This document shows positions 1-64,000 of a DNA stretch of 64,000 bases, in pieces. This DNA comes from Chrysophaeum taylorii (taxonomy: Eukaryota > Sar > Pelagophyceae > Pelagomonadales > Pelagomonadaceae). The stretch lies in the NCBI GenBank assembly GCA_029834535.1, contig JAQMWT010000387.1:59918-123917 (forward strand), written 5' to 3'. The notes beneath the pieces were generated by a model. That model saw nothing but the letters and a program-made list of their open reading frames with translations. It did not search any database and was not told the DNA's origin. The number at the start of each line of letters is the position of its first letter. Positions within the stretch are counted from its first letter, which is position 1. The position numbers and the translations under genes were made by a program.

Positions 1-740
1 CTGACAGTCGACGCCACCGGTGCCAGAGTTGGTATTAAGGTTGGCGAGAGTGTGGGACTCACGGTCGGCGCGACGGGTGTCACTGTTGGTGACAAGGTTG
101 GGGAGAACGTGGGACTTACAACGGGCGATGTCGTTGGACTGGGTGTTGGGGACGCGACCGGAGCCAGAGTTGGCGGCGGCACAGGTGCAGGCGTGGGGTC
201 CGGCACGGGTGCGGGCGTAGGGTCCGGCACGGGTGCGGGCGTAGGGTCCGGCACGGGTTCGGGCGTTGGGTCCGGCTCGGGTTCGGACACAGGTTCGGGA
301 GTTGGCGCGACTTCTTCCTCCAGCTGCCGCAAGACGGTCTTTGTTGCGTCGAGTAGAAGTAACGACTCGGAGAATGTTAGAGATTCCACCGGCGACGCCA
401 ACGTCAACTCTGGGCCGCCGGAGTCATCATGTTGGTCTTTTTTTTTCGTCGCTGTCGCTCGAGGGTCTGGCGCGGTAGGATCATCATCTCCCGTTTGCCA
501 GTAGTCAGCGCTTCGGTCGAGCCAGCGTAGTTTGGTGGCGATTTCCTCCTCCCGCATTGGGTCGTCGTCGTTTTGGTTGGAGGCATCGTCGAGGCGGTGG
601 CCATCGCAATCGACGACGAGTGGTTGTGGAGGTGTGGTGTCGGGTGTAGAGCGCGGTTTCGCGCATTTTGGGGGTGACCGCAAGGCGCGGGTGCCCTGGA
701 GCACGAGAAACGTCACGAAGCGTACGCGCGCGCGCATCAT
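1..740 (-). CDS. Secreted Ser/Thr/Pro-rich repeat protein, 3' end outside window
   Basis: Reading the minus strand from an ATG at 740-738, the frame stays open to position 1 with no stop, so the gene leaves the window on the left. The first ~22 residues (M-M-R-A-R-V-R-F-V-T-F-L-V-L) look like a signal peptide. After a charged middle part comes a leucine-rich stretch, then repeats of A-P-V-P-D-P-T-P encoded by a 24-bp tandem unit near 183-262. Then follow S-P-T-x-S-P-T type repeats to the edge. Such Ser/Pro/Thr stretches are common linkers or wall-protein segments in stramenopile extracellular proteins (family knowledge). The opposite strand is also open as Gly/Val repeats, but lacks an ATG start and a signal peptide, so I prefer this strand. 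Function and full length are unknown. Confidence 0.6.
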   Translation of the reverse strand, partial: MMRARVRFVTFLVLQGTRALRSPPKCAKPRSTPDTTPPQPLVVDCDGHRLDDASNQNDDDPMREEEIATKLRWLDRSADYWQTGDDDPTAPDPRATATKKKDQHDDSGGPELTLASPVESLTFSESLLLLDATKTVLRQLEEEVAPTPEPVSEPEPDPTPEPVPDPTPAPVPDPTPAPVPDPTPAPVPPPTLAPVASPTPSPTTSPVVSPTFSPTLSPTVTPVAPTVSPTLSPTLIPTLAPVASTV

Positions 741-1072
741 CGAAAGGTGGCGCGTTGCACAGAAGATAGGCCAGTCACGAGGCGACTCTCTCCATGAATT
801 TTGTCTCAAGTTGTCTTCTCGTCGTCGAAAGTAGTCGAAGGTGGGTGGGGATCGAACGTATCTTCTGCCTTTAGATGAAGGGATCTGAGCGTCGTTGACT
901 TTCCTAGTAGGAATGAGTCAAAAGAATGCCAACGGCAACGGTCTGAACAACAAAACAAAATATAATTCGGAACGGCCCTCGAGTCCTTTTTGTGGTCGTG
1001 CCAAGAAAAGAAAAAAAAAGAATTGCGGGAAATGGAGGAGGAGGACCAACGGAATCAATCGATCGATCGATC
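741..1072. promoter_or_regulatory. Divergent intergenic region
   Basis: This stretch of 332 bp lies between the ATG of the secreted repeat protein on the minus strand and the ATG at 1073 on the plus strand. It must hold both promoters. It has a purine-rich run (about 1005-1025) and a short ATCG repeat just before the plus-strand start. I see no clear TATA box or RNA gene. Confidence 0.4.
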
Positions 1073-2854
1073 ATGGTGTCGGCGTCGCGATGGAGCGTCG
1101 TCGTCTCCGAGGAGGAGTACGACGAATCGCCTCACGAGTCGCAAAGCGTGTGCTGCCTCGCCGAGCTCGAGTGCGAGGTGAAGGGTGGGGCGAGGAGTGG
1201 GAGCGAGTGGAACGACCGACAGGCGCGGGACTGGATGTTTCGATCGGGTGTCGACGGTCCCGAAACCTGGGCGACGCTGTGGAGCGTGCTAGAGCTCGTC
1301 GTGGAGGAGAAGGACGACGCGTGGATACGCGAGGGCGCCAACTCATACGCGCGGGTTGCGTGCCCGCCGTGCCGGTGCGGGTCGTCGTCGTGCGCCGGGT
1401 CGACGACGGCGGGCGAGATAGCTCACGACGCCGTCACGTGCTGGCGATGCAAAAATTTTTTTGATGCGCGGTGCGTGCGGGGGTTCGAGGCGGCTGTGTG
1501 CGAGACGAACGTCATCTCGGTGGAACAGGAGGAGGGCGGGTGGCGGCACGTCGCCGTAGGGCTCGACCAGCTGCACGCCAAGCTGACCGAGCGCGGGCGG
1601 GGCTGGATGGTCGATCGCCAGGCCGCAATGATTGCCGGCAAGATGCCGCAGGCGTCGGTGCGGCGCGGCGTCGCCCAAGCACCGCGCGACGACGTGGGGT
1701 TGTTGTTGGCATGGGGCTCGTGCCCGCGGTGCGGCGCCGAGCTCGGCGCGGCGAGCCTGCCCAAGGCGACGATCAGCCCCGTCGCGCGCAAGGTGTTGCA
1801 CTCGGCCGTCGATGCGCGCGAGCGCGACGTGCTGCGGCGGGCGTGCCTGATCGAGGCGGGGTACGCCCTCCGGCGCGCCAACGAGGCCCTGCTGTGGGAG
1901 CGGCGCGAGCAGGCGGTCGAGGCGTGCACGCGGGCGATCGTCGTCGTCAACGTCGCGCGCTCGCTCGACCCCGCGCTCTTTCGCGGCCCCGTCGCCGACC
2001 TCTTCTTCCGCGCGCACTACGCGCGGTCGCGCATCGAGCGCCGCGCCATCGGCGCCCTCGACGCCCACTACAGAGACTTCGTACGGTACGAGATGGTCGG
2101 CATGTTGGACTCGGCGCTGCTCTCGAGAAGTCAGGTCGTCGGCCGAACTATCGTCCCGCGCGTGCTCGAGGGCGTGCCGACCCAGTTCGAAGTCCGCGAC
2201 GAAGAGCTCGGCGACGCCTGGTGGCCCAAGCGAGATCTCCAGTTTGCGAGATGCTACGACTCGGAGGCGCGCGCCGCGACGCTCTTCCGCGCGATCAACC
2301 GGACGGACGACGGCCGCGGCGTCCTAACTCCCGCGCTCGCCGTAATCGCGCTCGCCCTCGATTCCCGCTGGTGCCTCCACTCCGAGAAGGCCGCCAAGGT
2401 GTACTGGGACTACTCTCTCCTCGTCGACCGCACCCACGAAAACGACCCCGATGACCCGCTCCGCTGCGGCCGCCTCGACTACGGAAATCCTGATTTCGTC
2501 GTCGCCGGACGCGACGACAACGACGACGATATGAACACTTCGAGGAGACGACCTGCTGCCATCACGGGCGCCGACGCCTCGCGCGTCTTCAGATCCCTCG
2601 AAGTTGTCGATAGCATGCTCGCCTACAATTTCCTCTTTCGCGTCGGTCGCCTCTGCGGAAAACTCTACGTCCTCCTCGAGCTCCGCGCGGACGCCGTCCT
2701 CGGCGACCCAGCCCTTGACCTCGCCGCCCTCGGCCTCGCCGCCAAGGCCGTCGCCAACTCCCGCGCCTTTCTCACAAGTCTGAAGACGAATCGTCTCGTC
2801 CACGACCTCCCCGACTCTATCTTGCCCCCGGAGGAGGAGGAGGAGAGTGCATAG
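1073..2854 (+). CDS. Hypothetical protein with two cysteine clusters
   Basis: A single open frame of 593 residues starts at the first in-frame ATG; upstream codons are open only through a GTG. Residues ~100-145 hold a dense Cys set (C-P-P-C-R-C, then C, then C-W-R-C and a further C), and residue ~220 has C-P-R-C-G. Together they could bind zinc, like a treble-clef or RING/IBR fold, but the spacing fits no family I know. The C-terminal two thirds are Ala/Arg/Asp-rich and probably helical. The protein ends in an acidic tail of five glutamates. No signal peptide or membrane segment is visible. It is divergent from the secreted repeat gene. I do not recognise the family; the gene call is supported by length and frame bias only. 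Confidence 0.6.
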   Translation: MVSASRWSVVVSEEEYDESPHESQSVCCLAELECEVKGGARSGSEWNDRQARDWMFRSGVDGPETWATLWSVLELVVEEKDDAWIREGANSYARVACPPCRCGSSSCAGSTTAGEIAHDAVTCWRCKNFFDARCVRGFEAAVCETNVISVEQEEGGWRHVAVGLDQLHAKLTERGRGWMVDRQAAMIAGKMPQASVRRGVAQAPRDDVGLLLAWGSCPRCGAELGAASLPKATISPVARKVLHSAVDARERDVLRRACLIEAGYALRRANEALLWERREQAVEACTRAIVVVNVARSLDPALFRGPVADLFFRAHYARSRIERRAIGALDAHYRDFVRYEMVGMLDSALLSRSQVVGRTIVPRVLEGVPTQFEVRDEELGDAWWPKRDLQFARCYDSEARAATLFRAINRTDDGRGVLTPALAVIALALDSRWCLHSEKAAKVYWDYSLLVDRTHENDPDDPLRCGRLDYGNPDFVVAGRDDNDDDMNTSRRRPAAITGADASRVFRSLEVVDSMLAYNFLFRVGRLCGKLYVLLELRADAVLGDPALDLAALGLAAKAVANSRAFLTSLKTNRLVHDLPDSILPPEEEEESA

Positions 2855-3012
2855 CACAACAAGATCTTCTTTTGAGAAGACGACGACGACGACGACGACC
2901 CTTCACTCAATAACAACGATATGATGTCTATCGATAAGAGATAGTCGCGCGCGGCGATCAGGTGGGCTTAGCTTGCAGCCTATAGTCGCGCGTCAACCAA
3001 CCCTCGACGATA

Positions 3013-3052
<40 letters not shown>

Positions 3053-3338
3053 AGGGGTTGTGCGGGGTGCGTGTTTGATTTTTTTTTTCCCGGTTGCCTT
3101 GGGAGGAGGTCAAAGTCGTCGAGAGGAGCGAGGAGATACGAGCGAGCGAAGAGATCAACTATTCTGAAACACGCAACAGCCGAAACACTACTACCACTAA
3201 ATCCGCGGCATACGACGATGGACCCCTCGACGAAAGGACGTGGTCCCTCGACGGCGCGTGGGTCGGAGAGCGGCGCAAAGATGAGCGAGACCTCGTCGGG
3301 AGAGACCGACCAGCCCGCGTTCTCCTCGCTCAGGGCAT
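2855..3338. other. Intergenic stretch with (GAC)n and (GAAA)n microsatellites
   Basis: This 484-bp gap holds a perfect (GAC)n run at 3015-3051. The GAAA array at 3364-3389 lies just beyond it, inside the 3' end of the kinase gene. A plus-strand ATG at 3218 opens a frame (M-D-P-S-T-K-G-R-G) that runs antisense into the kinase gene. It could be the first exon of a small gene, but nothing else supports it. Confidence 0.4.
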
Positions 3339-6300
3339 TCATCGAAGAGAGCGACACAGGCCGGAAAGAAAGAAAGAAAGAAAGAAAGATATGCCGCAAC
3401 CAGCAGTTGCGCCAACAGGAGAGGAGAGGAGGGCGTTGCTTGAATACAAAAATCTCAACCTGCGAAAGTAGAAAGTGTGTACTGCGCAGGCGCGCGCACG
3501 CGTACCTCGTCTCGGGGAGCAGCTACTACTGGCGGTATCACTGCCGGCGCCGCCACTTCCCGTTTGATGATGATGACGACGACGATGATGTTGGTGCTGA
3601 GCAGCGGAGGCGGGCGTCTTGGGCGTCTTGGGGGGTGGTTTTTGGGGGGGAACGCTCCCGCGGCGGCGCTGGCCGAGCTTCGAGGAGGCGAAGCGGGCGA
3701 ACCTCGAGTGCGCCGAGAGGCGGGACCTCGAGCGGCGGGAGCTCGACGCGTCCGAGCGGTAGTGCGAGTCGTTGTCCGAGGCGGGGCTACAGAGGAGGTC
3801 GTGGTGGGTGTCGGCGTCGGAGCACGGCGGGCGGCCCATGAGGTGCTTGAATTCCTCGAGGGAAATGATGCCGTCGCGGTTGGCGTCGACCTGATCGAAG
3901 ACGACGCGGGCGCGGTCCTTGGTGCTAAAGAACTCGTAGAGGTCGTCGACGGCGATGTGGCCGCGACGTCGGCGGTCAAACTTGCGATAACAGGCCTCGA
4001 TGTGGTGCTCCGTGACCATCATGTGGTGTCGGAAGGTCGCCGCGATGAACTCGTCCTTGTCGAGGACGACGTCCTCCTCGGCCTCGGCGGTGATCGCGTA
4101 GACGCCGTACATGAGCGCGTTGACGTCGTGGCGCTTTTTCTCGTCGGCTTGGTCGGACTGGTCGAGGGAGGATATTGCGGTGAGAAGTTCGCGGACGGTG
4201 ATGACGCCGTCGCCGTCGGTGTCGAGGAGGCGGAACTGTTGCTCGAGGAAGCCGATCTCGGCGCTCGTGAGGTCCTTGGCGATGAGCTGATAGGCGAGCT
4301 TCTTGAGGTCGTTCATCTGCTTGAAGCGCGCGAGCCTGATGAGGATGTCGTCGCCGTAGGCCGCGAGGGTCGAGATGTTGCGGGTCTCGAACCAGGGGTC
4401 CTTGAGGGCCCGCGAGGCCCGCGGGCGCTGTTTGGGGTTTTTGACGAGGAGCCGCTCGACGAAGGCGCGCGCTTCGCGCGAGACGCCGGCGAGCTCGGGG
4501 ACGTCGTCGAACTTGGGGTTCTTGCGGCTGATCGCCTTGTAGATCATCGCCTCCGACTGGCCGTCCTGGCCAAAGGGCTTTCGTCCCTTGGCGAGGAGCG
4601 TGTAGAGGATGACGCCGATCGACCAGACGTCGCACCGCTCGTCGTACTCGCCCTCGAAGACCTCGGGAGCCGTGTAGAAGATGGTGCCGATCGCCGCGTC
4701 CAGCGACTTCTCCTTCTGGAAAAAGGTCGAGACCCCGAAATCGATCAGCACGAGGTCCGACTCGGCGCTGTTCGAGACGAACATGAAATTTTCGGGCTTG
4801 AGGTCGCGGTGGACGATCTTCTGCGCGTGGAGGTACTCGATCGCGAGGAGCATCTGCGTCGCGACGACGGCCGCGTCGATCTCGGTCAGGCCCGTCGCGA
4901 TGCGGTCGAACAGCTCGCCCCCCCGGCACAGCTGCATGACCATGTGGACCTGGTCCTTGGCGGGGTCGTCGAACACGTCGTAGAGATTGATGATGTTTGG
5001 ATGGTGCATGTTGCCCAAGATCTCGATCTCGTCGCGCAGCGCGGCGTCGATTTCCTCGGCCGTCGCCGGCTTGCGCGGGCTTATCGTCGCCGCGGCGACC
5101 TGGCGCAGCGCGGCGTCGGCCGCTACCCGAGAGGCGGCGGAACTCCCCACCCCCTCCTCGTCCTGCGAGGCCATGCTCGCGAGGTGCTTGAGGCTCGTGT
5201 CCGAGCCGTACGTGCTGCGACGCGCGTTCTCGAGGCCGCCGCTTGCGCCGCAAGGCGGGTTGCTCGCGAGCCCTTGCGCGCCGTTCTGCCGCGAGCGCCG
5301 GACCGTCTTCACGGCGCACTCCTCGCCCGACGCCCGCAGCCGGCACCGCCGAACCGTCCCAAACGAGCCCTTCCCGATGCGCTCGCCGATCTCGTACACC
5401 GCCTCCAACTTGGTCTCCGTCTGCAACGTCAACGTCCGGCGCGCCTGCCGCGCCTCCATCCCCATCATGCGGATCGGCAACTTGGGCGTGTCGAGCGTGA
5501 TCGACGTACTCCGCGACAGCTTGCGCCCGCGCAGGACGCGCGGGTTCCGCGACCCGAGACGCGCCTTGTACGTCTCGGCGCCGTCCGAGTCCGACCGCTT
5601 GAGCCGCGCCGGCGGCGGCACGCGAGCCGGCGTCGTCGACGTCTCCGCGACCGGCTCGCTCGCCCGCGCCGGCGCCGCCGCCGCCGCCGCCGCCGCCGAC
5701 GACGAGTCGTTCGGTTGTAACGCGATCGCGAGCTTGACTGGCGGCGCCGACATGCGCCGCAGCCGCCCGCGGTTCTTACGCAACGGGATGAGCTGCTGGA
5801 CCGCGAGCGCGCGCGGCGGCACGGGAGGGCTCTTCGGACTCGTCAAGGGCGTCGAGCTCGAGCTCACTGAACTCGGCGACGACGCCCGCCCGCGCGGCGA
5901 CTGAACCTTCGAAGGCGACGGCGGTTGGAGCGGCGAACCCGCCGGCGACTCGGACACAGCCTTGCTGGTCGTCGCACTCGGCGGCGGCGGCGGCGGCGGC
6001 GGCGGTTTGTCTTCTCCGTCGAGGTGGGTTCGAAACGACGCGGGCGGCGACCGAGCACTCTCGAGAGTGCCAGTGTCCCACCAGAAACAGGACAGCGACC
6101 GCATCAAAAAGCTTTCCTCGTCAGCAAAGCTCAGGCACCCGCCGTCCTCCGCTTCATCCCAAACGAGCCGCGTCGACGACGTCGAAGGCCTGCGAAGCGC
6201 GTTGAGAAACGTGACGACTGCGAACAATGCTCTCGCTTACGAGTCTATGGTTATCGGCGAGCCGGGTAGCGACGACGCGCTGTTCGTGCTCGCACCCGTC

Positions 6301-6494
6301 TTCGATACCTCCGACAAGTCTTGGTTGAGCTGGCGCCGCGGCAGCTCGGTGGGACTGAGGGGTTTGAGCGGTCTCGGCGGGCCATTCGCCTTCACCAGCG
6401 GCCTCCGTCCAGGGAACGAACCTTCGGGGACGTCGTGGTTCAGCTGCAGCCGCAGCTCTTCAGTAGTGAGGCGCCGCGAGGGGACGGCAGGCAT
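3339..6494 (-). CDS. Calcium-dependent protein kinase (CDPK-like), two exons
   Basis: Serine/threonine kinase fused to four EF-hand positions, predicted to couple cytosolic Ca2+ to phosphorylation. Exon 1 is 6494-6241, the intron 6240-6190 (51 nt, donor GTAAGC, CTCAAC branch-like motif, acceptor GCAG), exon 2 6189-3339. The phases fit and give 1034 residues. The kinase shows G-K-G-S-F-G-T-V, C-A-V-K, H-R-D-L-K-P-E-N, D-F-G and A-P-E. About 70 extra residues sit between the lysine strand and helix C. EF-hand 1 (D-T-D-G-D-G) and 4 (D-A-N-R-D-G) keep ligands; 2 and 3 (D-R-R-R-R-G) are degenerate. The first exon carries two related ~20-residue motifs ending Q-L-N-(H/Q)-D. The long N-terminus and a Ser/Arg/His-rich tail are unlike plant CDPKs. 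The start ATG is a choice; the frame is open further to 6650. The last ~50 residues read through a GAAA microsatellite and may be mis-spliced. Confidence 0.85.
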
Positions 6495-7767
6495 CACCTC
6501 ATCCCCGCGCAAACAGCTGGTAGCCAGCAGAGCGTCTGAGGTGCTGGCCCTCACAATCCTTAAGATCCGAGTATGTATCCAAGTCTCCTCAAATTTTCGG
6601 TACGTGGAACAACAGTACACGGGGGACCTCGAGAGCACCGGTACCTTCAAGAATCCGAACTGAACTTCTTAGGGCTCGTTCGTTCGTTCGTTCGGGCGAC
6701 TATAGGCGGAAGCTACGCACTACTACGCGCACGAATGTCTTCGAAATAATGTCTCTACGCGTGGCTGAATGAAATCTCCGCAATACGGCGGCTTGGACCC
6801 ATCCATCCGAACACGAGCGCTCCTCGGAGCACCCGCGGATCTCGTACGCGTTCGAATACAAAGGTGAGGACACTGGTGTGTTATTATTATCCGCAAGAAT
6901 GTCAAAATCTGCGTACACCAGCCAATCAAGGATGCATCCGCGAGCCCTCTTAGTGCGTGAATGCTCGAGTCCAATCCAACGGCTCGGCGAGGACACTAAT
7001 TTATGCAAGGACCTCAGTTTTGATGAGAAGCCTTGAACCGGCAAGACAGGAGCCGTTGAACGGCTATGCTTCGGCGTTCCGTGTTCCGTTGGCAGCCCAC
7101 GAAGAGCGCCCGAGGTTCTGGCGACTCCGTTCCTTTGACGAGATCCTCCCCTGCTACGGCACACCAAGCTGCGGATCAGCCTTTTGCAGGCAGGATCCGG
7201 CCGTCCTTTCACTTCTCGAATAAGTAACACCCGTGTCCTCCCTCGTTTGTATGATCTCGATTGAACGCACCATCAGGATCGTTCTTCGCAAGCGGGGTTA
7301 TGGTACTGTATATACTATGTCGAAAATATGAAGGAAGGTTCTCGATTGGTCAATTTCGTATCAATGGATTGTTCGATGGAGATCGTTGAACGATGCAAGA
7401 AACAGGAGGAAGGGGCAGGAAAGGTTCCTCACTTGAATTCCTGCTTCTTCTTTTCTGCACCCGTTCCGAATTATTAATCCGTTCAGAGAATTATGGAAAA
7501 TAATCATGGTGACGCACGCAAACCTCGGCCCAGGGACGATTGAAGGCGACGGGATCTCGGCGCGGGTGGTGGTGGTTCCCGCGCCACCTGGAAGCTTTTA
7601 CTCCAGCGCGCGATGGTGTGTGACGCCCTCCTTCAGTTTTGCGCTTACGTCGTCGACCCACACACGCTGAGCGAGCGAGGTGAGACTGACTCAACCTTAG
7701 CGACCAACCACCTCAAATGACGCTGCGTTGCATCGAATAATAGCTAATTTAAGAACCAGCCTTTTGT
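6495..7767. other. Region without a supported gene
   Basis: About 1.3 kb upstream of the kinase. A minus-strand frame of 176 codons (7230-6700) has no recognisable motif and unconvincing composition. A short TTCG repeat sits near 6677-6694. Base composition is lower in GC than the flanking genes. I see no RNA gene. Confidence 0.4.
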
Positions 7768-8226
7768 TTACTTGAGAACCGGCCCATTTGTTCGTCGTCG
7801 TCGTCGTTGTCGTCTTCTGGGCCGAGCGTGCCGATGCCGTAGGCGGCCGACTGGACCGCGCCGAGGGCGCCAGTTTTTTTGCCTCGATGGCGTCCTGCAG
7901 GGCCTTGACGCGGGCCGTTTTGTCACCCTCGGCTCGGCCACGCCGAAGTGGCGGCCGAGGAAGGAGGTGATCTTGCGGAGCGTGGTCTTTGCGCCGAAGT
8001 GGCGGCCGAGGAAGGAGGTGGTCTTGCGGAGCGTGGTCTTTGCGCCGAAGTGGCGGCCGAGGAAGGAGGTGGTCTTGCGGAGCGTGGTCTTTGTGACGTC
8101 GTTGCCCCTGGACTTGAATTTGGCGACTGCCTTGGGCGCGAGGTCGAGTAGCTTGGCATAAACAAGACAAGGTCCCAGATTACCCTTGGCGCTGTCGCCA
8201 ATGTGGCGGTGGCATGAGGGCCTCAC
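7768..8226 (-). pseudogene. Relic of a repeat-containing basic protein, frameshifted
   Basis: The minus frame from 8226 reads as a plausible protein (…L-G-P-C-L-V-Y-A-K-L-L-D-L-A-P…), then three copies of a 17-residue unit K-T-T-L-R-K-T-T-S-F-L-G-R-H-F-G-A. Just after the last copy the reading turns into Arg-rich filler. The coherent helix-like sequence (G-D-K-T-A-R-V-K-A-L-Q-D-A-I-E-A-K-K) continues in another frame. The switch coincides with a tandem 5-bp duplication, GCCGAG-CCGAG, near 7930; removing one copy would restore a single frame. I therefore call a broken gene. The family is unknown. An intron is an alternative, but no GT..AG pair is obvious there. Confidence 0.45.
7942..8094. repeat. 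Three tandem copies of a 51-bp unit
   Basis: Units start at 7942, 7993 and 8044 and are nearly identical, with a G/A difference in the first. The length (51 bp, 17 codons) keeps the minus-strand frame open, which suggests expansion inside a coding region. Confidence 0.9.
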
Positions 8227-9060
8227 GGACGATTGTTCGATTGTCTTCTCGGATCTAGACGTCTCGATCAGCCAGGTTTCGCAATTAAGGCCAGAAGTTC
8301 CTTCGTGTCTGACGAGGCGATTTTAGTTGTACACTAGAAACTATTACACACCGTCGTATTGGATCTTCGCGATTCACCCGCGCATAGAGAGAGCGGTCCA
8401 AGGAGCGTCGTTTGCGCGCATAAAAACCACCTGGCACCCACAAACCCCGCCCGTGAATTTCCGCGCGCATAAAGCGGAGGTTGTTCTTAAATTATGATTT
8501 ATTCTAGTTCGAGTTCTATCATCGTTATTGCTATAGTTAGCAACTACCAGGCTCAGAGAGTCAGAATGGATGATCGCTCAAAGGAAGGGAAACACAAACG
8601 GAGAGAAGACCAAAGACGACCGCAGACGAAGGTTATGGAGAAAGAAAAAATAATAATAGGAAAGCAGACGAGAGAGGGCCGGAAGAGGCGGTAACGCAGC
8701 GAGAAGCACGGTGAGAGCAACAAAAAGAGCGCAGGGTGGGATGAGGCGCAAGAGAGGTGTAGAACGGAGGGGACAGCAAAATTTTTTACGGGTTGCGCAC
8801 CCTTCTTTTTTCTCACCCCGACTCTCTCTCTCAAAAAGCGCAGCGTCGACGCGGGCTCTAGTCGTAGTGTTCTATCCCTTCCGTTCGTGACGAGACACCA
8901 GACCATATGTGAGGCGCGAGCCTCTTTCGAGAGCCGAGCCTCTTACGTTTCCCACGACGCTCGCAGATGCGCGAGCAAGGAAGGTCGACCAGCTCAGAGC
9001 ACGACGCCCCCTCAAGCAGTCTCTAGGGACATCCCAAGGGCCTACCTATCGTTGTATTCG
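8227..9060. other. Region without a supported gene
   Basis: About 830 bp, purine-rich between 8560 and 8760. A minus frame of 117 codons (8906-8553) has a hydrophobic run but no motif or homologue I recognise. Nothing else is supported. Confidence 0.4.
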
Positions 9061-9910
9061 TCACCACTCAGGCATCGGCTCGCCCAACAACATGGCGAGC
9101 TTCTCGACGTAGGCCTTCGCCGTGTCCTCGAGACTGGGGGGACCATAGGGGTGTAGAGTGGGCTCCTTCTTGGTCCGGGGCGGCTTTTCGGCGTCCACCG
9201 GAGGAGGGCGGGAGTCCGCCGTCGTGAGGTAGGCACGGACATGTGCTCGGTTTGTGCTGGGAAACGGCGGCGGGCTCTCGCGGATGTGGTCGTAGTCGAA
9301 GTCGGGGTCGAGGCTGCCACAACATCAGGTGTCACACGATAATAGTATAAAACGCACGAAAAATCTTCGACAGGGTCTTCCTCAACGACGGTGTCGAGGA
9401 GGATCGGCAGCACGGGCTCCTTGGGCTCGGCCATCGGCGGCGGCCTAGAAGGCGCGCGTCGCGCGCGCACGCGAGTCCGTCTTGGTGGGGGCGGCGGGAG
9501 ATCGACGTCGGAATCCGAATCGTAGGGCATTTGGGGCATCGGGGGTCGGTCGGCCTGGTCGTTGTCATTTCCGCCCACTTGGGCGACGAAGTTGTCGACG
9601 CGCATCGCCGGCGCCTCGGCCTCGGTCGGGAGGCTGCGCGGCGCAAGTGACGAGAGTAAAGGTGCAACACACGCACGACAACCGGCCCCCGCTGGTGCCG
9701 CTTCGCAGGACTTCTTCGTCGACGTTCGGTGGCTTGGTAGCCTTCTCGAAGACCGGCGCGCGCGAGAATTCGGCGACAAAGGTTGCGTAGGTCCTGCGCG
9801 GAGCGTCCACGTCGCGGGGGGCGTTCTCACTGGCTGGGGCCCTCGAGGAGCGCCGTCACGGCGACGCAGCTCTCGTTCTCGAGGGCTTGGCGTTCCCCAT
9901 CGCTCAACAT
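9061..9910 (-). CDS. Four-exon orphan protein with acidic, proline-rich middle
   Basis: Assembled by eye from exons 9910-9831, 9793-9677, 9633-9358 and 9313-9061. The introns are 37, 43 and 44 nt with donors GTGAGA, GTGCGT and GTGCGT and CAG-type acceptors. All junctions are phase 2, and the sum is 242 codons, giving 241 residues. It begins M-L-S-D-G-E-R-Q. Residues ~95-130 are Asp/Ser then Pro/Arg-rich (D-S-D-S-D-V-D-L-P-P-P-P-P). It ends in a helix (Y-V-E-K-L-A-M-L-L-G-E-P-M-P-E-W). No enzyme motif, signal peptide or membrane span is seen. It lies head-to-head with the MYB gene, 141 bp away. Function unknown; the exon model is well supported by frame and splice signals. Confidence 0.65.
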
Positions 9911-10051
9911 GGCGTTAAAGCCCTCAAAATCCGTTGAAAGAGCCGTTACGAAAAAGAAATCTGCGGCAAAACCACAGGTCAGTCGTTCCCAGATCAACGC
10001 GACCCAACACCAAACAGCGCCTTTGTTGTTGTTGTCGGTGTTGTATCAGTG
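9911..10051. promoter_or_regulatory. Short bidirectional promoter region
   Basis: 141 bp separates the start codons of the orphan gene (minus) and the MYB factor (plus). The plus-side leader has a TTGTTGTTG run. No TATA box is obvious. Confidence 0.4.
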
Positions 10052-11353
10052 ATGATGACCGAGGCCGCTCTGAGCACGCTGGGACGCGCGGCCCTCGCGC
10101 TTCTCGACGACAACAACAACAACAACGACGCCAAGGACGGGCTCGCGGTGACGACGGCGCCGAGCGTGGAGACGAAGAAGCGGGGGGAGGTGTCCCGGTG
10201 GACACGGGGGGAGGACGCCGCCCTGCGGTCGTTGGTCGCGACCGCCGGCGAGGCGATCGATTGGCTCGCGGTGTCGGTGGGACTCGGGTCGCAGCGGTCG
10301 GCGGGGGAGTGCGAGCGGCGGTGGACGGCGGTTCTGTCGCGCGGGCTCCAGAAGGGCCGGTTCACGGGAGCCGAGGACGAGCGCATCGTCGCGTGCGCGC
10401 GCGAGTTCGGGGACGACGCGGCGGCGATCGACTGGGCGTTGGTTGCAGCCAAGGTCACGGGACGCACTCCGAAGCAGTGCCGCGAGCGATGGCAGAACAG
10501 CCTCGATCCATCGCTGACCAAGCGCAAGGAGTGGAGCGCTGACGAGGACGCGCTGCTACTTCACGCCCACGCGCGCTGGAAGAACTGCTGGGGCATGGTC
10601 GTGCGGGCGCTGCCCGGCCGCTCCCAGAACATGGCCAAGAACCGCTGGAACTCGAGCCTCCGACGCCTCTCGGGCGACAAGTTTGGCGCCGGCGCGACGA
10701 TCGACGCGGCCGCCGTCGTTGCCGCCATCCCCGACGCCGACGCGGCAGTGCGTGGCCGCGCCGCCGCCAAGGAGCGCAAGCGCCGCGCAGACCTGGCGCT
10801 TCTGGACGACCAGAGTGCGAGCGCAGTTCGGTGCCTCTCGCTCTTGAGCCAGCACAAGGCCGCCAAGCTTCCCGAGTCGGGCGACGTTCTGCGATTCAAG
10901 TGGTACGAAGACTCTTTGGACGAGAGGTTCGAGCTCGTCAGGATCGTCGAGGTGCTTCGAGGCGTTGCCGTTCTTGAGTGCCTCGAGCTCAGCGAGGACC
11001 GCTTCCGCATGCAGCACGGTGCGCGCTTCGAGTTCCGCGCGCGGCTTACCAAGGAATCGTTCGGACGGGTCTGGCGCTATGCCGAGGACCCCGTGGTCGA
11101 ACCCCCCCCCCGTTCGCTCTCGGACCAAGAAATCGACTTCCTCCGTGCGACTATGACCCGTGCCCCAATGCCACTTCTTCTCGAGGAAGACGACGAGCCG
11201 GATGAGGAGGATGACGATGACTCGTTGTCCTCGTCCTCGAGCGCCAAATCACCGACGGCAAACAAGCGACGGCGCCCGACAACCCCTGACAACAACAATA
11301 ACAACACGCGCGCCACGAGAAGCCATTCTCGTCGGGCCGCTGCAGCGGCCTAA
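10052..11353 (+). CDS. R1R2R3-type MYB transcription factor
   Basis: A nuclear DNA-binding regulator of 433 residues. Three MYB/SANT repeats lie in a row at about residues 45-195. Repeat 1 opens W-T-R-G-E-D and closes E-C-E-R-R-W. Repeat 2 opens F-T-G-A-E-D and closes R-T-P-K-Q-C-R-E-R-W-Q-N. Repeat 3 opens W-S-A-D-E-D and closes N-M-A-K-N-R-W-N. The recognition-helix pattern K-Q-C-R-E-R-W is typical of animal- and protist-type 3R-MYBs (family knowledge), which often act in cell-cycle control. The C-terminal half has no domain I recognise, then an acidic/serine run (E-E-D-D-D-D-S-L-S-S-S-S) and a basic tail. The ATG at 10052 is the first real start. A coding poly-Asn run sits near residue 22. 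Confidence 0.88.
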   Translation: MMTEAALSTLGRAALALLDDNNNNNDAKDGLAVTTAPSVETKKRGEVSRWTRGEDAALRSLVATAGEAIDWLAVSVGLGSQRSAGECERRWTAVLSRGLQKGRFTGAEDERIVACAREFGDDAAAIDWALVAAKVTGRTPKQCRERWQNSLDPSLTKRKEWSADEDALLLHAHARWKNCWGMVVRALPGRSQNMAKNRWNSSLRRLSGDKFGAGATIDAAAVVAAIPDADAAVRGRAAAKERKRRADLALLDDQSASAVRCLSLLSQHKAAKLPESGDVLRFKWYEDSLDERFELVRIVEVLRGVAVLECLELSEDRFRMQHGARFEFRARLTKESFGRVWRYAEDPVVEPPPRSLSDQEIDFLRATMTRAPMPLLLEEDDEPDEEDDDDSLSSSSSAKSPTANKRRRPTTPDNNNNNTRATRSHSRRAAAAA

Positions 11354-11590
11354 ACCACGAACTCCGAATTTTTTAATAGACCAGTTGACGTGGCAGACGT
11401 GCGCTTCGCCCGCATCGAGCTGCAGCACTCTGCGCGCCTCAAACCCAAGACCCCTACGACTTCTTCTTCTTCTTCTTCTTCTGCTGCTGCTTTTTCTTTC
11501 GTTCTTTCTTTCTACCCCGCGCGTTTCCTCTTCACCTTTGCTCTCCTCGTCTCCGGGGGTGGGGGGAGAACGCCTTTCTTTGCTAGGCAT

Positions 11591-11771
11591 TATGTCTGCC
11601 CCTGTGATCGGATTGCATGCGGCTCCGGACGAGAGCCCTCGGGATCATCACCATCATATTGCCGACGCACGTGGTGCCTCGATCATCGCCCCCTCCTCTA
11701 ATATCGCCACACCGGCGACTTTCGCGGCGTGGCACGCCAGCCACATAAGTATCCTTTATTATCACGCCTAA
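11591..11771 (+). CDS. Possible small ORF, 59 codons
   Basis: A plus-strand ATG opens a 59-residue frame with a His run (D-H-H-H-H) and no recognisable motif. It lies in the 510-bp gap between MYB and COX6A, after a CTTCTT microsatellite at about 11459-11484. It could be a small protein, a first exon, or chance. Confidence 0.2.
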
Positions 11772-11863
11772 CAACAACAACAACACTATCGATTTACCCC
11801 ACCCCGTTCACAAAAAGCGCGTAACGGACCACAAGACACGTCGAGAGAGTTGAGGGAGAGAGG

Positions 11864-12287
11864 ATGGTGCTTTGTCGGACGGGTTTGTCTGTCGCGCGCC
11901 GCGTTACCCCCCGCGTCCTCGGGAATCGCAAGTTCGGCCACGATGCCGCCGAAGCCGCGGCGGAGATGGAGCAGTGGAAGAGGTACTCGTTCGCGGCGAT
12001 CGCGGTCACGAGCGCCTTCGGTGCTTACATCACATACGTCGAGATGCAGCACGCGAAGCACCCCCACGAGCACGAGAAGATCGAATACTCGCACATGAAG
12101 ATCCGTGAGTGGCGTTGTCGATCTGCCAAACCTTCCGCGCAGGTAACAAGCCCTATCCGTTTGGCCCGGAGTCGCCGCCGAGAGTTTTTCTTGACGTGTC
12201 TGCAGGTGGAAATGCCCCGACTGCAACCTCCTCGACACCAAGTGCTGGGCGGAATGCAAAGCCGCCTTGGCGGAGAAGGGCCTTTGA
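11864..12287 (+). CDS. COX6A: Cytochrome c oxidase subunit VIa, three exons
   Basis: Subunit of respiratory complex IV in the mitochondrial inner membrane. Exons are 11864-12104, 12143-12170 and 12206-12287. The introns are 38 nt (donor GTGAGT) and 35 nt (donor GTCGCC). The product is 116 residues. The N-terminus is basic (presequence-like), then W-K-R-Y-S-F-A-A-I-A-V begins the single membrane helix. Next come the family's H-E-H-E-K region, Y-S-H-M-K-I-R and N-K-P-Y-P-F-G-P. After that it ends with a four-Cys tail, C-P-D-C…C-W-A-E-C, which mammalian subunits lack. The weak second donor is forced by phase, since it joins P-E to W-K-C-P-D-C. The family call rests on the membrane helix and the I-R-x-K-P-x-P-x-G block. 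Confidence 0.85.
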
Positions 12288-14579
12288 ACTTTTCTTGTAC
12301 CGTAGCGACATCCGTGTGGAACCGCGTCACGATCATCAGGGCACCAGCGAATTTTCTTAGGGACTTCCGCGCGCGAGGCACAGCGTCGGCCGCACGCCGG
12401 GACCCGCCTTCTTTTGTTCGCGCACGCCTCATAGATCCTCAACTACTCGCAAAGTACTAATCAGCAGAGGACACCGTAGTGTAGTTTCTGTCGCTGGTGC
12501 GCATCAACCGTGGGTCTCCTGTGTAGGGAGGTCGTCGCGTCGGCGGATCCATCGGGTGGGTCTCCTTCTCTCTGCGCGTCCATAGTGACTCGTTATTCTC
12601 TTACCCCCCCCCCTTCAAATCCTGCGAGATTGTGTTCCGGGACAGTCAGGATTTCTCACCGGGTATTCACGCAAAAGCCGTCTAACGGGATTTATAACGG
12701 GTCAGACTTACGTGCGATCCGCTACGGACGATTGTCGTGTTGAAAGTGACTGGACGCTCGAGTTTGCGCTAATCGACCAAAAGATCAAATGGCGCAACGT
12801 GACCAAGGAGCGCGACCGAGGAGCGCGACCTAGGAGCAGCAACGTTGCTCGACAGATCTCTGGCGGCGTTGGAGGCGTCTATTCGGACTTGCGAGCACTA
12901 CAGAGGTGGCATGCGATCTGAAAAAGGAAAAAACGACAACATCATTTTGCCGGCGTGAAGGGGAGCTTCGTTATCAGCTTCGACAATGAAACTGGAGACT
13001 GCCGAAACCTATATTTAGCGTCTTGAGGAGCAGCACGTCCGTGGCTCTTGTGCTCACAGCTCCTTCCTGCCATGCTTCAAAGTCAAGAACAAAAATCGAC
13101 CCCACAGCTCCTCCCAAGCGATGAGTCGTAAGAAGACTCAAGCAAAGCCGACGATTGAGTCGACGAGTGCGACGGAAAGCGCTACACGCAAGACGAGCTG
13201 TCGAGCCAATAAAGGGTGTGTTGCGAACGACTGAGACGACTGGGTCCAAAGAAGCGGTCCACCTTGGCGCGCAAGGATTGAAAAGGCGATTCCAACCTGG
13301 CACTATTCAAGACAGTTTATCAAGCCACGCGAACTTTCGATGTCGCGAATACCGAGCCAAGAACAAAGAGCAAGTAGATTGATTTTACGCAGATGAACAG
13401 GATCAAGCTACTCGATGGCCGGGGGTACGCAAACAACGAATCGGTCAGGACGTCGTGATCAAATTTGTTGTCAACTCGCTGACCGACATCATTTGCGTGC
13501 TCGACAAGATCGCGTCTAATCATGATGTTGATTCAATATAATCTGTGATACGTGGCGAATTCGTTGTCACCATCGAAAACCTCGGCTCGACGAGCACCGC
13601 TTGATATCTGAGCGAGGGCGACAACTTTGGTGAGGCGGCGATCATCGCGTACGACCTGCGCAAGATCATCGTGAAAGCGGTAAGACTCTGCGAGCTCTTC
13701 ACCCTGAGGAAACACGTGCCGCTGACTGCTCGCGGTAGCAACAAAGGTGCTGTCATGGGCGCCGTCAAAATGGGTGTCAGGGAGTGTATCGCGCGCGTGT
13801 CTTTGACCAAAAAGCTCATATGGCTCTACATCAAAAAAAATGGGTGCCGCCACCGACTTTCTTCGCACTCACTTTACGAGATTACGACGACTCACTAGTG
13901 GGGCGACCAGAAGTATCCGCCGTGAAAGCCTGCTGCCTGGCCGGAATTTTGCGTGGCGCTTTCTGATTGACTAGTTCGCAAAAACACCCCAGGGCTCGGT
14001 GCGACGGCGCAGCGCTTGGCTCACGGAGTCAACGGAGAGTTGACTCAAACAAGCAGTAACGGCGACGCGAAGACGATGCACGCACGCTCTGGTTTGAGAT
14101 CGGAGGAGAGAATGCGGGCGATTGAGCGCGCGGCGTCTCGTTCCAAGAAGTCGCGCCGAGCGACCGAAGATGGCGCAGTCACCGAGCCTCCGCACGGCGT
14201 GGGAGGTCTCAGGGAACTACACGAATACCAATTTGATGTGGGCCGATAACGCAAACTGCATAAACAGCAACGCAACCAACATCAACAACAACATAAACAA
14301 CAGCACCACCGCTTTGTGGCGGAGCAGTTTTACATACGCACGTTTAGAGTGTAATATAAGTTGGTCGAGGAGGAGGAGGAATGGGGCACACGCACGATGT
14401 CGGTGTAAAAAAAAAAATCGCTGGACTTGGCGGCGGCACGTGGGGAAGGACAAGTTTGCCACCAGATGATAGTATGCGGCGTATCTCCGAGAAAAAAATG
14501 CGGAGGTGTGGTGACAACGGACAACAAGGCACGGGCGGTGCGACCAGAGATGGATGGATGGAAAAGAACAAGAAGGTAC
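12288..14579. other. 2.3 kb of decayed intergenic DNA
   Basis: No intact gene. Minus-strand frames at 13868-13533 and 13523-13320 read like protein fragments broken by stops; a plus-strand 37-codon frame starts at 13121. An (AAC)n-like run lies at 14268-14309. The stretch looks like old mobile-element debris, but I cannot name the family. Confidence 0.4.
13320..13868 (-). pseudogene. Unidentified gene fragment
   Basis: The minus strand reads as coding-like sequence (F-F-D-V-E-P-Y-E-L-F-G-Q-R-H…, then in the next frame M-I-R-R-D-L-V-E-H-A-N-D-V). Stops and frame changes interrupt it. No start, domain or neighbour supports a working gene. It could be part of a transposase or polyprotein relic. 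Confidence 0.25.
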
Positions 14580-15569
14580 CTAGAGTTGGAGGCGCCACTG
14601 GTCGGCGAAGGTTTCTTTGGTGGAGGGGTTCCAGCCGCCGCTAAGCAGCAGACCGCCCTCCGGGACGGGATCGAGGCGCGCGGCGACGCGCGGCGAGGGA
14701 GCTTGGGTGTCTTCGAGGTGAGTCCAGGTCACGCGGTCGTGGTCGTCGAGTCGCACCGTCCACGTCTCGTCGAGGCCGACGAGGCCCTGGCCGCCCTGGT
14801 AGCCGTCGGCGGAAATGCCGGCGCCGCCGAAAACAACAGCAGTTCGAGTATCCATTTTGGCGATGCAGCACGAGGCCCTTGGCGTCGGTTTGCCGTCCGC
14901 GACCTCGAGCTTGCGCCAGGCCCACGCGTCCGCGTCGAGCGCATAGGCGTCCGCCGACATTTTCTGCTCGCGGGTCGAGCCACCGAAGAGAAGCATCGTA
15001 TTTATTCCGAGGCCGCAGGCGGCGCACATTGAAAGCCCCTTTGGGGCCTCGCCCGTCGTCGGCTGTGGAACGAGGCCGCGATCTCGCAAGACTAGCACGG
15101 AGTCGTCCCCCGGCCGGAACGTGTGGACAACGACGATAGAGTCATCGCCCCGGTCGACCACGCAGGCCGTGTGGCGGGACACGGGGCCTCCCGGAATAGG
15201 TTCGAGCTGGGACCACTCGAGCGTCCCGAGCGCGAGCCTCCAGACCTCGTCCTTAAACGAGCCACCAGATCCCGGCACCTCGGGGTCCCAGCCACCGATC
15301 ACGTACAGCGCGTCGCCGTAGACGGCGGCGGCCGCGTACATCCGGGGCCCGGGACTGGCGTTTTGTGCGGCCACGGGCTTCCACTCGCCGTGTTCGCGCA
15401 CCCACAGCGCATCCGTGCACGGCGAGCCGGCCGAGCCCGTCAAGCCGCCGAACAAGAACACCCGCCCGTCGGGGGTCGTAGCGGTCGCGTGCCCGCTCAC
15501 TTTTGGCGCTGGCCCGTTTCCCGACGTCCACAGCGCCGCGACGCCTGCAGCGAACACGACGAAAATCAT
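14580..15569 (-). CDS. Membrane-anchored or secreted kelch-repeat protein
   Basis: A 329-residue protein from the ATG at 15569 (the frame is open upstream to 15641). The first 18 residues (M-I-F-V-V-F-A-A-G-V-A-A-L-W) form a signal peptide or anchor. The rest is a run of kelch blades, each with a G-G pair and a spaced W: V-F-L-F-G-G, L-Y-V-I-G-G-W, M-L-L-F-G-G-S, A-V-V-F-G-G-A, L-L-L-S-G-G-W. Five to six blades are visible, enough for a beta-propeller that binds partner proteins or glycans. No BTB or catalytic domain is attached. Its role is unknown. The longer start would place a possible acceptor CTCAG just before the chosen ATG. Confidence 0.8.
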   Translation of the reverse strand: MIFVVFAAGVAALWTSGNGPAPKVSGHATATTPDGRVFLFGGLTGSAGSPCTDALWVREHGEWKPVAAQNASPGPRMYAAAAVYGDALYVIGGWDPEVPGSGGSFKDEVWRLALGTLEWSQLEPIPGGPVSRHTACVVDRGDDSIVVVHTFRPGDDSVLVLRDRGLVPQPTTGEAPKGLSMCAACGLGINTMLLFGGSTREQKMSADAYALDADAWAWRKLEVADGKPTPRASCCIAKMDTRTAVVFGGAGISADGYQGGQGLVGLDETWTVRLDDHDRVTWTHLEDTQAPSPRVAARLDPVPEGGLLLSGGWNPSTKETFADQWRLQL

Positions 15570-15779
15570 CCAGAAGAATCTGAGGTCAGGAAGCGTTGTT
15601 GGGATTTCACTAAACCCTACCACGTGACTTTTTTTTTTCACTTTCTTTTTGACTTGTTGGAACGCGCGCTGGTACCCCCCCGAATTTCATGCCTCAGCTG
15701 ATATGAACGAACGGCCTCGGTATTTATTATTGTCTCGTTCTTTCTCCTCATCAACCTGCACACCTCCGAAGAGTCTCAG

Positions 15780-16290
15780 GGGATGGTGCTTCCAGCGTTT
15801 TATAATTCGCCCGGTCGCTATACTTTGTCCGGGCCAGCGCAATGAAATTCTTGTTCATGGCGCAGTTGTAGGGCAACTTGTTCTGTCTCGCGCCGGCTCC
15901 GAGCCGAGAACGCCATCAGGGCACGCTGCTTCGACTGGCTGGGCATGGCCCGGAAGTAGCTGGAGTATGCTATTATTGTTAATCCTTCGAGGCTGCCACA
16001 ACAACGCCCGCGGCCGTCAAAACGCCCTTCCTTTCTTCGTCTGTCTTCTGTTTCTTGGTAAGCTGTTGACGATCCAGCTTCTCCCCAAAATGCGCAGCCT
16101 GAAAATGGGCAAGGGGCTTGGTCGTCAGCCAAGTGCCTTTCCTGGATTCTCTCGTCACCTTCAGGCGCTCCCAGCACAGGATCGTCCCCTTCCCATTCAC
16201 CCGGTCAGGATGATATTTACTTATACTTCAGACGGCGTACGCAGTCCCACACCTTGGAGGACCTGGTATATGATCGTCCATATTTGCCGG
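15780..16290 (-). pseudogene. Degenerate BED-type zinc-finger / hAT-like fragment
   Basis: Read across frames, the minus strand gives a K-V-W-D-C-V-R-R-L-K-Y-K start, then R-V-N-G-K-G-T, a single C, and W-L-T-T-K-P-L-A-H-F-Q-A-A-H-F. This resembles the BED-finger layout used by hAT transposases and related domesticated proteins, with a lost first Cys pair. Stops and frame changes occur about every 100-150 bp, so it is not functional. Further down a Q-N-K-L-P-Y-N-C-A-M-N-K-N-F stretch continues. The family name is tentative. Confidence 0.35.
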
Positions 16291-16544
16291 GCGTGTTCGA
16301 CGTCAGCATCGACATCGCAATCGGCTCGTCTCGTGCTCCTTATTATATGTATGTTCCGCCTTTTGTTGCGAGCGTGCCGACGAAGGGGCTGATGAACAAC
16401 TCTCTGGTGAAGAAGTGAAGTGAAGACATCTTAGTTTCAACTCAACGAACCTCCTCCTCGAGAAGCGAGCTTCGTGAATTAATTCCCCACGCTGGGAATT
16501 ATACTCCATCTTCTACAGCACAACAAGCCGCCGCCGAAAGAAAA

Positions 16545-19500
16545 TCAGCGGGGGCGGCGGAGGAGGGGTCCTTTCTGGAGGATAAAGGGCGCGTCGTCTG
16601 CGTACTTGGGAGCGAGGGCGCCGATGCAGAGAACGTCGGGCTCGCCGGCGTCCTGGAGGGCGCGGGTGAGGTCGTCGACGTCGGAGGCATCGACGACAAA
16701 GACGAGGCCGATACCGCAGTTGAAGGTGCGGAGCATCTCGTCGTCGGGGAGGTCGCAGAGTTGGGCGAGCCAGTCGAAGAGCGGGGGGAGAGGGGAAATG
16801 GCGGTGGCGTCGATTTTGGCGGCGAGGTCGGGGGGGAGGACGCGGGGGAGGTTGTCGAGGAGGCCGCCGCCGGTGACGTGGGCAACGGCCTTGAGGGTTG
16901 CCGCCGCGCGCGCCGCGGCAATTTGTTTCGCGTAGAGTCGCGTCGGAGCGAGGAGGATGTCGGCGAGGGAATCGGCCGAGTCGTGGGGGAAGAAGGCGCG
17001 GACGGGCGAGTTGAGCGCGCAAGTCGCGCCACCGCTGAGGCGTTTTGCGAGGGCGGCGCGGACGAGGGAAAAGCCGTTGGCGTGGATACCGCTCGAGCGG
17101 AGGGCGAGGAGGGCGTCGCCGGCGCGCAGGTCGCGCGTCTTGGGGAGGAGATCTTCGCGCCTGACGGCGCCTACCGCGAAGCCGGCGACGTCGAAGTCGC
17201 CCGGCGAGTAGAGACCTGGCATTTCGGCCGTTTCGCCGCCGACGAGGGCGCAGCCCGAGAGAGAGCAGCCCATCGCGACGCCCTCGACGAAAGCGGCGCA
17301 GCGGTCGACGTCGAGCTTCGAGGTCGCGTAGTAGTCGAGGAAGAAGAGCGGCGTCGCGCCGGTGGTCGCGACGTCGTTCACGCACATCGCGACGAGGTCG
17401 ACGCCGAGGACGCCGTCGTGGGAGCGGCCCGTCGCTTCGAAAGCCTCGGCCGCGAGCCGGAGCTTGGTGCCGACTCCGTCGGTACCCGAGACGAGGAGGA
17501 CGTCGTCTCGGGGGGCGTCGCTCGTCGGCGCGAAGCCGGCAGCCCTGAGGTCGAAAACGGCGCCAAATCCTCCGATTCCCGCGGCGTCGACGCCCGGGAT
17601 CGCCGTGCTTCGCGCGAGGGGCTTGAGCCGCTCCACGAGCGAATTCCCGGCGTCGACGTCGACCCCCGCCGCCCGGTACGTCAGCGGGGTCGTCGTCGTC
17701 TTCTCGGCCTTGGGGGGCGGGAACGCGTAGTCGCGAGGCGCGAACCGCCTGAGAAGAAGAAGAAGAATATGATGAGAGTTGTGACCTTGCGCCTCACTCT
17801 CCGACGTCGCCAGCGGCGAAGCGACGCGCGGCGTCGACGAGGGCCTGGCGTAGAGTCAAAGAGAAAGAAACCAAAAACGACTCGCGGGACCCTCGAGGGG
17901 CTGCACGAGTGCCTTGAGGCTCTCGGGGGTGGCGTCCGGCGGGACCGGCACGACGCGTTGCGAAACGACAGCGCCGCCGTCGACGTCGTCGGTGACGAGG
18001 TGGACGGTACAGCCCGACTCGGGTCGGCCGGCCTCGAGCACGGCCGCGTGGACCTCGAGGTCCATGCCGCCAGCGCCGCACTCTGGCAAGAGGCTCGGGT
18101 GGACGTTGAGGCAGCGGCCGCGCCAGGCCTGCACAAAGCCCGGGGAAAGGATGCGCATCCAGCCGATGAGGAGCACGCAGTCGACGTCGGCGGCGACGAG
18201 CCGAGCGGAAAGGTCGGCGTCGTAGTCGTCGCGACTCCTCTTCGCCGCGGGAACGTGATCGACGACTGGCACGCCGGCCGCGCGCGCCCGGTCGAGGATT
18301 TGTGCGTTGATTTTGTTCGAGAGGACGCAGACGACAATGCCCGGGAGGGCGTCGAGGATTGGCTGGAGGCTCGTGCCGCGCGTCGAGCCGAGGACGCCTA
18401 TCCTGAGCCGAGCGTCGAGGCAACGGCGACCGACGTCGCCGCGGTAGCGTGCGCCCTCGAACCGCACGCGGGCGGCGGCAGCGTAGGCTCCCGCGATGGC
18501 GCCTTTGAGCTCGGAAGAAACGGCCGTCGCCGCGAGGACGCGGCCGCCCGAGGTCACGAGGACGCCGTCGTCCGTTCTTTTCGTCCCGGCGTGGTACAGC
18601 GAGACTCCCGGGAGGTTTTTCGCGACTTCTTCGAGGCCGGTGATTCGTCGGCCCGTGGCGTAGGCCCCGGGGTAGCCCGCCGCCGCGACAACCACCGTCG
18701 CGGCCGCCGCGCGGCGCCACGCGACATCGACCGAGGCGAGGCGTCCCTCGGCGCAGGCGAGCGCGACCTCGAAGCAGTCGGACGCGAGGAGCGGCAGCAA
18801 GACCTGAGCCTCGGGGTCGCCGAACCTCGCGTTGAACTCGAGGAGGCAGGGGCCGCGGGGGTCGAGCATGAACCCGCCGTACAAGCACCCGACAAAGGGT
18901 CGGCCCTCGCGGCGTAGCCCCTCGACGGCCGCACGCATCGCGTCGCGCGCCTCGGCGAGATACGCCGCCGATATCTGCGGCGTCGGCGCGTACGCGCCCA
19001 TGCCTCCCGTGTTGGGGCCGCGGTCCCCGTCGAAGGCGCGCTTGTGGTCTTGCGCGGGCGGCATGCACTCGCAGGTCTCGCCGTCGCACCACGCGAGCAG
19101 CGAGACCTCGGGACCCTCGAGGCGTTCCTCGACGACGATCTCGTCGTGCTTGGCCGACAGTTCCTGGACGGCCGCGATCGCCGCCGCCTCGTTTTCAGGC
19201 ACGATGACGCCCTTCCCGGCGGCGAGGCCCGAGGCCTTGACAACCACGTCGAAGCTCGCAGCCCGCACCCACGCGATGGCGCCGTCGGGGTCCCGGACGA
19301 ACGTCTCGAACCGCGCCGTCCGCAGCCCGTGCCTAGACATGAACCGCTTGGCCCACGCCTTGGACGCCTCGATCTCGGCCGCAGCCCGACTCGGGCCGAA
19401 GCACGGGACGCCGGCCTCGCGGAGCGAATCGGCGGCCCCCGCCACTAGCGCCGCCTCGGGACCGATCACGGCGAGACCGACCCCCTGCGCCCGAGCCCAC

Positions 19501-19667
19501 GCCCCGAGCTCTGCGTACGGTGGCGCCGCGACGTTCCGCACCTTGCCACCCGCCGTGCCGCCGTTTCCCGGCGCGACCAACACCGCGCCCACGCGCTCCG
19601 AGGCCGCGAGCGCCGCCGCGATCGCGTGTTCGCGCCCGCCGCTTCCGACGACAAGCACCTTGAACAT
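16545..19667 (-). CDS. GART: Trifunctional purine synthesis enzyme, GARS-GART-AIRS order
   Basis: Catalyses three steps of IMP synthesis in the cytosol: GAR synthetase (PurD), GAR formyltransferase (PurN) and AIR synthetase (PurM). Exons are 19667-17907, 17844-17798 and 17748-16545, with introns of 62 and 49 nt. They sum to 1004 codons, giving 1003 residues. PurD spans about 1-425: V-V-G-S-G-G-R-E-H-A, an ATP-grasp core with G-P-N-T-G-G-M-G and E-F-N-A-R-F-G-D-P-E. PurN spans about 430-600: G-S-T-R-G-T-S-L-Q, L-N-V-H-P-S-L-L-P, and H-L-V-T-D-D-V-D-G-G with the catalytic Asp. PurM fills the rest: S-G-T-D-G-V-G-T-K-L and G-G-E-T-A-E-M-P-G. Animal GART has GARS-AIRS-GART, so here the last two are swapped. 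The donor of intron 1 (GTGCAG) is the least certain; it leaves the PurN end some 14 residues short. Confidence 0.92.
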
Positions 19668-19776
19668 CACCTCACAAGGTGAGGCCTCTTCCTCCTCCTC
19701 CTCAACGAGCCGTTGTTGGTCCGTTGATCGTTCAACATTTTTATCTTCGGGCGTTATCGATCGATTCACAGACACG
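19668..19776. promoter_or_regulatory. 109-bp divergent promoter region
   Basis: Between the start codons of the purine enzyme (minus) and the EFCAB10-like gene (plus). It contains TTTTTATC and a palindromic ATCGATCGAT. Both promoters must fit here. Confidence 0.4.
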
Positions 19777-20139
19777 ATGATGGATCCCCGCGAGGACGCC
19801 GAGAGGTACTTGAACGAGCACAAGGTGAAGAAGCTGTTCAAGGAGCTCGGGACGCGTCTCCTCTACGAGCGGCCGGCGGATCCGAACGCATTTTTGATAA
19901 AGGTGTTGCAGGAGATGCGCGACCACAAGAGGCGCGAGAGATTCTTCTCCGAGGCGGACGTGCGCGCGTGCTTCGGGGCCTACGACGTCACCAACACCGG
20001 CAAGATCAGCGCGGACCAGTACCTCAACGCCCTCTCGAGCATGGGCGTCGAGACACCGACCCCGCTTTCCGAGCCCACCGTCGACCGCGAGACCTTTGTT
20101 TCCAACGTCCTCGCGGAGCTCGACCGCGACGCCCAATAA
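19777..20139 (+). CDS. EFCAB10-like protein: RIIa-type docking domain plus EF-hand
   Basis: A 120-residue protein. Residues 1-50 (A-E-R-Y-L-N-E-H-K-V…L-L-Y-E-R-P-A-D-P-N-A-F-L) match the short dimerisation/docking fold of RIIa/Dpy-30 type, which in this family has the R-P-x-x-P-x-x-F-L end. Residues 70-95 hold one EF-hand-like loop (Y-D-V-T-N-T-G-K-I-S-A-D-Q-Y). That domain pair is the layout of EFCAB10, linked to cilia and flagella (family knowledge). The EF loop starts with D and has T-G-K-I, so Ca2+ binding may be weak. It shares a 109-bp promoter with the purine enzyme, probably without functional meaning. Confidence 0.75.
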   Translation: MMDPREDAERYLNEHKVKKLFKELGTRLLYERPADPNAFLIKVLQEMRDHKRRERFFSEADVRACFGAYDVTNTGKISADQYLNALSSMGVETPTPLSEPTVDRETFVSNVLAELDRDAQ

Positions 20140-20151
20140 TAATTTTAGAAA

Positions 20152-21543
20152 TTAAAGACGACGACGACGCAAGACGGCGCGTCGCCACGTCGCGAGGTCG
20201 CCGCCGAGGACAAAGGCGACCACGAGCCGGGGGATTCTCGGGCCTTTGAGGGGGGGCTCCCAGGTCCCCTCGATTCCCCGATCGAGGAGAACGTCGACGA
20301 GGCGGATCAGCGCCCGGGTCGGGACGCGCCCCCCCGTGGCGAGCGTCAGGTCGCGCAGGGCGGGGATTACAAACTCGATCCGCGGGAGCGGCCACGATAG
20401 GAGCCGGGCTTTGGGGAGGGCGTCGACCACGCCCGTTGGCGAGATCCAGAGAAAATTATCGCGGTCCCAGACGGTGTGCGACCGGCGCTTGCGGCGGCAC
20501 TGGATCCGCAGGAACTCGAGGCACCCGTCGGTCCCCTCGTTCCCGGGGGCGGGCCGCGCGCGCGAGCACGTTCGAGTGTTCACGACCTCCAAAGGCGCGA
20601 ACGGCCGCGCGCAGTGGAGGCACACCTCGTTGTGCGCGCACGCCTTGCCGAACGGACCGCCCCACGTCTCGTCGTCGATTTCCCGCCGCGGTCGCCAGCC
20701 CGCGGCGACGTCTGACTCGCGCACGGCCCTCGCGACGCGCCGGGAGATCGCGTCGGCCCGCGCGCCGGCGCGCTGGTTCCCGAGCCACGCCTCCGAGACG
20801 ACCTCCGGAACGCGCCGGTCGAGGTACCGGGTCCTCGCGACCTCGCGGTACGCCCCGTCGACGACCTTGGCGTGCACGCCAAACTCGAACCCTCGGGGCA
20901 GCTCGACCCCGAGCATGCCGAGGGAGACCATCTTGCGCCGCGTCTCCTTGAGCCGCTGCGCCGAGGGCGCGTTCAGCGCGACCTCGAGCCGCGCGCGCAG
21001 CGCGAAGCACGCCTCGGCCGACGTTTCGGCCGCGAGCCGCGTCGCCAGCTCGCACCGCGCGCGCGCGAGCTGTAAGAATGACGAGTCGCCCTGCGCCGCG
21101 CACGACTCCCACCGCTCCGCGCACGCCTCGCGCCGTCGCATCACGCCGGCTGGCGCCGAATCCGCGTGCACTCCCACGCCCGCGAACAACCGCGACCCCA
21201 CCGCGTCGTCGCACACCGCCACAACCACCGGCGACCCGCGCACCTCCCGGGACGCCGCGTGCACGGCCGCCGCCGACACCTTCAGCACCTTCAGCGCGCC
21301 CACCAGCTTCGCGAGCGCCTGCCGCGACGACCCGAACACGCCGACCGACGCCTCCCGCTGCGACAACAAGTACACGCCAACGAGCAACTCCTCCTCGCTT
21401 CTCGGCGACCGGACGACCGCCGCTCCTTCGCGGGCCGCCGCGGCAGCCTTGGCAATATCCACTGACGATATCGCCGCATTGAACTTGTCTATCTCAGGCC
21501 GACGCAGACCACATTGCTTCTTGCGTTTTGGGCCACGGCCCAT
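20152..21543 (-). CDS. Hypothetical protein with C-terminal cysteine region
   Basis: A 463-residue frame from the ATG at 21543 (the frame is open further, but the sequence upstream is unlike a protein start). It begins M-G-R-G-P-K-R-K-K-Q, a basic stretch that could be a nuclear localisation signal. The middle is Ala/Arg-rich and helical. Around residues 340-400 come C-L-H-C, T-C-S-R-A-R and D-G-C-L-E-F-L-R-I-Q-C, which could form a zinc site. W-D-R-D-N-F-L-W-I-S-P follows. No known domain is recognised. It ends 13 bp downstream of, and converges with, the EFCAB10-like gene. Confidence 0.55.
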   Translation of the reverse strand: MGRGPKRKKQCGLRRPEIDKFNAAISSVDIAKAAAAAREGAAVVRSPRSEEELLVGVYLLSQREASVGVFGSSRQALAKLVGALKVLKVSAAAVHAASREVRGSPVVVAVCDDAVGSRLFAGVGVHADSAPAGVMRRREACAERWESCAAQGDSSFLQLARARCELATRLAAETSAEACFALRARLEVALNAPSAQRLKETRRKMVSLGMLGVELPRGFEFGVHAKVVDGAYREVARTRYLDRRVPEVVSEAWLGNQRAGARADAISRRVARAVRESDVAAGWRPRREIDDETWGGPFGKACAHNEVCLHCARPFAPLEVVNTRTCSRARPAPGNEGTDGCLEFLRIQCRRKRRSHTVWDRDNFLWISPTGVVDALPKARLLSWPLPRIEFVIPALRDLTLATGGRVPTRALIRLVDVLLDRGIEGTWEPPLKGPRIPRLVVAFVLGGDLATWRRAVLRRRRL

Positions 21544-22949
21544 ATCGGTTGCGGGTTTAAGGTTCTCCACGCCCACATGGCGATGGTGCGGACGACACTG
21601 TCGGTCCCGGTCGCTACGCAAGCCATGCCCGAGCTCAAGGCTGGTATGAAAGAGCGAAGGAGTGCGAGTGCGTGGTTCAAGGCGGACGCGGTGTCGTTTA
21701 TTGATGCAAGAGCTGAAGACTCCTTCCTCTATTGGATGATCGGGTGACCCGTGAGCACTGGGCCATTGGCCATGCGGTCGTGTCGCAAAAAAAATAGATA
21801 GGCTCATCAATGTCGCCTTCATAACCGGTTAGGGTTGATGTGACCCACTAGGTGCCTACTCTCAATAGGGAAGACGCACGGAAGTTCCCCCCTCCGGTGC
21901 GACGGCGTCGACGTCGTGGCGACCGGACTTTCTTTCTATCTATCGTGGCAAGTTCGCGGCGTCGATGGCGCGCAAGACCACAGCAGGTACGATACCACCG
22001 CGTACGACGAACTGGAAGAGGCGGATGAGCAATTCGCACTTTCGTGTGTCAACCCTTGCGCGGATGGCGGCCGGAAGCTCGCGTTTCGCCGTGACGAGGA
22101 TGGCATCACCACACGCGACGCCGGGCATGGAACTCTTCGACCGCAGCGCCGCCGACACCAATCTGTGTCAAAATTGCGCCCGGCCGTAAGGACTCGACGG
22201 TGTGAGATCGGGTGCGGGGGACTCAGCGACCAAGCTTATGGCAGATCAAGCGGTCAGCGCGAGAGCTCGGAGAGGGGTGATAGCATCGTTGGCTGCAATG
22301 GTGCGATAGACATATGCCGTTGATGTCGATCTGGCAACAACGAGACATAATTCGCGCACCCAGAACGCTCGCCGTCGTTAGCTGCTAAAATGGTACGAGG
22401 CGACGCGAAATCCAGCACGCGGCCTCGTGAGGCAAGGCTGGTTCAGTCCGGCGCGTGTGGTCTCGCGTTAAAGGCGCGCGCGCCGACCGTGCGTGAGTCC
22501 GTTGACGAGCGCACGCAGGTGCTCAGACCTCAATCAAGCCTTGTGCAACGGTGAAATCGTAATTGCGACGACGCGGCCAGCGCGAAGGCGGCGCGTACCG
22601 TCGGTCGGAACGACGCGACACGCGCCTCGAATTGCGCGTCAACGACGAGATCGGAGCTGCGAAAGATCCTGAGCCGGTCGCGAAGCGTGCTGTTGGCAGA
22701 AGTGGGATTGTCTCGTGATCGCCGCGCGTCAGTCGCAACACTTGCAGGAAGTCAGTCGACCGCGCTCGACCACCATCGTGCGCCGACTTCCGAAAGTGCC
22801 GCAGCATTTGCTGGTGCCAGCGCAGTAATAAGGCTTCTTGCTGCCTCGCGGAGGCTTGCTGGACGTCGAAGGTCACCAAAGTCCGCGGATACCCATCGAA
22901 AGCTGTTTGGCTCGCGTACGAGGTTTGTCCGACGGGTCCTGGCGGTTTG
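21544..22949. other. Region without a supported gene
   Basis: About 1.4 kb between the hypothetical gene and the transposon debris. Frames are short and broken on both strands. I see no RNA gene or regulatory motif I would defend. Confidence 0.4.
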
Positions 22950-23165
22950 TCCGACGGATCGTTGCGGTCCTGACGATGACGATATCGCTCGTCGCATAGT
23001 CGCGGCCTTTGCGATGTTCTTCTTTGACAATCCCGAATGCCGAGCTTACCAGAGGGTTAACCGCAGGCAGTTCGATCAGTTCGCGGCCACGCTCGACGAT
23101 CGCGTGTTTAGGCGGCGGTTCCGCTTGAATAGACAGTTGTTGGCCCATGTTCTCTCACCCGCGTG
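22950..23165 (+). pseudogene. Possible PIF/Harbinger transposase N-terminal relic
   Basis: A plus-strand fragment reads R-A-Y-Q-R-V-N-R-R-Q-F-D-Q-F-A…D-D-R-V-F-R-R-R-F-R-L-N-R-Q-L-L. The pattern F-x-x-x-F-R-x-x-R-x-x-L is typical of the region ahead of the DDE domain in PIF/Harbinger (HARBI1-like) proteins. The sequence after it carries stops, and no catalytic D/D/E motif was found. It is a relic at most, and the family call is tentative. Confidence 0.3.
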
Positions 23166-23857
23166 ATACGCGAACTCCGCAAGAAAGAGAGTGCAAGCCA
23201 CTCGATCCGGCGACACTCTGCAAATTCCACTTGCCAACAAAGACCTCGTACTTTTTCGCTCGAGACCGTGGCAAATGGCGACAAATGACCAACTCGCCTT
23301 CTATTCTCCTTTCTAGAAGCCTCGTCTGAATGCCCTGCAATGCTGATCCCGCGCGCCACGGCGCGCTGGGACAAACCTACGCCCCATACATTGGGCTGGC
23401 ATCCAGTTAGTTCGTTCGTCGGTTTGCTCGTTCGTTCTCTCCCGCGTAAACGAGACTCCGCGCGAACGAGATCGCATCCACTCAATCCATTCGATCCAGT
23501 GGATCAACCATTTCCCTGGAGCGGCGTCTCGCTATCACTCCTCGGTTGCTCGATGGTTGCGATTCATCCGGCGTCGTGGTCTTCCAACAGAGTCTCCATC
23601 TCTTGCATGTTAAATTCGCCCGACTCCCCCCTGTTGTCCAGTCCTGTCGCCGGCGCACCGCCTCTGCCTCGGGGACCATGCACTCGCAACCTCCCGCTCT
23701 CCCACCTCGGCCTTGAGCTCGGCGTGGGCATGACTTGCGTAGAGACTGGAACCGACAGTCGTCCGCGAAATTGCCATGAGCGGTGGACTTGATGTTGAGC
23801 TCACACAACCGATGTAAGAATGCTGTTCGGCTCTTCGTTGGTCACCCAACCGTTTAC

Positions 23858-24020
23858 TAACTAACTAACTTCAGACCTCTCTCGAGCATGGGAGCCAGGC
23901 CGGACCGACAGGAGCCAGTCCGGAATCACGGGCCTGTAGACGAAGAGCGCCGAGAGGTCGGTCGGTGGAGAGTGACCATCAAGCTTGTCGCCATGCGACG
24001 AGGAGACCGCGATGTGACTG
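23858..24020. repeat. 163-bp direct repeat, copy 1
   Basis: Begins with CTAAC steps, then CAGACCTCTC…GGAGCCAGGCCGGACCGACA. It matches 24167-24329 with only a few substitutions. The gap between copies carries a TGTTTGTC microsatellite. It is part of the Helitron-associated debris. Confidence 0.85.
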
Positions 24021-24166
24021 GTTAAAAGTTTTCAAATTCAAACCGCACGTTTGAAGCAAGCAAAATTTTCTTGGTGCATTTCCTAACTACTAATCGACAG
24101 ATGTTTGTCTGTTTGTCTGTTGTCTGTTTGTCTGATTGTCTGTTTGTCTGTTTGTCTTTAAATAAC

Positions 24167-24329
24167 TAACTAACTAACTTCAGACCTCTCCCGAGCATGG
24201 GAGCCAGGCCGGACCGACAGGAGCCAGTCCGGAATCACGGGCCTGTAGACGAGGAGCGCCGAAAGGTCGGTCGGCGGAGAGTGACCATCAAGCTTGTCGC
24301 CATGCGACGAGGAGACCGCGATGTGACTG
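24167..24329. repeat. 163-bp direct repeat, copy 2
   Basis: Near-identical to 23858-24020. This copy runs on into sequence that leads to the G/T-rich repeat at 24390. Confidence 0.85.
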
Positions 24330-24389
24330 ACAACCAACTCGTCGATAACCTTCCGTCTTCGCCCCCCGGCCATACCCCGTGTCTTTAAA

Positions 24390-24590
24390 TGTCGACTGCT
24401 AAGAGGGGGTGTGTGTGTAGGGAGCATGAAGGATGTGGGTGGGTTTGTGGGGTATGAGAGATGTGCCTGACGGGCGGAGATAAGTACGCGGGACCTAGTC
24501 GGGGTCATCGCCGAGGCGTGGGGCAGGCGAAGAGAGGACGGGCCCCGCCCGTAGGTCGTACGCATGCTGGCGCCGGACGTATGTGCGACG
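24390..24590. repeat. Dispersed repeat A, copy 1
   Basis: Starts ATGTCGACTGCTAAGAGGGG and continues through GGGTTTGTGGGGTATGAG and CACGCGGG-type sequence. Related copies lie at 42262-42368 (shorter) and 51033-51236. The minus strand of the full copies reads as the end of one protein (R-R-T-Y-V-R-R-Q-H-A-Y-D-L) with a stop. They are therefore pieces of a mobile-element gene. Confidence 0.8.
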
Positions 24591-24595
24591 ACCCC

Positions 24596-25225
24596 CCATT
24601 TAGGGTAAGGATCAGGTAGGCCCGCGAGCCAGGCATTGATCCTCCAAGCCGTCTACGGCGACCTCTCAGACTATTTCCACGACCCGCGGCGGCTCTTTCA
24701 GCGCGCCATTCTCACGCCCCGTCGAAACGATGTTGTCGATGCTGACAACGCGCGCGTGACCGCGGCCTTTTTTTCCCGGAGACGAGGCGTCGGAGTTCTT
24801 TTCGGCCGACTAGGTTGGGTCGGAAGACGACGCCTCGCTCTCAAGAGTCGAGTTTTGAACTCCCTGACAACCAACGGCATGCTGACTTTGATCGCGAGCT
24901 TAAAGTCTTCGCAACCTCGACCCGTCGCACGGCCACTGCAACGGTACCAGATACATGATCGATCGTGTCGTTGTCACCGAGGCTCCTCCGACCTGTATCC
25001 CTTGAGGCCCGCCAACGCCAAACGATCACCAAGAGCCAGGGCCTGACGCCCCGCGAGGTCGGCGTCCTCTTGGCGAAGCCCGTCTTCTGCCACGTCCAGC
25101 TCTACGTGGCTCTCTGTCGATCAGCATTCCCGAGGATATCCTCTTCTGGGTCGACGACTCCACCCTACCCCACACGTGCTGCGCAATACCGATAAGCCCC
25201 CTCCCGGCGTCTACACGCGCACTAT
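24596..25225 (+). mobile_element. Helitron helicase C-terminal fragment, frameshifted, copy 1
   Basis: The plus strand encodes the end of a Pif1-like Helitron helicase across two or more frames. It reads L-Q-A-V-Y-G-D-L, then R-A-I-L-T-P-R in place of the family's R-A-I-L-A-P-K/R, then S-L-T-x-N-G-M. Next come C-N-G-T-R, and Q-T-I-T-K-S-Q-G-L-T, V-G-V-L-L-A-K-P-V-F and L-Y-V-A-L-C-R, matching the helicase motif VI region. Frame changes (for example in an acidic stretch near 24775-24840) break it. No Rep domain is present. Helitrons move by rolling-circle replication; this copy is dead. Confidence 0.8.
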
Positions 25226-25600
25226 AGGTTAACTTACTGGGACCAGGTGAACTTACTGGAACCAGGTGAACTTACTGGGGTAAGAGATTGGGACTAGGTG
25301 AACTTAGTGACCAGGAGAACTTACTGAGACCAAGTGTGAACTTACTGGGGCTTTTAGAGTAAACTAAAAGCTTAGCGGCGTGTGCGGATCCAAGCAGCTT
25401 AGATTGGCGGGGGTGAGAGCGACGAGCTCAAAGGAGAGTGGGTGTGAGTTTACGCCGAACTTACTGGGGTTAGAGATTGGGTTTACGCCGAATTTGCTGG
25501 GGTTAGAGATTGGGACTAGGTGAACTTAACAGAAACAGGTGAAGTTGCTGGGGTTAGAGATTGGGACTAGGTGAACTTACTGGCCTGCACTTGTTAGGGC
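25226..25600. repeat. Degenerate tandem repeat of GTGAACTTACTGGGACCAG units
   Basis: About a dozen variants of the unit, with interspersed GTTAGAGATTGGGACTAG. The block follows the helicase fragment, and the same block follows the second helicase fragment at 43043. It is therefore probably the 3' part of the element. Within it lies GCAGCTTAGATTGGCGGGGG, also found inverted near 33,300. Confidence 0.85.
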
Positions 25601-25603
25601 CTA

Positions 25604-25950
25604 ATCACAGGGGTATATATAGCCCCGGGCACTCGCTTAAAGCGCTCGAGGTGGTTCGCGCGTTCGAATCCGCCCCACCGCTGCGCCGCAAGGAGTGTGT
25701 GAGTGCCTTCGAAGCAGTTGCCATCGCCAACTGCTGGAGCCCCATCGTCTAGCACACACACTAGACCCCCTCATCTGGGCGTTTTCACTTACCAGGACCG
25801 GATGTTCATCTCCGACGCAGATGTTCATCTTAAGCAGATGGCGTCGTCGTCTGCTGGGTCCCCACCGTCTCGCATACATGCTTGACTCGCCCCAGATGTT
25901 CACGTTTCACTATGATGGGGAAGCACAGGGGTATATATAGCCCCACGCAC
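25604..25950. repeat. Two copies of a TATA-containing near-palindrome
   Basis: CAGGGGTATATATAGCCCC occurs at about 25609 and again at about 25926, each followed by a GCACTCGC sequence. A TACCAGGACCGG/ACACCAGGACCGG motif is also duplicated between them. The second copy lies about 175 bp upstream of the PRORP start codon and could serve as its TATA element. That use is inference. Confidence 0.6.
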
Positions 25951-26102
25951 TCGCACACACCAGGACCGGCATTCCTACCCTCACCTTTTGCTAATCCCTA
26001 GTCGGATTCCTAAACCCTGGTCAGATCTTATCACCCCTTGGCGAAAACCGCAAACAATAGCGAGCCCTGGTCGCATCGCGCCCCTTTGCCGTCGTGCGCG
26101 TT

Positions 26103-27722
26103 ATGCCGAATCGAAGGAACCAACCGCGGGATGAGAACAGTACCCTGGTGCGAGAACTCTTGCAATGTTGCCGCGGTAATGATTTCAGTGGTGCCAAGGC
26201 CAGATACGAAACTCTCCGAACGACTGGTATCAAGCCGGACATCAACATCTTTTTGGCAATCTTAGCACTATGTTGCGGAACGTTGCGTCGTTCTTCGCAG
26301 CACGAACCGAAAGGACGGGTGTGGTCCGAGACACTGTTGATGGACGACGATGAGCCTGAACAGTCGAAAGAGGATCTCCGGGCGCGACGCGAACTGGCAA
26401 GCAATGTTTTTGAGTACATGGCAGAGTGCGGAGTCCAAGCCACAGAAGCTGCCTACACGATGCTCATCCGCTGCTATTGCCTCGACGAAGCACTCGATGA
26501 TGCACTTAAAGTTTTTGAGGAGTTGAAGTCTGCGGGCTGTACGCTCAAAGTTCGAAGCTTGGCACCGATGTTGCGGGTTGCCTGTCGATTAGGACGTGTG
26601 GAAACGGCGACCGAGCTTCGCGACTTGGCTACCGCAAACAGTTTATCTATCAGCGAGGCTGACCACATCGCCCTACTTGAAGCATCGCGTGACCCTTCAC
26701 ATCTTAGCGAGATGGCGAGAGATATTTTCACTCCGAGCCGCGGTGCCTGGGACCCTGTTGCGCGTGTTATGGAAGAGCGTGGATTCGCCGCCACGCGCGA
26801 TGTGACTGTTTCAGCGGAAGGAATCTGTCCCAGTTGTAAGCGGACACTTCGGTCGATCGACCTCACCCAACAGGAGAGAGACCTTATGTTGCAGCAGATC
26901 GATGGCCTCGTGGTCGCCACCCCCGCGCAACAGGGCAACAACGGGAATTCGCCGCATCCTATCCACGACGTGGGTGGGAAAGATGACGTTGATTCCAATC
27001 CTTGCGGCGATGCAGATCGCCGCGCCGTACAATGGAAAACCTTCAGGCGATGGCTCAACGACAAACGTTTCGACGCGGTAATCGACGGTGCTAACGTGGG
27101 GTATTACAACAACCACGTGCGTTCTTCCGACGTCGTAGACTTCCGACAGATAGATCTGGTCCTCCGCCACTGCATCAACCTCGGCAAGAAGACGCTCATC
27201 GTGCTCCATGCGCGGCATCTTGCAGACGACAGGCTTGCTCGGTCGGGCTCGGACGCGCGCGACATCATCAGATCGTGGCGCCGCGGCGGGCATCTCTATT
27301 CGTGCAGTCTTCGCAACAATGACGACTGGTACTGGCTCTGTGCTGCTATGCAGGGTGGTGACAACGCGATTTTGATCTCGAACGACGAGATGCGCGACCA
27401 CCATTTTGGCATGCTATCGCGGCGTGCTTTCCTCGTTTGGAAAGAGCGTCACCTGACCAAATTCACGTTTGGACCGTGGTCACGTGCCGGCGGCCGCTTG
27501 GTTGAGCTTGACATGCCGACGCCCTTCTCTGTTCGGATGCAGTACGATGACTTTTCCTGGCACATCCCGACTCGGGACGATCAAGCAGATCTTGCGTCGG
27601 CGAACGGAAGTCAGCAACAAGTGCTATCGGCCATTGTTCGTCGTCCTGTCATTGCCAACGTCAGATGGCTCTGCCTTCACCACAAGCGTCCGCCACTTGA
27701 GTGTGCCGAAGCTCCGAAATAA
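26103..27722 (+). CDS. PRORP: Protein-only RNase P (PRORP)
   Basis: Endonuclease that removes the 5' leader of tRNA precursors without an RNA subunit. The 539-residue protein starts at the first ATG (26103). Residues ~15-210 are PPR-type helical repeats (I-K-P-D-I-N-I-F, V-Q-A-T-E-A-A-Y-T-M-L-I, C-T-L-K-V-R-S-L). C-P-S-C at ~240 and C-L-H-H near the C-terminus supply the split zinc site. The NYN metallonuclease domain shows F-D-A-V-I-D-G-A-N-V-G-Y, N-N-D-D-W-Y-W-L-C and S-N-D-E-M-R-D-H, carrying the catalytic aspartates. No clear targeting peptide is seen, so nuclear or cytosolic action is possible. It is intact although it sits next to transposon debris, and its codon use is less GC-rich than its neighbours. 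Confidence 0.93.
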   Translation: MPNRRNQPRDENSTLVRELLQCCRGNDFSGAKARYETLRTTGIKPDINIFLAILALCCGTLRRSSQHEPKGRVWSETLLMDDDEPEQSKEDLRARRELASNVFEYMAECGVQATEAAYTMLIRCYCLDEALDDALKVFEELKSAGCTLKVRSLAPMLRVACRLGRVETATELRDLATANSLSISEADHIALLEASRDPSHLSEMARDIFTPSRGAWDPVARVMEERGFAATRDVTVSAEGICPSCKRTLRSIDLTQQERDLMLQQIDGLVVATPAQQGNNGNSPHPIHDVGGKDDVDSNPCGDADRRAVQWKTFRRWLNDKRFDAVIDGANVGYYNNHVRSSDVVDFRQIDLVLRHCINLGKKTLIVLHARHLADDRLARSGSDARDIIRSWRRGGHLYSCSLRNNDDWYWLCAAMQGGDNAILISNDEMRDHHFGMLSRRAFLVWKERHLTKFTFGPWSRAGGRLVELDMPTPFSVRMQYDDFSWHIPTRDDQADLASANGSQQQVLSAIVRRPVIANVRWLCLHHKRPPLECAEAPK

Positions 27723-28183
27723 AACTTGGCATCGGGCGCTAGGACTTAACGTGACTTCCCCGAGACACGTGTCCGAGTTATCGCGCCTGCACCTCACATG
27801 CTCCTATATTGTCTGCCCCACGCGCGCGCTCGAGCTCCCGCCCTTTGTGCTCCCCTGGTACTCACCGACTCGCGTTCGCACCTATCATTTCTTCCAACGC
27901 CCTCATCATGCTGCTCACTTATTAGTATCATGATGTCTTGCGTCAACATTCGAGGGAGAAGATGAAGGGGTGCGTCTGCGACGTTGTCGCTACCTCTCCG
28001 CTCTCCAGTTGGTCACGCCGTGAGCCCGGAGGGACTGCGGCGCTCACCTTGGGCCCCGGCTCCCCGCCAATAATGCGGCCCTCGCCCACCCTCAAAATCA
28101 AGCCTGATGTCAGTGATGATTCAAGGACGAAAACTAATAAAACCTTGGAGATCGTGAAGATCGTTGCATAGATCCTTTGGTGG
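27723..28183. other. Intergenic stretch
   Basis: 461 bp between PRORP and the formamidase gene, same strand. It contains only short frames. A 3' UTR of PRORP and the promoter of the next gene should lie here; no motif is clear. Confidence 0.4.
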
Positions 28184-29288
28184 ATGTCATCCGGACTTGG
28201 AGGTTTGAACAAGTCGCCGAACGGCGTGGTCATCGGCCTCGTGCAGCTCCAGCTTCCGAGTTCGGTGAAGACAAAGGCAGAGCTGAGGGCCCGGACACAG
28301 CGCGTCGTCGAGATGGTCGGCAAGGCCAAGCGCAACATGCCGACGATTGACCTTGTTGTGTTTCCCGAGTACTCGCTACACGGGCTCTCAATGGACACGA
28401 GTGACGAGATTTTGTGCGACCGCAACGGCCCGGAGACGGCAGCGCTCGCGGCCGCGTGCAAGACGCACAAACTCTGGGGCTGCTTCAGCATTATGGAGCG
28501 CAATCCGGGCAAGATGCCTTTTAACTCGGGTCTTATCTATAACGACGAGGGCGTCGAAGTGTTGTATTACCGGAAACTCCACCCGTGGGTCCCCGTGGAG
28601 CCGTGGGAACCCGGCGACGTCGGCATCCCTGTGGTCGACGGTCCCAACGGTTGCAGACTCGCGCTTATTATCTGTCACGATGGTGCCTTTGCAGAATGTG
28701 CAAGGGAGGCGGCATACAAGGGCGCCGAGATCATGCTGCGCACGGCGGGCTACACGGGTTGGTCTCCCTTTTTATGTCATGACGTCATTCGTAATGGCTA
28801 AGGGTGTGTTGTTCAGCGCCGATTCGCAACGCGTGGAAGTTCACCAACCAGGCCAACGCCTTTCAGAACCTCATGGTAACTGCCTCCGTATGCATGTCCG
28901 GAACAGACGGCACCTTCGACTCGATGGGCGAGGGAATGTTTTGTAATTTCGACGGCGAGATTCTTGTATCTGGCTCGGGCCGGCCCGACGAGATCATCAC
29001 GTGCGAGGTTCGGCCCGACCTCGTCCGCGAGGCGCGCGTCCACTGGGGTGTCGAGAACAACATATACCAATTTGGCCATCACGGCTACGTCGCTGTCCAG
29101 GTGAGGTTTCACCTTGATGAGCGCAACGTGCTTGGCCGCAGGGCGGTGCTACCGATTGCCCGTACACGTTCATGAAAGACCTGGTCAAAGGCGAATGGAA
29201 CCTCCCCTGGGATGTCAAGCACAAGGACGGCACGTCGTGTGGTTTTGCTCCACCGACTCGCATCTACGAAAACGGCCGCTCGGTTTGA
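28184..29288 (+). CDS. Formamidase (AmiF-type nitrilase-fold amidase), three exons
   Basis: Predicted to hydrolyse formamide to formate and ammonia. Exons are 28184-28757, 28817-29100 and 29142-29288; introns are 59 and 41 nt. The product is 334 residues, the length of bacterial AmiF. The Glu-Lys-Cys triad of the nitrilase fold is visible: F-P-E-Y-S (Glu), Y-R-K-L-H-P-W (Lys) and I-C-H-D-G (Cys). The AmiF-like blocks S-I-M-E-R-N-P, R-E-A-A-Y-K-G and W-G-V-E-N-N-I-Y are also present. The close match to bacterial AmiF, here carrying introns, suggests an old transfer from bacteria (inference). A general aliphatic amidase (AmiE) is the main alternative. It is cytosolic by lack of a signal. Confidence 0.9.
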
Positions 29289-29496
29289 AGGAACAAGGGC
29301 GAGTCTTTTTTCTCGAACGCTCAAGTTTGGATCCAATATGCATACATGTCGATATCGTCGTGGACCCCCCCCCGATAATCCATGTCCATAGAATTATCCA
29401 TCGAGGGGCTCCGCAAGCAGAGAAGTGCATGCGACAACACGCAATATCATTCATCAATATTCGCAAGCGCACCAATGAGACTCACTGGGTCCACGC

Positions 29497-30324
29497 TTAG
29501 CGTAGTAGGTCCCCGCGCTCCCCAGGCCCGTTCTGTTGAATCATTCTCTCGTCGTCGTCGTCGTCGTCGTCGTCGTGTGGCGCGAACAAGGGCCGGTAGC
29601 ACTCGGGGAGAAAGTCCGAGGTCCCTCCCGGTGCTGCAATCGACACCTTGACCTCGAGGAGGCCCGAATCACCGGCGTCGAGGTCCTGGATACGCGGTGA
29701 AAAGTCGGCGAGAGCCACACGGAGTGTGGTGGCGTTTTCGGGGGTTGGGAGTTGGACGTCGGTCACGACGTGGACAATGTGTGATCCGCGGTCGAGGCTC
29801 GAGGGCGGGTCTGTCGCGAGAGCGGAGACAGCGTCGCTGAGGTGCGTTGCGACGAAGAGCTCGTCGATCACGGGGTCGTCGTCGACAAACGCGGCGAGGC
29901 GCAACGCGTCGACCCTCAAGCCCTTACCGAAGCGAAGCCAGGCCCGCGCGCGAGGCACGGTACAAAGGCCTCGGTTTCGATACGACGCGTCGCCTCGCGC
30001 GACGACCGTATCTATCGCAGGCATCAAATGTCTCAACGTACCATCGCGCACGTGGACGCCAAGCGCGAGCCTCGCACGAGGCGGAGGCAGATCATGCGCG
30101 AGCCACAGCTCGTCGAACGAGACAGCATTCACGTGGTCCGAATCCCCAACAGTCGGAACGCGCAGAAACTTGCCCTTCTCCAAGACCCACGTCTCCCAGC
30201 CCACCGAGAGCTGTTGTGGGAGCCGCTCTAACGAGCCGCCGTCGATTATGCTCACAAACTGCGGCGCGACGCTCGTCTGGGAGAGACCCCGCGAGACAGA
30301 GAAGATCCACAACAATACCCACAT
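29497..30324 (-). CDS. Hypothetical secreted or membrane-associated protein
   Basis: 275 residues from an ATG at 30324 that begins a signal peptide (M-W-V-L-L-W-I-F-S-V-S-R-G-L-S). The mature part has no Cys pattern or known domain. It is rich in beta-like stretches (S-I-I-D-G-G, H-I-V-H-V-V-T-D-V). Near the C-terminus is a run of nine Asp (about 29555-29580), encoded by a GTC repeat. The frame is open upstream to 30444, but the chosen start gives the signal peptide. It could be an ER-lumenal or surface protein. I do not recognise the family. Confidence 0.55.
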   Translation of the reverse strand: MWVLLWIFSVSRGLSQTSVAPQFVSIIDGGSLERLPQQLSVGWETWVLEKGKFLRVPTVGDSDHVNAVSFDELWLAHDLPPPRARLALGVHVRDGTLRHLMPAIDTVVARGDASYRNRGLCTVPRARAWLRFGKGLRVDALRLAAFVDDDPVIDELFVATHLSDAVSALATDPPSSLDRGSHIVHVVTDVQLPTPENATTLRVALADFSPRIQDLDAGDSGLLEVKVSIAAPGGTSDFLPECYRPLFAPHDDDDDDDDERMIQQNGPGERGDLLR

Positions 30325-30576
30325 ACTATCCGTTGGTTGAAAACTAGTAGTCCTCTCGAAGGGAAGGTTTTGACAAAGGGGTATACATTGATAACCCCTA
30401 GTTTCAAGTAACTTAACTCTGGTAAAAAAACCCAAAACCCTCAACGCCCGTGCCCCCCCTCTTATCAGTAAAAACCCTCGGCTACACTCCCCCCTTAGGA
30501 GTCGACCCCCTCTAATAATAAGACGACAACCTTGAAAACCCTCGGCACGTCTCGGCTACCTTCTGATTGGACAAAA
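30325..30576. promoter_or_regulatory. Divergent intergenic region with a dispersed motif
   Basis: 252 bp between two secreted-protein genes. It includes CCCTCAACGCCCGTGC and AAAACCCTCGGC twice, plus CCCCCCTTAGGAGTCGACCC. Very similar strings occur at about 39,860-39,905 and 40,005-40,025, so the region holds a dispersed repeat, perhaps a promoter-linked one. Confidence 0.5.
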
Positions 30577-31152
30577 ATGCACACTCTCGTTCTGCTGCTT
30601 ATTGCGCCTTGCGTGGCCGCAGGCCAAGTGTGCGGGACCTGCGGCCTCGGATGCGACGGATGTGACAACGGGGACAGCGGGTCGTGCGGGAACGCCTGTT
30701 GCAAGCTCGACGCGACGTTCCCGGATCTCGAGACGGAGGACGTCATGGCATCGTTGAACGAATCGTTGACCGCGGGCGGCGCCGACGGCCAATTCACGGC
30801 CTCGATCCTGGCCGAGGGCGTGTCGGGATTCTACGACCTGCGGCCTTACAACTCGTCCGTTGATTTCATTGGCCAATTCGAGCACACGACCGCCGGGGCC
30901 GCGCACTACAACGACAGCATCTCCCTGACTGTTGCCAGCAGCGGTGACGACGTGGTCGTCCGTCTCTTTTCCTACTCGCTAATCGGCGGTGCCTATTCCG
31001 ACTCGGGCCAGAACTACAAGAACCTAGCCCTGGTCCTGGAAAGTGGAGGCTTCACCGAAGACGACTTCACCCTCACCCACGCCGACCTTTCCTGCCCTGA
31101 CAGCAGCGCGTCAGCCGGCCTGACGGCGACGTCGGTCGCCACCGCGAACTGA
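30577..31152 (+). CDS. Secreted cysteine-rich protein
   Basis: 191 residues from the ATG at 30577, which opens a clear signal peptide (M-H-T-L-V-L-L-L-I-A-P-C-V-A-A-G). Right after it comes a knot of cysteines, C-G-T-C-G-L-G-C-D-G-C, then C-G-N-A-C-C, about eight Cys within 30 residues, likely disulphide-bonded. The remaining ~140 residues are a beta-rich domain (Y-N-D-S-I-S-L-T-V-A-S-S-G-D-D-V-V-V-R) with one late Cys. N-x-S/T sites suggest glycosylation. It is extracellular by prediction, and its function is unknown. It is head-to-head with another secreted-protein gene. Confidence 0.65.
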   Translation: MHTLVLLLIAPCVAAGQVCGTCGLGCDGCDNGDSGSCGNACCKLDATFPDLETEDVMASLNESLTAGGADGQFTASILAEGVSGFYDLRPYNSSVDFIGQFEHTTAGAAHYNDSISLTVASSGDDVVVRLFSYSLIGGAYSDSGQNYKNLALVLESGGFTEDDFTLTHADLSCPDSSASAGLTATSVATAN

Positions 31153-31232
31153 GGTCGCCGGAGAGTATATATGTGATACGACGACATCTGACTATTATAA
31201 TTACTATTGATGTTATTACGAGCGCACTATCC

Positions 31233-31840
31233 TCACAGATCCGCATCTGTGAATGCGTCGGTTGGGCGCGGAACCGCACTCCTGCGCTCCTCTTTGTCGC
31301 TTCCGCGACCCGTAGGGCCTGGTGAGTCTAAAGAAGTGCCCTCGTTGCCGGAAGCTGAGGTAACGCCGCCGCACTCCTCGTCGCTGTCGAGGAGCGATCG
31401 TCGTTCCGAGTCGGGGGAGGCGCGCCGGTGTGGGCCGCGCCTTTGCGAGACGAAGACGGTGATCGCGCCGGCGACGGGCAGCTTGATAGGCACCAAGAGC
31501 TTGGTGCAGGCGATCGCGAGCAAGACGACGGAAGTTTGCTGCGCCGACTTGGATTTAAAGCCTACCGAGTGCAAGAGCGGTTTGACGTTGGCGCCCCATA
31601 GGATGGCCGCGTCTGCGGGGGCGACGTCAGCGAAGACGGTTGACCTCGACGCACAGATCTGCGAGGCGAGTGAGGGCGGTACCTCGCACAACGCACCGCA
31701 ACGAATACGAGGGCACTGATCATCGCGTAGATAATCAAAAACGTCCATCCGTACATCTCAACAAAAGCGCTCATCGAGCTCGACACAACCGGACGAGCCT
31801 CGGTGGTCTCCTCGCTCATCCTGTGCGTGCAATCGTCCAT
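31233..31840 (-). CDS. FAM210/DUF1279 membrane protein, two exons
   Basis: Exons 31840-31697 and 31658-31233; the 38-nt intron has donor GTGCGT. The product is 189 residues. The DUF1279 pattern is clear: Y-G-W-T-F-L-I-I-Y-A-M-I-S starts the first membrane helix. A loop with L-L-H-S-V-G-F-K follows, then a second helix (V-V-L-L-A-I-A-C-T-K-L-L-V-P-I-K-L-P-V-A). The K-L-x-x-P-x-K/R-x-P motif is typical of FAM210 proteins, which in animals sit in mitochondria (family knowledge). No clear mitochondrial presequence is seen here. The C-terminal tail is long and Ser/Glu-rich with R-R-S-L-L-D-S-D-E-E, which resembles an acidic dileucine sorting signal. Confidence 0.75.
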
Positions 31841-32612
31841 TGTCCTCTCCGCACAGTGTACCTGGGGGAACGCCGGAACCTATCGTCGTCGACTAACAAA
31901 TCTAGATTGTTCCATCGTTGTGACTGAGGGGGGGGGTTTAAAGGTCGACTGCTACAAGAGAGGGGGGGGACAAGTCTGGGTTGTTCCACAGCTGTGTGAC
32001 CGGGGGTTTTGAAGGTCGACTGGTAAGAGGGGGGGGGTGCTTGAAGGTTGACCGGAAGTTCAAACGACATATGTTACGGAGTTTTGGGGGGCAAAGCACC
32101 GCGGCGGACGTACAAAAACGCTGTCCTCCCCCCACCACGAGGGGTACCCGTTGCTCGCATGGCTCGCCTCGCTGCCATCCATCCCCCGCGCTCGCTCTGC
32201 GGACAGGGCGCGCTTGAGTATCGTCGGTACCGCCATCTAAGAGAAGAAGGTACATCCGCCCATCCAAGAGAATAAGGTACCACCGTCAGCTGAGTAGCAA
32301 TACAGGGGAGCGACCGATGCCAACGTCGACAACCCCCCTGAGGGACGAAAGACTTCCCTCTCGGGGCAAAGAGATATACTTGTAAGGTGGGAGTCGCTTG
32401 CCAAATAATGCGAAAGGGTCATGATAGATAGACTCCTCGCCACTCCGCGAGCGAAAGTGGGCAAAGCGCGCGTTGTACCGACCCGCGGGTGTCGCCGACG
32501 ACGACGACAGTTCCGAACCATAATAATCGTGCCCCTCAGCTGCGCTCCAACACGCGCCCTCATAAATAACTATTTCGCGCCGAGAGCGCCGGAGCTTTGC
32601 GAAGTTAGACTA
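31841..32612. repeat. Intergenic region with degenerate poly-G repeats
   Basis: Between 31,900 and 32,060 a unit recurs two to three times: TTGTTCCAC/TCG…GTGTGAC, then a G run of 5-9, then AAGGTCGACTG and another G run. The G runs could form quadruplexes. The rest of the 770 bp holds no supported gene. A GGTCGACTGC/TAAGAGGGG motif is shared with repeat A near 24,390 and 51,033. Confidence 0.6.
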
Positions 32613-33095
32613 CTAGATCTGGATGCCGCCTTCGCGCACGCCGTCGACGAGGGCCTTGACTCTGCCGTGGAACAAGTACTTGTGCGAGCCTGAGAAGCGA
32701 TCGTAGTAGAGCGATTCGATGCCCTTGTCTTTAAGTTTTTCGGCGAGATGCGCGCCGACGACGCTCGCGGCAGCGATGTTGCCGCCGTTGTCGATCTTTT
32801 CCTTGACTTCCTTGTCAAGGGTGCTGCATGCGGCGAGCGTCCTCCCTTCGACATCGTCGATGACTTGGGCGTAGATGTGGTTGTGCGATTTAAATACGTT
32901 GAGACGCAGGCGCCCGCGATCCTGATTCAGGAGCCGCTTTCGCCGAATCCGAAAGGGAACTTGGCTTCCCGTGTTGACCATGACGACGCTCGGCGACATA
33001 GTCCGGCTCTTGCCGATGACGCAGCCCGATGGCGCCACGAGGGCGCCGCTCACGCTGAGCGTGAGGGCGAACCCCAACAACTTGGCCGTCCGCAT
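32613..33095 (-). CDS. rpl18: Ribosomal protein L18 (uL18), organellar, probably plastid
   Basis: 160 residues. The N-terminal ~20 residues ([21 protein letters not shown]) look like a signal peptide that ends in a G-A-L-V-A-P motif. This resembles the ASAFAP cleavage motif of plastid-targeted proteins in algae with red secondary plastids, with Val in place of Phe. The mature part is bacterial-type L18: [28 protein letters not shown] and [10 protein letters not shown]18 binds 5S rRNA in the large subunit. Many red-lineage plastids keep this gene in the plastid, so a nuclear copy implies transfer (inference). A mitochondrial site is less likely. Confidence 0.88.
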
Positions 33096-33628
33096 CGCAC
33101 ACTGACGTTCGCTGTGTGGCCAACCTCAATTAGGGTTTTGAAGTAGGGAGGGTGACTTTCAGATGAGCACTAAATTATTAGTCTAATAAGTCACTGGACC
33201 TATAACCACTCGCCCGCTTCGCCTTTAACCTTTGAGTTTATTCTTAAACCACTCGCTTGCTACCCACGTACTCTCACCCCATTCGACCCCACTCTCCTCC
33301 TTTCAGCTCGACGCTCTCACCCCCGCAAATCCAATCTAAGCTGCTTTGATCAGCGCACCCGTTCTTTCAGCAGGTAGGGATCCCATGCTGAAAACCCCAG
33401 AGAAGCATGCGCATATCCGAGAAGTCGACTCTTTTGAACGCAAGCCCCAGGGTTTCTAAGGCGTCGATAGGTCGTGCGACGGGTATCCATCGACGTGAAT
33501 TCAGAGGAGGACCACTGCTACTCATTCCCCACGCATTTGCCCTCTCTCCCGAGCGCGAGGGATAGGCCACTCATTATGCGGAAGAATAAGAAGAAGAAGA
33601 AGTCTCTTCAGTCTGTATAATCTTTTCC
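33096..33628. repeat. Intergenic stretch with an inverted Helitron-associated repeat
   Basis: On the minus strand, 33347-33301 reads AGCAGCTTAGATTGG…GGGGGTGAGAGCG, which matches the block at 25,390-25,446 and 43,186-43,225. A 6-base insertion and a few changes set it apart. It is a third, inverted partial copy. The rest of the gap has AACCACTCGC twice and no gene. Confidence 0.65.
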
Positions 33629-35830
33629 TCATCTAAAAGGGTTCTGCTCAAATGCAGGGTAGGGTGGTTGTTGTTGAGGCGCGGGCGGCGGCGGCGGCGG
33701 CGGGGGATTGCCTGCGCAGAGGGGTGTCACGACATCGGAGTTAAGCAGAAACCGACCCGGCTGGGGGTTGTCGAGGATCCAGTTGACGATGGCGTCGACG
33801 TCGGCAGCACCGGCGAAAACAGCCCTGGCGACGTCGGCTCTCTTGAAGCCCATCGCGACGGCGGTCGCGGCGGCGGCGTTGTCGGAGAGGCGGGGCAGCT
33901 CGTCGGAGAGTTGCGGCACGTGGGGCGCGAGGGGCGTCGCAGACGCGGAAGGCGGCGGGGGCGGCGTGTAGGGCGGCGGGAGCGCGGGGGCGACGGGCGT
34001 CGGGGGCGTGGGGGCGTTGGCGAGCGGCGCGTAGGGCGGTGGCGCGGGGGCGATCGGGGGCACGGGGGCGTTGGCGGGGGAGGTCGGGTCGATCGCGGGG
34101 GCGTTCGCGGCGCCACCGAGGGATGTGGGTCCGGGAGGGCGGTAAATGGCGAGGTTGACAAAGGCGTTGTCTGCGCGGCGGCGGAGGGCGTCGACGACGT
34201 CGGCAGTGGTGTAGGCGCGTTCGTCGCCGACGCAGAGGATGCGGTCGCCGGAACGGACGCCGGCGTCGGCGGCTACCGAGTCTCGGGAAATGCTCGAGAC
34301 GACGACCGCGCCGCTCTCGTTGCGGAGCTCGAGGCCGAGGCCCTTGTCCTGGTCGACCGCGACGGTCGCGACGAAGTCGGCGTCTTCTCTCAAGGCCCTG
34401 AGCGGGCGGGCGGCCGAGGGTCTGCGCTGCTCGGCGCCGTCGGGAAAGAGGTCGCCGCCCGCGGCCGGGTGGGTCGGGGATTCGGCGCGGTCGGCCGTAA
34501 CGGGGGACCGGTCAGCAGCAACGGAGGAAGGTCCGCCGCCCTTGGTGCGGGGTCGCGCGACGAGGAAGTTTCCCGTCGCGTGGGGGGAGAGCTCGAAGTC
34601 GGCTTGCACGACCTTGCTCTGGCGCCAGACGAGCGCGGTCGCGAGGACGCGGTCGGCGTTCTTTTTGATTTTTCGCGGGCTCGCGCGCGTAATCTTGTCG
34701 ACCCACTCGAAGGCGGTCGTGGGGGTGGGGGTCGATATGACGTGGGCCTGATGCTGGGTTCCGAGAATGAGAAGGAATTCCCACGGGTCGAGAGCGACGC
34801 CCGAGGCGACGAGGCCGCCGAGCTGGTCGTCGCCGCGCGCCGCGCACGCGTGCTCGAGGGGAACGTGGTCGCGGAAGGCATAGCGGCCGAGGTCGTCGCC
34901 GTTCCCTTCTTGGGCAGCTTGGGGGGCGGGCACGGGCGGCCTGACCGTGCTCTTGCGGGTCGCCTTGGTGCTCATCATGAGTCCGGCCGAACGCGTCACG
35001 GTCGAGTCGCCGTAGGCTACGGAATCGTCGAAGAGGACGATGTAGGAGTCGACCATCCCGCGCCTCGCGGCGCGCGCGAGGTGGCCGTCGAGGAGGACCG
35101 TCTTGCCGCAAGACGGCGACATCCAGAGCTCGACGACGTCGTGTTTCTGGAACGCGCTCGAGACGCGCCGGAGACCCGCGGCGCGGTCGGCCTCCGACTT
35201 GATCTCGGCGTCGATGGCCGCCGCGGCGCGCTTCGCGCACTCGAGCGCCGCCTCGAGCGCTGCGTCGTCGTCCCCCAAGGCGTACCGAAACCCCGCCTTG
35301 GAGGCCCGCTTCCGCAGCTCGCCGAGGAGTAGAACGTACCGCGGACCGCGCTGCACGGGCATGATACAGAGACTCGCGAGGGTCTGCTGTCTGAGGTTGG
35401 CCGGCTGGAGCTCGGCGCACCGCACGAAGGCCTCGAAGGCCCTAGACTTGGTCCGGAGGCTCGACAGCTCGGAAAAAACGGCTTTATACGCCGCGACGTA
35501 CGTACCGTAAGATCGACACATGGACGCCTCGTGTCTCTCGAATACTTCGCGCCACGCCCCTCTGCCCTCCGCCGCGACGAGGTCCTCGAGGAACCCCTGC
35601 GCGAACTCGATCACCGCGTCCAACGGCGCGAACAGACGTTCGACCATCCCTGCAAGCGACGACAACGCGCTCACCCCGTCCACCTCGCCCACGCCCTGCA
35701 CGAGCCCCGCCGACCACGCCCGCAGCGGCTTCCCGAACACGTCGCGCAGCGTCTTCATATCCTCCACGAAATTCCGTTCCGACGTCGCGATCTCCGCCGC
35801 GGCGTGCTGGACGCCCGTCGGCGCCGCCAT
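33629..35830 (-). CDS. RhoGEF-like protein with DH, PH, PDZ and UBA domains
   Basis: 733 residues, no intron seen. Residues ~8-215 are a Dbl-homology domain (A-T-S-E-R-N-F-V-E-D-M, then M-P-V-Q-R-G-P-R-Y-V-L-L-L-G-E-L), the region that exchanges GDP for GTP on Rho GTPases. Residues ~230-390 look like a PH domain (L-L-D-G-H-L…F-L-L-I-L-G…A-F-E-W-V-D-K-I). Residues ~490-570 are PDZ-like (K-G-L-G-L-E-L-R…G-V-R-S-G-D-R-I-L-C-V-G). A Pro-rich linker follows, then a UBA-like motif at ~675-705 (A-V-A-M-G-F-K-R-A-D-V-A-R-A-V…I-V-N-W-I-L-D-N). DH-PH is a common pair, but PDZ plus UBA after it is an unusual combination. It probably acts at membranes in actin control. Confidence 0.82.
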   Translation of the reverse strand: MAAPTGVQHAAAEIATSERNFVEDMKTLRDVFGKPLRAWSAGLVQGVGEVDGVSALSSLAGMVERLFAPLDAVIEFAQGFLEDLVAAEGRGAWREVFERHEASMCRSYGTYVAAYKAVFSELSSLRTKSRAFEAFVRCAELQPANLRQQTLASLCIMPVQRGPRYVLLLGELRKRASKAGFRYALGDDDAALEAALECAKRAAAAIDAEIKSEADRAAGLRRVSSAFQKHDVVELWMSPSCGKTVLLDGHLARAARRGMVDSYIVLFDDSVAYGDSTVTRSAGLMMSTKATRKSTVRPPVPAPQAAQEGNGDDLGRYAFRDHVPLEHACAARGDDQLGGLVASGVALDPWEFLLILGTQHQAHVISTPTPTTAFEWVDKITRASPRKIKKNADRVLATALVWRQSKVVQADFELSPHATGNFLVARPRTKGGGPSSVAADRSPVTADRAESPTHPAAGGDLFPDGAEQRRPSAARPLRALREDADFVATVAVDQDKGLGLELRNESGAVVVSSISRDSVAADAGVRSGDRILCVGDERAYTTADVVDALRRRADNAFVNLAIYRPPGPTSLGGAANAPAIDPTSPANAPVPPIAPAPPPYAPLANAPTPPTPVAPALPPPYTPPPPPSASATPLAPHVPQLSDELPRLSDNAAAATAVAMGFKRADVARAVFAGAADVDAIVNWILDNPQPGRFLLNSDVVTPLCAGNPPPPPPPPAPQQQPPYPAFEQNPFR

Positions 35831-36013
35831 CCCCTATTGTATGATTCTTCTTTATTTAGAAAAAAAGGAAACTACACAATTTCTTTACTTTACATTCATT
35901 TACTTTACATCGAGGGAGGGTCCTTGAGGTGCTGGTGACGTCAACAAATGTTTTCTTTCTCTCTAACGATCATGATCTAACGATGATGATCGATCGATAT
36001 CTCATTCGATGAT

Positions 36014-36814
36014 ATGATGATCGATAGTTGCCGGGGGAGCTTCGACAGCAATCGGCGCTACTCGATCGAGTCGGAGCCGAACGCCGCCGCCGCCGCCGCC
36101 GCCGCAGAGTTCGAACGCCCGTCCGAGTCGACGTCGAACTACGGCGGCGGGGGCGGTTGTTCGCTATCGCCCAACTCCCACGCGGTGGTGGGGAGGACCG
36201 ACGGCTGGGGCCGCCTCGCCCTCAAGGCGGTCGTCGAAGACAATCCTCGAGCCCTCCGGACGGCGCTCGAGCGGACGACCTCAACCCACGAGGAGACGAT
36301 GGCCTGTCTCGCCTGCAAGGCCAAGGGCGGCAACTCGTGGTACTACTCTGATTTCCGCGTCCGCGCCGGCTACGACCCGGATCTCGTCACGCCCGAGCCC
36401 GGCGACACCATCCTCCACATCGCCCTTCGCCATCGCCGATCAACTACCCTCGTCGCGACGCTCCTCGAACTGGGCGCGGATCGCCTCGCGGCCAACAACA
36501 GCGGCGAGACGCCGGTCGACATCGACCCGCTCGCGATCCACCGAGCCGACGAGCTTCTCCAGGAGCTCGAAGAAACCGCAGAGACATCATCATCATCATC
36601 ACCGCCGGGATCATCGAAGACAGCGAGGGGGCGCGAAAGGTCCCGGGCCGCCCCCTCGGAAAGGGGCCGCCGCCTCGAGTTCGTCCGGAACGGCGCCGCG
36701 GACAAGGCCATCCCGGTCTACCGTCTGCGCTCGAGCCTTCGGAGAGTCGGTAGTCCTGAGGAGGAGGAGGAGGAGGAGGAGGAGGAGGCCAGACCTAGAC
36801 CTCGAAATGCATAA
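36014..36814 (+). CDS. Ankyrin-repeat protein
   Basis: 266 residues. The N-terminus has a poly-Ala run and a Gly run and looks disordered. Residues ~68-175 hold ankyrin-type repeats: L-A-L-K-A-V-V-E-D-N-P-R-A-L-R, then G-D-T-I-L-H-I-A-L-R-H-R-R…L-V-A-T-L-L-E-L-G-A-D-R, then N-N-S-G-E-T-P-V-D. This is enough for a protein-binding surface of two to three repeats. The C-terminal part is Ser/Arg-rich, ending in a glutamate run and a basic end. No enzyme or membrane domain is seen. It converges with the sulfotransferase fusion gene, ending 60 bp from it. Confidence 0.75.
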   Translation: MMIDSCRGSFDSNRRYSIESEPNAAAAAAAAEFERPSESTSNYGGGGGCSLSPNSHAVVGRTDGWGRLALKAVVEDNPRALRTALERTTSTHEETMACLACKAKGGNSWYYSDFRVRAGYDPDLVTPEPGDTILHIALRHRRSTTLVATLLELGADRLAANNSGETPVDIDPLAIHRADELLQELEETAETSSSSSPPGSSKTARGRERSRAAPSERGRRLEFVRNGAADKAIPVYRLRSSLRRVGSPEEEEEEEEEEARPRPRNA

Positions 36815-36873
36815 ACTCTCCACGAGGAGACTATATCGAGTAGTGGATACCGACTACCTCGGAGATGATCAAA

Positions 36874-38517
36874 TCAGAGGTGGGAGAGGGTGGAGGGCGT
36901 CCAGGAAGAGTCCGGCGGGGCGGCTCGCACGAGGTCGGGGGGAAGATCGTTCAAGAAGGCGGCGTCGATCGCGGCCGCGTTGGCGTCGGTGATGAGGCCG
37001 CCCTTGGAGACGTGCCAGCGGCCGACCGCGCCGCCCGAGCGGAATCGGGAGGTGGCCTGGGGCATGGTGCTCGGGGAAGCCGCTTTCTTCATCTCGTCGA
37101 AGGAGGAGGCATCGAGGACGGCCCTCAAGACTTTTTCGTCGCAAGGCACGTCGAGGAAGTCGGCGACGCGTCGGATTAGCGTCGCCGGGTTAGCCTTGAG
37201 GTCTTCGAAAAAGAGAAAGCAGCAGACTCGAGGCGACGACGACCTCGCGTATTCCCACCATCCGACGTGGTGGTCGCGCCAGCTGCCGTGCTCGACCCTG
37301 CCATCGAGGAAAAGGCGGACGAAGTGGTCGAAGTCGCCCGTATACCGGTAGGGCGGCAGGGCCTTGAGGTGCGCGTAGAACGAGTTGCAGCAGTCCTTCG
37401 GGTTTCGAGCGACGTATATGATCTTCGCGCGTCGGTGGTAGCGGCAGAGATGCTTTGGCGCGTGAGTTTTGAAGACGCGGCGGCCGGCGTGGCGTTCGAT
37501 TCGCGAGATCGAATCGACGTAGGGACAAGGACCGCCGAAGCGACGGGTCCGCGCCCAGCAGGCCTCGAGCCACGGGGCCTGGGTCTGGAGCGCGGGGTGC
37601 GGTTTGACGCGCGTCGCGTCGCCTCGGTGGAGCAACAAGAGCACGATCTGCTGCATCCAGGTTGTTCCGCACTTGGGGTAGGTCGCGACGACGACGTCGC
37701 CCGGTTCGCTTTCGAAATTTCGCGCGAGGTGAGTTACGACGTCGGCGCGAACGAAGGGCGGGTGCACGACGTCTTCGACCATCGCGTAGGCCATGCCGTG
37801 CTCGTCGACGACCGGCGGCCGCCCGGTCGGCTGGTCGTGGCGCAAAACGAGGTCGGCGACGGCGCGCCCGAGCGCGGGCCTCTCGGCGCACGCGGCGTCT
37901 GCCCACGTCGCGATTCGCTCGCGACCGCGGAGCGCGAGCGTCTCGCGCCAGGGCCGCGTAGGCCTCAAAAATTCCACGCGCCCATCAAAAAGGAATCGTT
38001 CGGCGTAGAGCGCGGCGAGGGCCACCACGGGGACCACGAACAGCGTCCCGAACGACGGGACGCCGTCCTCCCGTAGCGCCGCGTCCACGGCGTCGAGGCG
38101 GGTCGTCCAGAGTTCGCGGACGTAGGGGAGAGGGTCGAAGGAGGGGTCCTCTTCGCTGGCCTCGTCAACACCACCGAGCGGAACATCGAGCAAGTGGAGC
38201 CGCAGGGGCCGGAGTTGGTAGAACCAGGCCGTCCGCGCCCAGCCGCACCAGCGTCGCGACAGAGCCCTCGCGTCCGCGCTTTCATTCTTTTCGTCGTCGT
38301 CGTCGTCTCTCGAGTACTCGGCGACGAGTCTCGCGCCGTACAAACATCGCCGGGGGGTGACGAGCACCGGCAGTTCCCCAAACGGCGTCAGGCGGCGCCA
38401 CTCCTCGGTCGTCCAGCCGACGGGTCGGGCGTCGATCCGGGCGACGTCGATCGCCGCAACGGCCGCCGCCGAGCGCGTCCGAAGAATCGTAGTAGAGGGT
38501 CGTAGAACCAGGGGCCG

Positions 38518-38552
<35 letters not shown>

Positions 38553-39580
38553 GGAAGCGGGACGAGGGGATCGCCGATTTCCTCCTCCCCGCATCCCGGG
38601 GGAAGGCGCCTGAACGCAACGCCCGAGCGCCAGTTGCCGAGCGCGACCAAGGCGTCCCACGGCAAAAAGCGACACGCGCTCGACAGGAACGCGGGCCTCC
38701 ATTCGACGAAATACGCGCGGTCCCCTTTCGAGAACAACCCGCTCGTCCGGCGGAGTCTCTCGAGGTACGCGGCCGCGTGCGGGTAACGGTCGAGCCGAAC
38801 ACCATTTTGGGGAAGCTTGGTCGCTCTCGCGTACGCCGAGATGTCGGCTTGAGTGAGACGATCTCCGACAAAAAACTGTCGTCCCCGGATCGTGGCGTCG
38901 AGGCCCGCGAGCGCCTGCTCGATCTTCCGGAGTCGCCGGCGCCGCCAGGCGTCCGAGACTTTTGCCTCGTAGATTTTCTCGGCCTTGGCCGCGTAAAACG
39001 GGTCGGCCGACGCGCCGGGACCGCGCGCGTAAAACGCGCGCCTCGACCACGTCGCGCGCCACGCCGGGCCGTCGACCTGCTGGCGCGAGAGCGGCCACAC
39101 CTCCTCGGCGAGCCCCAGCTCCCACTGCTGCCACTGGAGCACGTCGAACCGCTCCTCGCGGTCCTTCGGATACAGCGCCGGCGAATCGGGATACGCCTCT
39201 TCTAGCCATTCGCAAATCGCCTGCGACTCGTACAGCACGAGCTTCTTCTTTTTCTTCTTCTTTGACCCGCGCCTCGCAACCAGCACGGGCACCTTACCCT
39301 GCGGATTCAAAGCGAGGAACTCGGCGCGTCGCTGCTCGCCCTTGAGCAAGTTCACCTCGATCGCCTCGAACGCCAGCTTCTTCAAGGTCAGCGTCGCCCA
39401 CACGCGCCGCGCGCATGGCGACCTTCGGAAGTAGTACAGCACCAGCTCGGCGTCTGCTATCTGTCGCCGCCGTCTCTTCCGCCGCCGCCGCCGCCGCCGG
39501 GTCAAGGAGGCGGCGGCGAGCCCCACGGCGACAAGCCCCGCGACGGCCGCGATCCTCTGGAAGAAGAATGAAGGAGTCAT
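36874..39580 (-). CDS. Membrane-anchored GST-GST-sulfotransferase fusion (one frameshift)
   Basis: The start at 39580 opens a membrane helix (F-F-F-Q-R-I-A-A-V-A-G-L-V-A-V-G-L-A), then an Arg run. GST domain 1 has L-V-L-Y-Y-F-R-R-S-P-C-A-R-R-V, N-P-Q-G-K-V-P-V-L and L-Y-E-S-Q-A-I-C-E-W-L. After a (CAA)n repeat a second GST-like start appears (T-T-L-Y-Y-D-S-S-D-A-L-G-G), but its helix (A-V-A-A-I-D-V-A-R-I-D) continues in the next frame. The shift lies in a GGC-rich spot near 38465-38475. P-F-G-E-L-P-V-L-V and L-Y-G-A-R-L-V-A-E-Y follow. Residues of the last third form a PAPS-dependent sulfotransferase: T-Y-P-K-C-G-T-T-W-M-Q-Q and R-N-P-K-D-C-C-N-S-F-Y. Whether this is one protein, a sequencing error or two genes is open. 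Confidence 0.7.
38518..38553. repeat. (TTG)12 microsatellite inside the fusion gene
   Basis: Twelve perfect TTG units. On the coding (minus) strand they read as CAA/ACA/AAC, giving poly-Gln, poly-Thr or poly-Asn depending on frame. It marks the join between the two GST-like domains. Confidence 0.95.
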
Positions 39581-40565
39581 CACAGACTGATTCGCGGAGG
39601 TAAGGATTGGGTGAGAAAGCTTAAGGGTAAGGGAGATCCAATTTCGTTCCCGCCAGGACGTCGCACTTCGTCGCACACACATGCGTGCGCCGGAAGCAAG
39701 CGTTTTTATAGCCTACGGGCGGGCGGGCGGGACCCGTTCTCTCTTCGCCTGCCCCGCGGCTCGGCGATTACCCCGACTAGGCCCCGCCTTTCAGGCATCC
39801 CTCGCGTCTTCACCCCACTTCCGTCTTAACTGGGCATCCCTCGCGTCTCCACACAAGACCCTCAACGCCCGTGCTCCCCCTCAGTCGACTTTTAAAAACC
39901 CTCGTTCGTTCGTTCGTTCGTTCGATCGTTGGTTGGTTCGTTCAATACCCACTTCCGCATTATTAACCGGGCAGCCCACACAACCCAGCCCCCGCTCGCA
40001 CCCCCCTTAGCAGCACTAGTCGACCCTCGTTCGTTCGTTTCGAATTCGTAATTCGTTTCGTTCGTTCACAAGCGCATCATCCCCCTTCTTTCCAAGATGA
40101 TTCACGTGACGACCCAGACCCAGGCCGCTGTAAAATAGGACAAGTCGCAGGGACCATAAATATCAAGGCCACTCCTTCCTTGCGGCGGGGTCTTTCCAGC
40201 ATAGGCACTGGACCCCGGCCTTTCGTATTTAATCCTAGAGAGGGTGGTGTTCTCGGTCCTATGAGGAGGAGGAGGAGGAGGCGGCACGCGGGCATCACAT
40301 CACATCACGTCACGTCGCGCCGAGGAGTATGGACAAGCGCGTGCCACCTCCAAGACCCGCATTAATTTTACGAGGAAAAAAAAAACCGGGCGCATTGGAG
40401 GGACGGGGTTCGATTCACGGACGCGTGGCTTGAAAACGCCGAGAGACTGGACAGTCTTTCTCTCGACGGACGGGCGGGGCGCGCGGTCTCCTAAATAACA
40501 GACCGTAGCGAGCAGCCAGCCAGTGAGAAAAGGGGAGGACGCAGGTCGAAAAATGTCGCACCGTT
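39581..40565. other. Intergenic region rich in TTCG repeats and duplicated motifs
   Basis: 985 bp between two divergent-to-tandem minus genes. It holds GTTCGTTCG runs at about 39,902-39,925 and 40,029-40,070. GCATCCCTCGCGTCT occurs twice near 39,797 and 39,833. CCCTCAACGCCCGTGC is shared with 30,437. No gene is supported. Confidence 0.5.
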
Positions 40566-42032
40566 CTATAGCACGTGGATGGTCTCGAGCCAGCCGCCGC
40601 CGACCTTGGGTCCGAGCTCGAGGACGGCCGGGACGGCGTCGGCGAGGGCTTTGGTTTCGGGAGAAGTCGAGGGGCCCATGCAGTCGATGACTCGGATGTT
40701 CTTAAAGTAGGCCCGGAGAGCCCTCGCTGGGGTGGCGTGCGTGACGATGAGGACGGAGTCGACCGAGGCTTCGATATCCAAAAGGACGGTTTCGAGACGC
40801 GAGACCAAGTCGGCGTACGACTCTCCCGAATCGGGGCCGCGGTCGTGGAGGTCTCGGCGCTTTGGGGCGGAGGTGACGTTGGGGTCGGCACACACCAAGA
40901 GCGGGTTGAGGGCCGAGGTATGGGTGAGCGTAACGAGGTCGGGGGCGGTCGACTGGATCGTCTTCGCGGCGTCGATCGCGAGCGGCATCGTCGACGAGTA
41001 AACGGAAAGGCGCGAATCTGGTCGTCGGCGCCACCACCACTCGGCGAGGCGCGGGCCAAAATCGACGTCCACGTCGGCTGCCGCGACAAACTCTGGCTCG
41101 TGCTGCCGAGGCGCGAGGGCCGTGACGAAGACGGGACGATCGTCGGAGTGGATCGCCGCGCAGAAGGGAACCACCGTCTTGGACATCCGTCCGAAGCACA
41201 GGTTCGCAGTGATTTTCGAGCTGAAGTCGTGCATCTTCACGTAGGCCCCCTCGACGTCCTGGACCGGCTCGTAGCTCTTCTCGTAGTTAGCGATGCGCTT
41301 CCGCAAGTCGACCAGCGCCGACTCGAAGTCCATGCCCCGAAAGTCGGGGCTCGAGGTCACCTTGGTGCGCATGTTCGCGTCCAGAATCGCCAAATCGTCG
41401 CACAGCGACTCGACGAAGACAACGCTCGTCGACGGATGTTCGCCGCACCGCTCGACGACAGCCCGGCGCCGCGCGCGCGTCGAGTTCGTCGCGTCGAATA
41501 TACCGATATCGCCCTCCTCCTCGAGCAGCCACGCCAGCAACGAGTCCAACACCTCCATCGCGAGCGCCTCGCGCCGCGCCTTGGCCTCGAGATTCGACGA
41601 ATCGAAGAAGCTCGCCTCGCTGTGCGCGCTCCGCTTGTTCTCCTCGCCGCCCCGCGACCGCCGGTGCGCGCCCACGTTGAACACGCGCGTCTTGTACCCC
41701 GACCACGACAAAAACGAGTACAACTTGGCCGCGATGAACGACTTTCCGCGCGCGGGCATGCCCACCATCACCAAAATCAGCTTCTTCGAGTTGTGCGTCA
41801 GCAGCGACCGCTGGCTCAAGCACTCGACGTCTTTCAGACCGACCCGTTCGACAATCCCGGCCGTCTCGTAGTAGCTGATACCCTTCTCGCTCGCCCTCGC
41901 CAACCCACCCTTCTCGGGATGCGCCTGCCGGCTTGTCATATCGCTCGCTGCCCACTCCTCCCGCCGCAACTTCTTCGGCCTCTCCAAGATGCGATGCTTT
42001 CTCAACCAGAGGATTCCTGGCCTTCGCTCCAA
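40566..42032 (-). CDS. PFKFB-like 6-phosphofructo-2-kinase with degenerate phosphatase half
   Basis: 488 residues. The kinase half shows Walker A G-M-P-A-R-G-K-S-F and W-S-G-Y-K-T-R-V-F-N-V-G with R-R next. Further on are I-F-D-A-T-N-S-T-R-A-R-R and K-I-T-A-N-L-C-F-G-R-M-S. It should make fructose 2,6-bisphosphate, the cytosolic regulator of glycolysis. The C-terminal half has the phosphoglycerate-mutase fold (G-E-S-Y-A-D-L-V-S-R-L-E, L-I-V-T-H-A-T-P-A-R-A-L-R-A-Y-F). Where active enzymes have L-C-R-H-G-E-S it reads L-A-P-R-Q-H-E-P, and the R-T of the second helix motif is lost (M-P-L-A-I-D-A-A). The phosphatase is thus probably inactive. It has no intron in the frame. Confidence 0.9.
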   Translation of the reverse strand: MERRPGILWLRKHRILERPKKLRREEWAASDMTSRQAHPEKGGLARASEKGISYYETAGIVERVGLKDVECLSQRSLLTHNSKKLILVMVGMPARGKSFIAAKLYSFLSWSGYKTRVFNVGAHRRSRGGEENKRSAHSEASFFDSSNLEAKARREALAMEVLDSLLAWLLEEEGDIGIFDATNSTRARRRAVVERCGEHPSTSVVFVESLCDDLAILDANMRTKVTSSPDFRGMDFESALVDLRKRIANYEKSYEPVQDVEGAYVKMHDFSSKITANLCFGRMSKTVVPFCAAIHSDDRPVFVTALAPRQHEPEFVAAADVDVDFGPRLAEWWWRRRPDSRLSVYSSTMPLAIDAAKTIQSTAPDLVTLTHTSALNPLLVCADPNVTSAPKRRDLHDRGPDSGESYADLVSRLETVLLDIEASVDSVLIVTHATPARALRAYFKNIRVIDCMGPSTSPETKALADAVPAVLELGPKVGGGWLETIHVL

Positions 42033-42145
42033 CGGTACTCCAACGGCAGCATTTCCTTCAACTCAACTCTTGGAGGAGTTGTAATTCTTCAGTAATTCTT
42101 CAGCCCAGTTCCCCACGAATTAATCAGCACCAATAATAATAATCC

Positions 42146-42370
42146 TTACTACTAATCGACAGATCCTTACTACTAATCGACAGATGTTTGTCTGTTTGTT
42201 TGTCTTTAAATGTCGACTGCTAAGTGTTTGTCTGTTTGTCTGTCTGTTTGTCTTTAAATGTCGACTGCTAAGAGGGGGGTGTGTGGGGGGAGCATGAAGG
42301 ATGTGGGTGGGTTTGTGGGGTATGAGGGATGTGCCTGACGGGCGGAGATAAGTACGCGGGACCTAGTGGG
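42146..42370. repeat. Helitron-associated repeats including repeat A, copy 2
   Basis: ACTACTAATCGACAGAT occurs twice, then TGTTTGTC steps and TTTAAATGTCGACTGCTAAG twice, then a shorter copy of repeat A (about 42,262-42,368). The same order is found before the helicase fragment at 24,596. Confidence 0.8.
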
Positions 42371-42385
42371 TTTGTCTGTCTGTTT

Positions 42386-43042
42386 GTCCCCCGATTTAGG
42401 GTAAGGATCAGGTAGGCCCGCGAGCCAGGCATTGATCCTCCAAGCCGTCTACGGCAACCTCGCAGACTATTTCCACGACCCGCGGCGGCTCTTTCAGCGC
42501 GCCATTCTCACGCCCCGTCGAAACGATGTTGTCGATGCTGACAACGCGCGCATGACCGCGGCCTTATTTTCCCGGAGACGAGGCGTCGGAGTTCTTTTAG
42601 GCAGACTAGGTTGGGTCGGAAGACGACGCCTCGCTCTTTACAGTCGAGTTTTCAACTCCCTGACAGCCAACGGCATGCTGACTTCGATCGCGAGCTTACG
42701 GTCTTCGCAACCTCGACCCGTCGCACGGCCACTGCAACGGTACCAGATACATGATCGATCGTGTCGTGTCGCCGAGGCTCCTCCAACCTGTATCCCTTAA
42801 GGCCCGCCGACGCCAAACGATCAACAAGAGCCAGGGCCACAAGAGCCAGGGCCAGACGCCCCGCGAGGTCGGCGTCCTCTTGCCCAAACCCGTCTTCTGC
42901 CACGTCCAGCTCTACGTGGCTCCCTGTCGATCGGCAACCCCGAGGATATAATCATCTGGGTCAACGACGACTCCACCCTACCCCACACGTGCTGCGCAAT
43001 ACCGATAAGCCCCCTCCCGGCGTCTACACGCGCACTATAGGT
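42386..43042 (+). mobile_element. Helitron helicase C-terminal fragment, copy 2
   Basis: Almost the same sequence as 24,596-25,225, with scattered substitutions and small indels. It reads I-N-K-S-Q-G-Q-T-P-R-E-V-G-V-L-L-P-K-P-V-F and L-Y-V-A-P-C-R, closer to the intact family motif (T-I-N-K-S-Q-G-Q-T) than copy 1. A short tandem duplication gives K-S-Q-G-H twice. It is also frameshifted and lacks a Rep domain. Confidence 0.8.
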
Positions 43043-43400
43043 GAACTTACTGGGACCAGGTGAATTTACTAGGGTTAGAGATTGGGATTAGGTGAATATA
43101 GTGACCAGGTGAACTTACTGAGACCAGATGAACTTACTGAGGATTTTCGAGTAAACTCAAAGGTTAGCGGCGTGTGCGGGTCGAGGCAGCTTAGATTGGC
43201 GGAGGCGAGAGCGACGAGCTCGAAGTGGGTGTGAGCACGAGTGGGTTTGCGCCGAACTTACTGGGGGTGGAGATTTGGACTAGGTGAACTTACTGACCAG
43301 GTGAACTTATTCAAAAAATTTTCAAGAAACTTACTGAGACCAGGTGAACTTACTGGGGTTAGAGATTGGGACTAGGTGAACTTACTGGGCTGCACTTGTA
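43043..43400. repeat. GTGAACTTACTGG tandem repeat, copy 2
   Basis: Same degenerate unit as at 25,226-25,600, again directly after a helicase fragment. It includes the GGTTAGCGGCGTGTGCGG and GCAGCTTAGATTGGCGGAG blocks. Confidence 0.8.
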
Positions 43401-43424
43401 ATAATAATAAAGGAACGAGGATTA

Positions 43425-43465
43425 AATTGAATTGAATTGAATTGAATTGAATTGAATTGAATTGA
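43425..43465. repeat. (AATTG)n pentanucleotide microsatellite
   Basis: Eight perfect units of AATTG (or TTGAA). Confidence 0.95.
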
Positions 43466-43654
43466 TGCGCCTCTCTCCTGAGCCCACACTCGATTTGTCG
43501 GGCGCCGCGCGGTAAGTTCGGTAGGGTGGGGATTGAAGAGAAAAAAGAAAAGAACCGTCTCCCCAAAAAGACTCTCTTCCGGCCGGCCGAATCGTCCAGT
43601 TGCTGCACCACCTCATGGGCTTTATTTATTTTAGAAGGTCGTCTCACTGCCACA

Positions 43655-44018
43655 TCAACCCCCAGAGATGGGTGGGATGAGTGCGACCTCGTCGCCGTTT
43701 GATAGGACGGGATCGTCGTCGACGGAGACGTAGGCCTGGTTGAGGGCGATTGCCGTATCCATCGCCAGCGATGTAACGTCGAGGAGCTTGAACTTGGAGG
43801 CCAACGCCTGCGTCGCCGACGATGATGATGGCACTCACCGTCGCCGGACTCACTCGTCTCAGGTCCGAGGTCTTGGACCCTCGCGGCAACTCGAGCGTGC
43901 ACTCGCTCGACTGGGCGAGTTCGCGAGCCGAGGCGAACAGGAGCACCTTGACCTGCGACTCAATCGAAGGAGGAAGCGTTGTTGTTACTGCGGCGCTCAC
44001 CGTGATTTGCTCCTCCAT
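43655..44018 (-). CDS. MOCS2A: MoaD / MOCS2A, molybdopterin synthase small subunit, three exons
   Basis: Sulfur carrier for molybdenum-cofactor synthesis; its C-terminal Gly-Gly is adenylated and thiocarboxylated, then gives sulfur to precursor Z. Exons are 44018-44001, 43952-43854 and 43807-43655. The introns are 48 nt (donor GTGAGC) and 46 nt (donor GTGAGT), all phase 0, giving 89 residues. Motifs are V-K-V-L-L-F-A-S-A-R-E-L-A, T-S-D-L-R-R-A-L-A-S-K-F, A-L-N-Q-A-Y-V and the end G-D-E-V-A-L-I-P-P-I-S-G-G. A second GTGAGT 15 nt downstream is an alternative donor that would add five residues; the upstream one fits the family best. Confidence 0.92.
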
Positions 44019-44371
44019 GACGCTTACCCTCCAACGTATCGTCTGCGTGGAAACAAGAAAGCTCCCGAACGATGCAATCAATTACACACCTTGCGCGCAC
44101 GTTGGCGAGCGCTAATCGGAGAGAGAGACCTCGTTTGCTAGACCAGTCCCGGCGGTAGCGCTCTGCGGCCTTGGTTGCCCCGGAACGACAGTGTTAGGTT
44201 CAAGGGTTTACAGCGGTGCGGCGGCGGAGCGCAGGGGAAGGCGAGGTCGCGAGCGCTGGCGACGCGGCGTCCGCTAGCGACGTCGGCGCGTCCTTCGCCT
44301 CGTCGGGAGGCCGTAGATCGTCCGCCGGAGGCGCTGGGCCTGCGAAAGTCAAAATCACCAACGCTCAACAA
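44019..44371. other. Intergenic stretch
   Basis: 353 bp between the start of MOCS2A and the stop of the FYVE-DysF gene, both on the minus strand. It contains an open plus-strand frame with no start context or motif, which I regard as a shadow. Confidence 0.4.
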
Positions 44372-47300
44372 CTAAAGGAAGGCAATCGCGGGACGCACGT
44401 CGTCTGGGTTCATGGCGCAAAGATAATGCGTCACGACGAGACCGCCGGGTATCTCGGAGGAGGCGTAGGGTACGACCTGCGATCATCATCATCGTGGTCC
44501 ATCGAAAACGTAATAACGCACGAGGTCAGAGCTGAGGTAGCCTCTGGGCGCGGCCTTGACAGCGGCGTTCGCTTTGAGTTTGGCTTGAGTCTGGCCCGAA
44601 GCGAGGTAGCGCAAGCCCTTGGGCGCCTGCTGGGCGTCCTCGGCGCGCACCCACCAGAGGAGGCGTCGGTCGTCGTCGATGACGATGTAGCGGCGTTGCC
44701 AGGTCTTGGAGAGGACGCCCGAGGTCTTCCAGCAGACGCCGGCGAAAGGCGCCATGTGGCGCTGGAGCTGGACCCTCGACGACGTGCCGGCCGTCGTGTC
44801 GAGCCAGAGGCGCGTGCGCGGCGCGAAGTACGCGGCGAGGTCGGCAGCATCGGGAATCGACCGGACGAAGTTGTTGAGGCGCTCGTCGACGACCGAGGAG
44901 TTGTGGAGGTTGCTTGCCTTGACGTACTCGTCGTAAAAAAAGGCGCAGGTGCATGCCATGAGGACGAAATTGAAAGGAACGACCATGGTGGCGGCGGCGG
45001 CAGACGCGGCCCCTCCGAGGACCAGAGCCGTTTTGACGGGCTGGACCCAACACACTAGGTTGACGCACGACTCGGCGAACGAGACGTAGCGGATCGCCTC
45101 AGCGATGAGCTCGAGGACCTGGGTGCGTGCCGCCTGGAACTCGGCGATCGGACCGCGTCGGAGCTTGGCATCGTCGGGCTCGGCCTCGGCCTCGCGGGCG
45201 GCCTGGAGCTCCTCGGAGAGCGTCTTTCGACGCGCGCGGAGACGCGCGAGAGCATCGCGAGCTCGGCGCGGTCGGCGTCCGTCGTATCTTTGCGGCGTTG
45301 CGACGATGTCGGCAGCACCAGCTGCGTCGCGACGAGGAGCGCGGGCGCGTCGTCGTCGTCGGGCCCGTCGTCGTCGCTGGCCGCGTCGTCGTCGGCGCGA
45401 ATCGGCAGCCACGTTTCCACCATGGGCTGCGAGCCGCCGCGGCGCTCGTCTTTTCGAGTGCCAACGAGACGCGAGAGTGGGATGGAGCACTCGCCGACAA
45501 AACCGAGGTCGTCGCCGTCGTTGCCGCGCGGCGCGAAGAGATGTCGCCGGCGCCGAGAACTGTCGGTCGCGGCCGGCGCGTAGAGTCGGAACACGAAGCG
45601 CTCGGTCGCCAACGCGGCGCGGGCGCCCTCGACAGGGGCGACGACGGGGTACCGCGCGCAGTCGGTAAGCTCCGAGCCGTCGTCGAGCGTCCAGGGAACG
45701 ACGTAGTCCTGGATGGCGGCGTCGACGCGCTCGTCGATGGCCTCGTCCTCGAATTCTGAGTGGACCGAACGCCGCACCTTGACCTGCTTGCAGCGGCGGA
45801 GCCACGGGTTGTTGTAAAGATCGTCGATGTCGGTGGGGAAATCGCGCTTGAAACCCCTCGCGTCGTCTGCGAACGACGACCCCAGCCGCTGCTTCCGCCT
45901 TCGAATCGCGGCGTCGAGCGCGAGCCTCGAGGCTACGCGCGCGCGCGCGCCGCGCCGCGTCGTCGTCGTCGTCCGTAGCCTGGCGCGTACTCGACGCGGA
46001 CGTGGTCGACGGCGACCAGTCCGCGGACGTCGCGCACCGCGATTTTTGCAGTAAGGACCTCGAGCTCGTGCGCCGAGGCGGTGGTCGTCGCGGCGGTTGC
46101 CGGGGTGGGGCGTCGGCCACAGCCGCCTGAGAACCGCCGCCGCCGGCGGCGGTGCCTTGATGATGCGGCGCGGCGCGAGCAACCGGGCGGTGGGGGTGGT
46201 GGCGGCTGTTGCTCAAAGGTGTTGTTGGTGGTGGTGGTGTCTTGGGGTGTCTCGTCCGGTTCGTCTTCTTCCTTGGACGAGCGCTGCGCCTTGAGGCGCT
46301 TGAAGGAGGCACGCCTGGAGAAGGTGTTGCTGCTGGTGTTGGTCTGCTTGGGTTTCTTGGGGATCCCGACGCAGGGTATGAACTCTTTCTCGGAGCCGCG
46401 CTCGATCCACGCGCGCGCCCACGCGCCAGAGCACCTTCGGTGGAGCGTGTAGAGGAGGAGCGCGACGACGGCGAGCGGGAAGACGGAGAGGACGCGCGTC
46501 GCGTCGAGGAAGTACTCGACCAGCAGAAGCGAAGCGAGGGTGAGCGCGGTGCGGCGGGGCTCGTCGGTCCACGAGATGCACGATCTGAGGATCTTCACCG
46601 CGGCGATGAGGGGCTCGACGAGGTTCGAGACGCGGTCGACGAGCTCGCGAATCGCAGAGGTCGAGAGCTCGGCGGGGTTGGCGGGGAACATGGGGAGCGC
46701 GGCACGCTGGGACCAGAGGAGGTCGACATACGAAAGCTCGAAGAGCGCGTCGACCAGAATCTGGCCACCGTGGGCGCGGTGGCCGGCCTTTGCTGTTTGT
46801 AGAGGGGCCAGTACTTTCGGTGGGGCGGCGACGGCGGCGGCGAGCCGGTGCGCGCGTTGCGGGGCGGCCAGTCCCGCAACTTTGGATCGTGGCGAAAGAG
46901 GTCGTCGTCGTCGTCGTCGTTCCCGAAGACCCAGCGGCCGACCCGGGGGTACACGTTGTCGACGGCGCGGGCGACGACGTCGCGCTCCAAGGCCGCGTCG
47001 ATCTCGAAGGCGCCCAACTCGCATTGGGCGAGCGAAGCGTCGGTGTCCGCGCAACAGACGTGGAGATCGACGACCGAGCGAGGGTTGGCGATGGCCACGC
47101 AGAGGGCCCCGCCCGAGAGCTTTCGCGTGGGGGTGTTGGTTTGGTGCACGACGCGCGTGGACTGCCAGGCGGTCGCGACCCAGCCCGCGCCGGCGAGCTT
47201 GGGCGAGCGACACCTCGCGCGGACGTAGACGTCGCGCTCGTCGTCGCCGCCCTCGGGGAGGGCGATCGCGAGCGGCCGGACGTAGATGCGGCCCAACGCC

Positions 47301-48082
47301 GCCGCCGCTGCTGTATCGTCGCGTTCCTCGTCGTCCTCGATCACCGCGACGCGCATGCGGACGTCCTCCAAGTCGGCGCTCTTGGCCGTCGGCCGGCCGA
47401 CGAGGAGGCTCGTGTCGACGTCGAGGTTCTTCTTCTTCTTCTGGGGGTCCTCGAAGAGGGAGGCGGGCCTCGAGGACGGCACCATCCGGTCGCTCGTGAC
47501 CCACTCGCGGATCCATCGACGGCGGCGGACGTAGGTGTGCGTTGTCTGGAGACCGTAGGCACCCTTGAAACTGAATTCTGGAAAGTCGAACGCGTAGCAC
47601 CATCCCCGGTCGTCGACTTCGCCGTTCGTGTCGATCCGCCACTCGCCGACCCACTGCCCGCCCTCGGGGGCGGCGGCGGCGTGCGGAAAGTGGCGCCAGG
47701 TCTCGCCGAGCCCGGCGTACCGCATCGGATCCAGCGGAAGGAGGTGGCTCGCGCCCCACGAGAACGCCCATCGCTGGTTCTCCAACACGACGGCGACCTC
47801 CCTGGCCGCCGCCAAAAAGTCCGGCTCGCCGTCGGACTGCTGGAGCCGCGAGTAGCACACGTCGCAGCACCGCAGCGCGCCGGCCTCGGGTTTCGAGAGC
47901 GCGATCCGCTTCTTCCGGGAACACGGACCGCACACGAGCTTGCCGCAGAACCGACAGTGGTGCCGTCGTACCGGAAACCCAAACTGCCGGTAGCAAATCA
48001 TGCACTTGGACGACGCGCTATCGGGGAGCCACCCGGCGAGCTCGGCTGCGTCGGACCCGCTGCTGCACCGCTCCTCTTCCAT
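44372..48082 (-). CDS. Large FYVE-DysF-C2-PH membrane-associated protein, multi-exon
   Basis: The N-terminus carries a FYVE-type zinc finger (C-M-I-C-Y-R-Q-F, R-R-H-H-C-R-F-C-G-K-L-V-C, C-C-D-V-C), which binds PI3P on endosomes. Next is a dysferlin/peroxin (DysF) domain (E-N-Q-R-W…L-L-P-L-D, G-E-W-R-I-D-T, G-W-C-Y-A-F-D-F, V-R-R-R-R-W-I-R-E). A C2-like region, two membrane helices, a second C2-like part (V-K-V-R-R-S-V-H-S-E-F), a helical pair and a C-terminal PH domain (T-S-G-V-L-S-K-T-W-Q-R-R-Y-I-V-I-D) follow. The frame changes at ~46.8, 45.9, 45.2 and 44.5 kb. For 45.9 (donor GTACGC) and 44.5 (donor GTGCGT, 45 nt, to 44372) I can place introns; the other two are uncertain. It probably serves membrane repair or endosomal traffic. 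Exact residue count not fixed. Confidence 0.75.
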
Positions 48083-48284
48083 TGGTGGACGCGGCGCGTT
48101 CCAAGGTTGACAGGATACACCAATTTCCTACGCTTACCCTAATTGAAATCAGTCGGAGAGGTTGAAGGCTTGGCTTTCTACCCCCTATACGTTATACCGG
48201 AAATCTACATTAGTTGCAGTCAGAAAGGTTCGCGTCATGCTCAGTCAGCCGAACGTGCAAACGACGTGTGACTGAAACAGCACG

Positions 48285-49213
48285 ATGGCTGATGATGAAG
48301 ATCGACCGCTCGTGGGAGGGGGAGAGACGCGGCGATACCACCAGAGCTGCCGAGTGTGCGGGGTCGTCGCGATGGTGCTGGTGACGTCGCTGATCGTCCT
48401 CGACATGTCGCCGATCCGTCCGTGGCCACCGCGCCACAAGTGGCGCTACGTTCGCCGCGGCAAGCCGGTCCCGATTGCGTTAGAGGCACAAGAGCAGCGA
48501 TTCTGCGTCGGGCACGGGGCCGTGGGATCGACACGACTCAGCGAGCTGACGCGCCACTCAAAGGCGGCCTACGCGGCGCGGCACGACTACGACGTCGTCG
48601 TCGTCGAGGCGCCGACGATCGACGACCTCGCGCGAACCTACTGCCCCGATATCGCCGACGACGTCAAGCAGGCCGACCTGAGCACGGGTGTCAAGTACTG
48701 CGCGGTCTGGTTTGCGCTCGAGGGGCGCACGCGCCCATGCGACTGGATGATGTGGACGGATCCCGACGCTATAGTTCCCGAGGGTGCCGAGCCAATCGCC
48801 AACATGGTCGACCCGGGGGCGACCACCCTCTGGTTCGCGGCAAACGCGACCGCGGATTGTGGGACCCCCGAAATCCTGTCGCGCACAGTGGACACCTCGG
48901 CGTTTATGCTGCGTCGCGCCGACGACCCGGCCAAAGCCTTCGTCCGGACGCAGCTCGCGCTTGCTGCCTTTTAGAAGACCACCCCTGCGACCGCGAAACC
49001 CTCGACGAGTGCGCCACCGGCCGCCTCTTTCGTTTTCACCCCGACTGGTTTTCCGGCGCCCGTTGCCGCAAATCGAACGTCGACAGCAGACACCCTGACG
49101 TCCTATCGTTCGGCTCCTTCCTCACCAAGTGCACGGCCGACGATATCGACGCCAAGCTCGCCTGCCTCGAGCGCAACACCAACCACCTCCCTCCTATTGA
49201 GATGAAGGTCTGA
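48285..49213 (+). CDS. Type II membrane glycosyltransferase, GT34-like
   Basis: A short cytosolic tail, one membrane helix at about residues 26-46 (V-C-G-V-V-A-M-V-L-V-T-S-L-I-V-L), then a lumenal domain, as in Golgi enzymes. Motifs are R-H-S-K-A-A-Y-A-A-R-H-D-Y-D-V-V-V-V, V-W-F-A-L-E-G and D-W-M-M-W-T-D-P-D-A. The last corresponds to the W-x-D-x-D-A metal/nucleotide-sugar motif. T-S-A-F-M-L-R follows. The frame stops at 48974 and coherent sequence continues in another frame to 49213. Either a 62-nt intron (48913-48974, CCTTTTAG acceptor, phase 1) or a one-base deletion in a T run explains it. The intron model gives 288 residues. The sugar specificity is unknown. Confidence 0.65.
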
Positions 49214-49343
49214 CTCAGGAATTTACTCCTGTATTCGACATCCGACCGATTCATTATTTATTGAGGCTATCAACCGCCGTATTAATTAATTATATACCAT
49301 CTCCAACTTCTTCCCGTCGTCCTCCTCCGTCCCAAAAGGGGGG

Positions 49344-49380
49344 TGTTTCGTTTCGCTTCGTTTCGTTTCGTTTCGTTTCC
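49344..49380. repeat. (GTTTC)n microsatellite
   Basis: Seven pentanucleotide units, one with a change, in the 3' flank of the MiaA-like gene. Confidence 0.9.
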
Positions 49381-50699
49381 TCAATGTTGTTTCCCGCTTC
49401 CTCTTTCTTCTTCGAGGCCATCGCCTTCGCGCGTGGTATTTCGATGCAGCGCGGCGAGACGGTTCGTGGATCCCTGGTCTGCGAATATCGTGGGTCGCAG
49501 GGGTCTGCCGACTGGAGCGCCATCGTCGTTCGTTGCGCTAGCAATTTCTTCGAGCGCCGCTCTGAGCATGGCCAACTCCCGCTCGAGGGCCTCGGGGTCT
49601 GTCGCCGCCTACGCGCGCAATAAAAACTGGAGGCGGTCGATCGAGCGCGCACCTTAGGCAACTCGGACACCCACGTTTTCATACGCTGCTTGTTGCCGAC
49701 GAGGCCGGCGCGCAGCTTTTTCTGGTCAGCGCTCTTGAGCCAGGCTCGGTACTTGTCGCGCGGCAAGGCGTAGGCGTTTAGGACTGTCGCGAGCGCAGCG
49801 TCGTCGGCCGCGACGATGCCAAAGTTAAGGTCGCGCCGGTACCACTTCATCTGGTCTGCCGCGTAGTTGCGGGAGGCCGTGCCGAATCTGCGGACAAAGT
49901 CGAGGTAGGCATCGGGGTCCGTTGTGCGCCGGTCGAGCAAGTCGAGGCACTGGCGGTATCCGATGGCGCGCGCGGCCGTAGACGTGCGTGGCAGCTTGTT
50001 CGCGGCCGCGAGGCGACCGACCTCGGTCACGAGGCCGTCGTCCAGCATTCTTTCGCATCTCGCGTCGATCGCGTCGAACAGAGCCATGCGGTCCTGCGGC
50101 GCCAGGAAGAAGCACCGCGCGTCGTAGGCGGTCTCGTCGGCGAGGAACCGCTGCCGCGCCGGGGCTTCCGGAACGTCGTCGACCTCGATCTCGATCGCGC
50201 GACTGAGGCGGTACCAATCGTTCCGCGAGAGCGCCTCCGCGCGGCGCTTCCCGCGCTCAGACTGTGCCGCGAGCACACCGACGGCCTCGTCCCACCGCCC
50301 GGGCCGATAGCTGCGCAAGACCGACTCGGCCTCCGCCGCGGCTTGAGCGGAAGCCGCCGGCGCGCCGGGGGCGCCGCGCGTCAGCCATCTACAGTACATC
50401 ATCGTGCCGCCCACGACCACGGGCGTCATGTGCCGCCGCCCGCAGTCATCGATCGCCGCGAGCGCGGCGCGGCTCCACCGGCCCGCCGTCCACGGATCAT
50501 CGGCTTCGCCAACGTCCACGAGGTGGTGTGCCACAGCCCGACGGGTCGCAGCGTTCGGCTTGTTCGACCCCACGTCCAGCCCGCGGTACAGCTGCACCGA
50601 ATCCGCAGATACGATTTCCCCCGAGACCTCGCCACACAGCCGTATCGCGAGGCTCGACTTTCCCACCGCGGTCGGCCCGGCGAGCACAAGGACGCGCAT
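49381..50699 (-). CDS. MIAA: tRNA dimethylallyltransferase (MiaA/TRIT1-type), two exons
   Basis: Adds a dimethylallyl group to A37 of tRNAs that read codons starting with U. Exons are 50699-49653 and 49608-49381; the 44-nt intron has donor GTGCGC and acceptor CGTAG. The product is 424 residues. P-loop: L-A-G-P-T-A-V-G-K-S-S-L-A. Also visible are E-I-V-S-A-D-S-V-Q-L-Y, V-V-V-G-G-T-M-M-Y and the family's A-I-G-Y-R-Q-C. R-R-F-G-T-A-S-R-N-Y-A-A-D-Q-M-K-W-Y-R-R-D follows near the end of the core. The tail (exon 2) is low-complexity and Glu/Asn-rich. No clear organelle signal is seen, as the P-loop starts at residue 7; a cytosolic location is likely. Plant cytokinin IPTs share the fold, but the length fits tRNA enzymes. 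Confidence 0.93.
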
Positions 50700-51032
50700 T
50701 GCGAACCTTACCCCCCCCTTTGAGATCGACCTCTCACGTGCCGTTGGAAGGCGCGGTCGGCTGCCCGCCGGGACATCCGAGACCGTCCCGCGCGTTGCCC
50801 CCCCCCCGCTATGACCAATTGGCCTGCCAAAGCTTTTTTTTTTATAAGTCGTTTAGCTATCTCCACGGCGCTTGCAAATTTGGTGTTCTCGGCGTTTTCG
50901 AGGCGCTGTAACTGTAGCCGATGCTTGCGGCGCCACACTGTGTGACAGCACGTCTGCCCTGCAGGGAGCAGCAGGAAGCACCCCCCCTCGACTCTCTCTC
51001 TCAACCAGCGCGGCGGCGTGGGAATTTGTCTC
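50700..51032. other. Intergenic stretch upstream of MiaA
   Basis: Contains C runs, a T run near 50,836 and no supported gene. It should hold the MiaA promoter. Confidence 0.35.
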
Positions 51033-51416
51033 TAAATGTCGACTGCTAAGAGGGGGGTGTGTGTGGGGAGCATGAAGGATGTGGGTGGGTTTGTGGGGTA
51101 GGAGGGATGTGCCTGACGGGCGGAGATAAGCACGCGGGACCTAGTCGGGGTCATCGCCGAGTCGTGGGGCAGGCGAAGAGAGGACGGGCCCCGCCCATAG
51201 GTCGTACGCATGCTGCCGCCGGACGTATGTGCGACGAAGGGTGACGTCCTGCTGGGATCGGGCGGCCTGGGTGGTGTTCCCCGAGGCGGCGACATGGGTG
51301 AGGGCGGTGAGGGCACAGCGAGCCCGGCCTAATGCGTTGGCGATCCCCCACTCACGGTAGATGCGGCGAGTTTGGGCCGCATTTGCCTCTGTGAAGTTGG
51401 CGCAGCCGCTTGCCAC
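51033..51416 (-). repeat. Repeat A, copy 3, with extended gene relic
   Basis: 51033-51236 matches the block at 24,390-24,590 almost exactly. On the minus strand a frame from 51416 runs into it (…R-R-I-Y-R-E-W-G-I-A-N-A-L-G…T-L-R-R-T-Y-V-R-R-Q-H-A-Y-D-L-W) and stops inside the repeat. So this copy keeps more of the parent gene than the others. The family is unknown; linkage to Helitron pieces elsewhere is by position only. Confidence 0.6.
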
Positions 51417-51581
51417 CCAGGTTCGCGCAGCGATGCGCTCTGCGCATGTTTGGGCGAGAGCGTGGCACGCCGCGCTGGCCTCACCGAAGGCACCAAAGAC
51501 GAGGCCGGCGACGGTGCCGTAGCTGAATTTGTCTCAATCGACAGCACCATACGATGCCACGTCATAAAGGCAAGTAAAAAT

Positions 51582-52663
51582 ATGGGTCGGGGCGCTTGGA
51601 TTCTTTTGGGCGCCGCCTTGCCGTACGCCGCCGTGTCGGTGCTCGTGGTAGCGCAGCCAAAGTCCGGGAGCACGTCGCTCATGCAGACGCTCGCCAAGCT
51701 CGGCGGGAAGAAAGGGACGCAGGAAATGGGCCACGCCCTCGGCACCGTTACATCGCACGCGTGCAAGCAGAACGCGACGCTCGCAAGGACGCTCATCGAG
51801 TCTCTCGCGCGCGAGGCCGCCGAAAGGAGCACGCGATTTGGCAATTTATCGCTAGACTTCTCGCCCCTCCTCGAGTCCCACGGCAGCAAGTGCGCAGAGC
51901 GGTATCCGACTTTTTTTTCCAAGGCGCACGGGTCGCCCTTCTCTCGGCACACCTGCTTTCGCGTTTTGCCGCACTCCGACATGCGCGAGTTGTACGAGAA
52001 GACTCTCGAGCACTGGCTCACCTCGCGCACCGTCCTCTATAAGCAACACATTCTCCCAACGGAACACAATCTCGAACTGTTTGCTCGCGCGATAAAGCGC
52101 GAGCCGGGCGACAGTCAGTTCGCCCTCCTCGTCAGAGACCCCGTCAAGTCCGCCATCGCCTACGTCTTCGACACCGCCAAACCCTCGCCCCGCGACCCCT
52201 TCCACCACAGTCGCGACCCGTGTCTCATTTTCGGACAGGCGCGAGCCACGAGTGGCGCGAGAAATGGGTAGCGTTTGCCGAGGCGCACACCCGCTGGGTC
52301 ACGGTCGTCGACTACGAAGATTTGTACGGCATTAACGATCAAGACCGCTGCGTGTCGCTCGAGAGAGTACTCGGCCACCTCGCGATGAATAAGGCGGCTG
52401 CCGAGCTCGAATCGGACGAAACTGCCACCAAACCCAGATGGCCAAGGCCCGATTCTCCCACAAAAACAAGATACCTGCGACGAAAGCCCGATCTCCCCAT
52501 AAAATACGACGCTTCTCTCCACAAACCACCAGCACCACGCCAAGCCGCACCGAAACATGCGCAAAAGCAAAACCACGTCAAGGCACGCGCGCCGCGCCGC
52601 GCAACCCACCACGACAACAATTCCCTAATAAGGAGGATGACTAGTCGTCGTTCCCGAAGATGA
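51582..52663 (+). CDS. Secretory-pathway sulfotransferase-like protein
   Basis: Starts with a signal anchor (M-G-R-G-A-W-I-L-L-G-A-A-L-P-Y-A-A-V-S-V), then V-V-A-Q-P-K-S-G-S-T-S-L-M-Q-T-L. This is the 5'-PSB phosphate loop of PAPS-dependent sulfotransferases. F-A-L-L-V-R-D-P-V-K-S-A-I-A-Y gives the 3'-PB motif with its Arg. The frame ends at 52269, while clear continuation (H-E-W-R-E-K-W-V-A-F-A…V-V-D-Y-E-D-L-Y-G) is in another frame. A 29-nt intron 52210-52238 (donor GTCGCG, acceptor ACAG) joins them in phase and gives 350 residues. A frameshift is the alternative. The last ~80 residues are basic and Pro-rich and may be mis-modelled. The acceptor substrate is unknown; a Golgi site is likely. 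Confidence 0.65.
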
Positions 52664-53604
52664 GCAGTCGCATCAATCACAATTTTTCGTCGGCGACAGA
52701 CAACGCTCTCCCGACCGTCGTCGCTCGCGAACCCACAATTGATTTTTGCGGCGAGTGCGTGCGACAAAATTATTTTGTCATCATTAAGTTTCGACACGCG
52801 AACGCGGATGGTCGACGGTGGAGGTGTCCACGATCTTTTCAACGACAGCCCCGACTTATTACACGAAGCTCGAGGTCTTCGTAGGCCGAAAGTCTCCCAG
52901 AAGTGGTGCGACGACAATCCGCGAGTCTGGGGTTTATTCGAAAAGCGCGCTGCAACAAGGTGCGCGGCGGGAAATGAATGTGCGCTACTTGTGAAGCGAG
53001 GGGCGAGTCAGATGCGGGGCAGACTGTGCGAGGGGGGGTGCCGCGGGGGACCAGGTGTTGTCCGTCCGAGGTGCTATAGGGGCTCAAACGTCCGGCGGGC
53101 ATTTCTTTTCTTTCTTCCTAGGTGCGTGCTCTGATCCACATTTGCTAGATAAAGTCCCGCGAAATCTGCGTAGATGGTGAGGGAGGCCACTACGGAGCAC
53201 CACCAAACTTTACCGCAGCCAGGGTCAACATAAGCACAGATAAGCGCCGCCACAGGGAAATAATTGCCGTACGGGAAGAGAGAAGCTGCCGCGCTAGATC
53301 ATTAGAACCAAGCGCCGCGGTGAGAACTCCAGACCGCTGCTATGCCCTCTCAGCCCTTCTGCGTGCGCACTACGCGTTTGCCCCTCCGCTAGAATAGAAA
53401 ATGATCTTGACCAGCACGCCGAGCTCGCTCGGTCATGAAAAGGACGCCCTAGCACACGCCGAGCGCAGCAACGAATCGGCCTATTAGAATCGCGCGCGAA
53501 GGACGTCACCCTATAGCTAGCGAGCCACGCTACAGATATATAGATCTCCAGGCCTCAGGAGTCTGAAGAAGAACGATGAATGCACACCGTTGAAACTTGG
53601 TATC
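52664..53604. other. Region without a supported gene
   Basis: 940 bp between two convergent genes. Frames are short on both strands and no motif is recognised. It probably holds 3' ends and old repeat material. Confidence 0.4.
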
Positions 53605-54168
53605 TTAAACGACGGCCGATTCGGCCGGAGGCCTGTAGACGTTGTATTCGCCCGCGCCGCCCGTGCCGACGCAGGCATACGAAGCCGCGAGCGAGACACC
53701 CGCAGCCATCTCGTAGCCGCCGACGATCATGAAGTACGGACTGCCAAACTTTCGATTGAACCTGCGGGCGTGAGTTAAACGCGCCAACGGTCTACTTCTC
53801 ACTGAATACCTTGGACGAATGCCAACGAGCCGATGAAAACGTAGGTCGCGCCCGAATCGCGACGCAAGGAAAGGAAACCGCCCGAAGATCGCCGCATCGA
53901 GCTCGGCAAGGCTTGTCGCAACACCGAATGCTGCAACGTAGAAAGAAATGAGCCACAGGACGGGTCGACTTGCCGTCCCTTGTGGTACGTGTGCCACGAA
54001 ACCAAAATCCGTAGCACCCGATCGAGGTCGACACGACAGCGCCGAACAGGCATAGCCCTTGATGACTTTCACGATGCGAGTGCGCCACATCGGAGTAGGC
54101 GGAGGCGTGGCGGTGAGGGGCGCCACCAGCTCGGAGGAGTCCTCGGCCCAGGTCGGCTGGGGCGCCAT
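53605..54168 (-). CDS. Small membrane protein, two or more exons
   Basis: Exons 54168-53810 and 53761-53605, joined by a 48-nt intron (donor GTATTC, CTCAC branch-like motif, acceptor CGCAG) in phase; 171 residues. It begins M-A-P-Q-P-T-W-A-E-D. Hydrophobic stretches V-L-W-L-I-S-F-Y-V-A-A-F-G-V-A and Y-F-M-I-V-G-G-Y-E-M-A-A-G-V could be membrane spans. Between about 54,060 and 54,000 another frame reads L-F-G-A-V-V-S-T-S-I-G-C-Y-G-F-W-F. So an extra exon or frameshift is likely there, and a 39-nt intron before the ACGTTGCAG acceptor is also possible. No family is recognised. Confidence 0.45.
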   Translation of the reverse strand: MAPQPTWAEDSSELVAPLTATPPPTPMWRTRIVKVIKGYACSALSCRPRSGATDFGFVAHVPQGTASRPVLWLISFYVAAFGVATSLAELDAAIFGRFPFLASRFGRDLRFHRLVGIRPRYSVRSRPLARLTHARRFNRKFGSPYFMIVGGYEMAAGVSLAASYACVGTGGAGEYNVYRPPAESAVV

Positions 54169-54259
54169 GAGTGACCCTAACCCGCAGGACCATCCGTCAA
54201 TTAAAGGTTTGTTTTTCTAATCTTTGTGTTTACTCTAAACCTTTTAAACCCAGAATGAG
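54169..54259. promoter_or_regulatory. 91-bp divergent promoter region
   Basis: Between two small-protein genes. It is AT-rich relative to its flanks (TTTGTTTTTCTAATC, TTTACTC). No TATA box is certain. Confidence 0.35.
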
Positions 54260-54573
54260 ATGGTGGCTGACGATCTTGGACAGCCGCCCTCGGCTTCGTC
54301 AGCAAGCACGCGTGCCGCGTTGGACACCCTGCAGCACCGCGTGAGACCCGGATATCGTCGACTTGACTCGAGGGTTGCTACGCATCCCGCACCGTGCTCC
54401 GGCTTGAGCCGAGCGAAGGTCCGACCGACGATGATCCGCCATTCGTCGCAGCAACAGGAGCGAGACATCATCCCGACACTCACGCCCTCGCCATTTCCGC
54501 GCTCGTTGGAACTTATGCCTTCGAGACCATCCGACTCATGGCTACGGGTCAGTTCTACATGCCCCATCTCTGA
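54260..54573 (+). CDS. 93-residue protein, two exons
   Basis: Exons 54260-54340 and 54373-54573 with a 32-nt intron (donor GTGAGA, acceptor TCGAG), phase 0. It begins M-V-A-D-D-L-G-Q-P-P and ends with a hydrophobic stretch A-L-A-I-S-A-L-V-G-T-Y-A-F-E followed by T-I-R-L-M-A-T-G-Q-F-Y-M-P-H-L. That could be a short membrane or amphipathic helix. No family is recognised. Support comes from the clean splice phase and protein-like composition across the join. An earlier ATG at 54255 is in another frame and leads to a poor sequence. Confidence 0.5.
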
Positions 54574-54860
54574 GTGAGGATCTTTACGTCCGTCAGTCAG
54601 CACGAAGAGACTATGCGGCTTGCTTCCTCTAAGGAAGCAGGGTACAGTAGACGACACCCGCGAGTGGTGCGCCTCCTGCTCGTATCGATGATCGTTCTCG
54701 GTTGAGCCCCCCTAATAACCTTGTTAGCTGTCGACCTTAATTAACAAAACCCCGGTTCTCACATCGTATCACTCACTACCCCGCGGCATGTTTGAGAAAC
54801 GGTCGCACGCATGCGATGCGCATAGGCGTCCTCGCTAAGTGCCGATCCCCTGCGCCGAGA

Positions 54861-55860
54861 ATGCCTTTCTCCAACGTGTACGAGAGCGTCGTGACGGCCG
54901 CCCTGAGCGCCTCGCTCGTGAGCTTGATCCTGTTAGATGCGAGGAGCATCCAGCAGATCGTTGACAAACTTCGGTTATTCACGATGGGGCTGTTGTTTAT
55001 GTTGTTCGGACGCGACAAGCGATGGAAGCGTCGTCCGCCCGACAGCGCCACAGTGTCGGCGTTTCGGGGCGACGCGTGCGTCGGATCTACCTGGTTCGAC
55101 ACGGAGAGCGAGTGGAACTTGATATTTAATAAAGGCTCGAAACTGCTGTTGCCGTTTAAGGCTATCGCGGCGCTAGTCCGCGAGATCTTACTTCGTCCAC
55201 CTGACCCCGACTCGATTTTGTACGACTCGCCGCTCAACCAGCAGGGCCTCGAGCAGGCGTGAGAGATTGCCGCGTGGCTCCGCGAAATCCCGACCGTTGC
55301 CCGAGCCTTCGCTCGTCGTCTCGTCCAACCTCCGCCGCGCGCTCCAGACCGTCGTCATCGCGCCCAGGACCGCTTCGTGATCCAAGACAACGACGCCCCG
55401 AAACAGCAGAAGCGAGTCCACGTCTTGAGCTCGCTCCAGGAGGTATCGACCAACGTCGACACCGTGTCGCTCCTCGCGCCCCACGCGACGCCCACGCTTC
55501 CTCGAGTCCCCGAGCTCCTCCAGGCTCCCGCGCGCTTCGAGGTCAGCCGTTACGGCAACAATGTTCGCGGCACAGGCCGCGACCGCATCATCGCCTTTGC
55601 GACCACGCGTTCGAGTCCGCTCACGACTCCATTATCGTCGGCTGCCACTCCCTCTGGGCACGATTCTTCTTCCGCGAACTTCCCTCCCGAGCGACGTCAA
55701 CTCCGTCGCTAAGGACTCAAAATCGCCAATTGGGCATTGTCAGTTGCGATCCATCCGGCAACGTCAACAACATCAATTGTTCACGCGATCGACCCGACCC
55801 GTCCAGGTCGTCTATAAGGGCTTCGACTCCAAGGTCAAGCTCCCATTTCCCAACAAAGCC
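54861..55860 (+). pseudogene. Histidine-phosphatase (PGAM-like) gene relic with several frameshifts
   Basis: From the ATG at 54861 the frame reads N-V-Y-E-S-V-V-T-A-A-L-S-A-S-L-V, a membrane-like N-terminus, up to D-S-P-L-N-Q-Q-G-L-E-Q-A. Then the family blocks occur in order but in changing frames: E-I-A-A-W-L-R-E-I-P, L-V-V-S-S-N-L-R-R-A-L-Q-T, V-H-V-L-S-S-L-Q-E-V-S-T-N-V-D-T, H-D-S-I-I-V-G-C-H-S-L-W-A-R. Four or more frame changes in 700 bp, with no splice signals that fit, point to a decayed gene. Base-calling errors are the alternative. The N-terminal R-H-G motif was not seen. Confidence 0.55.
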
Positions 55861-57054
55861 CAAGGCCGCCTGACTCCTTCTGTCCGCGCAACGCTCGAGC
55901 TGTTCTCTCGCGCGCTATGGTGCGCGGGCGCGTAAGGTGCTGCGTGGTGCCGCCCTCCCTGGCTGACCGGTGGCGCCTGACCGGTGGCGCTCCTCTCGGA
56001 ATTCTTCTATCGTATTAACGGGCATTGTTTGTTGCTCTTTACTACGTGTAATATTACCTTCTTTTTTTCCTTAGAATAATAAATAAACTTGGGGCGTTCT
56101 GTTGATCCCGGCAGAATCACGGTTGTTCCCGGCTTGCCACTGGACGATGATCTGGACGTCGCTGTCTTTGCAAACCGTCCAGAGCTACACTATTATGTGT
56201 GCGACACTGGAACATTTTCACACCTATCTCTACACGAGGGTTTTTCTCCGTAATACGGCTTTCCTCTTCTTCCTTTTTCCTTACCCTTCCGCCCCTTTTC
56301 TTTCACGACTATGAAGAACCCAGTCTGAAGCTCTTTTCCAACATGGAGTAGGCCTCCAGGTGCGTACCGTCGGGTACGGGGTTTTCTGTTTAATTAACAG
56401 AGACTTCGTTCCCCGTTGTCAGTGTAAACGCTTCTATGGGACCTAATGTCCTTAAGGAGTTAGGGCCTAAATCCCTACCTTGTGTAGTAGCATGTGACAA
56501 GCGGAATGGTCTGTACACGCCTAAGACTGCACGCAGTCTCTACCATGTACCCGGAGAGGGTCAAATCTCCAGGTTATGGGCCCAGATGCGTAGGTGTGTC
56601 AGCCCAACTGTGTTGTACGTCTAAATCGAATGATCAATTTACGCCTGATCACGAGTACAATGCGACAATGTGTTTGGCGGTGGTCTACTGTACATATTTG
56701 TTGTGTGACGGTATGTGCCCACCAGTTAAATTGGTTTGTGACCGAGTTGGGTCGGTCACTGGTCACATGCACTCGCATAACTAATAAAATTAAAATTTTC
56801 CTATACAAGCCGCGGAAACTTGTACGGGTTTTTTACTTCCATTCCCAACAAAAGACTGACTGCTCGAGAACTAATCCATTCTTCAGTCTCAAGTCACCCT
56901 GTTTTAAATAGCATGTTGATTTGTTTGGTCTTGTCAATAAGCCCACGTTTAAAATCGCGTACTGTACATAGAACCCGCACTTGAGAAACCCTTCATTCTT
57001 ATGTGTCGAATCTGTCTATCAATCCTCTAACCTATCCCTTAATAGGTCACAATC
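55861..57054. other. AT-rich leader of the retroelement, putative LTR/5' UTR
   Basis: The composition changes from GC-rich to AT-rich at about 56,030-56,060. No gene is supported. The stretch before the gag ATG should contain a long terminal repeat and primer-binding site. A TGTTGATCCCGG start near 56,100 is a candidate LTR edge. I found no clear tRNA-complementary site and the partner LTR is outside the window. Confidence 0.35.
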
Positions 57055-58122
57055 ATGTCAAAACAAAAAACAATATCTACCACGGATATCTACAAACAAG
57101 AACAAATCCTCGTTGATAAAATTAACGCAGGATTGCGTTTCCAAGATAATTCAACTAAGGTGAGCTTGCAAATTGAAACGCTTCGCAGGCATATGACAAG
57201 TTCATATGTGGACGCGTTATTCTGCTTTGATTCATATGAAGCTTACACCCGGAATGCTCCGGAATATAATCAACTTCTTGAACAAGAAGTTGATATTATC
57301 TTCGCTCAATGGAAAGCTGAACAAATTAATGATTTAAACTTACCTGATGAAGATGCCCTGCCCGAACATTTAAAGACTTGGCACGTCAACTCTTCCCATC
57401 AACTAACGGTTGATGCCCGTAATAACCTTGAACGACTTTACTACCAAGAGTCGTACAACCTTGTCCGTCCTGAATTAAATGAGGACGTTAAACATGTCCT
57501 TACTTTATTAGATACCCGATTTCCTAAATCAGTGGTGTATGATTCATCTTTAACTAACATATCCTTTACAGGTCTCTCTAATGCCGATTGGATCAAACAC
57601 TGCGAAACTTATGCTGGTTTCTTGTACACATTCTTTAACCTCGAGTCCCAGGAAAAGCCCGCTCTCGCTATGTGGCCTCAACTAAAGAAAATTTATGCAA
57701 TCCCTGCACATCCCAATAAATTACGTGCTGTAATGCTTTTAGCCTATCATTACTATGAGACAGTGTCTTGTACAGATGTAACTGAGCTTAAATCTCAGTT
57801 TAATCGAATGTCTCTAAATGTTAATTGGTATGCCCATGTATTTGTCGAACAACTCCTTGCCTTTCAATCTCAGGCAAAGCAATTAAATAATGATGAAGCA
57901 TCAATCCAATTTAATAACTCCATAATCACTCTTAAAGCTCACGAGGAGATCTACCGTCTATATGCTAATCCCTCGGATCACGAGCGCTATTCTCAATCGT
58001 TATTGGAATGGTGTAAACTCTACGAGACACGCTCTAGTAACAACTCGAGTCACGATCCCGAATTGTTAAAGCTAGTTGATCCTAACGACGTTCGTCCACT
58101 AATTCTTGTTAAAGATATATAA
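57055..58122 (+). CDS. Gag-like structural protein of the retroelement
   Basis: 355 residues, intact. It is Gln/Asn/Leu-rich and helical throughout, with W-P-Q-L-K-K-I-Y-A-I-P near the middle, and ends L-I-L-V-K-D-I. There is no C-C-H-C zinc knuckle. Position ahead of protease-integrase and size suggest a Gag capsid; the sequence alone does not prove it. The stop overlaps the next ATG (TAATG), a layout that allows re-initiation of translation. Confidence 0.6.
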   Translation: MSKQKTISTTDIYKQEQILVDKINAGLRFQDNSTKVSLQIETLRRHMTSSYVDALFCFDSYEAYTRNAPEYNQLLEQEVDIIFAQWKAEQINDLNLPDEDALPEHLKTWHVNSSHQLTVDARNNLERLYYQESYNLVRPELNEDVKHVLTLLDTRFPKSVVYDSSLTNISFTGLSNADWIKHCETYAGFLYTFFNLESQEKPALAMWPQLKKIYAIPAHPNKLRAVMLLAYHYYETVSCTDVTELKSQFNRMSLNVNWYAHVFVEQLLAFQSQAKQLNNDEASIQFNNSIITLKAHEEIYRLYANPSDHERYSQSLLEWCKLYETRSSNNSSHDPELLKLVDPNDVRPLILVKDI

Positions 58123-58751
58123 TGAGACAAAGTTTTCTTCTAACCGACGCTTGGATAAACCCGCTTCTTGGATCCCTTACATCCCTGGTACTACCGCTAC
58201 CAAGCCACCTAAGGTTATGGATGGACACTATTCATCAATCCCACGATTCTCTAAACAACGCTTACTCGTTGTTAGCTACTGTAGCTGGACAGTCTGGCTT
58301 CAACGCTCGTAAGCTTCGTAATGCAAAAGATAAAGCATCGACAATCTCACCCCGTGACACGTCGTACTATCGTTCACCCTCAAATTATAACGTCAAAGGT
58401 ACCAGCTTCGATCGTCCTGTCTACTCATCTTCCTCTAACCGTAATGCACGCTCTAATATGTCTCTTATGGACCGGGCTACTTATCAAGTTGATCGTCTTC
58501 GCCACCTGTTTGGTAAATTGCAGGAAGCGAATCCCAATCCTTCCACCGACTCTAAAATGGTACAGGAGGAAATGAAAAGCTTATTGAGTACCCTCTGGAC
58601 AACCGCTTCTCAAGCTTCGACACAGTCCTTAGATCCTGATGAAGCCACCCAAGTTCATCTCTACTTATCTCGAGTTGATATTATGTCCAATACCATATCG
58701 AACCTCTTGGAAGCCGATAAGGAATCTCTTGTTTCAAAAGAATCAAACTGA
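58122..58751 (+). CDS. Second ORF of the retroelement
   Basis: 209 residues, start codon overlapping the gag stop. The middle is Ser/Arg/Asn-rich and Tyr-containing (S-Y-Y-R-S-P-S-N-Y-N), typical of a nucleic-acid-binding linker; the end is helical (L-L-S-T-L-W-T-T-A, V-H-L-Y-L-S-R-V-D-I). It could be the nucleocapsid part of Gag in a second frame. A separate accessory protein is the alternative. Confidence 0.5.
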   Translation: MRQSFLLTDAWINPLLGSLTSLVLPLPSHLRLWMDTIHQSHDSLNNAYSLLATVAGQSGFNARKLRNAKDKASTISPRDTSYYRSPSNYNVKGTSFDRPVYSSSSNRNARSNMSLMDRATYQVDRLRHLFGKLQEANPNPSTDSKMVQEEMKSLLSTLWTTASQASTQSLDPDEATQVHLYLSRVDIMSNTISNLLEADKESLVSKESN

Positions 58752-58968
58752 AACATCTGCTCCTGAAGCGTCCCCCAGTGATGCGGAGCAGAGGGGGACT
58801 GCTGATACAGAGAAAATGTTCCACACTTCCTGTCAATTAAAGATGATGAAATCGACAACATCCCTCAGCCACTGTTGCAGCACATAAATGCTAAAGCTCA
58901 GAATGCAATTGTTCGTCGTCAAGCTCGGGAAACTTCTTCGCACTCTGAGCTCCCCAGTAATTTAACCA

Positions 58969-59637
58969 ATGAAGATGGTACAGAACACCTTTGTTGCTAC
59001 CAAAACTAAATACTGGTTTTACACTCGTCGTTGTGCCTTCCGAACAAACGCAAAGTTTCATGACACAGTACGTGTTTGGTCGAAGCTCAACACTTGCCTG
59101 TTACTGCTAATGACTACGCCAGGATATGCTGACACATGTGCTTCTCAACATGTAATTAACTTTAAACGTTATGCTGATCCTATCCACATCGTAAAGCTAC
59201 CCGAGTCCTATCACCTGCTATCCAGACTGCTACGGATACGCAGAGCATGCTATGATTATAAGGACCGTCATTCCCGCTTTGCCAAAGCATCCAAATGTGG
59301 GATATGTAAAGCTAGACGTTGCGCTTTTCTACCCAAGCAAAACGACCATAACGATCCCGATCTGCACATCATCAGTATGACTCAATGGGGAGAAGATAAA
59401 CTTGGTATACACCTTTATGGAGTTGAATTTAAAGGACAATCATCCAGAGTAAAATTGATGATAATGTCAAGATTACTTTGTTTATACTCAGTAACCTGTT
59501 GCCAACTCTACCAATTTACTCGCTACAACAAGCAAAAGCGCGTAAAATGGAACTTCGCTCACTACAGTTCAGACTATGTGCTTTTAATGAACAACGCGAA
59601 ATGCTCAAACTATATTCCACCCTCATGGAACGAGTAA
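58969..59637 (+). pseudogene. Retroelement protease region
   Basis: A frame of 222 codons contains A-D-T-C-A-S-Q-H at 59128-59151. Copia proteases have D-T/S-G-A-S-x-H here, so the active-site Gly is replaced by Cys. The surrounding sequence does not read well as a whole protease, and the frame starts without a natural start. It is probably part of a decayed pol. Confidence 0.45.
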
Positions 59638-60252
59638 TTTACGTCCCATGGCTTAAAACCATCCTGAGTCAATGCATTCGCAGCTGCCTTACATACGCAA
59701 GCATTCCCACCTCCTGTATGACGCAAGGTTACAACACGTTTGCTCCACACAGTAACTTCATCTCCTAGCCCGAATACCTACAGTAACTTTACTTTGCTCT
59801 GGGATGTCCACTCCTGCATTCTTGGCTTGCGCTTCTAATGACTTGCAAATCAACATCAACGTTAAAGTTCTTGTTGAGAGCGACGACAATATCACGCACA
59901 TGCTACGAAGACGTTTTGGTAATTCCATCGAAGTTTTCCCATCCTAACCTAAGTTTTTGACATATCTCCATCGAGCATCGGACGTTGAACGTGCACGATA
60001 TTACACTGACATAGTGGAATTGACATCACCATGCACAAATCGCACCATCAATGGGAGATCCATTTCCACCTTCGAGCGCGATATGGATGATTCTTTGTTC
60101 CAAGTGCTCTAAGTGTACTTGAGCTTTTAAAGCCGCTCGTCTCTTCATGGAAATGACTCCACCACACTCCGCATCATACGAAGATCATATACGAGTTGCC
60201 ATCTCATCTTCTCAACGATGCACTATACGGTGGACATATGTGACCGATTTCC

Positions 60253-60921
60253 ATGCTATTATGTGGAGATTATCAAGCCAGAGAAAGATGGATCCTCGTC
60301 GCACGCAAATATAACACCGGCCCTCTTGATGTGCTTTCGTGGCCTAATAAACGAGTCACTTTTCTGGATATTGCAGACCACGCTAACTCCATTAGCCGCA
60401 AGTTAATAGTCGACGAACCTTGGACGCAGGTCTTTCCTGACATACCATTTGTGTCCACACCTAAAACCTATAACATTTTTAGTCGTACCGGATCCGTGCG
60501 CTTAACTGTGACTGAGCTTGAAACCTTAACTATGCTGTTCCTTCGTCTGCACTCTAATAAAACAGTCGAACATCCCAGTCAAGATGAAATGGAAGGCATT
60601 TCTAACTTTCGCCTGGGATTCTTGACTAATTCAAGAAAACCACTTGCTTGCATGAGATCCCCTATTGAACTCAAAGCTTTTGTGCTCCTCTATAATATTA
60701 TGGGACGATTATTCCCTAAATCCATCACATTACCTGTGTCCTTTCGTATTACAACTATCGAATCTAACCAACCATCTCACAGGTTATTCTTAAATAAATC
60801 CTCTACTTCATCCATCATTTACATCACTGGTGGAAGACATACAGGCGGAGACATAACAGTTTCTAACTCCTCTAAATACCAGGCACACATAAATGCTTTT
60901 GGCGAAACCTACCCTTTTTAA
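60253..60921 (+). CDS. Open segment of pol between protease and integrase, unidentified
   Basis: 222 codons, open from an ATG-containing frame. It reads as a real protein (K-R-V-T-F-L-D-I-A-D-H-A-N-S-I…R-L-F-P-K-S-I-T-L-P-V-S-F-R) with no motif I know. It lies within pol, 1.1 kb after the protease motif. Copia elements do not normally carry a separate domain here, so this may be an inserted or captured segment. It is more likely unrecognised pol sequence. Confidence 0.35.
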   Translation: MLLCGDYQARERWILVARKYNTGPLDVLSWPNKRVTFLDIADHANSISRKLIVDEPWTQVFPDIPFVSTPKTYNIFSRTGSVRLTVTELETLTMLFLRLHSNKTVEHPSQDEMEGISNFRLGFLTNSRKPLACMRSPIELKAFVLLYNIMGRLFPKSITLPVSFRITTIESNQPSHRLFLNKSSTSSIIYITGGRHTGGDITVSNSSKYQAHINAFGETYPF

Positions 60922-61869
60922 CACACGATGCCGGAATCGATAAGACTGCTTCTCTCGAACCAGTTACCGGTTTTCTTTGGCTTTGCCAAGCATACCATCA
61001 TAATGAAAATCAAGACACGCGTCGTCTAGTACAAGCACTGGTTTCATATACCTCTCCTGTATTTCACGATTCTTTTGTCTTCTACCCTCAGGAAAATCGT
61101 CTTGAATTTATCGACAAAATATTTGCTTTAAGTGACATGCATTTGTCCCAAAGCAGATATTTGGGCTTTATAACATCAAGCGATAGGAAGATGGGTGCCA
61201 AAGTTCACTCTATATATACTCCCACTCCTACCATTCGTGGATTTAATATGCTCGTGTACGATCCACGACTCGATCGCATACCAAACTCGCGAATTGGCAC
61301 GCGCCAATAACTTCACAGCGTACCAAATCAATTTTCTTTTGTCTTTGTCCCCTGACCTATGCTGTGATATCATCGCAAATGCTATTCCAGCTGGAACATA
61401 TCATACAATTTATAAACACTTGTGTCAGCTTGTTTACGACTTGCGTACATTAACGCTATCACCATCGTTTGACCCTGATCACGCTCCTCTAACCAAAAAC
61501 TATAGGTCAACCTTCTTCACAAATATATTCCCAACAGATACATCTTTAACATTACACCAGAGTTCCATTACTATGTTCTACATCTCCAATAAAAACTCTT
61601 ATGTTGTGATACTATCACTTCTAACCACGAACTTACCTCTTTTCATACTGATTCAGTAGCTCATGCTTTCCTCTCTAACATCCTATCCGCAGATATATCA
61701 TCTCCTACTAAAGAAAAACAAATACCACTTATAACGCCAAGACAGCTCCATGAGAAGCATGCGCCCTTCGATAAGAAAGTCCATGCCAGGGGCACCCTTG
61801 CATTTCGAGATGCGCAACAACGAGCTACCAATTTTCACAACATTCACCATTCCAGTGATTCTCAAGCCA

Positions 61870-62640
61870 TAAAAGCTGTTCAGGTTATTGCCAGTCCTGG
61901 ACACCACCCATCTGACGTACCCTACCGTAAGTTCTGTGTGGATTGTACGATTCATAAAAAACGCTTTCCTCATCCACACCACCTTATCAAGCAACCATCA
62001 TTCGAAAAAAAATTTCAACCTGGTGAAGCTTGGGCATGTGACGGTGGTTACGTCTCTGTGCTCTCGGAATGGGGATCCTTTCGACATATCATTGTCTTCA
62101 AGTGTCTCATTTCTAAATTTCTGTTAGTGTACTTTTGTCGTAGCACTAACTCCAGCGAATTTTGTAACGCCCTTGAGTTTGTCCGCAATTTTGCTCTACT
62201 TATGTTCATGTACAACTAAAACAAATTTATTGTGATTCCTTTAAACCCTATTTATCTCAGCATGTTACAACCCCCTTCCGTGTGGAACATGGTATTAATA
62301 TGTCCGCGTTCCCCCCTTACTTACATGTCTTTAATCATGAAGTCGAAGCCGCTGTTGGTCACATAGCCACTGCCGCGTCTACACGACTCCGGCATATGCT
62401 TAATGTATCCTATAAAGGTCACCCCTAACAGATCCGGCACCACACTACCCGTGGGCTGTTATACATGCTATCCAATCATATAATCTCCTCCCTAACGTTT
62501 CCCTCGAACGTATTTACAATAAAGTCCTAAGCCCCCAACAAGTTTTGTTAGACCAATGTAATGTTCCCCAACAAGACTACCTCAAACCTTTGGTTCTGTT
62601 TGTTATTTGCATTTGGAACCTAACGAATTAAATATGAACC
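61870..62640 (+). pseudogene. Retroelement integrase region
   Basis: The zinc-binding motif is visible as G-H-H-P-S-D…F-C-V-D-C-T-I-H, matching the H-H-C-C integrase finger. It is followed by P-G-E-A-W-A-C-D-G-G-Y-V with the first catalytic Asp at about 62,040. The core continues across frames (E-V-E-A-A-V-G-H-I-A-T-A-A-S, then F-G-S-V-C-Y-L-H-L-E-P near 62,590, typical of copia after the core). Stops at 62,217 and beyond break the frame. Confidence 0.6.
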
Positions 62641-63835
62641 CCGATGCCGTCCCTACATCTACTTATGCGGTGCTAACGTTATAAACCCTTTAATAACACC
62701 CCATGTTAATCATTTAGCCGATGTTGTCCTTAATCCTGAAAACGGTCAAGTCCGTGTTTCCTCTAAACTGACTTTTCCTCATCTTATTTCTAAATCTCCT
62801 CCTGATTATGAACAGCATCCACCTCCCGCACCTTCACCCGACATTCCCTTCTCTGTTCACAGCACCCCCAATGATGCGGCGCAGAGGGGGAATGCTATGC
62901 CTACCGACACTGACCATGAGAGGGGGACTCCTTCTTCTCATCTCCATGCTCCCTCTCCCGCTCCCGCATGTGCTCCAGCTGCTCCTGCACCCGCTACTTC
63001 CGCCACCACACCTACATCTGAAGTGTCTTCCGACACTCTGCCACTTTTACCATCTTATCGGTCTCTATTCCCAGGATGTCCTCCGTCTCACCCGTGGTCC
63101 TCATCACCCTCAGCCTCGTCGCAAAACCAATCTCAAGGATGTTCTTACTCGTATTGCTTCGCCTACTGTTGCCGCTTATAAACAAGCCGGTGGTACGCTT
63201 GCCGACTTCAAGTATGACCTCTCCAAGCAGTACATAACATTCTGCGACCCCACCCTCCACTCCCTTCATATCGCTCATGGCATCCACTGGACGGCTATAC
63301 CTCCAGAGGGGGAATTTACACCATCCCTTCATCACCATGTGCACCAAGCGATTTCACAGTCCTCTTCAGTTATGTGTCATAGGAGCCATAGCCACCCATC
63401 GCCTGATGCTCCTCATGTCCACTTCTACGACGACGTCAACCTTGCCGATTTTCACCTTCCTGCTCTCGTTCATTTATTTCTGAACATGCTCACGCCTTTC
63501 AAGTTCCTCCCGCTCAATATGCTTATGCTTTGTTCACGCCCCACTCCATTTTGGATCATAATGACGCTTCTTTTGGTGCTTCCGAGCCTCATCTCTCCGC
63601 CATCGAAGACTATATCACCGTGCAATCGCATTACATTGAAGCCCACCTTGGTGATGCTCCTCTACTCGTCGTTCAACTCATCGAAGATCCCGATCACGCT
63701 CATCTGCCAGATAATGTCGCTTACGCAATTACTCATCTGACGACGACTCATGATCCCAGCACGGTTGGTTCGGACGAATACAAGATTCAAGCCAAAGATA
63801 TCAAAATTGATGAATATGAGTTGAACTGCCAAAGG

Positions 63836-64000
63836 TCTCTCAGACGCTGATCGCAAAGCTTATGTTGCTGCCATCTCCAACGAGATTTTTGACATTGTTA
63901 AGTTTGGCTGCTTTAAACTAGCGCTGCCAATGGTCAACTCAAAGCCTATTGACACCCGCCTCGTCCTACGGATAAAACCAATGCTGCTGGTCACATTAAA
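63836..64000 (+). pseudogene. Start of copia-type reverse transcriptase, cut by the window edge
   Basis: In one frame the last 165 bases read A-A-I-S-N-E-I-F-D-I-V-K-F, then K-L-A-L-P-M-V-N-S-K-P-I-D-T-R-L-V-L-R-I-K-P. This is the opening of the copia RT (E-x-x-x-L…L-V…K-P-I-x-x-R-W-V-F-x-x-K). The catalytic Y-V-D-D lies beyond the window. The upstream 63,000-63,830 part is a Pro/His/Ser-rich linker, frame-broken. Confidence 0.55.

Follow-up and report, generated by a model that had tools for sequence, protein, structure and literature searches.

The window, a stretch of 64,000 nucleotides from Chrysophaeum taylorii, carries on its minus strand (19667-16545) a gene that opens with an ATG at 19667 and closes with a stop codon ending at 16545. 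Judged from reading frame, splice signals and homology, its three exons would be joined into a single chain of 1010 residues. The sequence-only reading had given 16545..19667 for this gene, which is its exact span, and had placed the formyltransferase (PurN) ahead of AIR synthetase (PurM). That order holds: the NCBIfam domains lie on the 1010-residue chain in the order GARS-GART-AIRS, PurD (TIGR00877) at residues 3-417 with 461 bits (cut-off 288), PurN at residues 422-605 with 139.6 bits, slightly below the curated cut-off of 150.1, and PurM (TIGR00878) at residues 632-979 with 332.7 bits (cut-off 236.35). Residues N521, H523 and D563 of the GART domain align with N106, H108 and D144 of E. coli PurN, which we take to be its catalytic residues, and the chain as a whole is predicted to be trifunctional. 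The parts of the gene are listed in Table 1, together with the bacterial fusions discussed below.

Table 1. Parts of the fusion gene and its upstream gap (positions in the window), and bacterial loci with fused purine enzymes
Feature	Position	Strand	Description
Exon 1	17886..19667	-	Carries the start codon and encodes GARS and most of GART; stop-free over 594 codons
Intron 1	17845..17885	-	41 nt, GC-AG type (GCGAGT...CCAG), phase 0; predicted
Exon 2	17798..17844	-	47 nt; end part of the last GART helix (ALVDAARRFAAGDVG)
Intron 2	17749..17797	-	49 nt, GT-AG (GTGAGG...TTCTCAG), phase 2, at the GART/AIRS boundary; predicted
Exon 3	16545..17748	-	Linker (residues 611-631), AIRS and stop codon
GARS (PurD)	18417..19667	-	Residues 1-417; Pfam GARS_N, GARS_A, GARS_C
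GART (PurN), exon 1 part	17886..18404	-	Residues 422-594
AIRS (PurM)	16641..17684	-	Residues 632-979
Gap between divergent start codons	19668..19776	.	109 bases
PurD-PurN fusions	L153, L165, L130, L220, L196, L226		Spirochaetota and Magasanikbacteria
PurF-PurD-PurN fusion	L193 2991-5912	-	One 973-aa frame; Magasanikbacteria contig, truncated 5' where the contig stops
PurF-PurD fusion	L176 754-3564		937 aa; another Magasanikbacteria genome, PurN in a separate frame

Upstream, and divergent from the fusion gene, is a small EF-hand gene resembling EFCAB10 (19777-20139, plus strand), whose Pfam score of 30.8 is just below the cut-off of 32.5; the gap between the two start codons could possibly serve both genes as a shared promoter. 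An antisense open frame of 832 codons (16419-18917, plus strand) lies over the fusion gene, as is expectable in GC-rich coding DNA, and Rfam gave no match in the window at gathering thresholds.

The GARS and GART domains share a single open exon, and the passage from GART to AIRS runs through two short predicted introns. If the first is retained the frame stops at 17856, and with intron 2 held fixed several alternative first introns keep the frame open. The alternatives were scored with a model of 52 bacterial and archaeal PurN rows from which the window sequence had been left out. A GT donor at 17906 yields 1003 residues and removes VQPLEGP, seven conserved residues, from a conserved helix, whereas a GC donor at 17885 yields 1010 residues and a last PurN helix that aligns without gaps to chain 3auf, as well as to the bacterial and archaeal PurN rows that cover this helix. 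The GC-AG chain scores 206.4 bits against 189.1 for the GT-donor model, with three other splice models at 197.0-197.4. The earlier joining of exons by phase was thus right in producing one chain, with intron 2 in frame, and misplaced the first donor (at 17906 rather than 17885), so that its 1003 residues become 1010. Intron 1 is non-canonical, with a donor, GCGAGT, that differs from GTGAGT by one base and could be a weak splice site. Intron 2, in phase 2 where GART meets AIRS, is compatible with a joint at that place, and is no proof of one.

A separate start codon for the PurM part had been named by the sequence-only reading as something that would speak against a single chain. No ATG is found ahead of the AIRS core in the PurM frame: the first methionine is residue 157 of 436 and lies within the conserved core, so that AIRS has no nearby ATG start of its own.

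An exon-by-exon search of the 70.8-Mb assembly (697 contigs), in which only the best candidates were scored and split genes may have escaped notice, detected no further GARS, GART or AIRS. GARS_A has one strong match, in the fusion gene, and two weak ones (35.4 and 29.3 bits). The four AIRS_C matches fall in the fusion gene (one), a PurL frame (two) and a SelD fusion (one), and the four formyltransferase matches are the fusion gene, two PurU-like proteins, one of them scoring under the curated cut-offs, and Fmt. PurL is a separate protein in this genome. Two further fusions or possible fusions were seen in passing: SelD is joined to an N-terminal oxidoreductase-like domain (L010 1456-3516, minus strand), and a lone OMP decarboxylase match (G000 C76 62312-62974, minus strand) lies in a 545-aa frame, where a fusion with OPRT would fit.

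The three domains differ in their relationships. In the trees that follow, eukaryotes are represented by human and one fungal sequence only (chains 7lvo and 7lvp being, presumably, fungal in origin), the human GART row and the human and fungal AIRS rows are fragments, and the groups submitted to AU tests were picked after the first trees had been seen. The first PurD, PurM and PurN trees omitted short and duplicate rows, and that for PurM kept every fifth viral row.

For GARS, a quick tree paired the window with human GARS at 89 and placed the fungal GARS elsewhere; a careful tree of 48 rows, made with six long or second-copy rows and a Thermus row omitted and with 12 of 25 Pseudomonadota frames sampled, put the window with human and fungal GARS at 98/88, both trees carrying long-branch warnings. 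Grouping of the window GARS with bacterial fused PurD is rejected (AU p 2.9e-7). Over seven segments of the domain, identity to human GARS and to the mean of six fused PurDs is 45/27, 52/42, 49/29, 60/52, 53/45, 38/23 and 46/30 percent; human and fungal GARS are closer than the six-PurD mean in all seven, and the best single ordinary bacterial PurD equals or beats human GARS in six. This segment comparison was also used to look for a recombination break within GARS, and none was found.

The AIRS domain has a match in 77 of 80 Pseudomonadota genomes and is 48-59 percent identical to the best 30 of these matches. A tree of 47 of 73 rows (16 viral and 10 named rows omitted) places window, human and fungal AIRS together in a 19-row, mostly Pseudomonadota set at 100/99; the AU test does not reject monophyly of the three eukaryotic rows (p 0.154), and the nearest AIRS rows by path are bacterial. 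The set may well be alphaproteobacterial, as would suit a gene of mitochondrial origin, Nitratireductor being the only one of its genomes named. The idea that AIRS was a separate bacterial transfer lost force because human and fungal AIRS share this set.

In the GART domain, HPSLLP is followed by the loop ECGAGGMDLEVH, the mark of what we call the AGGMD subclass. A plant-type GART had been our first guess from this loop, the plant-type loop being GGKGMYG, and was abandoned when a pattern scan and the trees put the domain in the AGGMD subclass. The scan, run with a degenerate loop motif over prokaryote contigs, returned 61 stretches, of which 49 passed a filter for the HPSLLP context; the remaining 12 comprise one more PurN (L133) and 11 stretches that belong to other genes or none. 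The sources of AGGMD-type PurN include Marinimicrobia, Woesearchaeota and other archaea, Magasanik- and Uhrbacteria, Spirochaetia and others. As the pattern was fitted to the window's own motif, the scan shows that the subclass exists and says nothing on its frequency. The window GART scores 206.4 bits on the 52-row model of this subclass and 154.0 on a 56-row model of short-loop PurN, and in the first PurN tree (118 rows) it is nested within the subclass.

In the careful PurN tree, which kept 68 of the 118 rows (viral rows dropped, leaving 94, and 26 more removed at random) and had the loop columns removed, the window joins the PurN halves of three spirochaete PurD-PurN fusions at 99/90; support is 83/55 for the next wider group, in which G005 and two more spirochaete fusions are added. 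The AU test rejects a grouping with human GART (p 0.000868) and does not reject a placement of the window GART entirely outside the AGGMD subclass (p 0.127). Two of the seven PurN rows from fusions carry AGAMD in place of AGGMD. The apparent link to spirochaetes hangs on the single 99/90 branch, with its long rows and unusual composition. A transfer of GART from bacteria to the eukaryote would agree with this placement, its direction and donor being read from a tree that holds at most two other eukaryotic species. Viruses do not offer a nearer source in our data: the 10 stretches that matched the GARS-GART exon pattern in viral contigs included no relatives, and neither the viral PurM (at least 80 loci) nor the viral PurN (38 loci) is nearest to the window domains in the trees.

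PurD-PurN chains occur in at least four of 296 Spirochaetota genomes, in frames of 639, 666, 676 and 681 aa; a truncated contig from Spirochaetia and a 633-aa frame from Magasanikbacteria add to these, and a frame of 577 aa in genome G116 is among the matches listed for the PurD-PurN search. The three-part Magasanikbacteria frame of Table 1 spans the first three steps of purine synthesis. Among 145 genomes drawn from the phylum of G003 (G003 included) ten have a match at E 1e-50, and of these ten only G003 has such a long frame, those of the others being 199-394 aa. Genomes searched without fetching their loci were judged by listed frame lengths alone, among the matches listed. PurN with PurM, or PurD with PurM, in one frame was found in none of the 289 fetched loci with a match outside the window, nor in ten more (L312-L321) that were read separately.

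The sequence-only reading had offered an independent fusion or an internal domain shuffle as explanations of the order, and a tree of each domain as a check on separate origins. Such trees do separate the domains: GARS goes with its human and fungal counterparts, GART with bacterial and archaeal PurN and not with human GART. These differing histories suggest that the fusion arose independently, with a GART of bacterial type as its central domain. We therefore favor, at a probability of roughly 0.72, a single 1010-residue trifunctional GARS-GART-AIRS enzyme, the sole detected source of these activities in the genome, which arose separately from the animal fusion and holds an AGGMD-type PurN between a GARS and an AIRS of eukaryotic type.

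Rearrangement of the domains within an animal-type GARS-AIRS-GART enzyme would account for GARS and AIRS being of the same kind as in the human and fungal enzymes, but it is disfavored, and we rate it very unlikely, since the GART stands apart from human GART in both tree and loop subclass. Hardly more probable is the transfer of a bacterial PurD-PurN fusion as a whole, with AIRS joined later; such fusions exist and supply the closest PurN in our data, but a common PurD clade is rejected, none of the six fused PurDs is closer than human GARS in any of the seven segments (with one tie, at 52 percent), and the bacterial fusions have at least 12 residues more between PurD and PurN than the window chain does. 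That the arrangement is an assembly chimera or bacterial contamination seems the remotest of these possibilities, and nothing in its favor came to light. PurD and PurN lie in one open exon, GC3 is alike across the GARS, GART and AIRS parts (0.862-0.880), introns are predicted, and the neighboring frames, with FYVE, RhoGEF-PDZ, kinase with EF-hands and Myb domains, are eukaryotic in kind; even GC3 and such neighbors both argue against contamination.

Somewhat more room, though still little, is left for two products: a 603-residue GARS-GART from transcripts that retain intron 1, and AIRS from a separate transcript. The stop met in the retained intron and the perhaps weak GC donor would allow it, and the short product would resemble the bacterial two-domain enzymes (stop-to-stop frames of 633-681 aa); against it are the missing ATG before residue 157 of the PurM frame, the good signals of intron 2, which links GART to AIRS in frame, and the loss of part of the last GART helix that retention would bring. 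A tentative variant, which we think possible but doubtful, combines these elements: a eukaryotic GARS-AIRS fusion would have taken into its linker a PurN from a spirochaete-like PurD-PurN enzyme, which would bring the domains into the sequence of the reactions, and intron 1 would then serve as a switch, with retention giving GARS-GART ending at 17856 and splicing giving the full enzyme.

Returning to the single trifunctional enzyme, the simplest account of its origin would be that a eukaryotic GARS-AIRS fusion took a bacterial-type PurN into its linker. GARS would make GAR, GART would formylate it with formyl-folate, and AIRS would close the ring after PurL had acted, so that the domains would follow one another as their reactions do (purine steps 2, 3 and 5). 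If this is true, a trifunctional purine enzyme has been reached by a second path, with another order and a bacterial-type middle domain, and the pair would be a natural experiment on whether domain order matters for channelling. Fusion order might then be a marker to map across protist lineages. Among bacteria, the analysis draws attention to enzymes in which steps 2 and 3 are linked, and to one Magasanikbacteria contig where the link takes in steps 1, 2 and 3.

The GARS-GART-AIRS order was not found in the literature on eukaryotic purine fusions within a search that left most subscription journals outside, and that literature uses the phrase GARS-AIRS-GART for the vertebrate enzyme; the same architecture may well be present in eukaryotic sequence databases. 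A search of titles and abstracts on bacterial purine fusions turned up no paper on a PurD-PurN fusion of this kind. Vertebrate trifunctional GART likewise has three activities in one chain (predicted here) and a related GARS domain, but its order is GARS-AIRS-GART and its GART is of another lineage; of the features of the animal type, the window chain thus shares the three domains in one chain and the GARS relationship, and neither the order nor the GART relationship. The fungal enzymes of the Ade5,7 type have GARS and AIRS in one chain with no GART between, and both domains are related to those of the window. The bacterial PurD-PurN fusions have the GARS-GART order seen here, the nearest PurN found and a shared AGGMD subclass (placement of the window GART outside it is not rejected, p 0.127), but their PurD is from another clade and their chain is without PurM. 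A parallel for reversal comes from pyrimidine synthesis, where PMC2705460 describes OMPDC-OPRT as against OPRT-OMPDC, in oomycetes and diatoms, as a reversed order reached by independent fusion; the pathway and enzymes differ from those of the window chain, and the reversal by independent fusion is the same.
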